Part shown: piece by piece, positions 1-64,000 of the stretch
Numbering within the stretch: position 1 is the stretch's first letter
How the letters are laid out: each line of letters begins with the position of its first letter
Assembly (NCBI RefSeq): GCF_016735685.1
Contig: NZ_JAERRA010000001.1
Coordinates: forward strand, 496,001-560,000
DNA: 64,000 nt
Direction of reading: 5' to 3'
Source: Piscinibacter lacus
GTDB taxonomy: Bacteria > Pseudomonadota > Gammaproteobacteria > Burkholderiales > Burkholderiaceae_C
Made by a program: the position numbers and the translations under genes
The notes under the pieces: generated by a model
Databases searched by the model: none
Told to the model about the DNA's origin: nothing
What the model saw: the letters and a program-made list of their open reading frames with translations, nothing else

Positions 1-362
1 CCGGCGGCCTGCTGCTGCTGGCCTGGTGCGGGGGCGAGCTGGCCGGCTGCGGCGCCTTCCGCCCGCGGCCCGATGCCGATGCGCCCAATGCCTGCGAGAT
101 GAAGCGGCTCTACGTCCGACCGGCCTTCCGCCGCTTCGGCCTGGGCCGGCGGCTGGCGCAGGCCCTGATCGACGGGGCGATGCAGGCCGGCTACTCGGCC
201 CTGCTGCTCGACACCCTGGACGACATGGAAGCCGCCCGCGGCCTTTATGCCTCGCTGGGTTTTGTCGAGGTGCCGCCCTTCTACTTCAACCCCCTGCCCG
301 GCGCGCACTACCTGCGCGTCGACCTGCGGCCGGGGGCCGAGGGCGCGCGCGCCGCCTATTGA
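1..362 (+). CDS. GNAT family N-acetyltransferase, 5' end missing
   Basis: The frame is open from base 3 and stops at 360-362, giving about 119 residues of the C-terminal half of a GNAT acyl-CoA N-acetyltransferase. The acetyl-CoA pyrophosphate loop is visible as RRFGLGRRL (R-x-x-G-x-G type), followed by the usual helix and a motif-B-like segment ending in ARGLYASLGFVEV, which is where the acceptor side closes in this family. The start codon lies outside the window; an internal ATG at 99 would cut the fold and is not the start. The stop overlaps the convergent metallo-hydrolase gene by 7 bp. The substrate cannot be told from this fragment. Confidence 0.8.
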   Translation, partial: GGLLLLAWCGGELAGCGAFRPRPDADAPNACEMKRLYVRPAFRRFGLGRRLAQALIDGAMQAGYSALLLDTLDDMEAARGLYASLGFVEVPPFYFNPLPGAHYLRVDLRPGAEGARAAY

Positions 363-1558
363 GCTGGGGGGCGGCGCGGCAGCCTGAGCGTCTCGCCGAT
401 CGCCAGGGTGCGGAAGGCCTCGTCGGCCAGCCCGCGGGCGCGGCGTGCAAGGGCCAGGTCGCGCGGCGGCTGGTCGAGCGGCTCGAAGCTCATCTCGAAG
501 CTGCCCCAGTGCACGCCCACCGACTGGCGCGCGCCCAGGTCGAGGTGGATCTGTACCGCTTCCTCCGGGTTGACATGCTGCGCGCGCATGAACCAGCGCG
601 GCTCGTAGGCGCCGATGGGGATCAGTGCCAGGTCGAAGCCGCCGCCGCGGGCCGGCGTCTGGCGCTCGGCATAGCGGGCGCGAATGGCGCGGAAGTCGTC
701 CGAATAGCCGGTGTCGCCGGTGTAGAGCAGGTGCAGCTCGGGCGCGAAGAGCGCGAAGCCGCCCCACAGCGTGCGGTTGCGGTCGCTCAGGCCGCGCCGC
801 GACCAGTGCTGCGCCGGCGTCAGCGCCACCGCCACCGGGCCGGCGGCGCCGGGCAGGTCGGTCTCCTGCCACCAGTCCAGCTCGATGCTGTGCTCGGCGC
901 CCGGCAGGGCCGCGTCGACGAGCAGCCGGCTGACGCCGAGCGGCACGATCCAGCGCGGCGGCCCGCCCGGCTGGCGTGCCAGGGCCTGCAGGCTGGGCAG
1001 GTCGAGGTGGTCGTAGTGGTTGTGCGAGATCAGCACGGCATCGATGCGCGGCAGCGTGGCCGGCGTCAGCGCCGGGGCTTGCGCGCGCTTCGGGCCGATC
1101 CAGCTCAGCGGCGAGGCCCGCTCGCTGAACATGGGGTCGAGCAACAGGTTCAGTCCGGCCACCTGCACCAGCATGCTGGCGTGGCCGATCCAGGTGACCG
1201 CGGATTGCATGGCCGCGCCGGCCCGGGCGTTGTGCTGAAGAAACACCAAGTCAGGGGGCTGCTGCGGCACCGGGGCCTGCGGCGGCGGCGGCAATTGCGT
1301 GCGCCAGGCCTGCCAGCGCCACTTGAGCAGGGTCAGGAGGCCCTTGTCTTCGATGGCCTCGCCCCGGTTGCGGAAGCCCTCCGGCCCATGGTGGGGCGGT
1401 CGCTGCACGCCCTCGGAGCCGCCCGGCAGCGGGCCGTGGGCGCAGCCGACGAAAAGCAGCAAGAGCATTGCAAGCGCGAGGGCGGCCGGGCGGAGCCCTC
1501 GCCGTTCCGGGTCTTTGGCGGCGGGGGGCTGGTCAATCGTGAGGGTAATCACGTACAC
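356..1558 (-). CDS. MBL-fold metallo-hydrolase, probable lipoprotein
   Basis: This is a 400-residue protein with a metallo-beta-lactamase fold of the UlaG/RomA/NAPE-PLD-like group. The metal motif reads ISHNHYDHLD (HxHxDH type); further ligands are likely the His of TPAQHWSRRG, the Asp of YTGDTGYSDDF and the His of GVHWGSFEMS. An N-terminal hydrophobic stretch ends in LFVGC, a lipobox, so the mature enzyme is probably anchored in a membrane facing the periplasm. The start is GTG at 1558; a GTG two codons later is equally possible, and the long n-region before the hydrophobic core makes the start uncertain. The substrate is unknown; relatives hydrolyse phosphodiesters or lactones. It is divergent from the ATP synthase operon and its first codons overlap the candidate atp promoter. 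Confidence 0.85.
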   Translation of the reverse strand: MYVITLTIDQPPAAKDPERRGLRPAALALAMLLLLFVGCAHGPLPGGSEGVQRPPHHGPEGFRNRGEAIEDKGLLTLLKWRWQAWRTQLPPPPQAPVPQQPPDLVFLQHNARAGAAMQSAVTWIGHASMLVQVAGLNLLLDPMFSERASPLSWIGPKRAQAPALTPATLPRIDAVLISHNHYDHLDLPSLQALARQPGGPPRWIVPLGVSRLLVDAALPGAEHSIELDWWQETDLPGAAGPVAVALTPAQHWSRRGLSDRNRTLWGGFALFAPELHLLYTGDTGYSDDFRAIRARYAERQTPARGGGFDLALIPIGAYEPRWFMRAQHVNPEEAVQIHLDLGARQSVGVHWGSFEMSFEPLDQPPRDLALARRARGLADEAFRTLAIGETLRLPRRPPAQ

Positions 1559-1559
1559 T
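1530..1559 (+). promoter_or_regulatory. Candidate atp operon promoter with internal palindrome
   Basis: A possible -35 TGGTCA (1530-1535) and -10 TACACT (1554-1559) are 18 bp apart. The spacer holds the perfect 16-bp palindrome CGTGAGGGTAATCACG (1538-1553), which has the half-site geometry of CRP/FNR-type operators (GTGA-N6-TCAC). It sits 114 bp before the preferred atpI start and overlaps the start of the divergent hydrolase gene. No promoter was mapped; this is read from the bases only. Confidence 0.35.
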
Positions 1560-1672
1560 CGATGGGTTTGCCGGAGACGACCCCGATGAGCGACGCCAGC
1601 GTGGACCTTTCAGACCGCGCGGCGCCTGTGAAGCCGGGGTCGGAGACGACATCGACCGAAGGAGCACGAACG

Positions 1673-2155
1673 ATGCTTGAGCGTCATCGTGCCACGTGGT
1701 CGGCCGACGAGACGGCAGACAACGGGCTTGTTGACGAGCCCCCGGGGACTCCCTGGACCCGCGCCCAGGCCGAGGCCTGGCGCGCAGCGCAGCCCTCGAC
1801 CGGGTCGCCGCTTCGCCTTGTGGCGATGCAGGCCCTGGCCGGCGGCCTGTGTGCTGCGGTCTGGGCTGGGTGGACCGGGCGGTTCTCGGCGTTTGAGGCG
1901 GCGTGCATCGGCATGGCCATCGTGGTGCTTCCGGCGCTGCTGATGGCCCTCGGTCTGCGGCGGCTCGAAGGCTCCCCGGCGCCATGGCGGTTGATGGGCT
2001 TCTTCGTGCTCGAAGGGGTCAAGGTCGCAGCCATGCTGATCGGTCTGGCGCTGGTCGCCTGGCTGCATCCGGGGGTCGAGTGGGTGGCGCTGGTCGCCAC
2101 CCTGGTGGTGAGCCTGAAGGCTGGTTGGGTGGCCCTGCTGCGGCGGGGTCGATGA
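1673..2155 (+). CDS. atpI: ATP synthase subunit I
   Basis: AtpI is a small membrane protein encoded first in bacterial atp operons; it assists assembly of the c-ring and is not part of the final enzyme. Translation from 1673 gives 160 residues with a soluble N-terminal segment and about four hydrophobic spans (for example VAMQALAGGLCAAVWAG and VALVATLVVSLKAGWVALL). I chose ATG 1673 because GAAGGAG ends 8 nt before it; an in-frame ATG at 1586 would add 29 residues and has no clear ribosome-binding site. The stop TGA (2153-2155) overlaps an ATG at 2152. Sequence conservation in AtpI is low, so the call rests on topology and position before atpB. Confidence 0.8.
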   Translation: MLERHRATWSADETADNGLVDEPPGTPWTRAQAEAWRAAQPSTGSPLRLVAMQALAGGLCAAVWAGWTGRFSAFEAACIGMAIVVLPALLMALGLRRLEGSPAPWRLMGFFVLEGVKVAAMLIGLALVAWLHPGVEWVALVATLVVSLKAGWVALLRRGR

Positions 2156-2181
2156 ACGGACGATCGAGAGAGACGCAAGAC

Positions 2182-3344
<1,163 letters not shown>

Positions 3345-3381
3345 TCGCTGACGAGCCTTTCACGAACGAAAGGATCGAGTC

Positions 3382-3852
3382 GTGAATATCAATGCCACCC
3401 TGATCCTGCAAGCGATCGTCTTCGCGATCCTTGTCTGGTTCACGATGCGCTACATCTGGCCGCCGCTTGCGAAGGCCCTGGATGAGCGCGCGCAGAAGAT
3501 CGCCGACGGCCTCGCCGCTGCCGACCGCGCCAAGTCCGAGCTCGCCACCGCCAACAAGCGCGTGGAAGAGCAACTGGTCGCGACCCGCGAGGAAACGACC
3601 AAGCGCATCGCCGACGCCGACAAGCGCGCCCTGGCGATCGTCGAGGACGCCAAGCGTCGCGCGGTCGAGGAAGCCGCCAAGATCGTCGCCGACGCCAAGG
3701 CCGAAGCCGATCAGCAAGTCGTCCGTGCCCGCGAGGCCCTGCGCGAGCAGGTCGCCGTGCTGGCCGTCAAGGGCGCCGAGCAGATCCTGCGCCGCGAAGT
3801 CAATGCCGGCGTCCATGCCGAGCTGTTGGCCCGCCTGAAGACGGAGCTCTGA
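3382..3852 (+). CDS. atpF: F1Fo ATP synthase subunit b
   Basis: Subunit b forms the peripheral stalk linking Fo to F1. The 156-residue product has one N-terminal membrane helix ([19 protein letters not shown]) and then a long, charged, Ala/Lys/Glu-rich coiled coil, the normal architecture and length. The start is GTG 3382, preceded by GAAAGGA at 3368-3374. It lies between atpE and atpH, 2 nt before atpH. Confidence 0.96.
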
Positions 3853-3854
3853 CC

Positions 3855-4388
3855 ATGGCCGAGCTTGCCACCCTCGCCCGGCCCTATGCCGACGCGCTGT
3901 TCCAGGTCGCCCGCCAGGGCGACGTGGCGGCCTGGGGCCGACAGATCGATGCGCTGGCCGCGGTTGCGGTCGACGCCGGTCTGCGGGCCTTCGCCGACAA
4001 CCCCAAGGTGACCGTGTCGCAGGTCGAAGAGGTGTTGCTGGCTGCCAGCGGACAGGGCGTCGAGGACGGCGTGCGCAACTTCCTGCGCGTGCTGCTCGAC
4101 AACGGCCGCCTGGCCGCCCTGCCCGAGGTCGCGGCGCAGTTCCGAGCCCTGGTCAATGCGTCCAGTGGCGCGGCTGATGCCGTGGTCCACAGCGCGTTCG
4201 CCCTCGACGATGCGCAACTGTCGGATCTGGCCGAGACGCTCGAAAAGCGTTTCGGCCGCAAGCTCAACGCGTCCGTGGTCCTGGACTCGGAGCTGATCGG
4301 CGGCGTTCGCGTCGTCGTCGGCGACCAGGTACTCGACACCTCGGTGCGCGCCCGCCTCGAACGCATGAAGGTCGAGCTCACCGCCTGA
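3855..4388 (+). CDS. atpH: F1Fo ATP synthase subunit delta
   Basis: Subunit delta caps F1 and binds the N-terminal tips of the alpha subunits and the b stalk (OSCP homologue). The 177-residue length is standard; the N-terminal helical domain starts [15 protein letters not shown], and the C-terminal segment [20 protein letters not shown] matches the conserved family end. ATG 3855 follows GGAG (3843-3846) located in the end of atpF. An 88-bp gap separates it from atpA. Confidence 0.95.
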
Positions 4389-4476
4389 GGCGGCGAGCGC
4401 GACGGCACCGAATCACCCCTGGACAGCGCCGCACAGCCCAGGCCGACGAGCCGCTGGACCCGACTGGGAGCACACG

Positions 4477-6030
<1,554 letters not shown>

Positions 6031-6068
6031 TCCCCGTCTGACGACCCCCGAGAGAAAGGAGCTCCGTC

Positions 6069-6947
6069 ATGGCGGCCGGCAAGGAAATTCGCGGCAAGAT
6101 CAAGAGCGTCGAGAACACCAAGAAGATCACCAAGGCCATGGAGATGGTCGCGGCTTCGAAGATGCGCAAGGCCCAGGACCGCATGCGTGCGGCCCGGCCT
6201 TACGCGGACAAGATCCGCAACATCACGGCCAATCTCGCCAAGGCCAATCCGGAGTACACCCACCCCTTCATCGTGAGCAACGACGAAGCCGCCGCCAAGG
6301 CCGGCTTCGTGGTGGTGACGACGGACAAGGGTCTCTGCGGCGGTCTCAACACCAACCTGCTGCGCGCGGTCACGGCCAAGCTGCGCGAGCTGGACAGCCA
6401 GGGCGTGGCCTCGGAATCGGTGGCCATCGGCAACAAGGGCCTGGGCTTTCTGAACCGCATCGGCGCCAAGGTCGTGGCCCAGGCCACCGGCCTGGGTGAC
6501 ACCCCGCACCTCGATCGCCTCATCGGTCCGGTCAAGGTGCTGCTGGATGCCTATGCCGAAGGCAAGCTCAAGGCGGTCTACCTCTGCTACACCCGCTTCA
6601 TCAACACGATGAAGCAGGAGTCGGTAGTGGAGCAGCTCCTGCCCCTGGCGGCCGACAAGCTGCAGGCCGACAGCGGCAGCCACAGCTGGGACTACATCTA
6701 CGAGCCCGACGCGAAGTCGGTCATCGACGACCTGCTGCTGCGCTACATCGAGGCGCTGGTCTACCAGGCGGTTGCCGAGAACATGGCGTCCGAGCAATCG
6801 GCGCGCATGGTGGCCATGAAGGCCGCGACCGACAACGCCGGCACGGTGATCAACGACCTGAAGCTGGTCTACAACAAGACCCGCCAGGCCGGCATCACCA
6901 AGGAACTCTCCGAGATCGTCAGCGGCGCAGCCGCCATCAGCGGCTGA
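6069..6947 (+). CDS. atpG: F1Fo ATP synthase subunit gamma
   Basis: Gamma is the central rotor shaft that couples c-ring rotation to catalysis. The 292-residue product has the two long terminal helices of the shaft: N-terminal [20 protein letters not shown] and C-terminal [20 protein letters not shown], the latter being the most conserved part of the family. AAGGAG eight bases before ATG 6069 is a good ribosome-binding site. It lies between atpA and atpD as expected. Confidence 0.97.
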
Positions 6948-6981
6948 CGCCGCGCCCTGCTCGCAGCAGCAAAGAACCTGA

Positions 6982-8412
<1,431 letters not shown>

Positions 8413-8528
8413 GACCTGCTGCGGCTCGGTCTGGCCGCAGCGCCCGCTGCCTTCGGGCGGCACGGCGCAGCGGCTGGGCCAGTCCCCGGTCCTGCTGACT
8501 GCTTCCCACCCTGACACCAAGGTTCCCC

Positions 8529-8945
8529 ATGGCCACCATCCACGTTGACGTCGTCTCGGCCGAAGCCCTGATCTTCTCGGGCGAAGCCAAGTTCGTCGCG
8601 CTGCCCGGCGAAAGCGGCGAGCTGGGCATCCTGCCCAAGCACACCCCCCTAATCAGCCGCATCAAGCCCGGTGCCGTGCGCATCGAGCGGGCCGACAACG
8701 GCGAAGAGGAGTTCGTCTTCGTCGCGGGCGGCATCCTCGAAGTGCAGCCGGACCGCGTGACCGTGCTGGCCGACACCGCCATCCGCGGCCACGACCTCGA
8801 CGAGGCCAAGGCCACCGAGGCCAAGCAGAAGGCCGAGGAAGCGATGAAGAACGCCAAGAGCGACATCGACTTCGCCAAGGCCCAGGGCGAATTCGCCGCG
8901 ATGGCCGCCCAGATCGCTGCGCTGCGCAAGTTCCGCCGCAAGTAA
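8529..8945 (+). CDS. atpC: F1Fo ATP synthase subunit epsilon
   Basis: Epsilon is a rotor-stalk subunit that also inhibits ATP hydrolysis through its C-terminal helices. The 138-residue product has an N-terminal beta-sandwich (residues 1-85, with the family segment [17 protein letters not shown]) and a C-terminal two-helix domain rich in Lys/Glu/Ala. It is the last gene of the operon, with a 116-bp gap after atpD and an intrinsic terminator 36 bp after its stop. Confidence 0.96.
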
Positions 8946-8980
8946 ATCGCGCCGGGCCCGCGTCGCCGGGTTCCGCCAGA

Positions 8981-9014
8981 CGCCCTCGCCACCCTTGGGT
9001 GCCGGGGGCGTTTT
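8981..9014 (+). terminator. Intrinsic terminator of the atp operon
   Basis: A GC-rich stem pairs 8981-8994 with 8997-9010, with one C-C mismatch and a tiny loop around TT, and is followed directly by TTTT (9011-9014). It lies 36 bp after the atpC stop and before convergent rsmE. Confidence 0.75.
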
Positions 9015-9066
9015 CACGTCCGGGCCAAGGTGGGTCTTGTCGTGGGCCCTGCCGCCGCGCGACGAC

Positions 9067-9831
9067 TCAGCCCTGGGCGGCGACGGCTGCCAGCACCATC
9101 AGCGGCGCGGTCTCCGCGCGCAGCACGCGGGGCCCCAGGCTCAGCGGCTGCCAGCCCGCGGCCAGGGCCTCGGCCTCTTCCTCGGGGCTCAGGCCGCCCT
9201 CGGGCCCGCTGAGCAGGCGCAGGCCCTGGCCCGGCGCCAGGGCCGCCAGGGCGGCGGGCAGGGCCAGGGCCTCGGGCCGGAAGCTCAGCAGGTAGCGAGC
9301 CGCGGCGGGGTCGGCTTCAACCGGGCTGCGCAGTCCGTCGCGGAAGCTGCGCACGGGATGAAGCTGGCAGACCCGCGCCCGGCCGCATTGCTCGGAGGCC
9401 GCCACCGCAATGCCCTGCCAGTGCGCCAGCCGCTTCTCGGCCCGCTCGCCCTGCACGCGCAGCACCGAGCGGGCGCAGATCAGCGGCTCGATCGCGGTCG
9501 CGCCCAACTCACCGGCTTTCTCGACCAGCCAGTCCATGCGCTCGTTGGCCGGCATGCCAAGGGCCAGGCTCACCGGCCGAGACAGCTCGCGGTCCACCGG
9601 CTCCGCGGTGTCGACCCGTACCTGCACGCTGCTGCGGCCCATGTGCAGGATCTCGGCCGACCAGTCCAGGCCGCCGGGCTGGCCGGGATGCGCGCGGCCG
9701 TCGAAGAGCCGCAGCCGCTCGCCCGGCTGCAAGCGCAGCACCTGCACATGGCGGGCGCTGCCCGGCGGCAGCTCGAACACATCGCCCGCGCGCAGCGGGC
9801 GATCGACATGGCAACGCGGCGCAGCGGCCAT
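9067..9831 (-). CDS. rsmE: 16S rRNA m3U1498 methyltransferase RsmE
   Basis: RsmE methylates N3 of U1498 in 16S rRNA using SAM. The 254-residue protein has an N-terminal PUA-like RNA-binding domain (residues about 10-75, with GSARHVQVLRLQPGERL) and a C-terminal SPOUT/trefoil-knot methyltransferase domain, recognised by LVEKAGELGATAIEPL, SEQCGRARV, LSGPEGGLSPEEE and SLGPRVLRAETAPL. ATG 9831 is the only reasonable start. It lies 17 bp after the AmgK-like kinase gene on the same strand, so the two are probably co-transcribed. Confidence 0.93.
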   Translation of the reverse strand: MAAAPRCHVDRPLRAGDVFELPPGSARHVQVLRLQPGERLRLFDGRAHPGQPGGLDWSAEILHMGRSSVQVRVDTAEPVDRELSRPVSLALGMPANERMDWLVEKAGELGATAIEPLICARSVLRVQGERAEKRLAHWQGIAVAASEQCGRARVCQLHPVRSFRDGLRSPVEADPAAARYLLSFRPEALALPAALAALAPGQGLRLLSGPEGGLSPEEEAEALAAGWQPLSLGPRVLRAETAPLMVLAAVAAQG

Positions 9832-9848
9832 GGCCGTCGGCGCCCGCT

Positions 9849-10901
9849 TCAGAAGGTGGCGGCGTCGAGCCGCTGCACGCCGGCCAAGCGCTCCAGCAAA
9901 TGAGCCAGCGGCCCCAGGCCCTGGTAGCGCGCAGCAACCTTGTGGGCGTACTGCCAGACGCGCGGCAGGTCGGCCAGGTAGGCATCCTTGCCGTCGCGGT
10001 GGTGCAGGCGCGCGAAGATGCCGAGCACCTTGAGGTGGCGCTGCAGGCCCATCCACTCGAAATCGCGCCAGAAGGCGCCGAAGTCGGCATCGACCGGCAG
10101 GCCGGCCTTGCGGGCCTGCTCCCACCAGCGGATCGCCCAGTCGAGCTGCACTTCCTCGTCCCACTGCACATAGGCATCGCGCAGCAGGGAGACGAGGTCG
10201 TAGCTGATCGGGCCCCAGACGGCGTCCTGGAAGTCCAGCACGCCCAGCGGGGCGGAGGCGTCCGCGCGGTCGACCATCAGGTTGCGGCTGTGGAAGTCGC
10301 GATGAACCAGCACGGCGGGCTGGCCCGCGCAGACGTCCAGAATGCGGGCGAGACAGACGTCGAGCTGCTCGGCCTCCTTGGCGTCCAGGCTCAGGCCGCA
10401 CTGGCGTTCCACATACCAGGGCTTGAACAGGTCCAGCTCGCGCTGGAGCAAGGCGCGGTCGTAGGCCGGCACCCGGCCCTCGGCGGGGATGCGCTGCAAT
10501 TGCAGCAGCGCGCCCATCGCCTGGCGGTAGAGGGGCGCAGCGGCTGCGGTGTCCAGGCCGTCCAGGGCCTGCAGCAGGGTGCGGTCGCCCAGGTCCTCCA
10601 GCAGCATGAAGCCCTGGGTCTCGTCCCAGTCCAGCACCGCCGGCGCGCGCACGCCGCCTTCACGCAGCAGCGCGGCCAGGGCGACGAAGGGCTTGCAGTC
10701 CTCCTGCGCCGGCGGCGCGTCCATCACGATGCGGCTGCCCTGGGCGCTGTCGATGCGGAAGTAGCGGCGGAAGCTGGCATCGGCACTGGCCGGGCGCAGG
10801 CTGTCGGCTTGCAGGCCTTGTGGGCCGGCGAGCTGCTGCAGCCAGTCGGCGAAGCGGGCCTGGCGCTGGGCATCGGTCCAGGCGATCGGGGGATGGGACA
10901 T
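9849..10901 (-). CDS. amgK: AmgK-like sugar kinase (aminoglycoside phosphotransferase fold)
   Basis: This 350-residue phosphotransferase-fold kinase carries the catalytic loop VLVHRDFHSRNLMV (HRDFHxxN) and the metal-binding GVLDFQDAVWGP (DFQD). Such proteins divergent from lptD are usually AmgK, the anomeric MurNAc/GlcNAc 1-kinase of the peptidoglycan-recycling route that bypasses de novo UDP-MurNAc synthesis. Known AmgK acts with the uridylyltransferase MurU encoded next to it; here the next gene is rsmE, and no MurU is present in the window. The start is ATG 10901 (MSHPPIAWTD). Function by position and motifs; biochemical specificity is inferred. Confidence 0.8.
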   Translation of the reverse strand: MSHPPIAWTDAQRQARFADWLQQLAGPQGLQADSLRPASADASFRRYFRIDSAQGSRIVMDAPPAQEDCKPFVALAALLREGGVRAPAVLDWDETQGFMLLEDLGDRTLLQALDGLDTAAAAPLYRQAMGALLQLQRIPAEGRVPAYDRALLQRELDLFKPWYVERQCGLSLDAKEAEQLDVCLARILDVCAGQPAVLVHRDFHSRNLMVDRADASAPLGVLDFQDAVWGPISYDLVSLLRDAYVQWDEEVQLDWAIRWWEQARKAGLPVDADFGAFWRDFEWMGLQRHLKVLGIFARLHHRDGKDAYLADLPRVWQYAHKVAARYQGLGPLAHLLERLAGVQRLDAATF

Positions 10902-10996
10902 GGTGCAGGGGAGGGCGGCAAGGAAAGGGCGGGCCCGCCGCCGGGCTGCGGCCCGTGGGGCGGCGTAGCCAGCGGAAACCGCAGCCCGCGAAGGCG

Positions 10997-11025
10997 TTCT
11001 GGGCGCCGGGGTGCGCGTGGATAAT
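10997..11025 (+). promoter_or_regulatory. Candidate lptD promoter
   Basis: GATAAT (11020-11025) is a good -10 box with a weak -35 TTCTGG (10997-11002) 17 bp upstream. It lies in the 243-bp gap between divergent amgK and lptD, 119 bp before the lptD GTG. Read from bases only. Confidence 0.4.
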
Positions 11026-11144
11026 CGCGCGAATTTTGCCAGCGGGGGCTGCCCGCCCCGCAGCGCGACCGACGCGCGGCCCCGCCCCGGCCCACCGCCC
11101 GTCGGTGTCCGATCGCGAACCTCCTTCCGACGCCTGCCCTGACC

Positions 11145-13724
11145 GTGCGCGCTGCCCGCTCTGCCCTCACCCTGCCCCGGCCCGCCGGCCTGCCCGGCCC
11201 GGCGGCCCGGCTGTCCCTGCCCTACCTGCTGGCCGGCCTGATGCTGGCCGGCTCGGCCGAGGCCGGCCAGGGCGCGTCCGGTAAGCGCGGGGCCGCTTCC
11301 CAGGCAGGCAAGGTGACGGGCGGCAGCGGCCTCTGCCCGGCGCCTGCCGGCTGGGGCGCCGGGGCCGAGCTGGGCGCCCTGCTGCCAGCCGAGCCGGGCC
11401 AGTCGGCTTCGCGCAACCGGCTGGAAGGCCGCCTGGCGGCGGGCCGTGAGGCCGAGCTGCCGGTCAGCGTCGAAGCCGAACGGCTCAGCGGCACGCCGGG
11501 CGTCGATTCCCTGGCCGAAGGCCATGCGGTGCTCAGCCGCGGCCCGGTCACCTTGCGGGCCGACCGGATCGGCTACAAGCCGCCGGAGGACCTGGCCGAG
11601 GCCGAGGGCGAGGTGGTCATCACCCGCGATGGCAATGTCTTCCGCGGCAAGTCCCTGTCGCTCAGGCTGGGCCGCTACGAGGGCGAGTTCGTCGAGCCGA
11701 GCTACTTCTTCGCCCGCACGCAGGCCGGCGGCTCGGCGGCGCGCTTCGAGTTCCTTGGCGAGAACCGCGGCCGCGCGACCGATGCCAGCTACAGCAGTTG
11801 CCCGCCGTCCGCGCAGGACTGGGTGCTGCGCAGCGACCGCGTGACCCTGGACTTCGCAGCCAACGAGGGCGTGGCCGAAGGCGCGGTGCTGCGCTTCCTG
11901 GGCGTGCCCATCCTGGCCGCGCCCAAGCTCAGCTTTCCGCTGACCGAGGCGCGCAAGTCCGGCTGGCTGCCGCCCAACATCAACCTCGACAACAAGAGCG
12001 GTCTCGATGTCGCGGTGCCCTACTACTGGAACATCGCGCCCGACCGCGATGCCACGATCACCCCGCGCGTCTACAGCCGCCGCGGCGCCGGCGCGACCGG
12101 CGAGTACCGCTACCTGAGCGCCAGCGACCGCGGCTCGCTCGAAGCCACCGCCCTGCCCGACGACCGGGTGGCCGGCCGCGACCGCTGGGCCCTGAACCTG
12201 CGCCACGAGGGCGGGCTGGGCGCGCGGGCGCCTGTCTACCGCCAGGATGGCTCGGCCCTGCTGGACTACCGTTTCTCGATGCAGCGGGTCTCGGACGACG
12301 ATTACTGGAAGGACTTCCCGCGCGGCGTGCCCAGCCTCACCCCGCGCCTGCTGCCGACGAATCTGCAAGCCGAGCACCGTCGCGCGGCCGACTGGGGCCT
12401 GACCACCGCCTACGCCCGCGTGCAGCGCTACCAGGTGCTGCAGGACGCCGACCTGACGGCCCGCATCCTCGCCCCCTACCGCCGCGAGCCGCAGATCGGC
12501 CTGCGCCAGATCGGCGCGGCGCGCGGCTTCGAGTGGCGCTGGGAGACCGAGGCCAACCGCTTCAGCCACGAGGACCGCAGCCTCGTCGCCGGCAACCGCG
12601 TGCACCTGCTGGGCAGCATCGCGCGGCCGATCCGGCCGCTGGGCGCCAGCGGCTGGACGGTGACGCCGCGGCTCTCGCTCAACAGCGCCAGCTACGACCT
12701 CGACGAGCCGCTGGCCAACGGGCGCAAGCGCCTCTCGCGCACCCTGCCCACCGTTTCGCTCGACAGCGCCTGGGTCTTCGAGCGCGAGGCCAGCTACTTC
12801 GGCCGGCGCTTCACGCAGACGCTGGAGCCGCGCTTGCTCTATGTCCACACGCCCTTCCGGCGCCAGGACCAACTGCCCAACTTCGACAGCGCGGCCAACG
12901 ACTTCAACATCACCTCCATCTTTGCCGAGAACGCCTTCTCCGGCATCGACCGGGTGAGCGATGCCAACCAGCTCACCGCCGGCGTGACGAGCCGCTTCCT
13001 CGACCCCTCCACCGGCGCCGAGGTCCTGCGCCTGGGCGTGGTGCAGCGCGTGCTCTTCGACGACCAGCGGGTCACGCCCGACGGCCCGCCCATCACCCAG
13101 CGCCTGTCCGACCTGCTGCTGCTGGGCAGCACCAACCTCATCCCGCGCTGGTGGCTGGACGGCAACCTCCAGTACAGCCCGCAGACCGACCGCATCCAGC
13201 GCCAGGTGCTGGGCGTGCGCTATTCGCCGGGCCCGCTGCGGACGATCAATGCCGCCTACCGCTTCACCCGCGAGGCCACCGACCAGCTTGAAGTCGGCTG
13301 GCAGTGGCCCCTGAATGCCCATGGGCGCGAGCATGCCCAGACCCTGCTCGACCGCGAGCAGGATGCCGCCGCCCGCGGCGACCCGGTGAGCCTCTCGCGC
13401 TTCGGCGCGGGTGGCAGCGCCCTGGGCTGCGCGGGCGCCTGGTACACCGTCGGCAACCTCAAGTACAGCCGCCGCGACGACCGGGTGACCGATGCCATCG
13501 TCGGCTTCGAGTACGACTCGGGCTGCTGGATCGCCCGCATCGTCGCCGAGCGCCTGTCCACCGGCCGCAGCGAGGCCACCACCCGCCTGCTGCTGCAACT
13601 GGAGCTGGTCGGCCTGTCGCGCCTGGGCTCCAACCCGCTGGGCGTGCTGCGCGACAACATTCCCGGCTACCGCCCGCTGCGCGACGAAGGCGCCGCCATC
13701 GGCAGCCTGCCGCTCACGCAATGA
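11145..13724 (+). CDS. lptD: LPS-assembly outer-membrane protein LptD
   Basis: LptD with LptE inserts lipopolysaccharide into the outer leaflet of the outer membrane. The 859-residue protein has a signal peptide (LPYLLAGLMLAGSAEA), a periplasmic OstA/jellyroll domain (about residues 100-250) and a large beta-barrel domain. Two N-terminal cysteines (GLCPAPAG and YSSCPPSA) and two C-terminal ones (ALGCAGAW and DSGCWIAR) match the disulfide pattern needed for LptD maturation; the C-terminal pair is spread out and not adjacent as in E. coli. The start is GTG 11145. The stop overlaps the surA ATG (ATGA), and surA assists LptD folding. Confidence 0.95.
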   Translation: MRAARSALTLPRPAGLPGPAARLSLPYLLAGLMLAGSAEAGQGASGKRGAASQAGKVTGGSGLCPAPAGWGAGAELGALLPAEPGQSASRNRLEGRLAAGREAELPVSVEAERLSGTPGVDSLAEGHAVLSRGPVTLRADRIGYKPPEDLAEAEGEVVITRDGNVFRGKSLSLRLGRYEGEFVEPSYFFARTQAGGSAARFEFLGENRGRATDASYSSCPPSAQDWVLRSDRVTLDFAANEGVAEGAVLRFLGVPILAAPKLSFPLTEARKSGWLPPNINLDNKSGLDVAVPYYWNIAPDRDATITPRVYSRRGAGATGEYRYLSASDRGSLEATALPDDRVAGRDRWALNLRHEGGLGARAPVYRQDGSALLDYRFSMQRVSDDDYWKDFPRGVPSLTPRLLPTNLQAEHRRAADWGLTTAYARVQRYQVLQDADLTARILAPYRREPQIGLRQIGAARGFEWRWETEANRFSHEDRSLVAGNRVHLLGSIARPIRPLGASGWTVTPRLSLNSASYDLDEPLANGRKRLSRTLPTVSLDSAWVFEREASYFGRRFTQTLEPRLLYVHTPFRRQDQLPNFDSAANDFNITSIFAENAFSGIDRVSDANQLTAGVTSRFLDPSTGAEVLRLGVVQRVLFDDQRVTPDGPPITQRLSDLLLLGSTNLIPRWWLDGNLQYSPQTDRIQRQVLGVRYSPGPLRTINAAYRFTREATDQLEVGWQWPLNAHGREHAQTLLDREQDAAARGDPVSLSRFGAGGSALGCAGAWYTVGNLKYSRRDDRVTDAIVGFEYDSGCWIARIVAERLSTGRSEATTRLLLQLELVGLSRLGSNPLGVLRDNIPGYRPLRDEGAAIGSLPLTQ

Positions 13725-15061
13725 CCCCCTCTGCCCTGCTGCCCGCCGTGTCCATCCTCCGCCTTCTCCCCCTGCGCGCCCTGGGGCGCGCCTGCGCCGG
13801 TGGCGCACTCCTGATCGCCGCCCTGGCCCAGGCCCAGCCGGCCAGCCAGATCAGCGACTACATCGTGGCCGTGGTCGGCCGCGAGCTGGTCACGCATGCC
13901 GAGGTGCAGCGCCGCGTCCTCGCCCTGGAACGCGAGGCCCAGCGCAACGGCCAGCGCCTGCCGCCGGCCGAGGACCTGCGCAGCCAGGTGCTGGAGCAGA
14001 TGATCATGGAGCGCGCCCAGCTCGCCCATGCGCGCGAGAGCGGCGTGCGCATCAGCGACGAGGAGCTGGACCGCGCCGTGGCCAATATCGCGGCCTCCAA
14101 CCGCATGACGCCGCAGCAGTTGCGCGAGCGCCTTCAGCAGGAAGGCACCGACCCGGCCCGCTTCCGCAGCCAGATCCGCGATCAGATGCTGGTCGAGCGC
14201 GTGCGCGAGCGCGAGGTGCAGGGCCGCATCCGCGTCACCGACGCCGAGATCGACCGCTACCTCGAACAACGCCAGGCCGAATCGGTGCCGGAGTACCACA
14301 TCGCGCAGATCCTGGTTCCGGTGCCCGAAGGCGCGTCCGAGGCCGAGGCGAGCCAGCGCCGCGTGATCGCCGAGCGAGCCCTGGCCCGCGCCAAGGCCGG
14401 CGAGCCCTTCGCCGCCCTGGTCGACGAGTACTCCGCCGGCAGCAAGGCCGACGGCGGCTCGCTGGGCGGCCTGCGCACGGCCGACCGCCTGCCCGACCTC
14501 TTCGTCGAAGCCGTCAAGCCCCTGCGGGCGGGCGAGCTGGCCCCTGCGGTGCTGCGCTCCGGCGCCGGCTTCCATGTGCTCAAGCTGGTCGAGCGCAGCG
14601 AGGGCGGCCTGAATGTGCAGCAGAGTCATGCCCGCCACATCCTGCTGCGCACCAGCCCGCAGCTCGGTCGCGACAAGGTCGTGGCCCGCCTGCGTGAGCT
14701 GAAGGCCCAGATCGAATCGGGCCGCCTGCCCTTCGCCCAGGCGGCGCGCGAGGTGTCCGAGGACGGCAGCGCGCCGCAGGGCGGCGACCTGGGCTGGGCC
14801 TCGCCCGGCCAGTTCGTGCCCGAGTTCGAGCAGGTCCTGGACCGCCTGCCGATCGGCGTCGTCTCCGAGCCGGTGGTCTCGCGTTTCGGCGTGCACCTCA
14901 TCGAGGTGACCGAGCGCCGCCGCGTGCCGGTCGACCGCCGCCAGTTGCGCGAGGCCGCCCGCAATGCCGCGCGCGAGCAGAAGTACGAGCCGGCCTACGA
15001 GGAATGGTCGCGCGACATCCGCGCCCGCGCCTATGTCGAGATGCGCGAGCCGCCGCGCTGA
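13721..15061 (+). CDS. surA: Periplasmic chaperone / PPIase SurA
   Basis: SurA is the periplasmic chaperone for outer-membrane beta-barrels, including LptD. The 446-residue product has a signal peptide ending near [10 protein letters not shown], an N-terminal chaperone module (SurA_N), and two parvulin-type PPIase domains: the first around [11 protein letters not shown] to HVLKLVERS, the second around [11 protein letters not shown] to [14 protein letters not shown] 13721 overlaps the lptD stop by 4 bp, implying translational coupling. In many proteobacteria pdxA lies between surA and rsmA; here it is missing and rsmA follows after 17 bp. Confidence 0.95.
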
Positions 15062-15078
15062 GGCCGCCCGCCGTCCCG

Positions 15079-15843
15079 ATGAAGCACATCCCGCGCAAGC
15101 GTTTCGGCCAGCATTTCCTCGCCGACTTCGGCGTGCTCCACGCCCTTGTGGACGCCATCGACCCGCAGCCCGGCGAACACCTGGTCGAGATCGGCCCGGG
15201 CCTGGGCGCGATGACCGATCCGCTTGTCGCGCGCTGCGGCCGGCTGACCGTGATCGAGCTGGACCGCGACCTGGCCGCCCGCCTGCGTCGCCGGCCCGAG
15301 CTGGAGGTGGTCGAGTCCGATGTGCTCAAGGTCGATGTCGCCGCCCTGGCCGCCGGGCGCAAGCTGCGCATCGTCGGCAACCTGCCCTACAACATCTCCA
15401 CGCCCATCCTCTTCCACTTGCTGGAGGCGGTCGAGGTCGTCGTCGACCAGCACTTCATGCTGCAAAAGGAGGTGGTCGACCGCATGGCCGCCGCCCCCGG
15501 CGGCAAGGACTACGGCCGCCTCAGCGTGATGCTGCAGTGGCGCTACGCGATCGAATCGGTGCTGGACGTGCCGCCCGAGGCCTTCGATCCGCCGCCGCGG
15601 GTCGATTCGGCCGTGGTCCGCATGCAGCCGCTGCCGGCGCCGGCCGGAGTGGACGCCGCACGGCTGGGCGCCCTGGTCACCGCGGCCTTCTCGCAGCGCC
15701 GCAAGCTGCTGCGCCACAGCCTGGGCCGCTGGCTGGAGACCCAGGCCTACGCGGGCGACTTCGACCTGCAGCGCCGCGCCGAGGAGGTGCCAGTGGCCGA
15801 GTTCCTCGCCCTGGCCGCCGCCCTGCCGCCCGTCGCGGCCTGA
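15079..15843 (+). CDS. rsmA: 16S rRNA dimethyladenosine transferase RsmA (KsgA)
   Basis: RsmA dimethylates A1518 and A1519 of 16S rRNA, a late checkpoint of small-subunit assembly. The 254-residue protein begins [11 protein letters not shown], the typical family N-terminus, and carries the SAM-binding [12 protein letters not shown], the Asp/Glu loop VIELDRDL and the catalytic NLPYNIS motif. The start ATG 15079 (MKHIPRKRF) was chosen over an open upstream extension. It is the last gene of the lptD-surA-rsmA unit. Confidence 0.96.
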
Positions 15844-15872
15844 AAACGCCGACGGGCCCCGCAGGGCCCGTC
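15843..15872 (-). terminator. Intrinsic terminator downstream of the barstar gene
   Basis: A perfect 9-bp stem GACGGGCCC / GGGCCCGTC (15851-15859 and 15864-15872) with loop CGCA is followed, on the minus strand, by GGCGTTTT; the T-run (15846-15843) overlaps the rsmA stop codon. There is no T-run on the plus-strand side, so it serves the minus-strand barstar/ribonuclease unit. Confidence 0.65.
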
Positions 15873-15920
15873 AGATCGGGTGGCGCAGCCGTCCGCGCAA
15901 GGAGGCGGCGGGCCGAGCCC

Positions 15921-16481
15921 TCAGGCCGCGTCCAGCCAGCAGGCGGTGTCGAAGGCGCTGCTCATCAGCGGCATGTTCGTGCCGAAGTTGCTGGCATTCG
16001 ACTTGGCCGGGGCCTTGGCCGGCTTGGCTTCGGGGGCGGGCAGCTCGATGGCACGCTCGCCGGCCACGCCGGTGTCCTGGCGGGTGACCGCGAAGGAGTA
16101 GAAGCAGCGGAAGGCGATCTTGCGCTCGGCCCAGAAGTCAGCGGCCTCGCGGAAGACATCGAGCAGTTGCTCGCGCGCCTCGCGGTCGAAGCGGGCATGG
16201 TCGGGGAGCTGGTCGAGCACGACGACGAAGCCCGGCTGCACGCCGGCCTTGTGCACGATGTCGGTCATGCAGTCGTAGAGCGCGTCCAGGTTCTTGCCGA
16301 AATGCAGCGGGAAGAAGAAGGATGTGGCCAGCGTCTCCAGCACCTCCTGCTTGCTCTGGGCCTGCGCGAGGTTGGCATAGAGGAAGTGCTGGCCCAGGTC
16401 CTGGGCAGCCTGCATCAGCTCGTCCACGCGGAAGGCGCGGATCGCCTGGACGATATTGGGTCGGACGGTTTGCAAGAGCAT
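15921..16481 (-). CDS. Barstar-family ribonuclease inhibitor
   Basis: The 186-residue cytoplasmic protein has a barstar domain at about residues 25-145: VDELMQAAQDLG, then FFFPLHFGKNLDALYDCMTD, the region that in barstar plugs the RNase active site, and GFVVVLDQLPDH. A Pro/Ala/Lys-rich tail of about 45 residues follows and ends DTACWLDAA; it is longer than classical barstar (about 90 residues). ATG 16481 is preceded by a purine-rich GAGGGGGAA stretch. The gene lies 37 bp after an exported barnase/T1-type ribonuclease on the same strand, so the two form a toxin and inhibitor pair; the inhibitor protects the producer before export. Confidence 0.88.
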   Translation of the reverse strand: MLLQTVRPNIVQAIRAFRVDELMQAAQDLGQHFLYANLAQAQSKQEVLETLATSFFFPLHFGKNLDALYDCMTDIVHKAGVQPGFVVVLDQLPDHARFDREAREQLLDVFREAADFWAERKIAFRCFYSFAVTRQDTGVAGERAIELPAPEAKPAKAPAKSNASNFGTNMPLMSSAFDTACWLDAA

Positions 16482-16518
16482 GGTCACGTTCCCCCTCGGT
16501 GGCGGCAGATGCCTGGTT

Positions 16519-16980
16519 TCACTGCGCGACGAGGCGGAAGCTCGCGTAGTGATCATCGGTGTAGTAGCAGGCCTCGGGCTGCGTGGGCGGGCGCCCGCCG
16601 CAGACGAAGCGCCGGGCGCCCCGATTGCGGGCCCCCGGGGTGCGTACCGTGTATTCGCGATAGTGACCGCGCGGGCGGTCCGGCAGCAGGCGCTCGCGGT
16701 TGCCGAAGACGCTGCCGTCCTTGTCGTAGGGGAAAGGTCCGCCGGCCAGGATCAGCCGGTGGGTCTGGCGCGCCTCGGGCGGAAGCTGGGCCAGCGAGAC
16801 CGTGGCGGCCTGGGCCGGCTGGGTCGTCGCGGGAGCGTCCGAGCGGCCGAGGGCCGCCGGTCCGGAGAGGCCGCCCCACAGGGCGCCTGCGCCGATCGCC
16901 AAGGTCGCTGCGACGCGCATCCAGCCGCCAAGGCGGGTGGAGCGACCGGAACGACGGCCGGATGGGCCGGAGATCAGCAC
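16519..16980 (-). CDS. Exported guanyl-specific ribonuclease (barnase/RNase Sa type)
   Basis: The 153-residue protein has an N-terminal signal-like stretch (MRVAATLAIGAGALWGGLSG) and a microbial ribonuclease domain over about residues 70-150: GGPFPYDKDGSVFGNRERLLP, then YREYTVRTPG with the catalytic base Glu, RRFVCGG with the catalytic Arg, and YYTDDHYASFRLV with the catalytic His. The enzyme should cleave RNA after guanosine. The start is GTG 16980; ATG 16920 gives a more compact signal peptide and is an alternative. Two cysteines (FVCGG and EACYY) could form a disulfide outside the cytoplasm. Confidence 0.87.
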   Translation of the reverse strand: MLISGPSGRRSGRSTRLGGWMRVAATLAIGAGALWGGLSGPAALGRSDAPATTQPAQAATVSLAQLPPEARQTHRLILAGGPFPYDKDGSVFGNRERLLPDRPRGHYREYTVRTPGARNRGARRFVCGGRPPTQPEACYYTDDHYASFRLVAQ

Positions 16981-17137
16981 GGGTTATCCCTGAGAACGGA
17001 AGGCGCGCATGGTATCGAATCGGCCCCAAAAGCTCAAGTGAGCTGCAACAAATGGAGGCAGTCCGGCAAGGCCATTGGCAGCGGCCCGGGGCTTGTCGCG
17101 ACCGTCCCGCCCTCCCGGGCGGCAAGGTCGGCAGGCT

Positions 17138-19435
17138 TCAACGTGCCGCGTTCGCGTCGGCCACGGTCAGGGCCGTCATGTTGACGATGCGCCGCACGGT
17201 GGCCGAAGGGGTCAGCACATGCACCGGCTTGGCCGCGCCCAGCAGCACCGGGCCGACGGCGATGCCGCCGCCTGCGGCCGACTTGAGCAAGTTGTAGCTG
17301 ATGTTGGCCGCGTCGATGTTGGGCAGCACCAGCAGGTTGGCTTCGCCGCTCAGCGTGCTGTCGGGAATCAGTTCGTCGCGGCAGCCGGGGTCGAGTGCTG
17401 CATCGCCGTGCATCTCGCCGTCGATTTCCAGCCAGGGGGCGCGGGCCCGCACCCGGGCGAGCGTCTCGCGCATCTTGATGGCCGAGGGCGCATTGCTGGA
17501 GCCGAAGTTCGAATGGCTCAGCAGCGCCGCCTTGGGCTTGACGCCGAAGCGCAGCATCTCCTCGGCCGCCATGATGGTGATCTCGGTCAGTTCCGCGGCC
17601 GTGGGGTCGAGGTTGACATGGGTGTCGACCAGGAAGACCTGGCGGCCCGGCAGGATCAGCGCGTTCATGCAGGCATAGGTGTTCACGCCCGCGCGCCGGC
17701 CGATCACCTGGTCGATGAAGCGCAGGTGCATGGCGGTGCTGCCCCAGGTGCCGCAGATCATCCCGTCGACCTCGCCCTTGTGCAGCAGCATGCAGCCGAT
17801 CAGGGTCAGGCGGCGGCGCATCTCGATCTTGGCAAGCTGGGCGGTCACGCCCTGGCGCGCCTGCATGCGGTGGTAGGTCTGCCAGTAGTCGCGGAAGCGC
17901 TCGTCGTGCTCGGTGTTGACCACGTCGTAGTCGCGGTCGGCTTCCAGCCGCAGGCCGAAGCGCTCGATGCGCTGGGCGATCACCGTCGGCCGGCCGATCA
18001 GGGTGGGCCGGGCCAGGCCCTCGTCCACCACCACCTGGGCGGCGCGCAGGATGCGCTCCTCCTCGCCCTCGGCATAGGCCACGCGCTTGTGCTGCGCGCG
18101 CTTGGCCAGGTTGAAGATCGGCTTCATCGCCGTGCCGGAGGCGTAGACGAAGGTCTGGAGCTTCTCGCGGTAGGCGTCCAGGTCGGCGATCGGCCGGGCC
18201 GCCACGCCGCTGTCGGCCGCGGCCTGGGCGACGGCCGGCGCGATCTTCATCATCAGCCGCGGGTCGAAGGGCTTGGGGATGAGGTACTCGGGCCCGAAGC
18301 TCAGGTTGGCGCCGGCATAGGCCGCGGCCACCACCTCGCTCTGCTCGGCCTGGGCCAGCTCGGCGATGGCGTGGACTGCGGCGATCTCCATCTCCACCGT
18401 GATCGTCGTCGCGCCGCTGTCGAGCGCGCCGCGGAAGATGTAGGGGAAGCACAGGACGTTGTTGACCTGGTTCGGGTAATCGGTGCGGCCGGTGGCCATC
18501 ACCGCATCGTCGCGAACTGCCTTCACGTCCTCGGGCTGGATTTCGGGGTTGGGGTTGGCCAGGGCGAAGATCAGCGGCTTGGCGGCCATCTTGGCGACCA
18601 TGTCCTGCTTGAGCACGCCGCCGGCGGACAGGCCCAGGAAGATGTCGGCGCCCTCGATCACCTCGCCCAGGGTGCGCTGCGCGGTCGGCTGCGCGAACTC
18701 GGCCTTGTCCGGGTCCATCAGCTCGGTGCGGCCCTCGAACACCACGCCCTTCAGGTCGGTCACCCAGATGTTCTCGCGCGGCATGCCCAGCTTGACCAGC
18801 AGGTTCAGGCAGGCCAGGGCCGCCGCGCCGGCGCCCGAGGCGACCAGCTTGACCTTGCGGATGTCCTTGCCGACGACCTTCAGGCCGTTGATCATCGCCG
18901 CGCCCACGACGATGGCGGTGCCGTGCTGGTCGTCGTGAAAGACCGGGATCTTCATCCGCTCGCGCAGCTTGCGCTCGACGTAGAAGCAGTCCGGGGCCTT
19001 GATGTCTTCCAGGTTGATGCCGCCGAAGGTCGGCTCCAGCGCGGCGATCGCGTCGACCAGCTTGTCGAGGTTGTTCTCGGCCAGCTCCAGGTCGAAGACA
19101 TCGATGCCGGCGAACTTCTTGAACAGGACGGCCTTGCCCTCCATCACCGGCTTGGCCGCCAGCGGGCCGATGTCGCCCAGGCCCAGCACGGCCGTGCCGT
19201 TGGTGACCACGGCCACCAGGTTGCCGCGCGCCGTGTAGCGGTAGGCGGTGGCCGGGTCGGCGGCGATTTCCTCGCAGGCGAAGGCCACGCCCGGCGAGTA
19301 GGCCAGCGCCAGGTCGCGCTGGTTGACCAACTGCTTGGTGGCGGCGATGGCGAGCTTGCCGGGGATCGGGAACTCGTGGTATTCGAGCGCGGCCTGGCGC
19401 AGCGAGTCGCGCTTTTCGTCTTGGGGGCTGGACAT
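17138..19435 (-). CDS. maeB: NADP-dependent malic enzyme, MaeB type
   Basis: This converts malate to pyruvate and CO2 with NADP, supplying NADPH and feeding gluconeogenesis on C4-dicarboxylates. The 765-residue protein has the long MaeB architecture: malic enzyme N-terminal domain (about 15-150, with [14 protein letters not shown]), NAD(P)-binding domain (about 160-400, with FHDDQHGTA and [13 protein letters not shown]) and a C-terminal phosphate-acetyltransferase-like domain (about 430-765, with [15 protein letters not shown]) that is thought to be regulatory, binding acetyl-CoA. ATG 19435 is preceded by GGAGA. It is divergent, across 244 bp, from a DctS/DctR-like two-component system. Confidence 0.95.
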
Positions 19436-19679
19436 GAAGGTCTCCGGTCGGGATCGCGCAGGCAGGCGGGCGGCGGCTGGATCGGGCCGCGGTGCCCGCG
19501 GCCTCGTCGAGCGGCTCGATGGATCGCGGGCCGGCGAGGCCGGGATTGTCCGCCCAGGCCGCCGAGGCCGGCGCCGGGTGGGCTGCGCCCCCGCAGTGTT
19601 CCCCGCCGCGGGGTGCGGGCTCATGCGCGAAACTGCGTAGCACTTTTGCGCTGGGCGTCCGAATACTGGGGCCTCGACC

Positions 19680-21857
19680 ATGACGCCCGTCCCGCCCCCA
19701 GTCTCCCCGCCCGAGGCCCTGTCGCCGGCCCCGCCCTGGCCCGCGGCCGCCGAGCTGCCCCCAGCCCGCCCGCGCGCCTGGCGCCGGGCCCTGCCCTGGG
19801 TGGTGCTGGTCGCCCTGCTGGGCATCGCCCAGACCCTGCTGATCGTGCTGAGCCTGGAGGCCGAAAGCACCCGGCTGCAAGAGGAATCCGATCGCACCGC
19901 GGTCGCCGTGGCGGCCGACCTGCGGCTGCGTTTCGGCCGCCACCAGCAGGCGCTGCAGGGCCTGTCCTGGGCCGAATCCCCGGCGGCCGAGGCCGCCAGC
20001 GCCCTGGCCCGGGGCCTGCTGCGCGAGCGTCGCGACATGCTGCGCATCGAGCTGCGCGATGCCCAGCTCGAGCTGCGCCTGACGCTGGAGAGCCCCTTCC
20101 GCGGCCCGCTCTTCGCCCCGGCCGGCGGCGAGCGCATGAGCGAGGGCCTGCTGCCGCGCGCCCAGCTCGACCTGGAACTGCAACTGGCCTGCACCAGTGC
20201 GCGCCGGCTGATGCTGCCGCGCTGGTCGCGCAGCTACTTCGTGCCCCAGCCCGGCGGCCTGGGGCTGGAGGTGGTCGACCTCTGCATGCCGCTGATCGGC
20301 CCGCAGGATGCGGGCGGCTATGTCGTCGCCACCGTCGCGCTCGGCCTGGCCATCGAGGAGGCGGTGCCGCCGGCCATCCTGCGCAGCCACGAGCTGGCCC
20401 TGGTCGAAGGCGACGGCACCCGCCTGGTCCGCGTCGGCGGCCCGCGCGGGGCCGGCGTCTACTTGGCCGAGCGCCTGCTCGACCTGCCCGGCCTGGGCCT
20501 GGCGTTGCGGGTCGACACCGACCGCCGTGGCCCGCCGCTGATTCCCAATCTCTCGACCGGCCTGGTGGTCGGCCTGTCGCTGGCGCTGGCCGCCGTCGTG
20601 GCCCTGCTGGTGCGCGACGTGCGCCGCCGCGCCGCGGCCGAGCAGCGCCTGGCCGAGGAACTGGCCCTGCGCCGCGCGATGGAGGATTCGCTCGTCACCG
20701 GCCTGCGCGCCCGCGACCTGCTGGGCCGCATCACCTATGTGAACCCGGCCTTCTGCGCGATGGTCGGCTTCCCGCCGCACGAGCTGGTCGGCCAGCTTCA
20801 TCCGCCCTACTGGCCGCCCGAGCAGCGCGCGCTCTACGAGGCCCGCTGGAGCGAGCGCCTCACCGGCCAACTGCCGCCGCGCGAGGGCTTCGAGACCCTG
20901 TTCATGCGCGCCGATGGCGAACGCTTCCCGGTGCTGGTCTTCGAGGCGCCGCTGGTCGATGCCCAGGGCCGCCAGGCCGGCTGGATGAGCGCGGTGCTCG
21001 ACGTCTCGGCCCAGCGCCGCGCCGAGGAGCTGGCCCGCCAGCAGCAGGACAAGCTTCAGACGGCGGCCCGCCTCGCCACCGTCGGCGAAATCGCCACCCT
21101 GCTCAGCCATGAGCTGAACCAGCCGCTGGCGGCCATCGCCAGCTACGCCACCGGTTCGCTCAACCTGCTGGGCGGGCCGCCGCCGGCCGAGCCGCCCGCG
21201 ACACCGCAGGCCGGCATGGAGCCGCCGGATGCGCCCACCTTCGCCATGATCCGCGAGGCCGTGCAGCGCATCGCTGAGCAGGCCGAGCGCGCCGGCCGCG
21301 TCATCAAGGGCGTGCATGACGTGGTGCGCCGGCGCGAGCAGCCGCGCGAGGCCCTGCCCGCCGCCCTGCTCTTCGAGGCCGTGCTGCCCCTGGTCCAGTT
21401 GCAGGCGCGGCGCAGCGGCACCCGCGTCGCGCTCGACCTGCCGCGCAGCCGGCCCGAGGTGCGCTGCGACCGCACGATGATCGAGCAGGTGCTGCTCAAC
21501 CTGACCCGCAATGCCGTGCATGCGATGGAAGCCGCCACCCCGCCCGAGCAGCGCGAGCTGACCCTGCGCGTGCGCGAGGAGGCCGCGACCGTGCGCTTCG
21601 AGGTCGTCGACCGCGGGCCGGGCATTCCGGACGAGGTCGCGGCCCAGCTCTTCACCCCCTTCTTCACCACCAAGGCCGAGGGCATGGGCCTGGGTCTGAA
21701 CTTCTGCCGCACCGTCATCGAGCAGCACGGCGGCACGCTGCGCCATGCCCCGGCGCCGGTGGCCGGCGCCGGGCCGCGGGCCGCCCCGGGCTTGCGCGGC
21801 AGCTGTTTCTCGTTCACGCTGCCGCGCGTTGCGGCGCCGGAATCCTCCCCGCCATGA
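19680..21857 (+). CDS. PAS-domain sensor histidine kinase, DctS/FixL-like
   Basis: The 725-residue membrane sensor kinase has a Pro-rich N-terminus, a first membrane helix (WVVLVALLGIAQTLLIVLSL), a periplasmic sensing region of about 220 residues, a second helix (LVVGLSLALAAVVALLV), a PAS domain (about 340-450, with GRITYVNPAFCAMVGFPPHEL) and a transmitter. The phospho-acceptor is His477 in LLSHELNQPLAAIA; the ATPase domain has N-box NLTRNAVHAM, G1 DRGPGIP and G2 GMGLGLNF. Architecture and the FixJ-type partner match DctS-like C4-dicarboxylate sensors, and the neighbouring malic enzyme fits that, but the ligand is inferred. ATGA overlap with the regulator gene. Confidence 0.85.
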   Translation: MTPVPPPVSPPEALSPAPPWPAAAELPPARPRAWRRALPWVVLVALLGIAQTLLIVLSLEAESTRLQEESDRTAVAVAADLRLRFGRHQQALQGLSWAESPAAEAASALARGLLRERRDMLRIELRDAQLELRLTLESPFRGPLFAPAGGERMSEGLLPRAQLDLELQLACTSARRLMLPRWSRSYFVPQPGGLGLEVVDLCMPLIGPQDAGGYVVATVALGLAIEEAVPPAILRSHELALVEGDGTRLVRVGGPRGAGVYLAERLLDLPGLGLALRVDTDRRGPPLIPNLSTGLVVGLSLALAAVVALLVRDVRRRAAAEQRLAEELALRRAMEDSLVTGLRARDLLGRITYVNPAFCAMVGFPPHELVGQLHPPYWPPEQRALYEARWSERLTGQLPPREGFETLFMRADGERFPVLVFEAPLVDAQGRQAGWMSAVLDVSAQRRAEELARQQQDKLQTAARLATVGEIATLLSHELNQPLAAIASYATGSLNLLGGPPPAEPPATPQAGMEPPDAPTFAMIREAVQRIAEQAERAGRVIKGVHDVVRRREQPREALPAALLFEAVLPLVQLQARRSGTRVALDLPRSRPEVRCDRTMIEQVLLNLTRNAVHAMEAATPPEQRELTLRVREEAATVRFEVVDRGPGIPDEVAAQLFTPFFTTKAEGMGLGLNFCRTVIEQHGGTLRHAPAPVAGAGPRAAPGLRGSCFSFTLPRVAAPESSPP

Positions 21858-22546
21858 ACGTCGCGACCCTCCTCGACATGCGCTCTCCCTCGCCCGCCGC
21901 GGCGGCGCCCATCACCGGCCTGCCGGTGGTCCATCTGGTCGACGACGAACCCGTGGTGCGCGAGGCCCTGGGCTGGCTGCTGCGCACCCGCCGTCTGCTG
22001 AGCGAGGCCCACCCCTCGGCCGAGGCCTTCGAGCGCATGCTGCTGACCCGCGGCGACCGGGCCTATGCCGACCCGGCCTGCCTGCTGCTCGACATCCGCA
22101 TGCCGGGCCTCAGCGGCATCGAGCTTTTCGACCGCCTCGTCGCGCGCGGCGTGCTGCCGCTGATGCCGGTGATCTTCCTGACCGGCCACGGCGATGTGCC
22201 GACCGCGGTGGCCGCCATCCAGCGCGGCGCCTTCGACTTCGTCGAGAAGCCCTTTTCCGACAACGCCCTGGTCGACCGCATCGAACGCGCCCTGGAGGCC
22301 AGCCGCAGCGCGCTGGAAGCCCGCCAGCGCCGCGTGCAATGGGCCGCCCGCGAGGCCGAGCTGACCGAGCGCGAGCGCGAGGTCATGCGCCTGGTCGTCG
22401 ATGGCCGGCCGAACAAGCTGATCGCCGATGCCCTGGCCATCAGCGTGCGGACGGTGGAAGTGCACCGCGCCCGCGTCTTCGACAAGCTCGGCGTGCGCTC
22501 GGCCGTCGAGCTGGCCAACATGCTGCGCGAGTCGGCTGCCGACTGA
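21854..22546 (+). CDS. LuxR/FixJ-type response regulator, DctR-like
   Basis: The 230-residue regulator has an N-terminal receiver domain (about 25-140: acidic pocket LVDDEPVV, phospho-acceptor Asp80 in LLLDIRMPG, Thr in FLTGHGD, Lys in FVEKPF) and a C-terminal LuxR helix-turn-helix (LTEREREVMRLVVDGRPNK to ISVRTVEVHRARV). It overlaps the kinase gene by 4 bp, so the two form one operon and cognate pair. Probable targets are dicarboxylate-use genes; none of the dct transporter genes is in the window, leaving divergent maeB as the visible candidate. Confidence 0.9.
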   Translation: MNVATLLDMRSPSPAAAAPITGLPVVHLVDDEPVVREALGWLLRTRRLLSEAHPSAEAFERMLLTRGDRAYADPACLLLDIRMPGLSGIELFDRLVARGVLPLMPVIFLTGHGDVPTAVAAIQRGAFDFVEKPFSDNALVDRIERALEASRSALEARQRRVQWAAREAELTEREREVMRLVVDGRPNKLIADALAISVRTVEVHRARVFDKLGVRSAVELANMLRESAAD

Positions 22547-22577
22547 GCGCAGCCTGGCGGCGGTCGACAATCCGCCG

Positions 22578-23591
22578 ATGTCCGACGCCGCCTCCTCGCC
22601 GCCGCCCGGCGAGTTCGACCTCATCGCCCGCTGCTTCCACCGCCACCGTGCGCCGCGTCCCGGCGTGCCGCTGGGGCCGGGCGACGATTGCGCGCTGCTC
22701 GCGCCGCGGCCCGGCATGCAACTGGCCGTGTCCACCGACATGCTGGTCGAAGGCCGGCATTTCCTCTCCACCGTCGCGCCCGAGGCCCTGGGCCACAAGG
22801 CCCTGGCCGTCAACCTGAGCGACCTGGCCGCCTGCGGCGCCACCCCGCTGGCCTGCACCCTGGCCCTCGCCATGCCGCGCGGCGATGCCGACTGGCTGGG
22901 CCGCTTCGCCGACGGCTTCTATGCCCTGGCCGACCGTCACGGCATCGCCCTGGCCGGGGGCGACATGACCGCCGGCCCGCTGAACCTCAGCCTCACCGTG
23001 ATCGGCGAGGTGCCCACCGGCCAGGCCCTGCTGCGCAGCGGCGCGCGGGTCGGCGACACGCTCTGGGTCAGCGGCCGGCTCGGCGATGCGCGGCTTGCGC
23101 TGGAGGGCTTCCGCGGCACGGTCAAGCTGCCGGGCGAGGTCTTCGACCGGGTCCGCCTCGCCATGGAGCGGCCCGAGCCGCGGGTCGCCCTCGGCCAGGC
23201 CCTGCGCGGCCTGGCCAGCGCGGCGCTGGACCTGTCCGACGGCCTGCTGGGCGATGTGCGCCACCTGCTGGCCCGCAGCGCCGAGGCCCTGGGCCGGCCG
23301 CAGCCGCTGGGCCTGCGGCTGGATGCCGATGCCCTGCCACGCAGCGCCGAGCTGGCCGCCCAGCCCCTGGCCCTGCAGCGCCTGTGCACCCTGGCCGGCG
23401 GCGACGACTACGAACTCGCCTTCACCGCCCCGGCCGCGGCCGAGGCGGCCGTGCGCGCAGCCGCCGCGCAGGCCGGCGTGGCCGTCACGCCGGTCGGCCG
23501 CATCGAGGCCGAGACCGGCCTGCGCTGCGTCGATGCCGCCGGCTTGCCGGTCGCGGCCGACTACCTCGCTTTCGACCACTTCCGCGGCTGA
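22578..23591 (+). CDS. thiL: Thiamine-monophosphate kinase
   Basis: ThiL phosphorylates thiamine monophosphate to thiamine pyrophosphate, the last step of cofactor synthesis. The 337-residue protein shows the family ATP/Mg motifs GPGDDCALL, STDMLVEGRHF, NLSDLAACGATP, GDTLWVSGRLGDA and ALDLSDGLLGDVRHL, and the C-terminal AGGDDYELAF. The start ATG 22578 (MSDAASSPPP) is 31 bp after the response regulator. In this order of bacteria thiL is typically followed by pgpA and a CinA-family gene; here a FadL-type porin gene sits between thiL and pgpA. Confidence 0.94.
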   Translation: MSDAASSPPPGEFDLIARCFHRHRAPRPGVPLGPGDDCALLAPRPGMQLAVSTDMLVEGRHFLSTVAPEALGHKALAVNLSDLAACGATPLACTLALAMPRGDADWLGRFADGFYALADRHGIALAGGDMTAGPLNLSLTVIGEVPTGQALLRSGARVGDTLWVSGRLGDARLALEGFRGTVKLPGEVFDRVRLAMERPEPRVALGQALRGLASAALDLSDGLLGDVRHLLARSAEALGRPQPLGLRLDADALPRSAELAAQPLALQRLCTLAGGDDYELAFTAPAAAEAAVRAAAAQAGVAVTPVGRIEAETGLRCVDAAGLPVAADYLAFDHFRG

Positions 23592-23617
23592 GGCCGCCCC
23601 ACCTCCCGATCCCCGCC

Positions 23618-24940
23618 ATGTCCACCCTCCGTGCCCTCCTCTCCCCCGGCCTGCTCGCGCTGGCCTTGGCCGCGCTGCCCGCCGCCGCCACCAACGGCTA
23701 CTTCGCCCATGGCTACGGCCTGAAGGCCAAAGGCATGGGCGGCGCGGCCACCGCGCTGGCGCAGGACGCCTTCGGCGGCGCGAACAACCCGGCGTCCTTC
23801 GCCTTCGTCGGCGCGCGCTTCGATGTGGGTGGCGATGTCTTCCGCCCGGTCCGCGATGCCGAGCGCGAGGGCGCGCTCGGCCTGCCCCTCGGGCTCTTCC
23901 AGCTTGACGGCGCAAGCCGCAGCAACCGCGAGACCTTCCTGATCCCCGAGTTCGGCCTGAGCCGGCCGATCAACGAGCGCCTGGGCTTGGGCCTGACGGT
24001 CTATGGCAACGGCGGCCTCAACACCGCCTACCCCCAGGGCAACTACAGCTGCCTGCTGACCGGCTTCTCCAACAACCAGCTCTGCGGCCAGGGCAAGCTC
24101 GGCGTGGACCTGATCCAGCTTGTCGTCGCCCCGTCCCTGGCGTGGCGGTTCAGCGAGAAACAGGCTTTCGGGATCTCTCTGCTGCTGACGGCGCAGCAGT
24201 TTCAGGCCGAGGGCCTGCAGGCCTTCGACAACACCATTCCGCTCTTCAACTTCACCAGCCGCAAGGGCAAGGTCACCAACCGCGGCAAGGACCGCAGCTA
24301 CGGCGTCGGCTTGCGGGTGGGCTACCTCGGCCACTTCTTCGACGAGCGCCTGAGCGTCGGCGCGGCCTATGCCAGCCGCACGCACATGAGCCGCTTCAAG
24401 AAGTACGAGGGCCTGTTCGCCGAGCAGGGCGATTTCGACATCCCGTCGAACTGGAGCCTGGGCCTTGCCCTCAAGCTCAGCCCGCGCTGGACCCTGGCGC
24501 TGGATGCCAACCGCATCCGCTTCAGCGAGGTCCGCTCGGTCGGCAACCCCAGCGCTTCGATGGCCCTGCTCGGCCAAGACAACGGCCCCGGCTTCGGCTG
24601 GCGTGACATCGACGTGCTCAAGCTCGGCCTCATCTGGCAGGCCACGCCCCGGCTGGCGCTGCGCGCGGGCGTCAACGTCGGCGACAACCCCATCCGCGGC
24701 GAGGACGTGACCTTCAACATCCTCGCGCCGGGCGTGGTCCGCAAGCACTTCACCCTGGGCTTCACCCAGAGCCTGGACGACAAGAGCGAGCTGACCGGCG
24801 CCTTCATGATCGCGCCGCGCGAATCGGTGCGCGGCACCTCCTTCTTCGACCGGGCCTTCGGCCTGCCCGGCATCGGTGGCGAGGAGACGATCCGCATGCG
24901 GCAGGTCTCGGTGGGCCTGGCCTACGGCCGCAGCTTCTGA
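23618..24940 (+). CDS. FadL/OmpP1/TodX-family outer-membrane transport protein
   Basis: The 440-residue protein has a signal peptide (LALALAALPAAA) and then the conserved N-terminal plug start TNGYFAHGYGLKAKGMGGA, which in the FadL family leads into LAQDAFGGANNPAS. The remainder has alternating amphipathic strands and ends in an aromatic residue (AYGRSF), as outer-membrane barrels do. FadL-family porins take up long-chain fatty acids or hydrophobic aromatics; the substrate here is unknown. The start is ATG 23618; the frame is open upstream only because thiL is stop-poor in that register. It sits between thiL and pgpA. Confidence 0.87.
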   Translation: MSTLRALLSPGLLALALAALPAAATNGYFAHGYGLKAKGMGGAATALAQDAFGGANNPASFAFVGARFDVGGDVFRPVRDAEREGALGLPLGLFQLDGASRSNRETFLIPEFGLSRPINERLGLGLTVYGNGGLNTAYPQGNYSCLLTGFSNNQLCGQGKLGVDLIQLVVAPSLAWRFSEKQAFGISLLLTAQQFQAEGLQAFDNTIPLFNFTSRKGKVTNRGKDRSYGVGLRVGYLGHFFDERLSVGAAYASRTHMSRFKKYEGLFAEQGDFDIPSNWSLGLALKLSPRWTLALDANRIRFSEVRSVGNPSASMALLGQDNGPGFGWRDIDVLKLGLIWQATPRLALRAGVNVGDNPIRGEDVTFNILAPGVVRKHFTLGFTQSLDDKSELTGAFMIAPRESVRGTSFFDRAFGLPGIGGEETIRMRQVSVGLAYGRSF

Positions 24941-25001
24941 GCCCGGGCGGCGCATGGCTTAGGCTTGCGGTCCGCCGCATCCTCAGCCCCCTGCGTCCGC
25001 C

Positions 25002-25562
25002 ATGTCCGAAGCCCTTGCCCTGCCCGCGCCGCGCCGCGCCGATGCGCGCTTCATGCGCGGCCATCCCGCCCGCTGGCTGGCCCTGGGCTTCGGCTCGGGG
25101 CTCAGCCCGGTCGCGCCGGGCACGGTGGGCACGCTCTGGGCCTGGCTCAGCTTCCTGGTGCTCGATGTATGGCTCGACGACGCGGCCTGGGGCCTGCTGA
25201 TCGCCCTGGGCCTGGGCGGCGGCTGGTGGGCCTGCACGCGCTGCGCGCAGCACCTGGGCACGGCCGACCCGGGCGCCATCGTCTGGGACGAGGTGATCGC
25301 CTTCTGGATCGTGCTGTGGCTGCTGACCCCGGCCGGTCTGATGGAACAGACCCTGGCCTTCGCCCTGTTCCGCTTCTTCGATGCCGCCAAGCCCGGCCCG
25401 GTGCGCTGGGCCGATGGCCTGTTCAAGCGCCGCGGCCTGGGCGCGGGCGGGCAGCCGCCGCGCATCGGCTGGGCCCAGGGCTTCGGCATCGTGCTCGACG
25501 ACCTGGTGGCCGCACTCTGCACCCTGCTTGTGCTGGCGCTGCTGCGCTTTGCCGGGGTCTGA
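25002..25562 (+). CDS. pgpA: Phosphatidylglycerophosphatase A
   Basis: PgpA dephosphorylates phosphatidylglycerol phosphate to phosphatidylglycerol in the inner membrane. The 186-residue product has the PgpA signature region [19 protein letters not shown], membrane helices, [13 protein letters not shown] and [10 protein letters not shown], and the final hydrophobic helix [17 protein letters not shown]. The start ATG 25002 follows a 61-bp gap after the porin gene. The stop is only 4 bp before the next gene. Confidence 0.93.
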
Positions 25563-25566
25563 GCCG

Positions 25567-27135
25567 GTGGATGCCACGGACCCGGAGCTGCACGCGCAGC
25601 TCGATGCGCTGGCCGAAGCCCTGCGCGCCCGCGGCCTGCGCCTGGCCACGGCCGAAAGCTGCACCGGCGGCCTGATCGCCGCCGCCTGCACCGCGCGGCC
25701 CGGTTCCAGCCACTGGTTCGAGCGCGGCTTCGTCAGCTACAGCAATGCCGCCAAGACCGAGCTGCTCGGCGTGCCGGCCGGCCTGATCGAGGCCGAGGGC
25801 GCCGTCAGCGAGCCGGTGGCCCGCGCCATGGCCGAAGGCGCGCTGCGGCACAGCGCCGCCGACCTGGCCCTGGCCGTCACCGGCATCGCCGGCCCCGGCG
25901 GCGCGCGGCCCGGCAAGCCGGTCGGCACCGTCTGGCTGGCCTGGGCCTGGCACAGGGCGGGCGTGCCGTGCAGCGAGGCCCTGCACCTGCAATGGCCCGG
26001 TGACCGCCGCGCCGTGCGCGAGGCCACGCTGCACGAGGCCCTGGCCCGCGCCCTGGGCTGGGCGCTGGCGCAGCCCTTGCCTGCCGGGAAGGCGCCCGCG
26101 GCGGCGACCTGCGCCGAGCCGAATCCCGGCGACACCGCCACCGCCGCCGCCGCCGCCGCGCTGACAGCGCCTGTCGCCCTGCTCGCCGGCCGCTTCACGC
26201 CCGCCGAGCAGGCCTTCTGGGCCGAGGCCCTGCAGGCCGAGCTGGCCACGCTCGATCCGCCCTGGCGCCTGGTGAGCGAGCCGGCCCAGGGCCCGGCTGA
26301 GGCGATCCGCCTGGCCTTCGTCGCCAACCCGCCGCCCGGTGCGCTGGCCGGCTTGCCGGCGCTGGCGGCGGTGCAGTCGCTGTGGGCGGGGGTGGACCGG
26401 CTGCTGGCCGATCCCAGCCTGCCGGCCGATCTGCCGCTGGCGCGCATGGTCGATCCGGCCATGAGTGCCGCCATGGCCGAGACCGCGGTCTGGGCCGTGC
26501 TCGCCCTGCAACGCGGCTTCTTCGACTACGCGGCCCAGCAGCGCGCCGCGCTGTGGAACCCGCTGCCGCAGCGGCGGGCCGACGAGACCACGGTGCTGCT
26601 GCTCGGCCTGGGCCAGATGGGTGCGGCCGTGGCCCGCGCGCTCGCGCCGCTCGGCCACCGCCTGCTGGGCTGGCGCCGCAGCGCCGAGGCGCCCCGGCCG
26701 GCCGGCCTGCCGCCGAGCCTGCGGCTGCTGCCGGGCGAGGCCGGCCTGCGCGCCTCCCTGGCCGAGGCCGACCTGGTCATCAACCTGCTGCCGCTGACGC
26801 CCGCCACCCAGGGCTTCTTCGACGCCGCCCGGCTGGCGCAGATGCGGCCCGGCGCCGCCCTGATCCACCTGGCGCGCGGCGCCCAGGTGGTCGAGCCCGA
26901 CCTGCTCGCCGCGCTCGACACCGGCCGCCTGCGCCATGCCGTGCTCGATGTCTTCGCGACCGAGCCGCTGCCGGCCGGGCATCCCTTCTGGCGCCATCCG
27001 CGCGTGACCGTGCTGCCGCATGCCGCCGCGCTGACCGACCCGCGCAGCGCGGCCCGCATCGCCGCCGCCAATGCCCAGGCCCTGACCGAGGGCCGGCCCC
27101 TGGCCCACCGGGTGGATCGCCTGCGCGGCTACTGA
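25567..27135 (+). CDS. Fusion: PncC (CinA C-terminal amidase) + GhrA-like 2-hydroxyacid dehydrogenase
   Basis: One uninterrupted 522-codon frame encodes two enzymes. Residues about 8-172 are the CinA C-terminal / PncC domain that deamidates nicotinamide mononucleotide to nicotinate mononucleotide (NAD salvage): catalytic Ser31 in TAESCTGGL, Lys in [10 protein letters not shown], and [10 protein letters not shown] Pro/Ala/Thr-rich linker with an Ala run follows (about 177-203). Residues about 203-522 are a GhrA-type glyoxylate/hydroxypyruvate reductase: [14 protein letters not shown], Rossmann [19 protein letters not shown] (Arg), FATEPLP (Glu) and VLPHAAALT (His). The start is GTG 25567. There is no stop or ATG near the junction. 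The parts are normally separate genes; a true fusion or a sequencing frameshift that removed a stop are both possible. Confidence 0.83.
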
Positions 27136-27146
27136 GCGCGCCCAGG

Positions 27147-27208
27147 GCCGGGCTGCGCCCCGCCCGCCCCCCGCGGGATCCAGGCGACTTGGCGCAGCCC
27201 GGCGAGTT
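27147..27208. repeat. 13-bp inverted repeat between convergent genes
   Basis: GCCGGGCTGCGCC (27147-27159) and GGCGCAGCCCGGC (27191-27203) are perfect inverted copies separated by 31 nt; GAGTTTT follows on the plus strand. It lies in the 98-bp gap between the fusion gene and convergent holA and could act as a long-loop terminator for the plus strand. Confidence 0.55.
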
Positions 27209-27233
27209 TTGGGGAGGCGCTGCGGCCAGCGAC

Positions 27234-28307
27234 TCAGCCGCGCCGTGCCGGGCCGGACCGCGCCGGCTGCGCCAGCGGCAGGGCCAGGCGCAGTGCAAGC
27301 TGCTCCAGCGCGGCCCAGGGCGAGGCGGGCCAGCCGGGCTGCGGCAGGCCCTTGACGATGCCGTCGCAGCGGTGCGCGTCGGCCAGGGCGGCATCCAGCC
27401 GGGCGGCGTCCAGCCGCGGCAGGGCGCGCTCGTAGAGCGCTTCCTTCGGCCCCCAGATGCGCTGCTCGCGCAGCACCGCCGCCAGCGGCTGGCCGGCGTC
27501 CAGGGCCTGCCGGCAGCGGCGCAGCGCACGGATGTCGTCGGCAATCGCCCAGTGCACCAGCACGGCGGCCTCGCCCTCGGCCTCCAGCCCGGCCAGCACG
27601 CGGCGCAGGCGCGCGACCTGGCCGCCGAGCAGGGCCTCGCCGAGCTTGAAGATGTCGTAGCGCGCCACCGGCAGCACCGCCGCCTCGATCTGCGCAGCCG
27701 ACAGGGTGCCGGGCGGATGCAGCAGCGCGAGCTTGCGGATCTCCTGCGCGGCGGCCATCAAGTTGCCCTCCACCCGGTCGGCAAAGCGGGCCAGGGCCTG
27801 CTCGCCCTCGGGGCCGGGCGCGACATGCTGGCCCTGCGCCGCCAGGCGCCGCGCCAGCCAGGCCGGCAGCGCGGCGCGGCCGACCGGCTCGACCTTAACC
27901 GTCACGCCCGCCGCCTCCAGCGCGCCGAACCAAGCGCTGCCCATCTGCATGCGGTCCAGTCGCGGCAGGCTGACCACCGTCAGCGTGTCCTCCGGCAGCT
28001 GCGCGGCATGGGCTTGCAGCGCGGCGCTGCCGTCCTTGCCGGGCTTGCCCGAGGGGATGCGGATCTCGATCAGGCGCTTGTCCGCGAACAGGCTCATGGC
28101 CTGAGCCCCGCCCAGGATGCCGGACCAGTCCACATGCGCGCCGGCCACGGTGTGCACCTCGCGCTCGGTGTGGCCGGCCGCGCGGGCCGCGGCGCGGATC
28201 GTGTCGGCCGCTTCCAGCGCAAGCAGCGGCTCGTCGCCGTGCACGGTGTAGAGCGGCGCCAGCCCGCGCTGCAGATGCGCGGCCAGTTGATCGGCGCGGA
28301 CCTGCAT
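27234..28307 (-). CDS. holA: DNA polymerase III subunit delta
   Basis: HolA is the delta subunit of the clamp loader that opens the beta clamp. The 357-residue protein begins MQVRADQLAAHLQRGLAPLYTVHGDEPLL, the family start, contains the degenerate P-loop region, FADKRLIEIRIPSG, the domain-II segment VEGNLMAAAQEIRKL and DIFKLGEALLGG. Order leuS-lptE-holA on one strand is the standard proteobacterial arrangement and suggests co-transcription. Confidence 0.94.
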   Translation of the reverse strand: MQVRADQLAAHLQRGLAPLYTVHGDEPLLALEAADTIRAAARAAGHTEREVHTVAGAHVDWSGILGGAQAMSLFADKRLIEIRIPSGKPGKDGSAALQAHAAQLPEDTLTVVSLPRLDRMQMGSAWFGALEAAGVTVKVEPVGRAALPAWLARRLAAQGQHVAPGPEGEQALARFADRVEGNLMAAAQEIRKLALLHPPGTLSAAQIEAAVLPVARYDIFKLGEALLGGQVARLRRVLAGLEAEGEAAVLVHWAIADDIRALRRCRQALDAGQPLAAVLREQRIWGPKEALYERALPRLDAARLDAALADAHRCDGIVKGLPQPGWPASPWAALEQLALRLALPLAQPARSGPARRG

Positions 28308-28331
28308 GGCCGGTGCCCGGATGCGTGCGAC

Positions 28332-28886
28332 TCAGCGCGCCGCGGTGGCCGGCGGCGCCGGCAGGCGCAGCACCGCCAGGCGGCGCAGCACCTGGGCCGA
28401 AAGATCGTCTTCCATGGCGCGGTAGAGCAGGGCCTCCTCCTGCTCCTTGGCCAGGGCATTGCTCTCGTTGAAGCTCATGTCGCGCACCTGCACCAGCTCG
28501 GCATCCGGGGCCAGCAGGCGGCCGTCGGGCGTGCGCAGGCGGAAGGCCAGGCGGCTGCGCAGCGTGAACTCGCGCACCTGGCCGGCGGCCGTCTGCGCGG
28601 CGACCACCCGCTCGCGCTGGGCCAGCAGTGCGTCGATCACGACCTGGGCCTCGCGCGGCGAATCGACGACGCGGCTGCGGCCATCGGCCTCGATGTCGCG
28701 CTTGAGGGTCAGGGCCAGCGCCGTGCCGCGTTCGCCGAAGCCCTCCAGCGCCACGCGCTCGAAGGGCAGGCCGGCTGCGCCCCGAAGCTGGAAGCCGCAG
28801 CCCGTAGCCAGCAGGGCCAGGGCGGCGGCGGGGCCGGCACGCAGCAGGCGGCGGCGGAGCAGGGGGGCGGGGGCAGCAGCGGACAT
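28332..28886 (-). CDS. lptE: LPS-assembly lipoprotein LptE
   Basis: LptE is the outer-membrane lipoprotein that plugs the LptD barrel. The 184-residue product has an Arg-rich signal peptide ending in the lipobox LATGC, then CGFQLRGA, the almost invariant start of mature LptE. It lies 16 bp after leuS and before holA. Its partner LptD is encoded at 11145-13724. Confidence 0.93.
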   Translation of the reverse strand: MSAAAPAPLLRRRLLRAGPAAALALLATGCGFQLRGAAGLPFERVALEGFGERGTALALTLKRDIEADGRSRVVDSPREAQVVIDALLAQRERVVAAQTAAGQVREFTLRSRLAFRLRTPDGRLLAPDAELVQVRDMSFNESNALAKEQEEALLYRAMEDDLSAQVLRRLAVLRLPAPPATAAR

Positions 28887-28902
28887 CGCGGGGCCTTCGG
28901 CT

Positions 28903-31704
28903 TCAGACGACCAGGTTGACGAGACGGCCGGGCACGACGACCACCTTCTTCGGCGGCTTGCCCTCGGTGAACTTCAGCGCATCGGGGGAGGCCAGCGCGG
29001 CCGCCTCGATGGCGGCCTTGTCGGCGCCGGCCGGCACGCGGATCGCGCCGCGCAGCTTGCCATTGACTTGCAGCACCAGCTCGATTTCGTCCTGCACCAG
29101 CGCGGCCTCGTCGACGGCGGGCCAGGGCGCGTCGAGCAGCTCGCCGATCGCCGTCGCGTAGCCGAGCTGCTGCCACAGCGCGTGGGTCAGGTGCGGGCAG
29201 GCCGGGTAGAGCGCGCGCAGCAGCACCGAGACGGCTTCGCACAGCACGGCGGCATCGCCGTCCGAGGCATCCGGCGCATAGGCATCGAGCGCATTCAGCA
29301 GCTTCATGCAGCCCGAGACCACGGTGTTGTACTGCATCCGCTCGTAGTCGTGGCTGACCTGGCGCAGCACCAGGTGCAGCTCGCGGCGCAGGGCCTTGGC
29401 CTCGGCGCGCAGCGGCGCGGCCGACAAGTCCGAGGCCGTCGCGCGGACCAGCGTGGCGGACTGCTTCTGCGCGTAGGACCACACCCGCTTGAGGAAGCGG
29501 TGCGCACCCTCGACCGCCGACTCGTTCCACTCCAGCGTCTGCTCCGGCGGCGCCGCGAACATCACGAAGAGGCGGGCGGTGTCGGCGCCGTAGCGGTCGA
29601 TCAGCTCCTGCGGATCGACGCCGTTGTTCTTCGACTTGGACATCGTGCCGACGCCCTGGTAGTCGATGGCGGTGCCGGCGGGCAGGCCGTCCTTGTCGGC
29701 CTTGAGCCGCGCGCCGACCACCTTGCCGCCGGCATCCAGCACATGCTCGACCTCATGCGGCCAGAAGTACTCGATGCCGCCCTGCTCGCTGCGGCGCGAG
29801 TAGATGTGGTTGAGCACCATGCCCTGGGTCAGCAGCTTCCTGAAAGGCTCGCTGACGGTGACCAGCTTCAGGTCGCGCATCACCTTGGTCCAGAAGCGCG
29901 CGTAGAGCAGGTGCAGGATCGCGTGCTCGATGCCGCCGATGTACTGGTCCATCGGCATCCAGTGCTGCGCGCCGGCGCCGACCATGGCCTGGCCGTTCGT
30001 CGGATCGCAGTAGCGCATGAAGTACCAGGACGAATCGACGAAGGTGTCCATCGTGTCCGTCTCGCGCCGCGCCGCGGCGCCGCAGACCGGGCAGGTGACG
30101 CCGGCATGGAAGCCCTCGTGCCTGTGCAGCGGGTTGCCGCTGCCGTCGGGGATGCAGTCCTCCGGCAGCACGACGGGCAGGTCCTGCTCGGGCACCGGCA
30201 CCGCGCCGTGTTCGGGGCAGTGGATGATGGGGATGGGCGTGCCCCAGTAGCGCTGGCGGCTGATGCCCCAGTCGCGCAGGCGCCAGGTGATCTTCTTTTC
30301 GCCCAGGCCTTTCGCGGCGAGCAGTTCGGCGACCTTGTCCACCGCGGCCGCGTGCGGCAGGCCGTCGAGCACCCCGGAGTGGATGCACACCAGGGATCCC
30401 GACTTGTCGGCGTACCAGTCCTGCCAGCGGCGCGCGTCGAACACGCGCGAGTCGGCCCGGGCGGGGGCGCCGGGTGACGATTTCTGCTCGCAGCATGAGG
30501 AACCCGGCGCCCCCGCCCGGGCCGACGGGCCCTCGCCTTCGCCGATCACCTGACGGATCGGCAGGCCGTACTTCAAGGCGAAGGCAAAGTCCCGCTCGTC
30601 ATGTGCAGGCACGCCCATCACCGCGCCGTCGCCATAGCCCATCAGCACATAGTTGCCGACCCAGACCGGCACCTCGGCGCCGGTCAGCGGGTGGCTGACG
30701 ACCAGGCCGGTCGGCACGCCCTTCTTCTCCTGCGTGGCCAGTTCGGCCTCGGTGGTGCCGCCGGCCTTGCATTCGGCAATGAAGGCGGCCACCTCGGGGC
30801 GGCCCTGCGCGGCATGCAGGGCCAGCGGATGCTCGGGCGCGACGGCGCAGAAGCTGACGCCCATGATCGTGTCGGCGCGCGTCGTGAACACATACAGCCG
30901 CCCGCCGCCGATCGGCGCGCCGTCGGCGCCCGCAATCGTGTGCGGGAAGGCAAAGCGCACGCCGCTGCTCTTGCCGATCCAGTTCTCCTGCATCAGCCGC
31001 ACGCGCTCGGGCCAGCCGCTCAGGTAGTTGGGATCTTCGGGGTCGGTGACGGCCGAGAGCAGCTCCTCGGCATAGTCGCTGATCTTCAGGTAGTAGCCCG
31101 GGATCTCGCGCTTCTCGACCAGCGCGCCGCTGCGCCAGCCGCGGCCGTCGATGACCTGTTCATTGGCCAGCACCGTCTGGTCCACCGGGTCCCAGTTGAC
31201 GACCTGGGTGCGGCGCTCGCAGATGCCGGCCTCCAGCATCTTCAAGAAGAGCCACTGGTTCCACTTGTAGTAAGACGGCTGGCAGGTGGCCAGCTCGCGC
31301 GACCAGTCGATGGCCAGGCCCATGGCCTGCATCTGGCCCTTCATGTGGGCGATGTTCGAGTAGGTCCAGGCGGCCGGCGGTACCTTGTTCTTCATGGCCG
31401 CGTTCTCGGCCGGCAGGCCGAAGGCGTCCCAGCCCATGGGCATCAGCACATTCATGCCCTTCATCCGCAACTGGCGGGTGAGCATGTCGTTGATGGTGTA
31501 GTTGCGCACATGCCCCATGTGCAGCTTGCCGCTGGGGTAGGGCAGCATGGAGCAGGCGTAGAACTTGGGCTTGTCCGTGTCTTCGCTGACGCGGTAGGCA
31601 TCGCGCGCGGCCCAGTGCGCGCGGGCGGCGGCCTCGACGGCCTGCGGGTCGTAGCGGCTGCCGTCGGCAGCGGAATCGGCGGGGGCTTGCGGGGCAGCGC
31701 TCAT
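28903..31704 (-). CDS. leuS: Leucyl-tRNA synthetase
   Basis: LeuRS charges tRNA-Leu. The 933-residue class I synthetase shows the HIGH-type motif in [14 protein letters not shown], the CP1 editing domain (including the editing Asp in [12 protein letters not shown]), [15 protein letters not shown] and the KMSKS motif in [10 protein letters not shown], then the anticodon-binding and C-terminal domains. At residues about 394-418, at the end of the editing domain, an Ala/Pro/Gly/Ser-rich stretch with two adjacent cysteines interrupts the usual sequence; it is encoded by a perfect inverted repeat (30451-30526) that keeps the frame open. All catalytic motifs are intact, so the enzyme is probably functional. 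No tRNA genes are nearby. Confidence 0.95.
30451..30526. repeat. Perfect 25-bp inverted repeat inside leuS
   Basis: Bases 30451-30475 (beginning GTCGGCCCGGGC) are the exact reverse complement of 30502-30526, around a 26-nt spacer that is less GC-rich. The 76-nt unit is translated in frame within leuS and gives near-symmetric peptide ends (ARAGAPG and PGAPARA). It looks like a small palindromic mobile or repeat element tolerated in a coding sequence. Confidence 0.9.
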
Positions 31705-31847
31705 GCGGCAGGGGGCGCGGGCGCGCCCTCGGGGAGGCGATGGATCGGGGGGCCGGCGGGGCCCGGCCCGGCGCGGCGCAGCGGCCGGCGGCGGGGCCCG
31801 GGAAGAGCAGCTGATTCTAGGTGGCGGGTCCGCGGCCGCCGGCCCGC

Positions 31848-32264
31848 TCAGGGCCGGGCCTGGGTGACGAAGGCGATGCGGCTCAGGCCGGCTTGCTGAA
31901 GCGTGTCGATCAGGCCGGCCACCTCGCCATAGGGCACGGCGCGGTCGGCCTGGAGATGCACTTCGGTGGCCGGGTCCTGCGCCGCCGCGGCGGCCAGGCG
32001 GGCGGCAAGCTGGCTGCGGTCCAGCGCGGCTTCGTTCAGGCGCAGCCCACCCTGGGCATCCAGGCTGAGCCGCAGGGCCTGCGGCGCGGCGGCGGCCGGC
32101 GGGGCCTCGCTGCTCGGCAGCTTCAGGCCGAGCCGGCCGGTCAGCAGCGGGGCGCTGACGAGGAAGACCACCAGCAGCACCAGCATCACGTCGATGAGCG
32201 GCGTCATGTTGATCTCGCTCATCGGCCGGGCCGAGGCGCGGCGTTCAAGGCGGCCGAAGGGCAT
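31848..32264 (-). CDS. ExbD/TolR-family proton-channel protein
   Basis: The 138-residue protein has a short cytoplasmic N-terminus, one membrane helix with the essential Asp ([18 protein letters not shown]) and a periplasmic C-terminal domain, the ExbD/TolR plan. It works with the ExbB/TolQ-type partner encoded 16 bp upstream to transmit proton-motive force to TonB- or Tol-dependent outer-membrane processes. No tonB, tolA, tolB or pal is nearby, so ExbD and TolR cannot be distinguished. Confidence 0.88.
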
Positions 32265-32280
32265 GGCGGGCGGCGGCGTC

Positions 32281-32961
32281 TCAGGCCCGCGGCCCGGGCG
32301 GACTGCCCGGCGCCCCGGCGCGGCCCAGGCGCCAGGCGCGCAGGTCGTGGGCCCAGCCTTCCAGCTCGGCCTCGCAGGCGGCCAGGCGCTGGCCGAAGGC
32401 GTTGTAGGCCAGCACGGCCGGGATGGCCACGGCCAGGCCGGCAGCGGTCATCACCAGGGCCTCGCCGACCGGGCCGGCCACCGCGTCGATGCCCTGCACC
32501 TCGCTGCCGGCCAGGCCGAGCAGGGCCTTGGTCACGCCCCAGACGGTGCCGAACAGGCCGACGAAGGGGGCGGTCGCGCCGATCGAGGCCAGCACGACCT
32601 GACCGGTCTGCAAGCGCAGCAGGCCGGCGTGCAGGGCGTCGCGCAGGCGGCGGGTCAGGCGGTCCTCGGCCGAGGTCTCGGCGGCCAGGCTGCCCGGGCC
32701 GTCGTCCTGCACGGCGGCATCGACCATGGGCAGCAGCAGGGCCTCGCGGTCCAGGGCCTGGAGCTGGCGGCGGGCCTGGTCCAGATCGGGCGCGGCCCAG
32801 AAGGCCGGCAGGGCCAGGGCCAGGTCGCGCCGCAGCCGGGCCAGCACCCGACCGCGCCAGAGGATCAGCACCCAGCAGACGACCGACATGGCCAGCAGCA
32901 GCAGGGCCACGGCCTGGCCGACGGGGTCGCCGGCGTGCCAGAGCTCGGCGATGCGGTCCAT
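32281..32961 (-). CDS. ExbB/TolQ-family (MotA-type) proton-channel protein
   Basis: The 226-residue membrane protein has three predicted helices: AVALLLLAMSVVCWVLIL, VVLASIGATAPFVGLFGTVWGV and VMTAAGLAVAIPAVLAYNAF. The second and third carry the conserved MotA/TolQ/ExbB segments (ATAPFVGLFGTVWGV and PVGEALVMTAAGLAVAIPA). The start ATG 32961 (MDRIAELWHAGD) is preferred over an open extension that would run into dapB. Its partner ExbD/TolR follows. Confidence 0.9.
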   Translation of the reverse strand: MDRIAELWHAGDPVGQAVALLLLAMSVVCWVLILWRGRVLARLRRDLALALPAFWAAPDLDQARRQLQALDREALLLPMVDAAVQDDGPGSLAAETSAEDRLTRRLRDALHAGLLRLQTGQVVLASIGATAPFVGLFGTVWGVTKALLGLAGSEVQGIDAVAGPVGEALVMTAAGLAVAIPAVLAYNAFGQRLAACEAELEGWAHDLRAWRLGRAGAPGSPPGPRA

Positions 32962-32977
32962 GGCGGCGGGGGCGGGC

Positions 32978-33790
32978 TCAGCCAAGGCCGAGCACGGCGT
33001 CCATGTCGAACAGGCCGGCGCGGCGGCCGGCCAGGAAGCGCACCGCGCGCAGGCTGCCCTGCGCATAGGTGGCCCGGCTGCTGGACTTGTGGCTGATCTC
33101 GATGCGCTCGCCGGTGCCGAGGAACATGACGGTGTGGTCGCCCACCACGTCGCCGCCGCGCACGGTGGCGAAGCCGAGGGTGGAGGGGTCGCGCTCGCCG
33201 GTCACGCCCTCACGGCCGTAGACGGCGCAAGTCTTCAGGTCGCGGCCCAGGGCCTCGGCGATGACCTCGCCCATCTTCAGCGCGGTGCCGCTGGGCGCAT
33301 CGACCTTGTGGCGGTGGTGGGCCTCGACGATCTCGATGTCATAGCCCTGGCTCAGGGCCCGGGCGGCCTGCTGCAGCAGCTTGAGCACGACATTGACGCC
33401 GACGCTCATGTTGGGCGCCATGACGATGGCGATGTCCTCGGCCGCCGCGGCGATGGCGGCCTTGCCGGCCTCGTCGAAGCCGGTGGTGCCGATGACCAGG
33501 GCGGTGCCCTGGCGGCGGCAGGCGGCCAGGTGGGCCAGGGTGCCGGCGGGGCGGGTGAAGTCGATCAGCGCGTCGGCGCCAGCCAGGGCGGCATCCAGGT
33601 CGGCGGTGATGGTCACGCCGCTGGTCTGGCCGAGGAAGGCGGTGGCGTCCTGGCCCAGGGCCGGGCTGCCGGCGATGTCGAGGGCGCCGGCGAGCACGCA
33701 GTCCTCGGCGGCCAGCACGGCTTCGATCAGCATGCGGCCCATGCGGCCGGAGGCGCCGGCAATGGCGATGCGGTGGGGACCTTGGCTCAT
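32978..33790 (-). CDS. dapB: 4-hydroxy-tetrahydrodipicolinate reductase
   Basis: DapB reduces the DapA product to tetrahydrodipicolinate in lysine and diaminopimelate synthesis. The 270-residue protein has the N-terminal Rossmann motif [13 protein letters not shown], the GTTG region [12 protein letters not shown], and the catalytic segment [15 protein letters not shown], where the His pair and Lys bind and protonate the substrate. It lies between bamE and the ExbB-like gene on the same strand. Confidence 0.96.
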
Positions 33791-33797
33791 CAGGGGG

Positions 33798-34367
33798 TCA
33801 GGGGGTTTCGAGCGGGGGGTAGGCCCGCGCCGGGCCGGCCGCCGGGCGCGCTGCGGCGGGTGCCGTGGCAGCAGGCGCGGCCGCCTTGGGCGCGGGCAGG
33901 GCGCGCAACTGGGCCTCGCTCAGCTCCAGCACCGGCGTCTTGCCCTTGGACTTGCCGGTGTCGATGCTCTCGACGAAGTCGCGCTCGCTGGGCAGCTCGT
34001 CGGCTTCCAGGCTCTCCAGCGCGTCGCCCTTGAACAGGGCCGTGATGCGCCGCTGCTGGTAGGCGGTGCCGGCGCGGCGGATGGTGAAGACGTAGTCCCA
34101 GCGGTTCTCGTGGAAGGCGTCGGCGATCAGCGGCGAGCCCAGCAGCTCGCGCACCTGGCTGCGGCTCATGCCGGTGCGCACGCGTTCGAGCATCTCGCGG
34201 GTGACCACATTGCCCTGCACCACGTCGATCCGGTAGGGCGTGACCACGCCGAGCATGCGGTCGGTCAGGCTCGGCCCGGTGGGGGTGAGGCCGCAGCCGC
34301 TCAGCACCAGGCCGCAGCCGGCCAGCATCAGCGCCCGCCCGCGGGCTGGGAGTGGGTTTTTGCTCAT
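33798..34367 (-). CDS. bamE: Outer-membrane assembly lipoprotein BamE (SmpA/OmlA)
   Basis: BamE is a lipoprotein of the BAM complex that folds outer-membrane barrels. The 189-residue protein has a signal peptide with lipobox VLSGC and the BamE fold: [20 protein letters not shown], the [14 protein letters not shown] motif, and [11 protein letters not shown]. The C-terminal 50 residues are Ala/Pro-rich and probably disordered. ATG 34367 ([10 protein letters not shown]) is preferred to an ATG at 34382. bamE and fur are divergent across 134 bp, a conserved arrangement in betaproteobacteria. Confidence 0.93.
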
Positions 34368-34451
34368 CGCAGGGTGGGCCACAGGCCAGGGGGACGGTCC
34401 TGCCGCCGGGCAGGATCCGCAAGCTTCGACGCCACCCGGCGGGCGGCCCGA

Positions 34452-34457
34452 TATGAT
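34452..34457 (+). promoter_or_regulatory. Candidate -10 box for fur
   Basis: TATGAT lies 45 bp before the fur ATG in the only AT-rich part of the bamE/fur gap. No -35 at 16-18 bp spacing is convincing. TGGAGG a few bases before ATG 34502 is the ribosome-binding site. Confidence 0.35.
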
Positions 34458-34501
34458 CGTTTCATTCTAGAGGAGCCCCCCGGGGCGTCTTGGAGGCCCC
34501 C

Positions 34502-34942
34502 ATGAATCACGCCGACGAACTCAAGAGCAGCGGGCTGAAGGCCACGCTGCCCCGCATCAAGATCCTGGAAGTCTTCCAGCGGTCCAAGGTGCGCCACCTC
34601 ACCGCCGAGGATGTCTACAAGGCCCTGCTGACCGAGGGCGCCGACATCGGCCTGGCCACCGTCTACCGCGTGCTGATGCAGTTCGAGCAGGCCGGCCTGC
34701 TTTCGCGCAACCACTTCGAGAGCGGCAAGGCGGTCTTCGAGCTCAACGAGGGCCAGCACCACGACCACCTGGTCTGCCTGGATTGCGGCGCGGTCGAGGA
34801 GTTCTACGACGCGCAGATCGAACTGCGCCAGCGCGAGGTCGCCGAGTCGCGCGGTTTCCGCTTGCAGGAACATGCGCTGGCGCTCTACGCCCATTGCGAA
34901 ACGAGCGACTGCGCCCGGCGCCGCGAACGCGGCGGCCGCTGA
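34502..34942 (+). CDS. fur: Ferric uptake regulator Fur
   Basis: Fur represses iron-acquisition genes when loaded with Fe(II). The 146-residue protein has an N-terminal winged helix ([15 protein letters not shown] to [17 protein letters not shown]) and a C-terminal dimerisation domain with the metal motif [16 protein letters not shown] (HHDH plus CxxC); a further pair CETSDC is near the end. The start ATG 34502 ([11 protein letters not shown]) has a better ribosome-binding site than an ATG four codons upstream. It is divergent from bamE and convergent with hprK, 13 bp apart. Confidence 0.96.
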
Positions 34943-34955
34943 AGCGCGCGCGGGC

Positions 34956-35906
34956 TCACTGCCCGCGTTCCATGGCCGCCTGGTGGCGGGCGATGAACTC
35001 GCGGTAGGTGTCGATGCCGCGCAGTTGCAGCACGGTGTTGCGCACCGCGGCCTCGACCAGCACCGCCAGGTTGCGGCCCGCATCGACCGCGATCACCACC
35101 TTGCGCACCGGCACGCCGAGCACGGTCTCGTAGAGCGGCTCGTTGGGCAGGCGGTCGAACTCGCGGTCCATGGTCTCCTGCCGCACCAGGTGGACGATCA
35201 GCTTGAGCCGCATCTTCCGGCGCACGGCGGTCTCGCCGAAGATGGCCTTGATGTCGAGCAGGCCGATGCCGCGCACCTCCAGCAGGTTCATCAGCAGCGG
35301 CGGGCAGCGGCCCTCGATGGCGGTCTGCGAGATGCGGAACAGGTCGACCGCATCGTCGGCCACCAGGCCGTGGCCGCGCGAGATCAGCTCCAGGCCCAGC
35401 TCGCTCTTGCCCAGGCCGGATTCGCCGGTCAGCATCACGCCCAGGCCGAGGATGTCGAGGAAGACGCCGTGGCGCGTCGTGCGCTCGGCGAAGTGATGGG
35501 CCAGGAAAGTGCGCAGCACGTCGATCACGTGGCCGGCGGATTCCGCCGTCACGAAGAGCGGGATCTCGGCGCGCTCGCACATGGCCACCAGGCGGTCGGG
35601 CGGCGTCACGCCGTCGGCCACGATCAGCACCGGCGGCTCCAGCGTGACGATGCGCGAGATGCGGCGCTCCTGGTCCTCGGCCGTGCTGTGGCCAAGGTAG
35701 TGGGCCTCGCGCAGCCCGACGATCTGCACCCGGTAGGGATGCAGGTAGTTCAGGTAGCCGACCAGGTCGGCAGCCGACTGAGCATCGCGCACCGCGATCT
35801 CGTCGAAGCGTCGCTCGGGGTGGGCATGGCCTGCAATCCACTCCCAGCGGAGCGAGGCCCGGTGCGTCTCGAACAGCGCCTCGGCGCTGATGACATCGGC
35901 TTTCAT
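34956..35906 (-). CDS. hprK: HPr kinase/phosphorylase
   Basis: HprK phosphorylates or dephosphorylates the seryl residue of HPr. The 316-residue protein has the N-terminal domain (1-130) and a C-terminal kinase domain with the P-loop [15 protein letters not shown], the catalytic region [11 protein letters not shown] and the family signature [15 protein letters not shown] segment ([17 protein letters not shown]). With ptsN, 30 bp downstream, it belongs to the nitrogen/regulatory PTS. In many Burkholderiales the order is hpf-ptsN-hprK, as seen here on the minus strand. Confidence 0.95.
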
Positions 35907-35936
35907 GGCCCCGATCCTAGCGGGGCCGCCGGCGGA

Positions 35937-36407
35937 TCAGGCCACCGTCTTGAGCGGCGCCCAGCCTTCGATCAGCGCATGCACCTGAGTCGCCTCGGGC
36001 TCGGTCTTCAGGCGCTCGCGCAGTTCCCGGTCGGACAGCAGCTCGGCGATTTCCGACAGGATTTCCAGGTGCCGCTGGGTCGCGGCCTCGGGCACCAGCA
36101 GGAAGATCAGCAGGGTGACGGGCTCGTCGTCCGGCGCATCGAAGGGGATGGGCTGGCGCGTGCGCAGCACCGCGGCCAGCGGGTTCTTCAAGCCCTTGAT
36201 GCGGCCGTGCGGAATGGCCACCCCGTGGCCCAGGCCGGTCGACCCGAGACGCTCGCGGGCGAAGAGGTTGTCGGTCACGGTCGCGCGGGCGATCGCGTGA
36301 CGGTTCTCGAACAGCAGGCCAGCCTGCTCGAAGACGCGCTTCTTGCTGGTGGCGTCCACATCCACCAGCACATTGCTGACGGGCAGGATGGTGGAGAGAC
36401 GGTTCAT
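35937..36407 (-). CDS. ptsN: PTS EIIA-Ntr regulatory protein PtsN
   Basis: PtsN is the phosphocarrier at the end of the nitrogen PTS chain; it has regulatory and not transport roles. The 156-residue protein shows the EIIA mannitol/fructose-type active-site region GLGHGVAIPHGRIKGL with the phospho-acceptor His in IPHGR. The start ATG 36407 (MNRLSTILP) is preferred to an upstream in-frame ATG at 36458, because a TATAAT box lies between 36470 and 36475 and would leave a normal leader. Confidence 0.93.
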   Translation of the reverse strand: MNRLSTILPVSNVLVDVDATSKKRVFEQAGLLFENRHAIARATVTDNLFARERLGSTGLGHGVAIPHGRIKGLKNPLAAVLRTRQPIPFDAPDDEPVTLLIFLLVPEAATQRHLEILSEIAELLSDRELRERLKTEPEATQVHALIEGWAPLKTVA

Positions 36408-36469
36408 CGGGAACGACGCGGCGGTTTTGACGCGGAAGCTGGGCCGACGCTGCTGCAAAAGTGAAAACG

Positions 36470-36475
36470 ATTATA
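36470..36475 (-). promoter_or_regulatory. TATAAT -10 box upstream of ptsN-hprK
   Basis: Reading the minus strand, a perfect TATAAT sits 63 bp before the ptsN ATG in an AT-rich island (TTTCTATAATCG). A matching -35 is not clear. It suggests ptsN-hprK has its own promoter, independent of hpf, whose terminator lies just upstream. Confidence 0.5.
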
Positions 36476-36549
36476 GAAACGCGGGGACACCCTGCCGGCG
36501 ACGCGTCGGTTGCGTCGCGGCAACGGCCTTTGCCGCGGGCTTCGGACAC

Positions 36550-36573
36550 GAAAACGGCCCCCGCGGGGGCCGT
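36550..36573 (-). terminator. Intrinsic terminator of hpf
   Basis: ACGGCCCCC / GGGGGCCGT (36554-36562 and 36565-36573) form a perfect stem; on the minus strand it is followed by TTTT (36554-36551). It is 45 bp after the hpf stop. Confidence 0.7.
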
Positions 36574-36617
36574 GCTCTTCGCTTCACCGACCCTCAAGGG
36601 GTCGCGTGCCGCGGGGA

Positions 36618-36962
36618 TCAGATCATGCCGGCCAGCGGCTGCTTCTTGATCGATTCATGGTGATGGTCCTGCAGGCGGTCCTTATGGCGGATCACCTGGC
36701 GGTCCAGCTTGTCCATCAGCTCGTCGATCGCGGCGTACAGATCGGCATGGGCGGACTCGACGTAGATGTCGCGGCCCTTCACATGCAGATTCACCTCGGC
36801 CTTCTGGCGGCGCTCCTTCTCCTTCAGCTTCTCCACGCTCAGAACCACGGCGACATCGACCACCTGGTCGAAGTGGCGGGTGATCCGGTCCAGCTTGGTC
36901 ATCACGTATTCACGCAAGGACGGGGTCACCTCGAGATGGTGTCCGCTGATCGTCAGATTCAT
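36618..36962 (-). CDS. hpf: Ribosome hibernation promoting factor
   Basis: Hpf binds the 30S decoding region and promotes inactive ribosome dimers in stationary phase. The 114-residue short-form protein has the fold segments [36 protein letters not shown] and [21 protein letters not shown], which end in the typical [12 protein letters not shown] helix. AAAGGAG lies a few bases before ATG 36962. In many proteobacteria rpoN precedes hpf; here the upstream neighbour is the divergent corA, so rpoN has been separated. Confidence 0.95.
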
Positions 36963-37302
36963 GGGAACTCCTTTCACGGGAAGGACGGGGGCCGGTCTGC
37001 CCCCGGGGCCTGCGCAACGGGGTGTCGAGCAGGCTTGATCCCAGACTACGCCCCTGCGCCGCCTGTGACAAGTCCATGACCTGCCGGCCGCCCCGGGCGA
37101 CCGCCGAGGGCCTGGGGCCGGTGCGATACTTCACGCCGTTCCGAAGCAACGGAGTCACCTTGGACGCCCCCTCGCCCCCTCGGTGACCGCCGCTCCGACC
37201 GCAGGCACATGGCCCAGGGAGCGCGCGGTCGCCCCCTGACCGGCCCCCGCCGAGCCCCGCTCGCCGGCCGTGTCCGTTCCATCCGTCTGGTCGGAGCCCC
37301 CC
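36963..37302. other. 340-bp divergent intergenic region hpf/corA
   Basis: No gene was recognised here. It holds the hpf ribosome-binding site and must contain promoters in both directions. A less GC-rich patch around 37120-37155, with GCGATACTTCAC and the short dyad CCGTT/AACGG, is the likeliest corA promoter area, but no clear -35/-10 pair was found. I see no known riboswitch. Confidence 0.4.
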
Positions 37303-38271
37303 ATGCTGAACGTCTTCACGCTGGCCCACGGCCGGCTGTTCCAGGAAGAGATCGAAAGCGCCGAGGCGCTGTCCCATGTCGAGCCCGTCTGGGTCGATCT
37401 GGAGAACCCGACGCCCGAGGAAAAGGGCTGGATCGCCGGCCGCTTCGGTCTGGTCATTCCCGAGAACATTGTCGACGACGACCTGGAAGAGTCGGCCCGC
37501 TTCTACGAGGACGACGAGGGCCAGCTCCATCTGCGGACGGACTTCCTGCTCGACGACGACGAGGAGCGCGGCTCGCGCAATGTCCGCGTCGCCTTCATCC
37601 TGCACCGCAAGGTGCTGTTCTCCGTCCATGCCGAGGACCTGCCGGTCTTCCGCCTGCTGCGCCTGCGCGCGCGCCGCATCCCGGCGCTGATCGAGGACGC
37701 GAAGGACGTGCTGCTCAAGCTCTACGACGCCGACACCGAGTACTCGGCCGATGCGCTGGAGGGCGTCTATGACGCGCTAGAGTCGGTCTCGCAGCGGGTG
37801 CTGCGCTCCTCCGTCAACGACGAGGCCGCCGCCGAGGCCCTGGCCGCCATCGCCCGCCAAGAAGACCTGAACTCGCGCATCCGCCGCAATGTGATGGACA
37901 CCCGCCGCGCGATCAGCTTCATGATGCGCAGCCGCATGCTGGGCGCCGAGCAGTTCGAGGAGGCGCGCCAGATCCTGCGCGACATCGACTCGCTCGATTC
38001 GCACACAGCCTTCCTCTTCGACAAGATCAACTTCCTGATGGATGCCACCGTCGGCTTCATCAACATCAACCAGAACAAGATCATCAAGATCTTCTCGGTG
38101 GCCAGCGTCGCCTTCCTGCCGCCGACGCTGATCGCCAGCATCTACGGCATGAACTTCAAGGTGCTGCCCGAGCTGGACTGGTCGCTCGGCTACCCCTGGG
38201 CCCTGGGCCTGATGCTCGCCAGCGCCATCGCCCCCTTCCTCTACTTCAAGAAGCGGGGGTGGTTGGGGTGA
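37303..38271 (+). CDS. corA: CorA-family magnesium/cobalt transporter
   Basis: CorA forms a pentameric channel for Mg(2+), and also Co(2+)/Ni(2+), in the inner membrane. The 322-residue protein has a large acidic cytoplasmic domain (FYEDDEGQLHLRTDFLLDDD), a long stalk helix, and two C-terminal membrane helices, the first ending in the selectivity motif YGMNF and the second being PWALGLMLASAIAPFLYF. The C-terminus is basic (KKRGWLG), as usual. The start is ATG 37303 (MLNVFTLAHG). Confidence 0.94.
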   Translation: MLNVFTLAHGRLFQEEIESAEALSHVEPVWVDLENPTPEEKGWIAGRFGLVIPENIVDDDLEESARFYEDDEGQLHLRTDFLLDDDEERGSRNVRVAFILHRKVLFSVHAEDLPVFRLLRLRARRIPALIEDAKDVLLKLYDADTEYSADALEGVYDALESVSQRVLRSSVNDEAAAEALAAIARQEDLNSRIRRNVMDTRRAISFMMRSRMLGAEQFEEARQILRDIDSLDSHTAFLFDKINFLMDATVGFININQNKIIKIFSVASVAFLPPTLIASIYGMNFKVLPELDWSLGYPWALGLMLASAIAPFLYFKKRGWLG

Positions 38272-38282
38272 GGCCCGCGGCT

Positions 38283-38306
38283 CCAAGCCGGCCGATGCCG
38301 GCTTGG
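38283..38306. repeat. 10-bp perfect hairpin downstream of corA
   Basis: CCAAGCCGGC (38283-38292) and GCCGGCTTGG (38297-38306) with loop CGAT form a perfect hairpin 12 bp after the corA stop. There is no T-run, so it may protect or process the 3' end, or be a REP-like repeat. Confidence 0.6.
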
Positions 38307-38342
38307 ACGGGCCGAACCGCCCGAGCTCCGCGAGGGCGTGGG

Positions 38343-38392
38343 GTGAGCCAGGCTGAAGACGGTCCCTTCGGACCGTCTTCAGCCTGGCTCAC
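38343..38392. repeat. 23-bp perfect hairpin with 4-nt loop
   Basis: Bases 38343-38365 (beginning GTGAGCCAGGCT) and 38370-38392 are exact inverted copies around the loop CTTC. The 191-bp gap between corA and the next small gene holds this and the shorter hairpin and little else. The GC content of the arms is lower than the surroundings, and there is no T-run on either side. Confidence 0.85.
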
Positions 38393-38462
38393 GGTCCGGG
38401 CGTCCCGCCCGGGCCTGGGCGCGCATCGCTCCACCCATCCCACCCAGGACCGGGATGTCCCC

Positions 38463-38678
38463 ATGCCCCTCCGCACCCAACTCCGCCTCCTCGCCGCCGC
38501 CGCCCTGATCGTGCTGTGCGTCTTCCTCCTCTGGCTGCGCCATGCCGAGAGCCTCTGCCTGGCGCAGGGCGCCCGCTGGGCCGAGGGTGAATGCCACTTC
38601 GACGAGCGCGAGCCGAGCCGGGCCGTGCCGCTCGGCCGCGTGCCCTTCCCCCCTGCCCCCGCGGCCTCGCGGCCGTGA
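38463..38678 (+). CDS. Small single-span membrane protein, unknown function
   Basis: This is a 71-residue open frame: short basic N-terminus (MPLRTQLR), one hydrophobic helix (LLAAAALIVLCVFLLWL) and a periplasmic-side segment with two cysteines (ESLCLAQGARW and GECHFDE). Its stop overlaps the GTG of the following MFS gene (GTGA), suggesting translational coupling. I do not recognise the family. It could be a real micro-protein linked to the transporter. Confidence 0.55.
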   Translation: MPLRTQLRLLAAAALIVLCVFLLWLRHAESLCLAQGARWAEGECHFDEREPSRAVPLGRVPFPPAPAASRP

Positions 38679-39877
38679 GCCCGCTCCCGCCCGCCGCGCC
38701 ATCCGCCGCGCCGCCCGGCACGCAGCGCACCGTGCTGCGCGTGGTGGCTGCCGTGGTGCTGCTGGTGCTGATGTTCAGCCTGGTCAGCCCGGTGCTGGCC
38801 GTGCGCTTGCAGGCCCAGGCCCACAGCGCGGCGGCCATCGGCTTCGTGCTGATGCTGCCCTTCGCGACCGTGGCCTGCGCGCTGCCGCTGCTGCCGCGGC
38901 TCTTCGCGCGCTTCGGCCCGGGGCCCGTCCTGCGCGCCGGCCTGGCGCTGGAGACCCTGGCCACCGGCCTCTACTTGCTCAGCCCCGACTTCCGCTGGGT
39001 CTGCGCGGCCGGCGTGCTCTGCGGCCTGGGCGCGGCGGCGGCCTGGAACGGCACCGAGGCCTTGATCGCCCACCATGCGCCGCCGGCCGCCCGCGGCCGC
39101 TGGACGGGGCTCTACCAGACGGCCCTGGGCGGCGCGCTGGCGCTCGGCCCCTTCCTGCCCGGCCTGCTCGGCTTGGGCACGCAGGCGGCGCTGGGCCTGG
39201 CCCTGGCGGGTCAGATGGGGGCGGTGCTCATGTGCCTGGGCCCTGCCGTCGATGCCCTGCAGGCCAGTCCGCCCGGTGCGCCGGCGCGCGGCAGCGGCTG
39301 GGCGCTGCGGCAGCGGCCGGGCCTGGTCTGGTGTGCGCTGGTGGGCGGCGTTTTCGAGGCCGGCCTGGCGGCGCTCTCGGCCGCCCAGGGCGCCGCCCTG
39401 GGCTGGAGCCTGGGCGCGGCCACCGCCCTGGCCGGCGTGCTGGGCGTGGGCAGCTTCCTGCTGCAATACCCGGCCGGGCATGCGGCCGACCGGGTCGGCG
39501 CCCGGCCGCTGCTGGCCGGCGCCGCCGCGCTGCTGCTGCTGGCGACCCTGCCGCTGGCCCTGGGCGCGCCGGCCGAGCCCTGGCTGTGGCCGGCGGTGGC
39601 GGCCTGGGGCGGCGTCGGCGGTGCGCTCTACACCCTGACGATGGTTCGCACCGCCCAGGCTTTCGCCAGCCAGTCGGCCCTGGCCGGCACGGCGGCGGTG
39701 ATCGGCGGCTACACGGTCGGGGGGGCGATCGGCCCGCTGATCAGCGGCAGCCTGCTCGACCGGGCCGGCCTGCCCGGCCTGGCCAGCGGCCTGTGCCTGC
39801 TGGCGCTCAGCGTGGCCCTGCTGGCCTGGCGCGAGCGGCCGGCTGCCGGGTCCGCGGCCAGTGGCCCGGCGGGCTGA
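38675..39877 (+). CDS. MFS transporter
   Basis: The 400-residue hydrophobic protein has about twelve membrane spans and the MFS loop RLFARFGPGPVLRAGL between helices 2 and 3, plus a second-half equivalent YPAGHAADRVGARPLLAG. It resembles sugar- or drug-efflux MFS members; the substrate is unknown. The start is GTG 38675, overlapping the preceding small gene; an upstream ATG at 38591 would lie inside that gene. It is convergent with the minus-strand operon. Confidence 0.82.
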   Translation: MSPLPPAAPSAAPPGTQRTVLRVVAAVVLLVLMFSLVSPVLAVRLQAQAHSAAAIGFVLMLPFATVACALPLLPRLFARFGPGPVLRAGLALETLATGLYLLSPDFRWVCAAGVLCGLGAAAAWNGTEALIAHHAPPAARGRWTGLYQTALGGALALGPFLPGLLGLGTQAALGLALAGQMGAVLMCLGPAVDALQASPPGAPARGSGWALRQRPGLVWCALVGGVFEAGLAALSAAQGAALGWSLGAATALAGVLGVGSFLLQYPAGHAADRVGARPLLAGAAALLLLATLPLALGAPAEPWLWPAVAAWGGVGGALYTLTMVRTAQAFASQSALAGTAAVIGGYTVGGAIGPLISGSLLDRAGLPGLASGLCLLALSVALLAWRERPAAGSAASGPAG

Positions 39878-39952
39878 GGCCCCCGGCATCGCCGATCAAG
39901 CCTGGCGCCGCGGCGTCCGCCCGCTCGGGCGCGGGGTGATCCGCCCAGCCGC

Positions 39953-40996
39953 TCAGCCGCCCAGCACGCGATCGACCAGGGCCCCGGCACTGAGCCAGGC
40001 GCGCTCCAGGCCGTCGAGCGGCATCGCAGCCTCGGAGCTGCCCAGCCAGCCGTCGCCGCAACTGCCCAGGCCGAGGGCGGCCGACCATCCGCAGGGCGCC
40101 GCGGCGGCTTGCAGCAACTGGGCGTAGCGCCAGCGGTGGACGGCGGCATGCGTCGGCGCGCCGCCGGGGGCGGCCTCGCCCAGGGCGTCCCGCAAGGCGT
40201 GCAGCATGGGCGCGAGCAAGGCCTCGGGCGGCGTGTCGATCGCGGCCAGGCTCCAGTCGGCCCGGGCATGGGCGGTCCAGCGGGTCGGGGCGAGGTCGGC
40301 GGCCCCGGTATCGAAGGCGTCCTGGCGGAAGGCCAGGGCCAGCGGGCCCTCGGCCGGCCGCAGCAGGTGCGGGCCGCCGGGCTGGGGGTCGGACCAGGCG
40401 GCCATCAAGGTGATGCAGGCCTCGCTGCGGCAGGCGGCCAGCAGGGCGGCCTGGGCCGGGTCGTGCGGTTGAAGCAGGGGCACCGCCTGCTCGGCTGGCA
40501 CGGCCAGCAGCACGGCATCGAAGCGGGTATCACCCAGCGCGGCGCGGGCCGGCTCTTCGGCCAGTTCAAGCAGCCAGCCGGTGGACTCGCGCCGCAGGCC
40601 GCGCACGGTGGCCTCGGTCAGCAGCCGCAAGCCGCGGCCGACGAGGCGCTCGCGCAAGGCCTGCGGCCAGGCGTTCATGAAGGGCGCGCCGCGCCAGGCG
40701 GGGGCGTCGGAAGGCCCGGGGTCGAGGTCGAGCAGCCGCTGGCCGGCCGGTGCGGCATGCAGCAGGCCCTGGGTTGCCGCCGCTGCCACGGCGGCCTGGA
40801 AGGCCGGCGTGCGGGCCCGGAAGGCGCCCGCCCCGTGGTCGAAGGGGCCCACCGGGCTGCGCCGCGTCGCGCAGCGGCCGCCGGGGCCGCGGCTCTTTTC
40901 CAGCAGGGTGACCTGCGCGCCGGCGTCGAGCAGGCGCTCGGCAGCCCGCAAGCCGGCCAGGCCGGCACCGACCACGGCGATCGTCTGGCGCGTCAT
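39953..40996 (-). CDS. NAD(P)/FAD-dependent oxidoreductase (renalase-like)
   Basis: The 347-residue flavoprotein has an N-terminal FAD-binding Rossmann motif IAVVGAGLAGLRAAERL and the second flavin motif EKSRGPGGRCATRR, typical of the amine-oxidase/renalase-like group. A C-terminal ALGLGSCGDGWLGSSEAAM segment closes the FAD site. It is the last gene of the nine-gene minus-strand operon. Relatives occur in light- and singlet-oxygen-induced gene sets; the substrate is unknown. Confidence 0.85.
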   Translation of the reverse strand: MTRQTIAVVGAGLAGLRAAERLLDAGAQVTLLEKSRGPGGRCATRRSPVGPFDHGAGAFRARTPAFQAAVAAAATQGLLHAAPAGQRLLDLDPGPSDAPAWRGAPFMNAWPQALRERLVGRGLRLLTEATVRGLRRESTGWLLELAEEPARAALGDTRFDAVLLAVPAEQAVPLLQPHDPAQAALLAACRSEACITLMAAWSDPQPGGPHLLRPAEGPLALAFRQDAFDTGAADLAPTRWTAHARADWSLAAIDTPPEALLAPMLHALRDALGEAAPGGAPTHAAVHRWRYAQLLQAAAAPCGWSAALGLGSCGDGWLGSSEAAMPLDGLERAWLSAGALVDRVLGG

Positions 40997-41009
40997 GGGC
41001 CGCGATCCT

Positions 41010-41453
41010 TCAGCGATTGGCCTGGCGCTTGAGCCAGCGCATCAGCGCGCCCACGCCGGGCAGCTTCTCGTAGAGCTCTTCGGCCGCATCCCAGTAGTCG
41101 CGGTGCAGCTCGATGCGGCCATCGGCCGCGAAGCGCAGGTGGCTGCCGCCGTGCACGGTCTGCAAGTCCGGGCTGAAGCGGCGGAAGTGGAAGAGGAAGT
41201 CCCAGACCAGGAAGCACTGCCCGCCCTGGACGATGGCTTCGCGCACGACGAAGCGCGGCTCGCGCAGCGCGACGAACATGTGCGTGAAGACCGCACGGAT
41301 CGCCGCATGGCCCTGCACCTGGTTGAAGGGGTCCTTGAACACGGCGTCCGGCGTGTAGAGCGTGTCGAGCCGCTCGACATCGCCCGGCTGCAGGGCTTCG
41401 AAGGCCTCGATGATGCGTTGGACGCGCGGGTCCGCGCAGCCGGGGACGGGCAT
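41010..41453 (-). CDS. NTF2/SnoaL-like domain protein
   Basis: The 147-residue protein has the small cone-shaped alpha/beta NTF2-like fold: IIEAFEALQPGDVERLDTLY, AVFKDPFNQVQGHAAIRAVF, then FLVWDFLFHFR and GRIELHRDYWDAAEELYEKL. Members act as isomerases, hydrolases or ligand-binding proteins. Here it lies 13 bp before the renalase-like gene and 4 bp after the SDR gene, so it belongs to the operon; a role in processing a lipid or other hydrophobic product is possible but unproven. Confidence 0.8.
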   Translation of the reverse strand: MPVPGCADPRVQRIIEAFEALQPGDVERLDTLYTPDAVFKDPFNQVQGHAAIRAVFTHMFVALREPRFVVREAIVQGGQCFLVWDFLFHFRRFSPDLQTVHGGSHLRFAADGRIELHRDYWDAAEELYEKLPGVGALMRWLKRQANR

Positions 41454-41457
41454 GGCT

Positions 41458-42246
41458 TCAGCCTCCGGTGGCGCGCCGTACGGCCGCGAAGTAGGCGCCG
41501 TCGCCCAGCAGGCCCAGGGCCTTGAGCACGCGGGTGAAGCGCTTGGGGAAATGGATCTCGAAGCGGCCTTCCGACCAGCCGCGCAGGATGGCCTCGGCCG
41601 CCTGCTCCGGCGTGAGCAGGGCCGGCATGGTGAAGGTGTTCTGGGCGGTCAGCGGCGTCTCGACGAAGCCCGGGTTGACCAGGGACACGCCCAGGCCGCG
41701 CGCATGCAGGTCCAGGTAGAGCACCTGGGCCAGGTTGATCAGCGCCGCCTTGGTCGGCCCGTAGGCCAGGGCCTTGGGCAGGCCGCGGTAGCCGGCCACG
41801 CTGGCGACCAGGCTGAGGTGGCCGCTGCCCTGGGCCAGCAGCGTGGGCAGCAGCGCATCGAGCATGTGCAGCGCGCCCGTCACATTGATCTGCTGGTGCT
41901 TGAGCATCTCGTCGAGGTCGAAGGCCGTGGCGCGCTGCGGCTTGTAGTGGCCGGCGCAGTACATGGCCAGGTCCAGCGTGCCGCGCGGCCCGGCGGCCGC
42001 CAGGCGCTTGACCGCCGCGGCCGCGGACTGCATGGCCTCGCGGTCGGTCGCGTCGAAGGGAAGGGCGACGGCGCCCGGATGCTGGAGGGCGAATTCGTCC
42101 AGCGCCTCGCGGCTGCGCGCCGAGACGACGACGCGCGCGCCGCGTGCATGCAGCGCGCTGGCGGTGGCGCGGCCGATGCCGCTGGAGGCGCCGATCAGCC
42201 AGACGAGACGGTCTTGCCAGTCGCTCAGGCGGGGGTTCAGGCTCAT
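41458..42246 (-). CDS. Short-chain dehydrogenase/reductase
   Basis: The 262-residue classical SDR has the cofactor motif WLIGASSGIGRATA, the structural segment MYCAGHY (NNAG position), catalytic Ser in LVASVAGYRG and the YxxxK in AYGPTKAAL. A C-terminal basic segment (FPKRFTRVLKAL) resembles membrane-associated lipid-active SDRs. It is the seventh gene of the minus-strand operon. The substrate is unknown. Confidence 0.9.
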   Translation of the reverse strand: MSLNPRLSDWQDRLVWLIGASSGIGRATASALHARGARVVVSARSREALDEFALQHPGAVALPFDATDREAMQSAAAAVKRLAAAGPRGTLDLAMYCAGHYKPQRATAFDLDEMLKHQQINVTGALHMLDALLPTLLAQGSGHLSLVASVAGYRGLPKALAYGPTKAALINLAQVLYLDLHARGLGVSLVNPGFVETPLTAQNTFTMPALLTPEQAAEAILRGWSEGRFEIHFPKRFTRVLKALGLLGDGAYFAAVRRATGG

Positions 42247-42307
42247 CGAAGGCTCCGGGGAACGGCGATCGGGTTCGATGCGAAAGACCGTGGGGCGGGG
42301 GGCAAGC

Positions 42308-42889
42308 TCAGCGTGCGGCCGGCTTGTGGAAGGCGAGGGTGACCTCGCCGAGACGGATGCCGAACTTGCTCATCACCGCCTTGTTCAGCATGACCTGGTC
42401 GTCGATCAGGTACATCCAGTCGTCGAACTGAACCTCGTAGACCGTGCCGTCGACCGGCAGCTTGAGCGTGTAGCGCCATTGCAGGGCATTGCCTGCGGCG
42501 CGGCCCTCGGCCTCGCCCTTCACGTCGGCGGCGGTGCCGGTGTAGCGGCCGCCGCCGTGGTCGATCACGGTCCAGACGCGGCGCTCGGTGCTGCCGTCGC
42601 TGTAGGCAAAGCGCTCGTCCAGCGTGCCGCGCGGGCCGTCCCAGCGGCAGTCCATCGTCACCGTGAAGCGGCGCTTGACCTTGCCGCCGCGGTCGGTGAA
42701 CACGCCGTGGGCCAGCACCCGGCCGTCGAAGTAGCGCTTGAGGTCGAGCACCGGGGTTTCGGCGGCGTAGTCGGCCGGGCTCGGCGCGCTGGCGCAGCCG
42801 GCCAGGGTGCCCAGGCCGATCAGGCCCAGGCCGCCCAGGCGGCGCAGGGTGGCGCGCCGGTCCGGCGCAGGGGGCAGCGTGCGGTTCAT
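42308..42889 (-). CDS. DUF3833-family lipoprotein
   Basis: The 193-residue protein has a signal peptide with lipobox TLAGC and the DUF3833 features: LDLKRYFDGRVLAHGVFTDR, KVKRRFTVTMDCRW, DGSTERRVWTV and LPVDGTVYEVQFDDWMYLID. The fold is expected to be lipocalin-like, suggesting binding of a hydrophobic molecule at the membrane. The start ATG 42889 overlaps the stop of the GPH transporter gene by 4 bp. Family members co-occur with CFA-type methyltransferases and DUF1365 genes. Confidence 0.85.
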   Translation of the reverse strand: MNRTLPPAPDRRATLRRLGGLGLIGLGTLAGCASAPSPADYAAETPVLDLKRYFDGRVLAHGVFTDRGGKVKRRFTVTMDCRWDGPRGTLDERFAYSDGSTERRVWTVIDHGGGRYTGTAADVKGEAEGRAAGNALQWRYTLKLPVDGTVYEVQFDDWMYLIDDQVMLNKAVMSKFGIRLGEVTLAFHKPAAR

Positions 42890-44217
42890 GGGGCAGGGTT
42901 CTCGTCGAGTCGGATCAGGCGCTGCAGCGCGGCCGCGGCCAGCAGCTTCAGCAGACAGGGGAGCAGGCAGTAGGCCAGGGTCAGCGCGCCCAGGGCGGCC
43001 GGCTCGCGGGCGCCCGGCGCATAGCCCAGCAGGCCCAGCAGCGGCAGGGCCAGGCCGGCGGCCAGGGCCAGGTTCAACTTGGTCGCGAAGGCCCACCAGC
43101 CGAAGTAGGCGCCCTCGGCCCGGTCACCGTGGCCGGCGCGGCGGATCAGGCCGGCCAGCAGGGCGGCGGGCAGGGTCAGGTCGGCGCCCAGGGCCAGGCC
43201 GCTGGCCAGGCAGACGATCAGGAAGGCCGTGGTGTCGCCGGCGCCCAGCAGGGCCGCGCCCGAGAAGGCGGCGATCGCCAGCCCCATGCTGGCCTGCCAG
43301 GCCCGCGCCAGGCCGTAGCGCGCGACGGCCCGCACCCAGGCCGGGATGCTCAGCGCGCCGGCCAGGAAGTAGGCGGCCAGGAAGGCCGGCTCCCAGGCCG
43401 GGGCCTGCAGCCGGTCTCGGATGAAGAAGAGCACCAGCGTCGCCGGCAAGGCGCTGGCGATGCCGTTGAGCACGAAGACCAGCATCAGCCGCCGGAAGGC
43501 CGGCACCTGCCAGGGCAGGCCCAGCGGCACCGCCGCCACCGGCCCACCACGCGGCGCCTGCGGTTGCGGCGCGCGCGCCAACAGGCCGATGCCCAGGGCC
43601 AGGGCCAGCAGGAAGACGGCCGTCATGGCTTGCAGGCCGGCCAGGCTGGGCAGCACGCTGGCCACCACCACGCCGATCAGGGCCGCGCCTTCGCGCCAGG
43701 CCACCACCCGCGCGCGGCCGGGCGCGTCGCCGCCCAGGCGGGCGCCCCAGGCGTTGTGGATCACGCCCACCGTGCTGTAGCCCAGGTAGGCCAGCACCAG
43801 CATGGCCGCGGCCCAGGCCAGCAGCGGGTTCTGGCCCTGCACCGGCGGGAAGAAGAGGCCGGTGAAGGCCGCGCCCAGGACGAAGGCCGCCAGCGCCGCG
43901 ACGGCCCAGGCCCGGCGCGGTGACCGGGCGAACAACCGGTCCACGGCGCGGCCGATCCAGGGGTCGGCGACGGCATCGACCAGCCGGGTCGCCAGCAGCA
44001 GGCCGCCCAGCAGGCCCAGCGGCATGCCGAAGGCCGCCGCATAGTGGTTGGGCAGCAGCACGTAGAGCGGCAGGGCAACGAAGGCCAGCGGCAGGCCGAG
44101 CAGGCCGTAGCGCAGGCCCGGCCCGGCGCCACGCAGGGCGGCAGCCTCCGCTGGCGGACGCGGCCCCTCGGCCGGCGCAGGACCGGGCAGGGGCGGGGCG
44201 TGGGCGGGCGTGGGCAT
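42886..44217 (-). CDS. GPH-family (MFS) transporter
   Basis: The 443-residue membrane protein has about twelve hydrophobic spans. The N-terminal half shows the glycoside-pentoside-hexuronide family segments ATRLVDAVADPWIGRAVDR and YLGYSTVGVIHNAWGARLGGD, the latter holding the first-half cation motif region. The substrate is unknown; homologues in the same gene context do not sit with sugar genes. The 28-residue N-terminus is Pro/Ala-rich and may be overlong. Confidence 0.83.
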   Translation of the reverse strand: MPTPAHAPPLPGPAPAEGPRPPAEAAALRGAGPGLRYGLLGLPLAFVALPLYVLLPNHYAAAFGMPLGLLGGLLLATRLVDAVADPWIGRAVDRLFARSPRRAWAVAALAAFVLGAAFTGLFFPPVQGQNPLLAWAAAMLVLAYLGYSTVGVIHNAWGARLGGDAPGRARVVAWREGAALIGVVVASVLPSLAGLQAMTAVFLLALALGIGLLARAPQPQAPRGGPVAAVPLGLPWQVPAFRRLMLVFVLNGIASALPATLVLFFIRDRLQAPAWEPAFLAAYFLAGALSIPAWVRAVARYGLARAWQASMGLAIAAFSGAALLGAGDTTAFLIVCLASGLALGADLTLPAALLAGLIRRAGHGDRAEGAYFGWWAFATKLNLALAAGLALPLLGLLGYAPGAREPAALGALTLAYCLLPCLLKLLAAAALQRLIRLDENPAP

Positions 44218-44246
44218 GGCGGATCGGGCCGGCCGGGGCGGCCGGC

Positions 44247-44834
44247 TCAGCGGTCGAGCCCGAGCAGGCTGCGTCTCAGCTTGGGCTGGGAGCTGGCCGG
44301 CGCAAGCCAGATGCCGAAGAAGAGCCGGGCGAAGTCCGCATCGCGCAGGCTGGCGCGCGGGCTGCCGTTGAAGGTGAAGGCCGCGCCCTCGCCGGGGCGC
44401 AGCAGGCCGGTCAGGCGATCGCCGTCCTTCACGTCGGGAAAGGCCTCGCGCATGAAGGCCAGCCAGCTCGCCGACTGCTCGGCGCTGAAGGGGCCGATGC
44501 CGCGCATCTCCTCGATCGAGCGTTCGGCGATCTTGACGCCATCGAGGCTGCGGGCGTAGCGCAGCACCAGGGCCAGGGGCTGGCGGCCAGGCTCGCCCTC
44601 GCCGGCCTGGAAGCCGGGGCCGGCCCAGAGTTCGGCGTCGTAGATGTGCAGGCCGAAGTAGCGCAGGCGGCCCTGGCCGACCAGCCGCGCCTCGGGCAGC
44701 TCGCGCGCCACCTCGGGCGGCATTGCGGGGGCTGCCGCGCGGCCCAGCCCGGGCAGGCCGCCCAGGCCCAGGGCGGCCAGCGCCAGCACAAGCTGGCGGC
44801 GGTTCGCAAGACGGGGCGGGTGGGGGCGCGTCAT
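44247..44834 (-). CDS. Chalcone-isomerase-like exported protein
   Basis: The 195-residue protein has a signal peptide with a Tat-like start (NRRQLVLALAALGLGGL) and a chalcone-isomerase-like domain: GQGRLRYFGLHIYDAELWAGPGF, LVLRYARSLDGVKIAERSIEEM, and DGDRLTGLLRPGEGAAFTFNG. Bacterial members are not known to make flavonoids; related folds bind fatty acids. The start ATG 44834 is 4 bp from the CFA-family gene stop, and the gene is within the operon. Confidence 0.85.
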   Translation of the reverse strand: MTRPHPPRLANRRQLVLALAALGLGGLPGLGRAAAPAMPPEVARELPEARLVGQGRLRYFGLHIYDAELWAGPGFQAGEGEPGRQPLALVLRYARSLDGVKIAERSIEEMRGIGPFSAEQSASWLAFMREAFPDVKDGDRLTGLLRPGEGAAFTFNGSPRASLRDADFARLFFGIWLAPASSQPKLRRSLLGLDR

Positions 44835-44838
44835 GGCC

Positions 44839-46098
44839 TCAGCCCGGCTTGCGCAGCGTGAACTGCACGACATTGGTGTTGCCCATGGCGAAGGCCGCCT
44901 CGCAATAGGCGAGGTAGAACTCCCAGATGCGCATGAAGCGGGTGTCGAAGCCCAGGCGACGCACCCGGCCGTCCTGGCCGAGGAAGGCCTCGCGCCACCG
45001 CTTGAGCGTCTCGGCATAGTCCGGCCCGAAGGCCAGCCGCCGCTCGACCAGCAGGCCGTGCTTGCCCGCCATGGCCTCGAACTGGCTGATGCTCGGCAGC
45101 AGGCCGCCCGGGAAGATGTATTGCTGGATGAAGTCCGTGCTCTTGACGTAGCGGTCGAAGAGGTCGTCGCGGATGGTGATGGTCTGGATGCAGGCCAGGC
45201 CGCCCGGCTTGAGCTGGCGCTGCACGGTGTCGAAGTAGCTGTCCCAGTATTCGCGGCCCACGGCCTCGAACATCTCGATCGAGACGACGGCGTCGAAGGG
45301 GCCATCGTCGATCTCGCGATAGTCCTGGTAGCGCAGCCGGGCCTGCTCGGCCAGGCCGGCGGCCTGCATGCGGGCCTGGCCCCAGGCGAGCTGCTCGCGC
45401 GAGATGGTCACGCCGTCGAGTCGGGCGCCGAACTCGGTGGCCGCCACCTCGGCCAGGCCGCCCCAGCCGCAGCCGATCTCCAGCACGCGGCAGCCCGGGC
45501 CGGCCTGCACCTCGCGCAGGGCCCGGCGCACCTTGGCGCGCTGGGCCTCGGGCAGGGGGCGGTCCAGCTCGCCTTCGAACAGCGCGCTGGAATAGCTCAT
45601 TGTCTCGTCCAGCCAGAGGCTGTAGAAGCCATTGCCCAGGTCGTAGTGGGCGTGGATGTTCTTTTCGCTGCCGGCCTTGGTGTTGCGGTTGAGCAGGTGC
45701 TTGATGCGATAGAGCAGCGCGCCCCACCACGAGCCATAGACCACCGACTCGATCGCATCCCGGTTGGCGATGAAGACCTTGAGCAGGGCGGCCAGGTCGG
45801 GCGTGGTCCAGCGGCCGTCGATGTAGGACTCGGCAAAGCCGATGTCGCCCGACTTCAGCGCGGCGCTGCACGCCGACCAGTCGAGCAGGCGCAGCGCGCC
45901 GTGGCGCTCCTGGGTGCTGGGGTGCGGCTCGCCAAAGCGCAGCAGGCTGCCATCGGGCAATTGCACGTCGAGGGTGCCGTGCTGCAACTTCTGCAGCAGG
46001 CCAAAGACGACGCGGGCCGCGGCCGGCGCGCCGGCCGGCAGGGCGCTGAGGGCCCCGAAGGTCGGGACGGTGGCGGAGGGTTCGTGACGGGAGCTCAT
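44839..46098 (-). CDS. CFA-family SAM-dependent lipid methyltransferase
   Basis: The 419-residue protein is of the cyclopropane fatty acid synthase family, which transfers a SAM methyl group to the double bond of phospholipid acyl chains. The SAM site is EIGCGWGGLAE, preceded by HYDLGNGFY. Compared with E. coli Cfa, the bicarbonate-binding residues Glu239 and Tyr317 are kept as Glu278 and Tyr361, but Cys139 is Ser171 (MSYSSALF) and His266 is Gln305 (CIQTITIR). This argues against efficient cyclopropane closure and for a UfaM-like methylase giving methyl-branched unsaturated chains, as in furan fatty acid synthesis. The FAD oxidoreductase in the same operon could then act as the desaturase. 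Confidence 0.88.
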   Translation of the reverse strand: MSSRHEPSATVPTFGALSALPAGAPAAARVVFGLLQKLQHGTLDVQLPDGSLLRFGEPHPSTQERHGALRLLDWSACSAALKSGDIGFAESYIDGRWTTPDLAALLKVFIANRDAIESVVYGSWWGALLYRIKHLLNRNTKAGSEKNIHAHYDLGNGFYSLWLDETMSYSSALFEGELDRPLPEAQRAKVRRALREVQAGPGCRVLEIGCGWGGLAEVAATEFGARLDGVTISREQLAWGQARMQAAGLAEQARLRYQDYREIDDGPFDAVVSIEMFEAVGREYWDSYFDTVQRQLKPGGLACIQTITIRDDLFDRYVKSTDFIQQYIFPGGLLPSISQFEAMAGKHGLLVERRLAFGPDYAETLKRWREAFLGQDGRVRRLGFDTRFMRIWEFYLAYCEAAFAMGNTNVVQFTLRKPG

Positions 46099-46123
46099 CG
46101 GCGGGTTCCGGGTCGGGCGGCGC

Positions 46124-46993
46124 TCAGGGATGCGCCGGGGTGGCTTGCGTTCGGCCGGGCGGCAAGGCCGGCGCCTCGGTGCGCGGGCTGTCCTGGCTCA
46201 GGAAGCGGGCCGGCGGTTCGGGCTTGCGGAAGAAGGGCACGCGCTTGCGCCACAGCTTGAGCGCCTGCCAGTGGATGCGGGCCATCACGCCCAGGGTCAT
46301 CAGGGGATGGCCCCAGAAGGCGCGGCGCAGGCTGGCGGCGTCCAGCGGATGGAGGCGGCCGCTGAGGCAGGTTTCGAGCAGCGGGCCCTCGGCATCGTCA
46401 TGGTCCACGCAGGCAATCAGGTGCTCGGCACCCTGGCGCTGTGCGGCCCGGCCGGTGCGCAGGAAGCGGAAGCGGTAGCGCCCCTCGACCTTGCAGAAGG
46501 GCGAGACGTGGAAGACCTTGGCCGCCTGAAGCTCGCGGCCCCAGACCAGCTCCGGCCCCCGCAGCAGGTAGGCATGGCGTTCGCCGAAGGTGTTGTTCAC
46601 CTCGGCCAGCACGGCGGCCAGCGTGCCGTCGGCCCGGTGGGCGTACCAGAAGCTCACCGGCTTGAAGACGTAGCCGAGCACCCGCGGATAGGTCTGGAGC
46701 CAGATCTCGCCGGTGGCGTCCTCGATGCCGGATTCGGCCAGCAGGCCTTCGAACCAGGCCAGCGCGTCGGGGCCGCCGAGGCCGTGGTCGGCATCGTGGA
46801 AGCTGATCGGCGCGAAGCGGTTGCGCGCCAGCGCTTCGTCGGGCCGGGCACGCAGGCTGCGCAGCGGCAGGACGAGGCTGTAGGTGGCGTAGCTGAAGGC
46901 ATGCGCCTGCGGCCGCAGCCGGCGGTGCTTGACCCAGCCGAAGGCGATCTGCGGCCGGTCGCCGGACTCGGGCAGGGCGCGGTTCGGCATCAT
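46124..46993 (-). CDS. DUF1365 family protein
   Basis: The 289-residue protein has the DUF1365 signature: WVKHRRLRPQAHAFSYATYS near the start, YPRVLGYVFKPVSFWYAHR, EVNNTFGERHAYL and KVFHVSPFCKVEGRYRFRF. The family has no proven activity but almost always lies between an FAD-dependent oxidoreductase and a CFA-type methyltransferase, as here. ATG 46993 or 46990 is preferred because GAAGG lies just upstream; ATG 47020 would overlap the previous gene. Confidence 0.9.
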   Translation of the reverse strand: MMPNRALPESGDRPQIAFGWVKHRRLRPQAHAFSYATYSLVLPLRSLRARPDEALARNRFAPISFHDADHGLGGPDALAWFEGLLAESGIEDATGEIWLQTYPRVLGYVFKPVSFWYAHRADGTLAAVLAEVNNTFGERHAYLLRGPELVWGRELQAAKVFHVSPFCKVEGRYRFRFLRTGRAAQRQGAEHLIACVDHDDAEGPLLETCLSGRLHPLDAASLRRAFWGHPLMTLGVMARIHWQALKLWRKRVPFFRKPEPPARFLSQDSPRTEAPALPPGRTQATPAHP

Positions 46994-47003
46994 GCCAAGG
47001 CCT

Positions 47004-48353
47004 TCAGGCGAACTGCGCAAGCGGCTGGCGCGGCGCGTCCGCCGGGGCGGGCAGGCCCTCCAGCGCGCGGGCCACGGCCAGGCCGGACTTCAGGCCGTCC
47101 TCATGGAAGCCGTAACCCGTCCACGCGCCGCAGAACCAGGTGTTGCGCTCGCCCTGCAGGGCGGGCAGCTCCCCTTGGGCGCGCACGGCGGCCAGGTCGA
47201 AGACGGGATGGGCGTAGTCGTATTCGCCGATAACTTGCTGCGGCTCGCGCACCGGGTTGAGCGAGACGACAACCGGCTGCGCGAAGGGCAGGGGTTGCAG
47301 CTTGTTCAGCAGGTAGTGCAGGCAGACCGAGGCCTGCTCGCGCTGGCTGCTGAGTGCGCGCTCGTAGTTCCAGGCCGCCCAGGCCTTGCGGCGTTCGGGC
47401 AGCACGGTGGTGTCGGTGTGCAGCACCGCGCGGTTGCGGTGGTAGCGGATCGCGCCCAGCACGCGGCGCTCCTCGGGGCTGGGATCGGCCAGCAAGGCCA
47501 GGGACTGGTCGCTGTGGCAGGCCATGACCACATGGTCGAAATCCTCGCTGCCCTGCAGCGTCCACACCCGCACGCCGCCCGGCACGCGGCTGACCTTGTC
47601 GACGGCCAGGCCCAGGCGGGCATCGGGCAGGCGCTCCAGCATGCGCTGCACATAGTGCTTGGCGCCGCCGCGCACGGTGAACCACTGCGGCCGGTCCTTC
47701 ACCTGGATCAGGCCGTGGTTGTGGCAGAAGCGGATCATGGTGCCGATAGGGAAGCGCAGCATCTGGTCGGTCGGGCAGGACCAGATGCAGCCGATCATCG
47801 GCAGGAAGTACCAGTCGCGGAAGCGCGCATCGAAGCCCTCGGCATCGAGGAAATCGCCAATGGGCTGGGCCATCTCGGCTTCCAGGCCGCGCTCGGCCCG
47901 CGCCGTGCACAGGCGGTTGAAGCGCAGGATCTCGCGCAGCATGTGCCAGAAGGCCGGTCGCAGCAGGTTGCTGCGCTGGGCAAAGACGGTGTCGAGATCG
48001 CTGCCGTTCCATTCCAGCGCGCGACCGGCACCGAAGGCTTCGGGCACCCGCACGGAGAAGGACATGTCCGAGGGCGCGGTGGCCACGCCCAGGTCGGCGA
48101 AAAGCTGGATCAGATTGGGGTAGGTGCGCTCGTTGTAGACGAGGAAGCCGGTGTCCACGCCGTGGCGCACCGTCTTGCCGCTGGCATCGGGCAGGCTCAC
48201 GTCCACGGTGTGGGTGTGACCGCCGAAGTAGCTGCCAGCCTCGAAGAGCGTGACCCGGGTGTCGGGATGCCGCTGCGGGTCGGCCAGCGACCAGGCCGCG
48301 GACAGGCCGGCGATACCGGAGCCGATGACGGCGATTCGCCGCAGCGGCCTCAA
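47004..48353 (-). CDS. FAD-dependent oxidoreductase (amine-oxidase-like), first gene of the lipid operon
   Basis: The 449-residue flavoprotein has the N-terminal dinucleotide motif IAVIGSGIAGLSAAWSLAD, a second motif FEAGSYFGGHTHTV, and the C-terminal FAD segment FCGAWTGYGFHEDGLKSGL. It belongs to the predicted NAD/FAD-binding group found beside DUF1365 and CFA-type genes. In alphaproteobacteria a comparable locus makes furan fatty acids, where the desaturase UfaD oxidises methylated acyl chains; this protein is a candidate for that step (inference). The start is ATG 48353; its 5' leader includes a polypyrimidine tract on the coding strand. Confidence 0.87.
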   Translation of the reverse strand: MRPLRRIAVIGSGIAGLSAAWSLADPQRHPDTRVTLFEAGSYFGGHTHTVDVSLPDASGKTVRHGVDTGFLVYNERTYPNLIQLFADLGVATAPSDMSFSVRVPEAFGAGRALEWNGSDLDTVFAQRSNLLRPAFWHMLREILRFNRLCTARAERGLEAEMAQPIGDFLDAEGFDARFRDWYFLPMIGCIWSCPTDQMLRFPIGTMIRFCHNHGLIQVKDRPQWFTVRGGAKHYVQRMLERLPDARLGLAVDKVSRVPGGVRVWTLQGSEDFDHVVMACHSDQSLALLADPSPEERRVLGAIRYHRNRAVLHTDTTVLPERRKAWAAWNYERALSSQREQASVCLHYLLNKLQPLPFAQPVVVSLNPVREPQQVIGEYDYAHPVFDLAAVRAQGELPALQGERNTWFCGAWTGYGFHEDGLKSGLAVARALEGLPAPADAPRQPLAQFA

Positions 48354-48677
48354 GCTCGACCTCCGCCGGCCGGATGAGAAAACGCCGCGAAGCTGCCCCG
48401 AGCGAAGGAGGGAGGGAGGGAGGAGGAGAAGACACGCTCGGAACGGACCGGGGCTCGCGGGGAGACCGGGCTTCGCGACGGGAAACCGTCGGGACCTTGT
48501 TCACGGGCTCGGGCCCGCAACCACGTCCTCACCCCTAGATCGAGGCCCCTGCCGGTAAGTTCCGCCCCGGCCGGCCGGGCGCTTGGGCGGCCGGCGGGGC
48601 AAGGGGTCTGTCGGCTGGGAAGGCTCACGGCTTCAAGGGTTGTTGTGACTCGTTGGTCGGACTATAACCGTTCAGTC
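48354..48677. other. 324-bp intergenic region before the nine-gene operon
   Basis: No gene was recognised. On the minus strand it must contain the operon promoter: an AT-rich island at 48640-48690 (TATAGT read on the minus strand at about 48667-48662) is the best -10 candidate, about 310 bp from the start, leaving a long leader. The leader holds the purine/pyrimidine tract described separately. No terminator for the upstream peroxidase gene is evident. Confidence 0.4.
48398..48441. repeat. (GGGA)n purine tract flanked by a 7-bp dyad
   Basis: CCGAGCG (48398-48404) and CGCTCGG (48435-48441) flank a pure A/G stretch (48405-48430) with three AGGG units. The G-tracts could support quadruplex-like structure on the plus strand; on the operon transcript it is a CU-rich loop 45-88 nt before the FAD gene start. 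Confidence 0.65.
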
Positions 48678-49280
48678 TCATTTTGCATCCAGTAGTTTTT
48701 CGATGCGGGCGACGAAGGCCGGATCGGTGGGCTCGACGCGGGTGGAGACGCTCTCCACGCTGCGCCCGTCCCGGGCCACCAGGTACTTGTGGAAGTTCCA
48801 GCCCGGGGCGCTGCCGCTGAGGCGGCTCAGCGCCTGGTAGAAGGGATCGGCGCCGCTGCCGCGCACCGACAGCGGCCCGACCATGGGGAAGCGCACGCCA
48901 TAGGTGCTCTGGCAGAAGTCCGAGATCGCCTCGCGGCTGGCCAGCTCCTGGCGGAAATCGTTCGAGGGCACGCCCAGCACCACCAGGCCCCGCGCGGCAT
49001 AGCGCTTGTGCAGGGCCTCCAGTTGCTCGTATTGCGGGGTGTAGCCGCAGCGGCTCGCGGTGTTGACCACCAGCAGCACCTTGCCGGCGTATTGGCAGAG
49101 GTGCTGGGGTTGCTCGTCCTGCAGGCGGGGCAGCTTGCGGTCCAGCAGCTCGGGGCAGGTCGTCCGCGCTTGGCTCGGTCCCGCCAGCAGCAGCCCCCCC
49201 AGCAACATGCCGCCCGCGGCGCGCCGCGTCAGCTTCGGGCGCGGGGAAACGGTTCCCGAGTCGTCAACAAGGTTGGTCAT
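48678..49280 (-). CDS. Exported glutathione-peroxidase-family protein
   Basis: The 200-residue thiol peroxidase has the catalytic Cys in NTASRCGYTPQYEQL, the SNDFRQE segment holding the catalytic Gln, and the conserved Trp/Asn in GWNFHKYLV. Unlike cytoplasmic relatives it has an N-terminal twin-arginine-like signal (LTRRAAGGMLLGGLLLAG), so it probably detoxifies lipid hydroperoxides in the periplasm. It lies between the lipid operon (same strand, 324 bp downstream) and the divergent regulator gene 141 bp away, fitting an oxidative-stress role. Confidence 0.88.
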   Translation of the reverse strand: MTNLVDDSGTVSPRPKLTRRAAGGMLLGGLLLAGPSQARTTCPELLDRKLPRLQDEQPQHLCQYAGKVLLVVNTASRCGYTPQYEQLEALHKRYAARGLVVLGVPSNDFRQELASREAISDFCQSTYGVRFPMVGPLSVRGSGADPFYQALSRLSGSAPGWNFHKYLVARDGRSVESVSTRVEPTDPAFVARIEKLLDAK

Positions 49281-49421
49281 TTGTCTTGGGCAAAAATGGG
49301 GTGCGGCTCGTTACTATGGGGTTTGGCTAGAAGTTTCAGCCTTTGTCCAGGTCAAGACTATGCGCTCTTCACGGTTTTCGCTTGCCCGTCCGGTCCGTCA
49401 AGCGCGGCCTGAGGCGCAGCC
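49281..49421. promoter_or_regulatory. Divergent promoter region peroxidase / LitR-type regulator
   Basis: This 141-bp gap is AT-richer than its surroundings and must carry promoters in both directions. Candidate elements are AAGACTATGCGC (-10-like GACTAT, 49356-49361) toward the regulator and CATAGT (read on the minus strand near 49318-49313) toward the peroxidase. No confident operator palindrome for a MerR-type protein was found by eye. Confidence 0.4.
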
Positions 49422-50360
49422 ATGAACGACCGGCGCGAGGCCCAGGGCCTGAGCCTTTCGATCGCTGCGGTCGAACGGGACACGGGCTTGTCGAAAGACA
49501 CCCTGCGCGTATGGGAGCGACGCTACGGCTTCCCTGTCCCCGCGCGGGACCTGGGCGGTGAGCGAGCGTATCCGCTGGATCAAGTCGAGAAGCTGCGCGT
49601 GATCAAGCGCCTCATGGATGCGGGCCACCGGCCCGGCCGCATCGTGGCCCTGCCGGTGCAGGACTTGCAGCAACTGGCCGACAGCGGCTCGGGCAGCCCG
49701 CAGCGCAGCGCCGAGATGCATCTCGTGCCCGACCTGCGGCCCTACATCGAGCTGATTCGCGGTCACGACGTGGATCGCCTGCGGCGCCAGCTCTCGCAGG
49801 CCCAGGCCCGGCTCGGGCTGGGCAGCTTCGTGCTGGAGCTGCTCGCGCCGCTCAACACCCTGGTGGGCGACACCTGGATGCGCGGCCACATGGAAATCTT
49901 TGAAGAGCACCTTTACACCGAGTCGGTGCACGTGGTGCTGCGCCAGGGCATCGCCAATGTGCCGCAGCCCGAGGCCGGCAGTGCCCGCCCGCGCGTGCTG
50001 CTGACCACGGTGCCCAATGAGCCGCACAGCCTCGGCCTGCTGATGGCCGAGGCGCTGTTCCTGCTGGAAGGCGCGCGCTGCGTCAGCCTCGGCACGCAGA
50101 CGCCGATCTGGGACATCGTGCTGGCCGCCACCGCCCACCGCGCCGACATCGTCGCGCTGAGCTTCACGGCCGCACAGAACCCGAATGTCGTCGTCGACGG
50201 CCTGGCCGAGCTGCGCGAGAAGCTGTCCAAGTCGACGGAAATCTGGGCCGGCGGCGCCGCGCCCGTGCTGCACCGGCGGCCGACCCCCGGGGTGCAGGCC
50301 CTGTCCTCGCTGACCGACATCGCCCCCGAGCTGCGCCGCTGGCGCCGCACCTGGCTGTGA
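49422..50360 (+). CDS. litR: MerR-family regulator with cobalamin-binding domain (CarH/LitR type)
   Basis: The 312-residue regulator has an N-terminal MerR winged helix (about 12-80: AVERDTGLSKDTLRVWERRY and AYPLDQVEKLRVIKRLMDAG), a four-helix-bundle cap and a C-terminal B12-binding Rossmann domain. The light-sensor cap motif Wx9EH is present (Trp152, Glu162-His163), as is the lower-ligand motif ExHxxG (Glu200, His202, Gly205), followed by ALSFTA and WAGGAAP. In CarH/LitR proteins adenosylcobalamin keeps the protein on DNA in the dark and photolysis releases it, inducing genes for photoprotection. It is first in an operon with DUF2256 and a photolyase, which supports light control. B12 binding is inferred from motifs. 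Confidence 0.88.
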   Translation: MNDRREAQGLSLSIAAVERDTGLSKDTLRVWERRYGFPVPARDLGGERAYPLDQVEKLRVIKRLMDAGHRPGRIVALPVQDLQQLADSGSGSPQRSAEMHLVPDLRPYIELIRGHDVDRLRRQLSQAQARLGLGSFVLELLAPLNTLVGDTWMRGHMEIFEEHLYTESVHVVLRQGIANVPQPEAGSARPRVLLTTVPNEPHSLGLLMAEALFLLEGARCVSLGTQTPIWDIVLAATAHRADIVALSFTAAQNPNVVVDGLAELREKLSKSTEIWAGGAAPVLHRRPTPGVQALSSLTDIAPELRRWRRTWL

Positions 50361-50527
50361 GCGGCGGCTTCCGCGGCAACAAGGCCGCGCTGCCGAGCAA
50401 GCCCTGCCAGCACTGCAAGCGGCCGATGAGCTGGCGCAAGGCCTGGGCGAAGAACTGGGACGAGGTGAAGTACTGCTCCGACCGCTGCCGCGGCGAGGCC
50501 CGTCGCGCACCCGGGGCCCGGCCGTGA
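50357..50527 (+). CDS. DUF2256 small four-cysteine protein
   Basis: This 56-residue protein is too short for many gene finders. From GTG 50357 it reads SGGFRGNKAALPSKPCQHC, then RPMSWRKAWAKNWDEVKYCSDRC and a basic tail. Two CxxC-type pairs (CQHC and CSDRC) suggest a zinc ribbon. Its GTG overlaps the regulator stop and its TGA overlaps the photolyase GTG, each by 4 bp, so all three genes are translationally coupled. DUF2256 proteins are repeatedly found beside photolyase/cryptochrome genes; the function is unknown. Confidence 0.88.
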   Translation: MSGGFRGNKAALPSKPCQHCKRPMSWRKAWAKNWDEVKYCSDRCRGEARRAPGARP

Positions 50528-52083
50528 GCCTGCGTCATCTCGTGCTGGTGCTGGGCGACCAGCTCAACCTGGACAGCGCGGCCTTCGACGGTTTCGACCC
50601 CGCCCAAGACTGCGTGCTGATGATCGAGGCCCGTGGCGAGGCCGACAGCGTCTGCTGGAGCCACAAGGCCCGGATCGCCCTGTTCCTCAGCGCGATGCGC
50701 CACACCGCCGAGGCCCTCCGCGCCCGCGGCTGGCCGCTGCGCTACCTGCGGCTGGACGAGGCCGTCGGCGCGGCCGATGACGCCACGCTACCGGGCCGCC
50801 TGGCCGCCGTGCTTGCCGAACAGCCGCCCGAGGGCCTGGTCGTCGTCGAGCCCGGCGAATGGCGGCTGGCGCGGGCCGTCGAGGCCGTGGCCCGCGCGGC
50901 CGGTGTGCCGCTGCAGCCGCGGCCCGACCGCCACTTCCTCTGCAGCCGGGCCGAGTTCGCCCGCTGGGCCCAGCCCATGAAGGGCAGCCTGCGCATGGAG
51001 TTCTTCTACCGCGAGCAGCGCCGCCGCCATCGCGTGCTGCTCGATGCCGAGGGCCAGCCCGAGGGCGGGGCCTGGAACTTCGACGCCGACAACCGCAGCG
51101 CCTACCCCAAGACCGGCCCGGGCACGATCCCGCCGCCGGCCGGCTTCGCACCCGATGCCCTCACCCGCGAGGTCTTCGACCTGGTCGAGCGCGTCTTTCC
51201 CAGGCATCCGGGCCACCTCGACGCCTTCGCCTGGCCGGTCACCCGCGCGCAGGCGCTGGAGGCGCTGGATCGCTTCATCGCGCATCGGCTCGCCCAGTTC
51301 GGCCCCTACCAGGACGCGATGTGGGAGGCCACGCCCTTCGGCTGGCATTCCTTGCTCTCGACCAGCCTGAACCTCAAGCTTCTCGACCCACGCGAGGTGA
51401 TTGCCGCCGCCGAGGCCGCCTACCGCGCCGGTCGCGCCCCGCTGGCCGGCGTGGAGGGCTTCATCCGCCAGATCCTCGGCTGGCGCGAGTTCATCCGCGG
51501 CGTCTACTGGCGCTTCATGCCGGATCTGGCCGAGGCCAACCACTTCGACCACCAGCGGCCGCTGCCAAGCTGGTGGTGGACCGGCGACACCCAGATGGCC
51601 TGCGCGCGCGACGTGATCCGCCAGACCCTGGACCATGGCTATGCCCACCACATCCAGCGCCTGATGGTGACCGGCCTCTTCGGCCTGCTGGCCGGGCTCG
51701 ACCCCAAGGCGGTCGCGGCCTGGTACCTGGCCGTCTATGTGGATGCGGTCGAATGGGTCGAGCTGCCGAATGTCGCCGGCATGGCCTTGTTCGCCGACGG
51801 CGGGCGCTTCACCAGCAAGCCCTACCTGGCCTCGGGCGCCTACATCCAGCGCCAGAGCAACCACTGCGCCGGCTGCCGCTACCGGCCCGAGCGCAAGACC
51901 GGCCCGGACGCCTGCCCCTACACCGTGCTGTACTGGGCCTTCCTCGACCGGCACGAGGCCGCGCTGGCCGGCAACGCCCGGACGGCACTCATGGTCAAAA
52001 ACCTCCAGCGCCTCGATGCCGGGCAACGCGCCGCCCTGCGCGACGAGGCCGAGGCCCTGCTCGGCCGGCTGGACTCGATCTAG
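50524..52083 (+). CDS. phrB: Fe-S bacterial cryptochrome / (6-4) photolyase (FeS-BCP, PhrB type)
   Basis: This is a 519-residue photolyase-related flavoprotein. The N-terminal antenna domain starts LRHLVLVLGDQLNLDS, typical of this deep-branching class; the C-terminal domain binds FAD and a [4Fe-4S] cluster. Four cysteines (360, 448, 451, 464) match the cluster ligands of Agrobacterium PhrB (350, 438, 441, 454) with an exact offset of ten, and the His pair in YAHHIQRLM matches the catalytic histidines. It probably repairs (6-4) photoproducts using blue light. The start is GTG 50524, overlapping the DUF2256 stop. Confidence 0.93.
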   Translation: MSLRHLVLVLGDQLNLDSAAFDGFDPAQDCVLMIEARGEADSVCWSHKARIALFLSAMRHTAEALRARGWPLRYLRLDEAVGAADDATLPGRLAAVLAEQPPEGLVVVEPGEWRLARAVEAVARAAGVPLQPRPDRHFLCSRAEFARWAQPMKGSLRMEFFYREQRRRHRVLLDAEGQPEGGAWNFDADNRSAYPKTGPGTIPPPAGFAPDALTREVFDLVERVFPRHPGHLDAFAWPVTRAQALEALDRFIAHRLAQFGPYQDAMWEATPFGWHSLLSTSLNLKLLDPREVIAAAEAAYRAGRAPLAGVEGFIRQILGWREFIRGVYWRFMPDLAEANHFDHQRPLPSWWWTGDTQMACARDVIRQTLDHGYAHHIQRLMVTGLFGLLAGLDPKAVAAWYLAVYVDAVEWVELPNVAGMALFADGGRFTSKPYLASGAYIQRQSNHCAGCRYRPERKTGPDACPYTVLYWAFLDRHEAALAGNARTALMVKNLQRLDAGQRAALRDEAEALLGRLDSI

Positions 52084-52165
52084 GCCGCCGCCTCGGGCTG
52101 CGGGGTTTTGTGGCAGGGCTGTCACGCACCCCGCCTAAAATTCGTGCAGCCGTGAAGGATCCCGC

Positions 52166-53032
52166 ATGCTTTATCCCGAACTTTTCAAGCAGCTCGAAGC
52201 CGTCCGCTGGAACATGGACAAGGACATCCCCTGGGACCGCTTCGACGCCAGCCAGCTCAGCGACGAGCAGGCCCGGACCATCAAGATGAATGCCATCACC
52301 GAGTGGGCGGCGCTGCCGGCCACCGAGATGTTCCTGCGTGACAACAAGGACGACAGCGACTTCAGCGCCTTCATGTCGGTCTGGTTCTTCGAGGAGCAGA
52401 AGCACTCGCTGGTGCTGATGGAGTACCTCAAGCGCTTCCGGCCCGACCTGGTGCCGACCGAGCAGGAACTGCACGATGTGCGCTTCGACTTCGACCCCGC
52501 CCCGGCGCTCGAAACCCTGATGCTGCATTTCTGCGGCGAGATCCGCCTGAACCACTGGTACCGCCGCGCGGCCGAGTGGCACACCGAGCCGGTGATCAAG
52601 GCCATCTACGAGACCCTGGCCCGCGACGAGGCCCGCCACGGCGGTGCCTACCTGCGCTACATGAAGCGCGCCATGGGCAAGTTCGGTGACGAGGCCCGGG
52701 CCGCCTTCGCCAAGGTCGGCGTGCTCATGGCCAGCGCCCGGCGCACCGCCAAGGCGCTGCATCCGACCAATCTGCATGTCAGCGAGACCCTGTTCCCGCG
52801 CGACACCATCCAGAGTCGCCTGCCCGACCCGGAATGGCTGGAGCACTGGCTCGACACCCAGATCCAGTTCGACGCCGTCTGGGAGAACAAGGTCGTCGAG
52901 CGCATCCTGCACAACCTCAGCCTGCTGATGGACCGCAGCTTCTCGACCGTGCAGGAGCTCAACCGCTTCCGCAAGGAAATGAGCCAGCGTGTCGCAGCCG
53001 CGACGCCGACCGGCGCGCATCCCGCCGTCTGA
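52166..53032 (+). CDS. Ferritin-like diiron protein
   Basis: The 288-residue all-helical protein has diiron carboxylate ligands in the order expected for the ferritin/acyl-ACP desaturase superfamily: Glu46 (NAITEWAAL), Glu77-xx-His80 (FFEEQKHS), Glu125 (FCGEIRLNH) and Glu155-xx-His158 (DEARHGG). It may be an O2-activating oxygenase or desaturase, or a peroxide-consuming protein; the substrate is unknown. GAAGGA seven bases before ATG 52166 is a good ribosome-binding site, and TAAAAT at 52136-52141 may be its own -10. It follows the photolyase gene by 82 bp on the same strand. Confidence 0.82.
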   Translation: MLYPELFKQLEAVRWNMDKDIPWDRFDASQLSDEQARTIKMNAITEWAALPATEMFLRDNKDDSDFSAFMSVWFFEEQKHSLVLMEYLKRFRPDLVPTEQELHDVRFDFDPAPALETLMLHFCGEIRLNHWYRRAAEWHTEPVIKAIYETLARDEARHGGAYLRYMKRAMGKFGDEARAAFAKVGVLMASARRTAKALHPTNLHVSETLFPRDTIQSRLPDPEWLEHWLDTQIQFDAVWENKVVERILHNLSLLMDRSFSTVQELNRFRKEMSQRVAAATPTGAHPAV

Positions 53033-53058
53033 GCGGGGCGGCGGACACAATCCGCCGC

Positions 53059-53553
53059 ATGCCTGACACCGCCGCCCCGCCGCCCGACTTCCTCGACAAG
53101 CTCTGCCCGCGCGGGGACCTGCCGGAGCGCATCGCGGCCCTGCCGCGGCCGCTGGTCTTCACCAACGGCGTCTTCGACATCCTGCACCGCGGCCATGTGC
53201 AGTACCTGGCCCAGGCCCGCGCGCTCGGCGCCAGCCTGGTCATGGGCCTGAACAGCGATGCCTCCGCCCGCTTGCTCGGCAAGGGCCCGGACCGGCCGAT
53301 CAACGGCGAGGCCGACCGCGCCACCGTGCTGGCCGCGCTGGAAAGCATCAGCCTCGTCACCCTGTTCGACGAGCAGATGCCGCTGGCGCTGCTGGAGATC
53401 GTCCGCCCCGACCTCTATGTGAAGGGCGGCGACTACGACATCGAGACCCTGGCCGAGACGGCCCTGGTCCGCCGCTGGGGCGGGGACGCCCGGGCCCTGC
53501 CCTTCCTCGAAGGCCGCTCGACCACCGCGCTGATCCGCCGCATCCGCGGCTGA
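53059..53553 (+). CDS. rfaE2: D-glycero-beta-D-manno-heptose 1-phosphate adenylyltransferase
   Basis: RfaE2 (the C-terminal half of E. coli HldE) makes ADP-heptose for the LPS inner core. The 164-residue nucleotidyltransferase has the start TNGVFDILHRGHVQYL with the HxGH motif (HRGH), then GLNSDASARLLGKGPDRPIN and the C-terminal FLEGRSTTALIRRI with the SSTxxI-like motif. It is a stand-alone enzyme here, as in many betaproteobacteria. The start is ATG 53059, 26 bp after the diiron gene. Confidence 0.93.
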   Translation: MPDTAAPPPDFLDKLCPRGDLPERIAALPRPLVFTNGVFDILHRGHVQYLAQARALGASLVMGLNSDASARLLGKGPDRPINGEADRATVLAALESISLVTLFDEQMPLALLEIVRPDLYVKGGDYDIETLAETALVRRWGGDARALPFLEGRSTTALIRRIRG

Positions 53554-53568
53554 GGCCGGCCGGCGCCC

Positions 53569-54273
53569 TCAGCGCCGCAGCCTGCCCAGCAGCAGGGTCA
53601 GCAGCGCGCCCAGGCCCGCGCCCCAGGCGTGGGCGGCCACGACCACCGGGAAATCCCATTCGCTGCTGTTGGCCATGGGCCCGCGCCAGGGCGATTCCAG
53701 GCCGATCTTCAGCAGCAGGCCCAGGGCGATGCCGGCGCCGATGCGGCGCAGGGCGCGCGGCATCTCGCGCCCGGCCAGCATGCGCACGGCCATCACCGCC
53801 ACGCCGGCATGCAGCACCCCCGACAACCCGGCGTAGTGCTGAAGCAGCGGCGCATGCACCAGCAGGGCCAGATGCGTCAGCGGCCAGGCCAGGCTCCAGG
53901 CCACCACCGCGCCACGGTTGACCCGGCCCGCCCAGCCCAGGGCCGCGACCAGCAGGCCGCCGAGCAAGTTGGCGCTGAGATGCTCCGAGTCCAGGTGCAC
54001 CCAGGCTGCGCTCCAGAGCCGCCAGGGTTCGTCGAGCAGCACGCTGGCCTGCCAGGCCAGGGTGGCATCGGACAGCCGGTCAAGCCGCGGCGAGCCGCCG
54101 ATCAGCAGCGCCGGCAGCAGCAGCAGCGTGCTCATCAGCAGCCAGAGCGCCAGCGCGGCACGCGCGCTGCCGTCCGGGCGCGAAGGGTCCGGCAGGCGCT
54201 CGGGGCGGGATCGAAGACGCGGCACGGTGCCGGCGCCCCGGCGACCGGCCGGGGCGGGCACCGGCAGACTCAT
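53569..54273 (-). CDS. rrtA: Rhombosortase-like intramembrane protease
   Basis: The 234-residue membrane protein has about six hydrophobic spans and rhomboid active-site motifs: HLDSEHLSANLLGGLL in the early segment, the nucleophile Ser in GLSGVLHAG and a catalytic His in VVAAHAWGAGLG. The motif set is that of rhombosortases, which cleave GlyGly-CTERM sorting tails from exported proteins. ATG 54273 overlaps the glnE stop by 4 bp. No GlyGly-CTERM substrate was seen in this window. Confidence 0.8.
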   Translation of the reverse strand: MSLPVPAPAGRRGAGTVPRLRSRPERLPDPSRPDGSARAALALWLLMSTLLLLPALLIGGSPRLDRLSDATLAWQASVLLDEPWRLWSAAWVHLDSEHLSANLLGGLLVAALGWAGRVNRGAVVAWSLAWPLTHLALLVHAPLLQHYAGLSGVLHAGVAVMAVRMLAGREMPRALRRIGAGIALGLLLKIGLESPWRGPMANSSEWDFPVVVAAHAWGAGLGALLTLLLGRLRR

Positions 54274-57170
54274 GCGGGGGCCGCCCCCGCCGCCGTGGGG
54301 CCGAAGACGGCCTGCCCGAGCGCCCGCACGGCCGCCTGCTCGGCGGCCAGGTCGCTGGCCTCGAAGCGGGTCGGAGCCTCGTCCAGCCGGGCACGGTGCT
54401 GCACCTGCCGCAGGCGGCGGTAGGCGGTCGCCGCGGCCTCGCCCACGCCGCCGGGCAGCAGGCCGGCGGCCTCGGCGCGTTGCAGCAGGGCGATGTTGCC
54501 GGCATCGTCCTGCAGCGGCGCCTGGCGGGCGCTGTGGGCCAGCACCAGGTGCTGAACGGCGAACTCCACATCCATCATGCCGCCCGGGCTGTGCTTGAGG
54601 TCGTACTTCCCGGCGGGCACCGGGTGGGCCGCCTGTACCCGCGACCGCATGGCCAGGATCTCCCCGGCCAGGGCCTGGGCATCGCGCGGGGCGGTGATCA
54701 CGCTGCGCCGAACCGCCTCGACCCGGGCGGCCAGGCCGGGGTCGCCGGCGCACCAGCGGGCCCGGGTGATGGCCTGATGCTCCCAAGTCCAGGCGGTGTT
54801 GCTGCCGCGCTGGGTCTGGTAACGCTCGAAGGCGTCGACCGAGGTGACGAGCAGGCCCGAATTGCCGTTGGGCCGCAGCGCGGTGTCGATGTCGAAGAGC
54901 TCGCCCTCGGCGGTGCGCAGCGTCAACCAAGTGATCAGCTTGCGGACGAAGGCGGCATAGACCTCGGCCGCCGTGTCGGCATCGGGCTCGTCGGCCGGGT
55001 CGAAGAGGAAGACGACGTCGAGGTCGCTGCCATAGCCCAGCTCCTTGCCGCCGAGCTTGCCGTAGGCGACCACCGCGAAGCGCGGGCGCTCCGGCCGCGC
55101 CAGCCGCAGCCGCGGCTTGAAGATCTGCCAGCTCCAGCGGATGGCCACATCCAGCGTCGCGTCGGCCAGGGCGGAGAGGTCGTCGGCGACCTGCTCGATG
55201 CTCAGCAGGCCCTCGACATCGCGCACCAGGGTGCGGAAGACCTCGGCATGGTGGGCGCGCCGCAGAGTGTCGAGCAGGGCCTCCTCGCTGGCCTCGCCGC
55301 CGCGCGTCCAGGCCTCGTGGCGGTCCTGCATCTCGCGCAGGAAGGCGCCGCGGTCGAAGCGGCCGGCCATCAGGCGCGGGTCGGCCAGCTCGTCGATCAC
55401 GCCCGGATGCTTCATCAAGTAGCGCATCGGCCAGCGCGCCAGGCCCAGCAGGCGCAGCAGCCGGGTCAGCACCTCGGGCCGCTCGGCCAGCAGGGCCAGG
55501 TAGCTTTCGCGGCGCAGCAGCGGCTCGATCCAGTCGATGAAGCGCAGCACGGCCGATTCCGGGATGGGGGCTTGCGGCGCGGCCACCAGGCTGGCGCGTG
55601 CGCCTTCGGCGGCCGGCACGTCGGCCGGCGGCAGGTCCTCGCCGGCCACGGCGGGGCAAAGCTCGGCCGACGCGTTGCTGCCAACGCAGCGCGCAGCGCG
55701 CTGGATCAGCTTGGCCAGGCGCAGCTTGCTCTCGTCGCGCAGCAGGGCCACGCGCGGGCTGGCGGCGAAGCTGCGCACCCGCTCGGCCAGGGTGGCGGGC
55801 AGCTTGTCGGCAAAGCCCGGCGCATCCACCGGCAGGGGCGGCCCGCCGCACTGGCGGCAGCCGCCCGCGCCGCCGGCCGGCGCGCGACCATCGTGCAGCA
55901 GGGCGTCGAACTCATTGGCGACGAACTCGCGGTGGACGACCAGGCCTTCAAGCAGCTCGCAGGCATCGGCGGTGCAGCGCAGGCCCATGCTGCGGCCGAT
56001 CCAGGCCAGGTCCTCGTCGACGGTGGGCAGCAACTGGGTCTGCTGGTCGTCGAGGTACTGGATGCGGTGCTCGACCCGGCGCAGGAAGGTGTAGGCCTCG
56101 CCCAGGCGGCGCGCGGTGTCGGCCGTCATCAGGCCGACGGTGACGAGCCGCTCCAGCGCGCTGAGCGTGCTGCGCGTGCGCAGCTCGGGAAACTGGCCGC
56201 CGCGCACGACTTGCAGCAATTGCACGATGAACTCGATCTCGCGGATGCCGCCGCGCGAGAGCTTCACGTCATTGGCCCGCTGCGGCCGGCCGGCGGCGCG
56301 GCGCGCGGCCTCGTCGCGCACCTTGCGGTGAAGCTGGCGCAGGCCTTCGAAGACGCCGTAGTCCAGGTAGCGCCGGAAGACGAAGGGCACGACCACCTCG
56401 CGCAGGGCGAGCGGACCGTCGCCGCAGTCCGCCACCGCCGGCGCGACGACCCGGCTCTTCAGCCAGGCGAAGCGCTCCCACTCGCGGCCCTGGACGAGGA
56501 AGTACTCCTCCAGCATCGCCAGGCTGACCACGGCCGGGCCGGAATTGCCATTGGGCCGCAGCGCCAGGTCGACACGGAAGACGAAGCCGTCCTCGCTCGT
56601 CTCGCCGATCAGGGTGTAGAGCTGGCGCGCGACCGAGGCGTAGTACTCATGGTGGCTGAGCACGCCGCCGCCGTCGGCGCGGCCGCTGGTCTGGCCGTCC
56701 TCGTCGTAGACGTAGATCAGGTCGATGTCGCTGGAGACATTCAGCTCGCGGCCGCCGAGCTTGCCCATGCCGATCACCCAGAAGGCCGAGCGGCTGCCGT
56801 CGGCGCGACGCGGCATGCCGTGGCGCGCGTCGTGGTCGGCCAGGGCCTGGGCCAGGGCGCGCTGGAGCGTCACCTCGGCCAGGGTGCTCATGGTCTGGGT
56901 GACGGCCTGGAGCGGGCCGTCCTGCTCGGTGTCCAGCACCACCAGGCGCTCCAGCACCAGTTGGCGGGTGATGCGCAGGGCAGCGGCCAGGCCGTGGCCG
57001 CTGGCGAGCAGGCGGTCGATCAGGGTGTGCAGCGCGCTCGCGTCCGGCCAGCCGGGGGGCAGCAGCCCGAGCAGCTCCGCATAACGCCGGTGGATGCGCT
57101 GAACGAAGCGCGAATGACGGGCCAGGCCCGGCGGCGACGCCATGTCGATGGCAGGAGGGAGCAGGCCCAT
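54270..57170 (-). CDS. glnE: Bifunctional glutamine synthetase adenylyltransferase/adenylyl-removing enzyme
   Basis: GlnE adenylylates glutamine synthetase when nitrogen is plentiful and removes AMP when it is scarce, under PII control. The 966-residue protein has two nucleotidyltransferase domains: the N-terminal adenylyl-removing domain with GMGKLGGRELNVSSDIDLIY (about residues 135-155) and the C-terminal adenylylating domain with AYGKLGGKELGYGSDLDVVF (about 690-710). Length and order are standard. ATG 57170 is taken; ATG 57143 (MASPPGLARH) is a reasonable alternative. Confidence 0.95.
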   Translation of the reverse strand: MGLLPPAIDMASPPGLARHSRFVQRIHRRYAELLGLLPPGWPDASALHTLIDRLLASGHGLAAALRITRQLVLERLVVLDTEQDGPLQAVTQTMSTLAEVTLQRALAQALADHDARHGMPRRADGSRSAFWVIGMGKLGGRELNVSSDIDLIYVYDEDGQTSGRADGGGVLSHHEYYASVARQLYTLIGETSEDGFVFRVDLALRPNGNSGPAVVSLAMLEEYFLVQGREWERFAWLKSRVVAPAVADCGDGPLALREVVVPFVFRRYLDYGVFEGLRQLHRKVRDEAARRAAGRPQRANDVKLSRGGIREIEFIVQLLQVVRGGQFPELRTRSTLSALERLVTVGLMTADTARRLGEAYTFLRRVEHRIQYLDDQQTQLLPTVDEDLAWIGRSMGLRCTADACELLEGLVVHREFVANEFDALLHDGRAPAGGAGGCRQCGGPPLPVDAPGFADKLPATLAERVRSFAASPRVALLRDESKLRLAKLIQRAARCVGSNASAELCPAVAGEDLPPADVPAAEGARASLVAAPQAPIPESAVLRFIDWIEPLLRRESYLALLAERPEVLTRLLRLLGLARWPMRYLMKHPGVIDELADPRLMAGRFDRGAFLREMQDRHEAWTRGGEASEEALLDTLRRAHHAEVFRTLVRDVEGLLSIEQVADDLSALADATLDVAIRWSWQIFKPRLRLARPERPRFAVVAYGKLGGKELGYGSDLDVVFLFDPADEPDADTAAEVYAAFVRKLITWLTLRTAEGELFDIDTALRPNGNSGLLVTSVDAFERYQTQRGSNTAWTWEHQAITRARWCAGDPGLAARVEAVRRSVITAPRDAQALAGEILAMRSRVQAAHPVPAGKYDLKHSPGGMMDVEFAVQHLVLAHSARQAPLQDDAGNIALLQRAEAAGLLPGGVGEAAATAYRRLRQVQHRARLDEAPTRFEASDLAAEQAAVRALGQAVFGPTAAGAAPA

Positions 57171-57334
57171 GAGGCGTTCAGCTCTGTGCTAGGGTGCCCG
57201 GGCCGTTGGCCAAGCGCGGGCCGGTCGGCAGGCCGGGACGGGGGCCCTGAGTGGCGAGATAGCAGGATCCGGGCCGAGGCAGCATGCACAGGCCGCACTG
57301 CCCCTTCCGCGTGTCGCGGTGCCCTCTCTCCGTC

Positions 57335-60300
57335 ATGCCATCCGCTCCGACTGTCGCTGCCGATACGCCTTCCAACCCGCCCCCGAGACCCCGGGCGCGT
57401 GGGTGGCCGGCCCGTCTGGGCCGCTGGCTGATCTTGTTTTTCATCCTGGCCCCGAGTGTGCTGGGGCTGTTGTGGCTCGTGCTCCAGTGGGGCATTCTGC
57501 CCCGGATCGACCATTGGCGGCCCTGGGTGGAGCAGCGCGCCACCGAGGCCCTGGGCCGGCCGCTGCGCATCGGCGCGATCAGCACCCAGGGCGGTCGCGC
57601 CTGGCAGCAGGAACTGCGCATCGAGCGGGTGCAGCTTTTCGATGCCCAGGGCCAGGTCGCGCTGGAGCTGCCGAGCCTGCGCGCCACCGTCTCGCCCGCT
57701 TCGCTGCTGCACTGGCCGCCGCGCCTGACCCTGCTGGAACTGGAGGCGCCGCGGCTCGACATCCGCCGCGATCCGGCCGGCCGCCTGTGGATCGGCGGCC
57801 TGGCCCTGGCCGACGGCCGCCCCGCCGCAGCCGCCCCGGCCGACGACCGCCTGGCCGACTGGCTGCTGCGCCTGCCGCTGCTGCGCATCGTCGGCGGCCA
57901 GTTGCGCTGGCATGACGAGGCCCGCGGCGCCCCCCCGCTCAGCCTGGACCGGGTCGACCTGAACTGGCAGAACGGCGTGCGCCACCATGCCCTGCGCATC
58001 GACGCCAGCCCGCCCGCCGACTGGGGCGAGCGCTTCAGCCTGCGTGCCGACTGGACCCGCCCGCTGCTGCTGCCGCTGGGCGACCTGGGCGAGGACGGCC
58101 GCCTGCTCGCCGCCCCCACCGACTGGCGGCGCTGGCGCGGCAGCCTGCATGCCGACCTGCCCCGTGCCGATGTGCAGCGCCTGTCGCGCCACCTCAGCCT
58201 GCCGGTCGACCTGCAACGCGGCGACGGCGCGCTGCGCGCCTGGTTCGACTTCGCCGACGGCCGGGCCGAGGACCTCACCCTCGACCTGGCCCTCGACACC
58301 GTCACCCTGCGCTTGGCCCCCGAGCTGGCACCGCTGGACCTGCGCCGCGTGCGCGGCCGGCTGCGTGCGCTGGACGGGCCGCAGGGCGGTCGCATGAGCC
58401 TGGAGAACTTCGCCTTCGAGACCGCCGAGGGCGAGCCCTGGCCAGCCAGCACCACCCGGCTGGACTGGCGCTATGCCGCCCTCGCGCCCGGGGCGGGCGG
58501 GCCGGCGGGGTTGGCCTCGGCGGCTGCGGCTGCGTCTGCGTCTGCGGCTTCGGGGGCCACGGCTGCGGCTGCGCCTGCGGCGGTCTTGTCGGGCGCAGCC
58601 TCCGTGGCAACGGCAACGGCGTCGGCTTCGGGCGCCGCGGCTTCGTCCGCCCCAGCGGCCTCGGACGCCCCGGCGCCGGACCTGCTCTTCTTCGGCCAGC
58701 GCCCCCTGGCCGGCGGCGCGCTCAGCCTGAGCCAGGTCGATCTGGCCCGGCTGCGCGGCCTGGCCGCACGCCTGCCCCTGCCGCCGAACTGGCAGCAGGC
58801 GCTCGATGCACTGGCGCCCGAGGGCGAGCTGCGCGACCTGGCCCTGCGCTGGGACGGCCGCCTCGCCGCCCCCGATCGCCTGCAATTCGAGGGCCGCGCC
58901 GAGGGCCTGGCCCTGGCTGCCCAGGCCCTGCCGCTCGACCCGCTGGGCCGCGCCCTGCTGGCCGAGGGCAGTTGGCTGGGCCGGCCGGGCTTCCGCGGCC
59001 TGAGCGGCCAGTTCAAGGCCACCGAAAGCGGCGGCCAGGCCAGCCTGTCGATGCGCGACGGCCGGGTCGAGCTGCCCGGCGTCTTTGCCGAGCCCGCCCT
59101 GGACCTGCCCCAGCTCGATGCCCGGCTGGACTGGCAGCGCGAGGCCAGCGGCTGGCGCGTCGATTTCAGCGAGCTGGACCTGCGCACCCCCGACTGGAAG
59201 GGCCATGTCAACGGCCGCTGGCGGCGCGGCGATTTCGAGCAGGGCCCCGGCCACCTGGAACTCGACGGCCGCATCGACAAGGTCGCCCTGGAGCGCGTGC
59301 GCCGCTACCTGCCCCTGGTCCTGCTGCCCGAGCTGCGCGACTACCTGGGCCAGGCCCTCGTTGGCGGCCAAGGCGAAAGCCTGCGCCTGCGCCTGGCCGG
59401 CCCGCTGCTGGACTTTCCCTTCGCGGATGCCGAGGGCAAGCCGTCGGGCGGCGAATTCCGGGTCAGCGCCATGCTGCGCGAGGCCCGCTTCGACTACGTG
59501 CCCTGGGAGGTCTGGATGGGCGAGGCCCCCGGCCAGGGCGCCCGGCGCCGCTGGCCGGCGCTGGCGGCGATCGACGGCGAGCTGCGGGTCGACGGCCGCC
59601 AGCTCAGCCTGCGCAAGGCCCGCGCGCGGCTGGCCGATCCGGCCCTGGGCCAGATCGCGCTGGAGGCGGGCGAGATCGAGATCCCCCGGCTCGGCCCCGA
59701 ATCCCGGCTGGGCCTGCGGGCCAAGATCCGCGGGCCGGCCGCGGAGTGGCTGCGCTTCATCGGCGCCACGCCGGTCGGCGACTGGCTGGGCGGCAGCCTG
59801 GCGGAGGCCAGCGCCACCGGCGAGCTGAGCGGCGACCTGGCCCTGCAACTGCCGCTGCACGACATCGTCCGCAGCACCGTGCGCGGCCACTTGCAATTCG
59901 GCGGCGGCAGCCTGCGCCTGCGGCCCGAGCTGCCGCTGATCGGCGCCCTGCGCGGCGGCCTGAGCTTCAGCGAGCAGGGCTTCACCCTGCAGGGCGCCGT
60001 CGGCCGCGCCCTGGGCGGCGAGCTGAGTGCCGAGGGCGGCTTGCCGCCCGGCGGCCGGGCGCGCATCGTGCTGCAGGGCACGGCCACGGCCGAGGGCCTG
60101 CGCCGCGCGCCCGAGCTGGGCGTCTGGTCGCGCCTGGCCAGCCGGCTCGAAGGCCAGACCGCCTGGCGCACCCAGCTTGCCTGGGGGCCGGCCGGGCTGG
60201 ACTGGGACCTGAGCAGCAGCCTGCTCGGCCTGGGCGCCCAACTGCCCGCCCCGCTGGACAAGCGCGCCGACCAGGCCTGGCCGCTGCGCGTGCGCAGCCG

Positions 60301-61825
60301 CCCGCTGGAGGGCGCGAGCCCGGCGCAGGACTGGCTGAGCGTCGACCTCGGCCCGGCCGAAGGCCCGCCACGCCTGCAAGCCCGGCTGCTGCGCGAGACC
60401 GATGCCGAGGGCCGCGTCCTCCTGCGCCGCAGCGCCTTCGGCCTGGGCGTGGCGGCGCCCGAGCCGCGCGCCCGCGGCAGCGCCGAGCTGCGCGCCGACC
60501 GCCTGGTGCTGGACGAATGGCAGGCCGTGCAGCGCCTGCTCAGCGGCGCCGAGACGGTGCAGGTCGGCGGCGGCCTGCTGCCCGCCCAGGCCCTGCCGCC
60601 GCTGGAAGCCGCTGCCGGCCGGCCGCCGCAGGACGGCCCGGCCACGCCGCTCGGGCTTTCCGGGCTGGACCGCCCGCCCGCGCAGATCGAGCTGCGGGCC
60701 GGCGAGCTCGCCTGGGGTGCGCGCCGGCTCAGCGGCCTGAAGCTCTCGCTCAGCCAGGGCAGTGGCGGCGAGGAGGGTTCCTGGCGCGCCCGCATCGAGG
60801 CCGACCAGGCCAGCGGCAGCCTGGTCTGGCGGCCCGAGCTGGGCCCGACCGGCCGGCTGCAAGCCCGTTTCGATCGTCTGGTGCTGCCGCAGGCCGAGGC
60901 CGAGGCGGTGAGCGAGCTGCTCGGCGACGCGTCGGCCGAAGGCCGCGACGCCCTGCCCGCGGTCGACCTGATCGCCGAGGACTTCGTGTTGCGCGGCAAG
61001 CCGCTTGGCCGGCTGGAGATCCAGGCCTCGCAGCGCGCGGCCGAGAGCAGTTGGCGGCTCGACCGCCTCAGCCTGGCCACGCCCGAGGCGCGGCTGGAGG
61101 CCCAGGGCGAATGGAGCCTGGCCCGGCCCGGCGGCGGCGGTCGCCGCACCGAGCTGCAAATCGACCTGGAGGCGCGCGACGGCGGCCGCCTGCTGGCCCG
61201 CCTGGGCCAGGGCGAGGTGCTGCGCGGCGGCAGCGCCAAGCTCAGCGGCAAGCTGGGCTGGCGGGGCTCGCCGCTGGACTTCGACCATGCCAGCCTCGAC
61301 GGCGAGCTCAAGCTCAGCGTCGGCCGCGGCCAGTTCCTCCGTGCCGAGCCCGGCGTCGGCCGCCTGCTCGGCGTGCTCAGCCTGCAATCGCTGCCGCGCC
61401 GCCTGCTGCTGGACTTCCGCGATGTCTTCGCCGAGGGCTTCAGCTTCGACGCGATGGACGGCCAGGTCAGCATCCGCCAGGGCATCGCCCGCACGCGCAA
61501 CCTGCGCACCCGCGGCCCGCAGGCCCTGGTGCTGACCGAGGGCGAGGCCGACCTGGCCCGCGAAACCCAGGACCTGCGCGTCTGGGTGGTGCCCGAATTC
61601 AATGCCGGCGCGGCCTCGCTGGCCTATGCGGCGATCAACCCGGCGGTCGGCCTCGGCTCCTTCCTGGCGCAGTGGTTCCTGCGCCAGCCGCTGGCCGAGG
61701 CGGGCACCCGTGCCTTCCACGTCACCGGCGGCTGGGCCGATCCGCAGGTCGAGCGCCTCGAACAGACCCCGCCCACGCCGCAGGCTGGCGCCTCGGACCC
61801 GGCCCCCGCACGGAGCACGCCATGA
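57335..61825 (+). CDS. yhdP: YhdP-family AsmA-like envelope lipid-transport protein
   Basis: YhdP-type proteins form a bridge across the periplasm that moves phospholipids to the outer membrane. The 1496-residue product has one N-terminal membrane helix (LILFFILAPSVLGLLWLVL), then the AsmA-like start RATEALGRPLRIGAI, long beta-rich repeats, and the conserved C-terminal DUF3971/AsmA2 region with GVLSLQSLPRRLLLDFRDVF and EFNAGAASLAYAAINPAVGL. A low-complexity Ala/Ser stretch at about residues 385-448 is unusual. The start is ATG 57335 (MPSAPTVAAD); an upstream ATG at 57284 has no support. The stop overlaps the nitrilase gene start. Confidence 0.9.
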   Translation: MPSAPTVAADTPSNPPPRPRARGWPARLGRWLILFFILAPSVLGLLWLVLQWGILPRIDHWRPWVEQRATEALGRPLRIGAISTQGGRAWQQELRIERVQLFDAQGQVALELPSLRATVSPASLLHWPPRLTLLELEAPRLDIRRDPAGRLWIGGLALADGRPAAAAPADDRLADWLLRLPLLRIVGGQLRWHDEARGAPPLSLDRVDLNWQNGVRHHALRIDASPPADWGERFSLRADWTRPLLLPLGDLGEDGRLLAAPTDWRRWRGSLHADLPRADVQRLSRHLSLPVDLQRGDGALRAWFDFADGRAEDLTLDLALDTVTLRLAPELAPLDLRRVRGRLRALDGPQGGRMSLENFAFETAEGEPWPASTTRLDWRYAALAPGAGGPAGLASAAAAASASAASGATAAAAPAAVLSGAASVATATASASGAAASSAPAASDAPAPDLLFFGQRPLAGGALSLSQVDLARLRGLAARLPLPPNWQQALDALAPEGELRDLALRWDGRLAAPDRLQFEGRAEGLALAAQALPLDPLGRALLAEGSWLGRPGFRGLSGQFKATESGGQASLSMRDGRVELPGVFAEPALDLPQLDARLDWQREASGWRVDFSELDLRTPDWKGHVNGRWRRGDFEQGPGHLELDGRIDKVALERVRRYLPLVLLPELRDYLGQALVGGQGESLRLRLAGPLLDFPFADAEGKPSGGEFRVSAMLREARFDYVPWEVWMGEAPGQGARRRWPALAAIDGELRVDGRQLSLRKARARLADPALGQIALEAGEIEIPRLGPESRLGLRAKIRGPAAEWLRFIGATPVGDWLGGSLAEASATGELSGDLALQLPLHDIVRSTVRGHLQFGGGSLRLRPELPLIGALRGGLSFSEQGFTLQGAVGRALGGELSAEGGLPPGGRARIVLQGTATAEGLRRAPELGVWSRLASRLEGQTAWRTQLAWGPAGLDWDLSSSLLGLGAQLPAPLDKRADQAWPLRVRSRPLEGASPAQDWLSVDLGPAEGPPRLQARLLRETDAEGRVLLRRSAFGLGVAAPEPRARGSAELRADRLVLDEWQAVQRLLSGAETVQVGGGLLPAQALPPLEAAAGRPPQDGPATPLGLSGLDRPPAQIELRAGELAWGARRLSGLKLSLSQGSGGEEGSWRARIEADQASGSLVWRPELGPTGRLQARFDRLVLPQAEAEAVSELLGDASAEGRDALPAVDLIAEDFVLRGKPLGRLEIQASQRAAESSWRLDRLSLATPEARLEAQGEWSLARPGGGGRRTELQIDLEARDGGRLLARLGQGEVLRGGSAKLSGKLGWRGSPLDFDHASLDGELKLSVGRGQFLRAEPGVGRLLGVLSLQSLPRRLLLDFRDVFAEGFSFDAMDGQVSIRQGIARTRNLRTRGPQALVLTEGEADLARETQDLRVWVVPEFNAGAASLAYAAINPAVGLGSFLAQWFLRQPLAEAGTRAFHVTGGWADPQVERLEQTPPTPQAGASDPAPARSTP
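58487..58679 (+). repeat. Ala/Ser-coding low-complexity insert in yhdP
   Basis: Imperfect hexamer repeats (GCGGCT, GCGTCT) encode about 64 mostly Ala, Ser, Gly and Pro residues. Codons ending in T, rare in neighbouring genes, are common here, suggesting recent repeat expansion. Confidence 0.7.
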
Positions 61826-62667
61826 AGATCGCCGCCCTGCAGCTCTGCGCCGGCCCGCGCCGGGACGAGAACCTCGCCCGCGCCCGCGCGCTGATCGCCG
61901 AGGCCGCTGCCGCGGGGGCCGAGCTGGTCGCCCTGCCCGAGTACTTCTGCCTGATGGGCTGGCGCGACCAGGACAAGCTCGACATCGCCGAGCCGCCCGG
62001 CGAGGGGCCGATCCAGGCCATGCTGGCCGAGGCCGCGCGCAGCCACGGCCTGTGGCTGGTCGGCGGCAGCCTGCCGCTGCGCGAAGGCCTGCCGGCCGCG
62101 CCCGGCGAGCCGCCGCGCCGCGCCCGCAACACCACCCTGGTCCACGGCCCCGACGGCCAGCGGGTGGCGCGCTACGACAAGGTCCATCTCTTTCGCTTCG
62201 ACGACGGCGAGCGCCGCCACGACGAGGCGGCCACCCTGGAGCCCGGCGACGCGCCGGTGGCCTTCACCGCCACCGACCGGCGCGGCCGGGCCTGGCGCGT
62301 GGGCCTGTCGATCTGCTACGACCTGCGCTTTCCCGAGCACTTCCGCGCCCTGATGCAGCCCGCGCCCTGCGACCTGCTGCTGGTGCCCGCGGCCTTCACC
62401 GTGCCCACCGGCCGCGCGCACTGGGAGCTGCTTCTGCGCGCCCGCGCGGTCGAGAACCAGTGCTATGTGCTCGCGCCCGCCCAGGCCGGCCGCCACGAGA
62501 ACGGCCGCAGCACCTGGGGCCACAGCCTGGCGGTCGACCCCTGGGGCGAAGTGCTCGGCCAGCTCGGGGCCGAGGGCGAGGGGCTGCTGCTGGCCGAGCT
62601 GTCGGCCGAGCGCATCGCCGAGGTCCGGCGGCAATTGCCGGCCCTGGACCACCGCCGGCTCGGCTGA
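61822..62667 (+). CDS. Nitrilase-superfamily amidase (Nit1/Nit2-like)
   Basis: The 281-residue carbon-nitrogen hydrolase has the catalytic triad Glu40 (ALPEYF), Lys120 (YDKVHLF) and Cys165 (SICYDLRFP), and the C-terminal [13 protein letters not shown] segment. Proteins of this type in this position are Nit2/omega-amidase or Nit1-like (deaminated glutathione amidase) metabolite-repair enzymes. ATG 61822 overlaps the yhdP stop (ATGA). In Burkholderiales yhdP and this gene are commonly paired. Confidence 0.92.
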
Positions 62668-62689
62668 GCCGCGGCGGCGGCCCGGACCT

Positions 62690-63193
62690 TCAGCGCTCCG
62701 CGGCGGTGGCTGGCGGCGGCGCCAGGAAGCGCGTGGCTGTTGGCCCGGCGCCGTGTTCCTGGTAGCGCACCGCGCCTTCGCGCGCCCACACCCAGTGCGG
62801 CACGCCGGCCGGCGCGAGCAGGGACGATCCCGCCGGCACCGCCACGGCCTGCGCCGGGTCGGCCGTCGCGCCGAAGCCCACCCAGAGCGTGCCCTCCAGC
62901 ACCGTGGTCAGGCGCGCATCGGGATGGGTGTGCGGCGGCAGGCGGGCGCCTGCGTCCAGTTCGACGCGCAGGGCATACAGGCCGGGCGCGGCCTCGGCGC
63001 CCGTCACCCAGCGCGCGCGGATGGCCGCCTGGCCCGGCGGCGAGAAGGCCGGCAGCGCGGCCGGGTCGATCACCTGCGGCGCGGGCAGGGCGGCCGGGCG
63101 GCCGTCCTCGGCCCGCAGGGCCGGAGGCATGAGCAGGGCCGTGGCCAGCAGGCCGGTGGCCAGAAGGTGGGGGGCGGGGCGCGTCGAGGTCAT
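62690..63193 (-). CDS. Exported cupin-domain protein
   Basis: The protein has a signal peptide ([20 protein letters not shown]) and a single cupin barrel: motif 1 is [24 protein letters not shown], with metal-binding His residues, and motif 2 is around [16 protein letters not shown]. The start ATG 63193 (MTSTRPAPH, 167 residues) is preferred; ATG 63211 would add six residues. The substrate is unknown; it could be a small metal-dependent enzyme or a binding protein in the periplasm. It is convergent with the nitrilase gene. Confidence 0.8.
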
Positions 63194-63245
63194 CGCTTTG
63201 CTTCGAGCCATGCGGAGCCGCGATGGTGGTCGGCGGCGGCGGAAA

Positions 63246-63273
63246 AGAAAAGGGCTCCCCGAAGGGAGCCCTT
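63246..63273 (-). terminator. Intrinsic terminator of groEL
   Basis: AAGGGCTCCC (63250-63259) and GGGAGCCCTT (63264-63273) with loop CGAA form a perfect 10-bp stem; on the minus strand it runs into TTTTCTTTTCC. It lies about 80 bp after the groEL stop. Confidence 0.8.
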
Positions 63274-63309
63274 GTGCTGTGGGCAGCGGGGGACAGAGCC
63301 CCGGGGTGC

Positions 63310-63352
63310 AAGTCGGCGGATTTCCCGGCGCAGGCCGGGAAATCCGTCCGAC

Positions 63353-63354
<2 letters not shown>
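63310..63354. repeat. 20-bp inverted repeat overlapping the groEL stop codon
   Basis: Bases 63310-63329 and 63334-63354 are inverted copies around the loop GCAG, with one single-base bulge. The repeat begins inside the groEL TAA and precedes the true terminator, so groEL mRNA would end in two successive hairpins. Confidence 0.75.

Positions 63355-64000
<646 letters not shown>

Follow-up and report, generated by a model that had tools for sequence, protein, structure and literature searches.

The spread of REP- and RPE-like repeats that have no transposase is a long-standing question. In integrons, one folded strand of the attC site is the substrate, and its structure outweighs its sequence. 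Two families of REPs, GTAG and CGTC, have been described, and the accessible part of the report assigns to the latter RPE-4 and RPE-6 as well as the Neisseria repeat dRS3 (Di Nocera et al., 2013, PMC3733652). The same part presents CGTC REPs as often dimeric, without a dedicated transposase, at times residing in genes for helicases and tRNA synthetases as well as in uvrA and dnaE2, and built of stems of 8-9 bp, loops of 4-5 nt and an unpaired tail that is mostly CCA (PMC3733652). The RPE-1 type, so far as the available part of its description goes, is a Rickettsia-specific element of 105-146 bp that lies in frame in genes (PMC2229807).

We compare with these systems a palindromic unit located in the leucyl-tRNA synthetase gene of Piscinibacter lacus, within a stretch of 64,000 nucleotides that was analysed as a whole and is called the window. 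Its features are the following:

28903..31704, minus strand: leuS, leucyl-tRNA synthetase, the host gene, 933 aa
30325..30624, minus strand: divergent leuS tract around the insert, probably imported (identity per 60-nt bin to genome G001)
30448..30531, minus strand: in-frame insert, residues about 392-419, none in Neisseria LeuRS (alignment)
30451..30475, no strand: stem arm 1, the 3' arm in leuS sense (inverted-repeat search)
30476..30501, minus strand: conserved loop, in leuS sense TCCTCATGCTGCGAGCAGAAATCGTC; its complement on the plus strand of the window is the probable folding strand
30476..30479, minus strand: CGTC tag-like motif (sequence; family counts)
30485..30495, minus strand: inner mini-hairpin TGCT-GCG-AGCA
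30497..30500, minus strand: CCTC tag-like motif (sequence; family counts)
30502..30526, no strand: stem arm 2, the 5' arm in leuS sense (inverted-repeat search)

Palindrome in the window and its host protein

The palindrome is exact, as the first-pass annotation had read it, with 25-nt arms (30451-30475 and 30502-30526) that are 100% complementary around a 26-nt spacer, and it lies in frame in leuS, where its translation contains the Cys-Cys pair noted earlier. At gaps of up to 100 nt, no other perfect inverted repeat of the window is as long, and its length exceeds chance, since Markov-1 resampling of the window (n=40) gave longest inverted repeats of only 12-17 nt against the 25 nt observed. 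Another perfect inverted repeat of the window, at 38343-38392, has 23 nt and a 4-nt loop and is terminator-like.

The segment had been taken for an insertion in LeuRS, and the alignment agrees: about 28 residues (about 392-419) are unmatched in the solved Neisseria LeuRS (6q89), with residues 17-391 and 420-933 of the window protein aligning to its residues 5-374 and 375-877; the insert ends at 30448 and 30531 come from the alignment and are uncertain by a few codons. That LeuRS proteins normally have no such stretch is true of most, though not all, of the relatives examined: counted from one fixed anchor to another, 92 of 131 other distinct leuS alleles encode 96-101 residues and the remaining 39 encode more. 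The window LeuRS has 125 residues between these anchors versus 96 in G001, the sole other genome of the genus compared, whose LeuRS is about 95% identical and short at the insert site. An AlphaFold model gives residues 392-419 a pLDDT below 50 and no secondary structure; the model is poor overall (mean pLDDT 63.8), and many further segments are also below 50.

At the same leuS site, several genera carry inserts with a common loop and other stems. The relatives G170 and G309 share the loop at this site and have a perfect arm of just 8-9 nt. Genomes with a leuS insert also have the element loop elsewhere, in uvrA and between genes.

Distribution, anatomy and hosts of the repeat family

The leuS unit proved to belong to a family of palindromic repeats that proteins tolerate in frame in the manner of the Rickettsia RPE, as had been proposed. 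Searches with a covariance model (R1), in which no more than 11 candidates per genome were scored (15 in the order sample) and which therefore give minimum values for presence and copy number, detected the element in at least 48 of 399 genomes of the taxonomic family, representing at least 25 of 141 genera. At a stricter cut, at least three of 300 genomes sampled from the order and at least three of 398 sampled from the phylum were positive, all of them in the same taxonomic family. One genome (G104) gave a match in the order-sample search and none in the family or phylum searches.

The table of copies was drawn up from 173 rows and the seeds, less same-place reverse-strand repeats, copies that another locus already supplied, a pair of hairpins truncated at a contig end (L179, L180) and the weaker matches L189 at 3422 and L181 at 5417. 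Removal of two identical rows (L058, equal to L149, and L276, equal to L231 from another genome) leaves 171 distinct copies, 60 in uvrA, 15 in leuS and 96 elsewhere. The counts for loop and stem identity, locus pairs, motifs, inner stems, folding and the outermost pair still include the two duplicate rows, and since the copies are related, their p-values are not independent tests.

Each unit has an outer stem of about 25 bp and a short inner hairpin; between the two lies a conserved internal loop, whose sides read CCTCAT and AAATCGTC. The loop reads CCTCAT on its 5' side in 120 of 159 copies, and on its 3' side ATCGTC in 94 and ATCGTT in 15 of the 159; ATCGTC (n=94) is followed by ACC (49), GCC (31), AGC (13) or GTC (1), and by CCA in no case. 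The inner stem has 2-4 bp in 153 of 157 copies and 6 bp at the longest, and it has 4 bp or more in 89 of 157 versus 24.5 expected after shuffling. Loop identity is 0.84 within a genome versus 0.62 between genomes, and stem identity is 0.46 versus 0.40; the loops are thus homogenised within a genome and the stems are not.

Among the distinct copies, 91% of stem positions are paired. Covariation was assessed in 13 seed copies, relatives at the leuS site included, that are gap-free over 82 columns and were pre-selected for complementarity at 13 or more of 22 positions. Both sides change in 20 of 25 stem pairs, and the alignment cells hold 87 both-sided versus 5 one-sided changes, a result that 0 of 500 shuffles reached. 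In 42 pairs of matching loci, which overlap and join different genomes, most of them within one genus, 793 stem pairs are unchanged, 108 have changed on both sides and still pair, 96 have changed on one side and 11 fall into neither class; some of these locus pairs have one-sided stem changes only.

Besides leuS and uvrA, the in-frame hosts include the error-prone polymerase gene dnaE2, fdhA (formate dehydrogenase alpha), hrpA, murD, murF and genes of NtrC-like regulators, and in-frame copies often lie between annotated domains. Twelve of 20 open frames of the group located elsewhere match a Pfam family, and many of the remaining copies of this group are intergenic as judged by open-frame length only. 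A copy near dbpA precedes the matched domain and may lie upstream of the gene. Inverted twins are the rule among close neighbours, 41 of 43 neighbours less than 300 nt apart being arranged as plus then minus. In the fdhA of one genus, the filled alleles of G114, G217 and G1074 differ from the empty one of G292 by a clean gain of about 31 codons; by eye, no target duplication of the kind that marks a MITE is clear at this one comparison. The idea that the arms are copied from the target was dropped, as the empty fdhA allele, the one empty site read, has no counterpart of either arm. An autonomous insertion sequence bounded by hairpins, to which matches 1.7-1.9 kb apart had pointed, was likewise rejected when these loci read as long UvrA open reading frames, an identity confirmed for L180. 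UvrA frames of 1733-2340 aa occur in L177, L180, L181, L182, L183 and L190, and in L180 (1896 aa) the UvrA models match four to five stretches, a pattern resembling two UvrA units in tandem.

Measured against the accessible part of the published account (PMC3733652), the family resembles CGTC REPs in its CCTC/CGTC tag-like motifs beside complementary AT residues, its predominantly inverted dimers, its intergenic and in-frame copies, its overlapping hosts (uvrA, dnaE2/dnaE, RNA helicases and tRNA synthetases) and in that no dedicated transposase was found; it departs from them in its outer stem of about 25 bp of free sequence, its inner stem of mostly 2-4 bp, and the lack of a CCA tail after ATCGTC (n=94). 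With the RPE-1 type, compared by the part of the description available (PMC2229807), it shares a long stem-loop located in frame in conserved protein genes and between genes. It is also like GTAG REP/REPIN elements in forming small hairpins in inverted pairs, REPINs being thought to be mobilised as single strands, but no Y1/RAYT gene, which in that class is flanked by the repeat, was found beside the hairpins, and the stem is longer and sequence-free. One-strand folding and the precedence of structure over sequence would be shared with integron attC. The literature searched, which mostly lacks subscription journals, yielded no description for this lineage, in line with the earlier statement. 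The further claim of a new family needs narrowing, because REP/RPE repeats in uvrA, dnaE and tRNA synthetase genes have been published, as the accessible part of that account records (PMC3733652); what we have appears to be a new family within the known REP/RPE-like kind, set apart by stem length and tail. It adds, outside Rickettsia, to the few palindromic repeats inside essential bacterial proteins.

Folding strand, mode of spread and arrival of the window copy

Stem mismatches on the loop strand comprise 212 A-C and 33 G-T, counted without the outermost pair, which by itself has 27 G-T, without the innermost pair, whose consensus is C-A, and without copies shorter than 80 nt (14) or with fewer than 16 of 23 pairs (2). 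The ratio is 35:6 in uvrA copies in which the loop strand is sense and 33:9 in those in which it is antisense, the lean is strongest outside leuS and uvrA (110:12), and 20 of 23 genus-level groups share it, one leaning the opposite way and two being tied. If the outermost pair is retained, the uvrA sense set stands at 35:21 and its lean is no longer clear. Given that each A-C on the loop strand corresponds to a G-T on its complement, it is the complement that tolerates wobble pairs, and since the bias occurs in both gene orientations, it is probably the complementary strand that folds, as single-stranded DNA. Folding with DNA parameters gave the complement as the more stable strand in 138 of 159 copies. 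As orientation to the gene is irrelevant, single-stranded DNA would be a likelier substrate than mRNA, and selection at the mRNA level is weakened as a candidate by the same bias in sense and antisense uvrA copies; the wobble bias is also compatible with RNA of the complementary strand. A strand-biased mismatch spectrum of this kind offers a test of the folding strand of such elements from sequence alone.

We propose that a putative enzyme acting in trans would recognise the unit as a folded single strand, namely the loop strand's complement, and copy it in that form. Selection would act on pairing and not on stem sequence, and in-frame landings in domain linkers and surface loops of essential proteins would be those that survive. 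We infer the mobility of the element from comparison of its copies; movement itself was not seen in the genomes compared, one per species. A Y1/RAYT transposase, the obvious candidate, was not supported as the mover: the domain is present in 33 of 40 genomes examined, some of them element-free, was not found in three element-bearing genomes, and at none of 30 Y1 loci did R1 detect a hairpin within flanks of about 1.5 kb. In the 31st Y1 source, L254, an open reading frame that matches no Pfam family ends in a hairpin.

It can be speculated, as a rather doubtful proposition, that the element is a mobile hairpin whose loop is propagated or homogenised and whose stem, being complementarity only, is renewed at each site, with a putative single-strand-acting enzyme that reads one strand. 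If true, leuS and the DNA-repair gene uvrA would house a repeat whose maintenance depends on structure alone. The split in conservation between loop and stem opens the spread of transposase-less REP/RPE repeats to experiment in freshwater bacteria.

For movement of the element within the window's own genome there is no sign, and the divergent leuS tract points to recombinational import. In 60-nt bins, window and G001 leuS are 72-87% identical at about 30325-30624 and 92-100% in every other bin, which delimits a divergent tract of about 300 bp with sharp edges and the insert inside. The window's tract is nearer to long leuS alleles than that of G001: all 15 alleles nearest the G001 tract are short (best identity 0.88), and 7 of the 15 nearest the window's tract are long (best identity 0.83). 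Because the insert sits in this tract, the copy probably arrived with a leuS fragment of about 300 bp by homologous recombination from a long-allele relative, and the proposed scheme would accordingly involve no transposition in this genome. Fragment replacement in G001 instead of the window lineage is still conceivable.

A close donor of the tract was not found among the alleles compared (best flank identity 0.83). A genome search for further copies had been suggested, and dispersed copies exist in related genomes; in the window's own genome, among the best 150 candidates scored, there is no second significant copy (next E = 2.2), which bears out in part the refutation foreseen in the first-pass annotation. 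A plasmid collection contained no match to the window unit, and viral contigs contained none to two exact loop patterns. On balance, and with some reserve, we favour the view that the window feature is one copy of a REP/RPE-like palindromic family of Burkholderiaceae-type genomes that is copied through a folded strand and was imported here by recombination.

Alternative readings and other insertions at the leuS site

Quasi-palindrome correction, in which replication template switching copies arm mutations across an old insertion with neither selection nor an enzyme, would account for the 108 compensated pair changes at matching loci of different genomes and for a perfect stem in the window when related leuS copies have decayed ones. 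It does not predict the strand-biased tolerance of G-T, nor the within-genome similarity of loops and the inverted twins, and we regard it as improbable. An equally small chance is given to a transcribed element, such as a regulatory or terminator hairpin, selected as RNA. The covarying stem tolerates G-U on one strand, many copies are intergenic, and the accessible part of the published account uses G-T pairing to argue that REPs are transcribed (PMC3733652); but the bias favours the same strand whether uvrA copies are sense (35:6) or antisense (33:9), twin copies lie in opposite orientation within one mRNA, and five loci gave no Rfam family at the gathering score, only sub-threshold microRNA models.

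Vertical inheritance of a single old leuS insertion, which most lineages including that of G001 would have lost and the window kept, fits a site at which 39 of 131 other distinct alleles are long. Such descent is hard to reconcile with a sharp difference between window and G001 in only the 300 bp or so around the insert, or with nearest alleles that are long in 0 of 15 cases for the G001 tract and 7 of 15 for the window's, and appears no likelier than the two readings above. Ordinary codon use or an assembly artefact can be invoked since the stretch is GC-rich, of low complexity and composed of Ala, Pro, Gly and Ser, and since a fold-back chimera can give a perfect palindrome; however, resamplings (n=40) reached at most 17 nt and the loop is common to many unrelated assemblies, which makes this explanation scarcely credible.

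The leuS site also holds other insertions. A second element with a conserved core and a variable stem (ACGGGnnATACCCTTAC) occurs there in L010, L020, L069 and L214, with two inverted copies in L020, and L011, the leuS loop of G030, has a further palindromic insert, GAGCTTGTCGAAG...CTTCGACAGG, so that the site accepts at least three kinds of element. In G120, a copy of the present element (L186:8188-8269) lies near the start of leuS, about 1.2 kb upstream of the leuS copy. In the genus g76, the loop peptide at the leuS site runs one way in L196 and L200 and is reversed in L198 and L199, suggesting either loop inversion or separate insertions.
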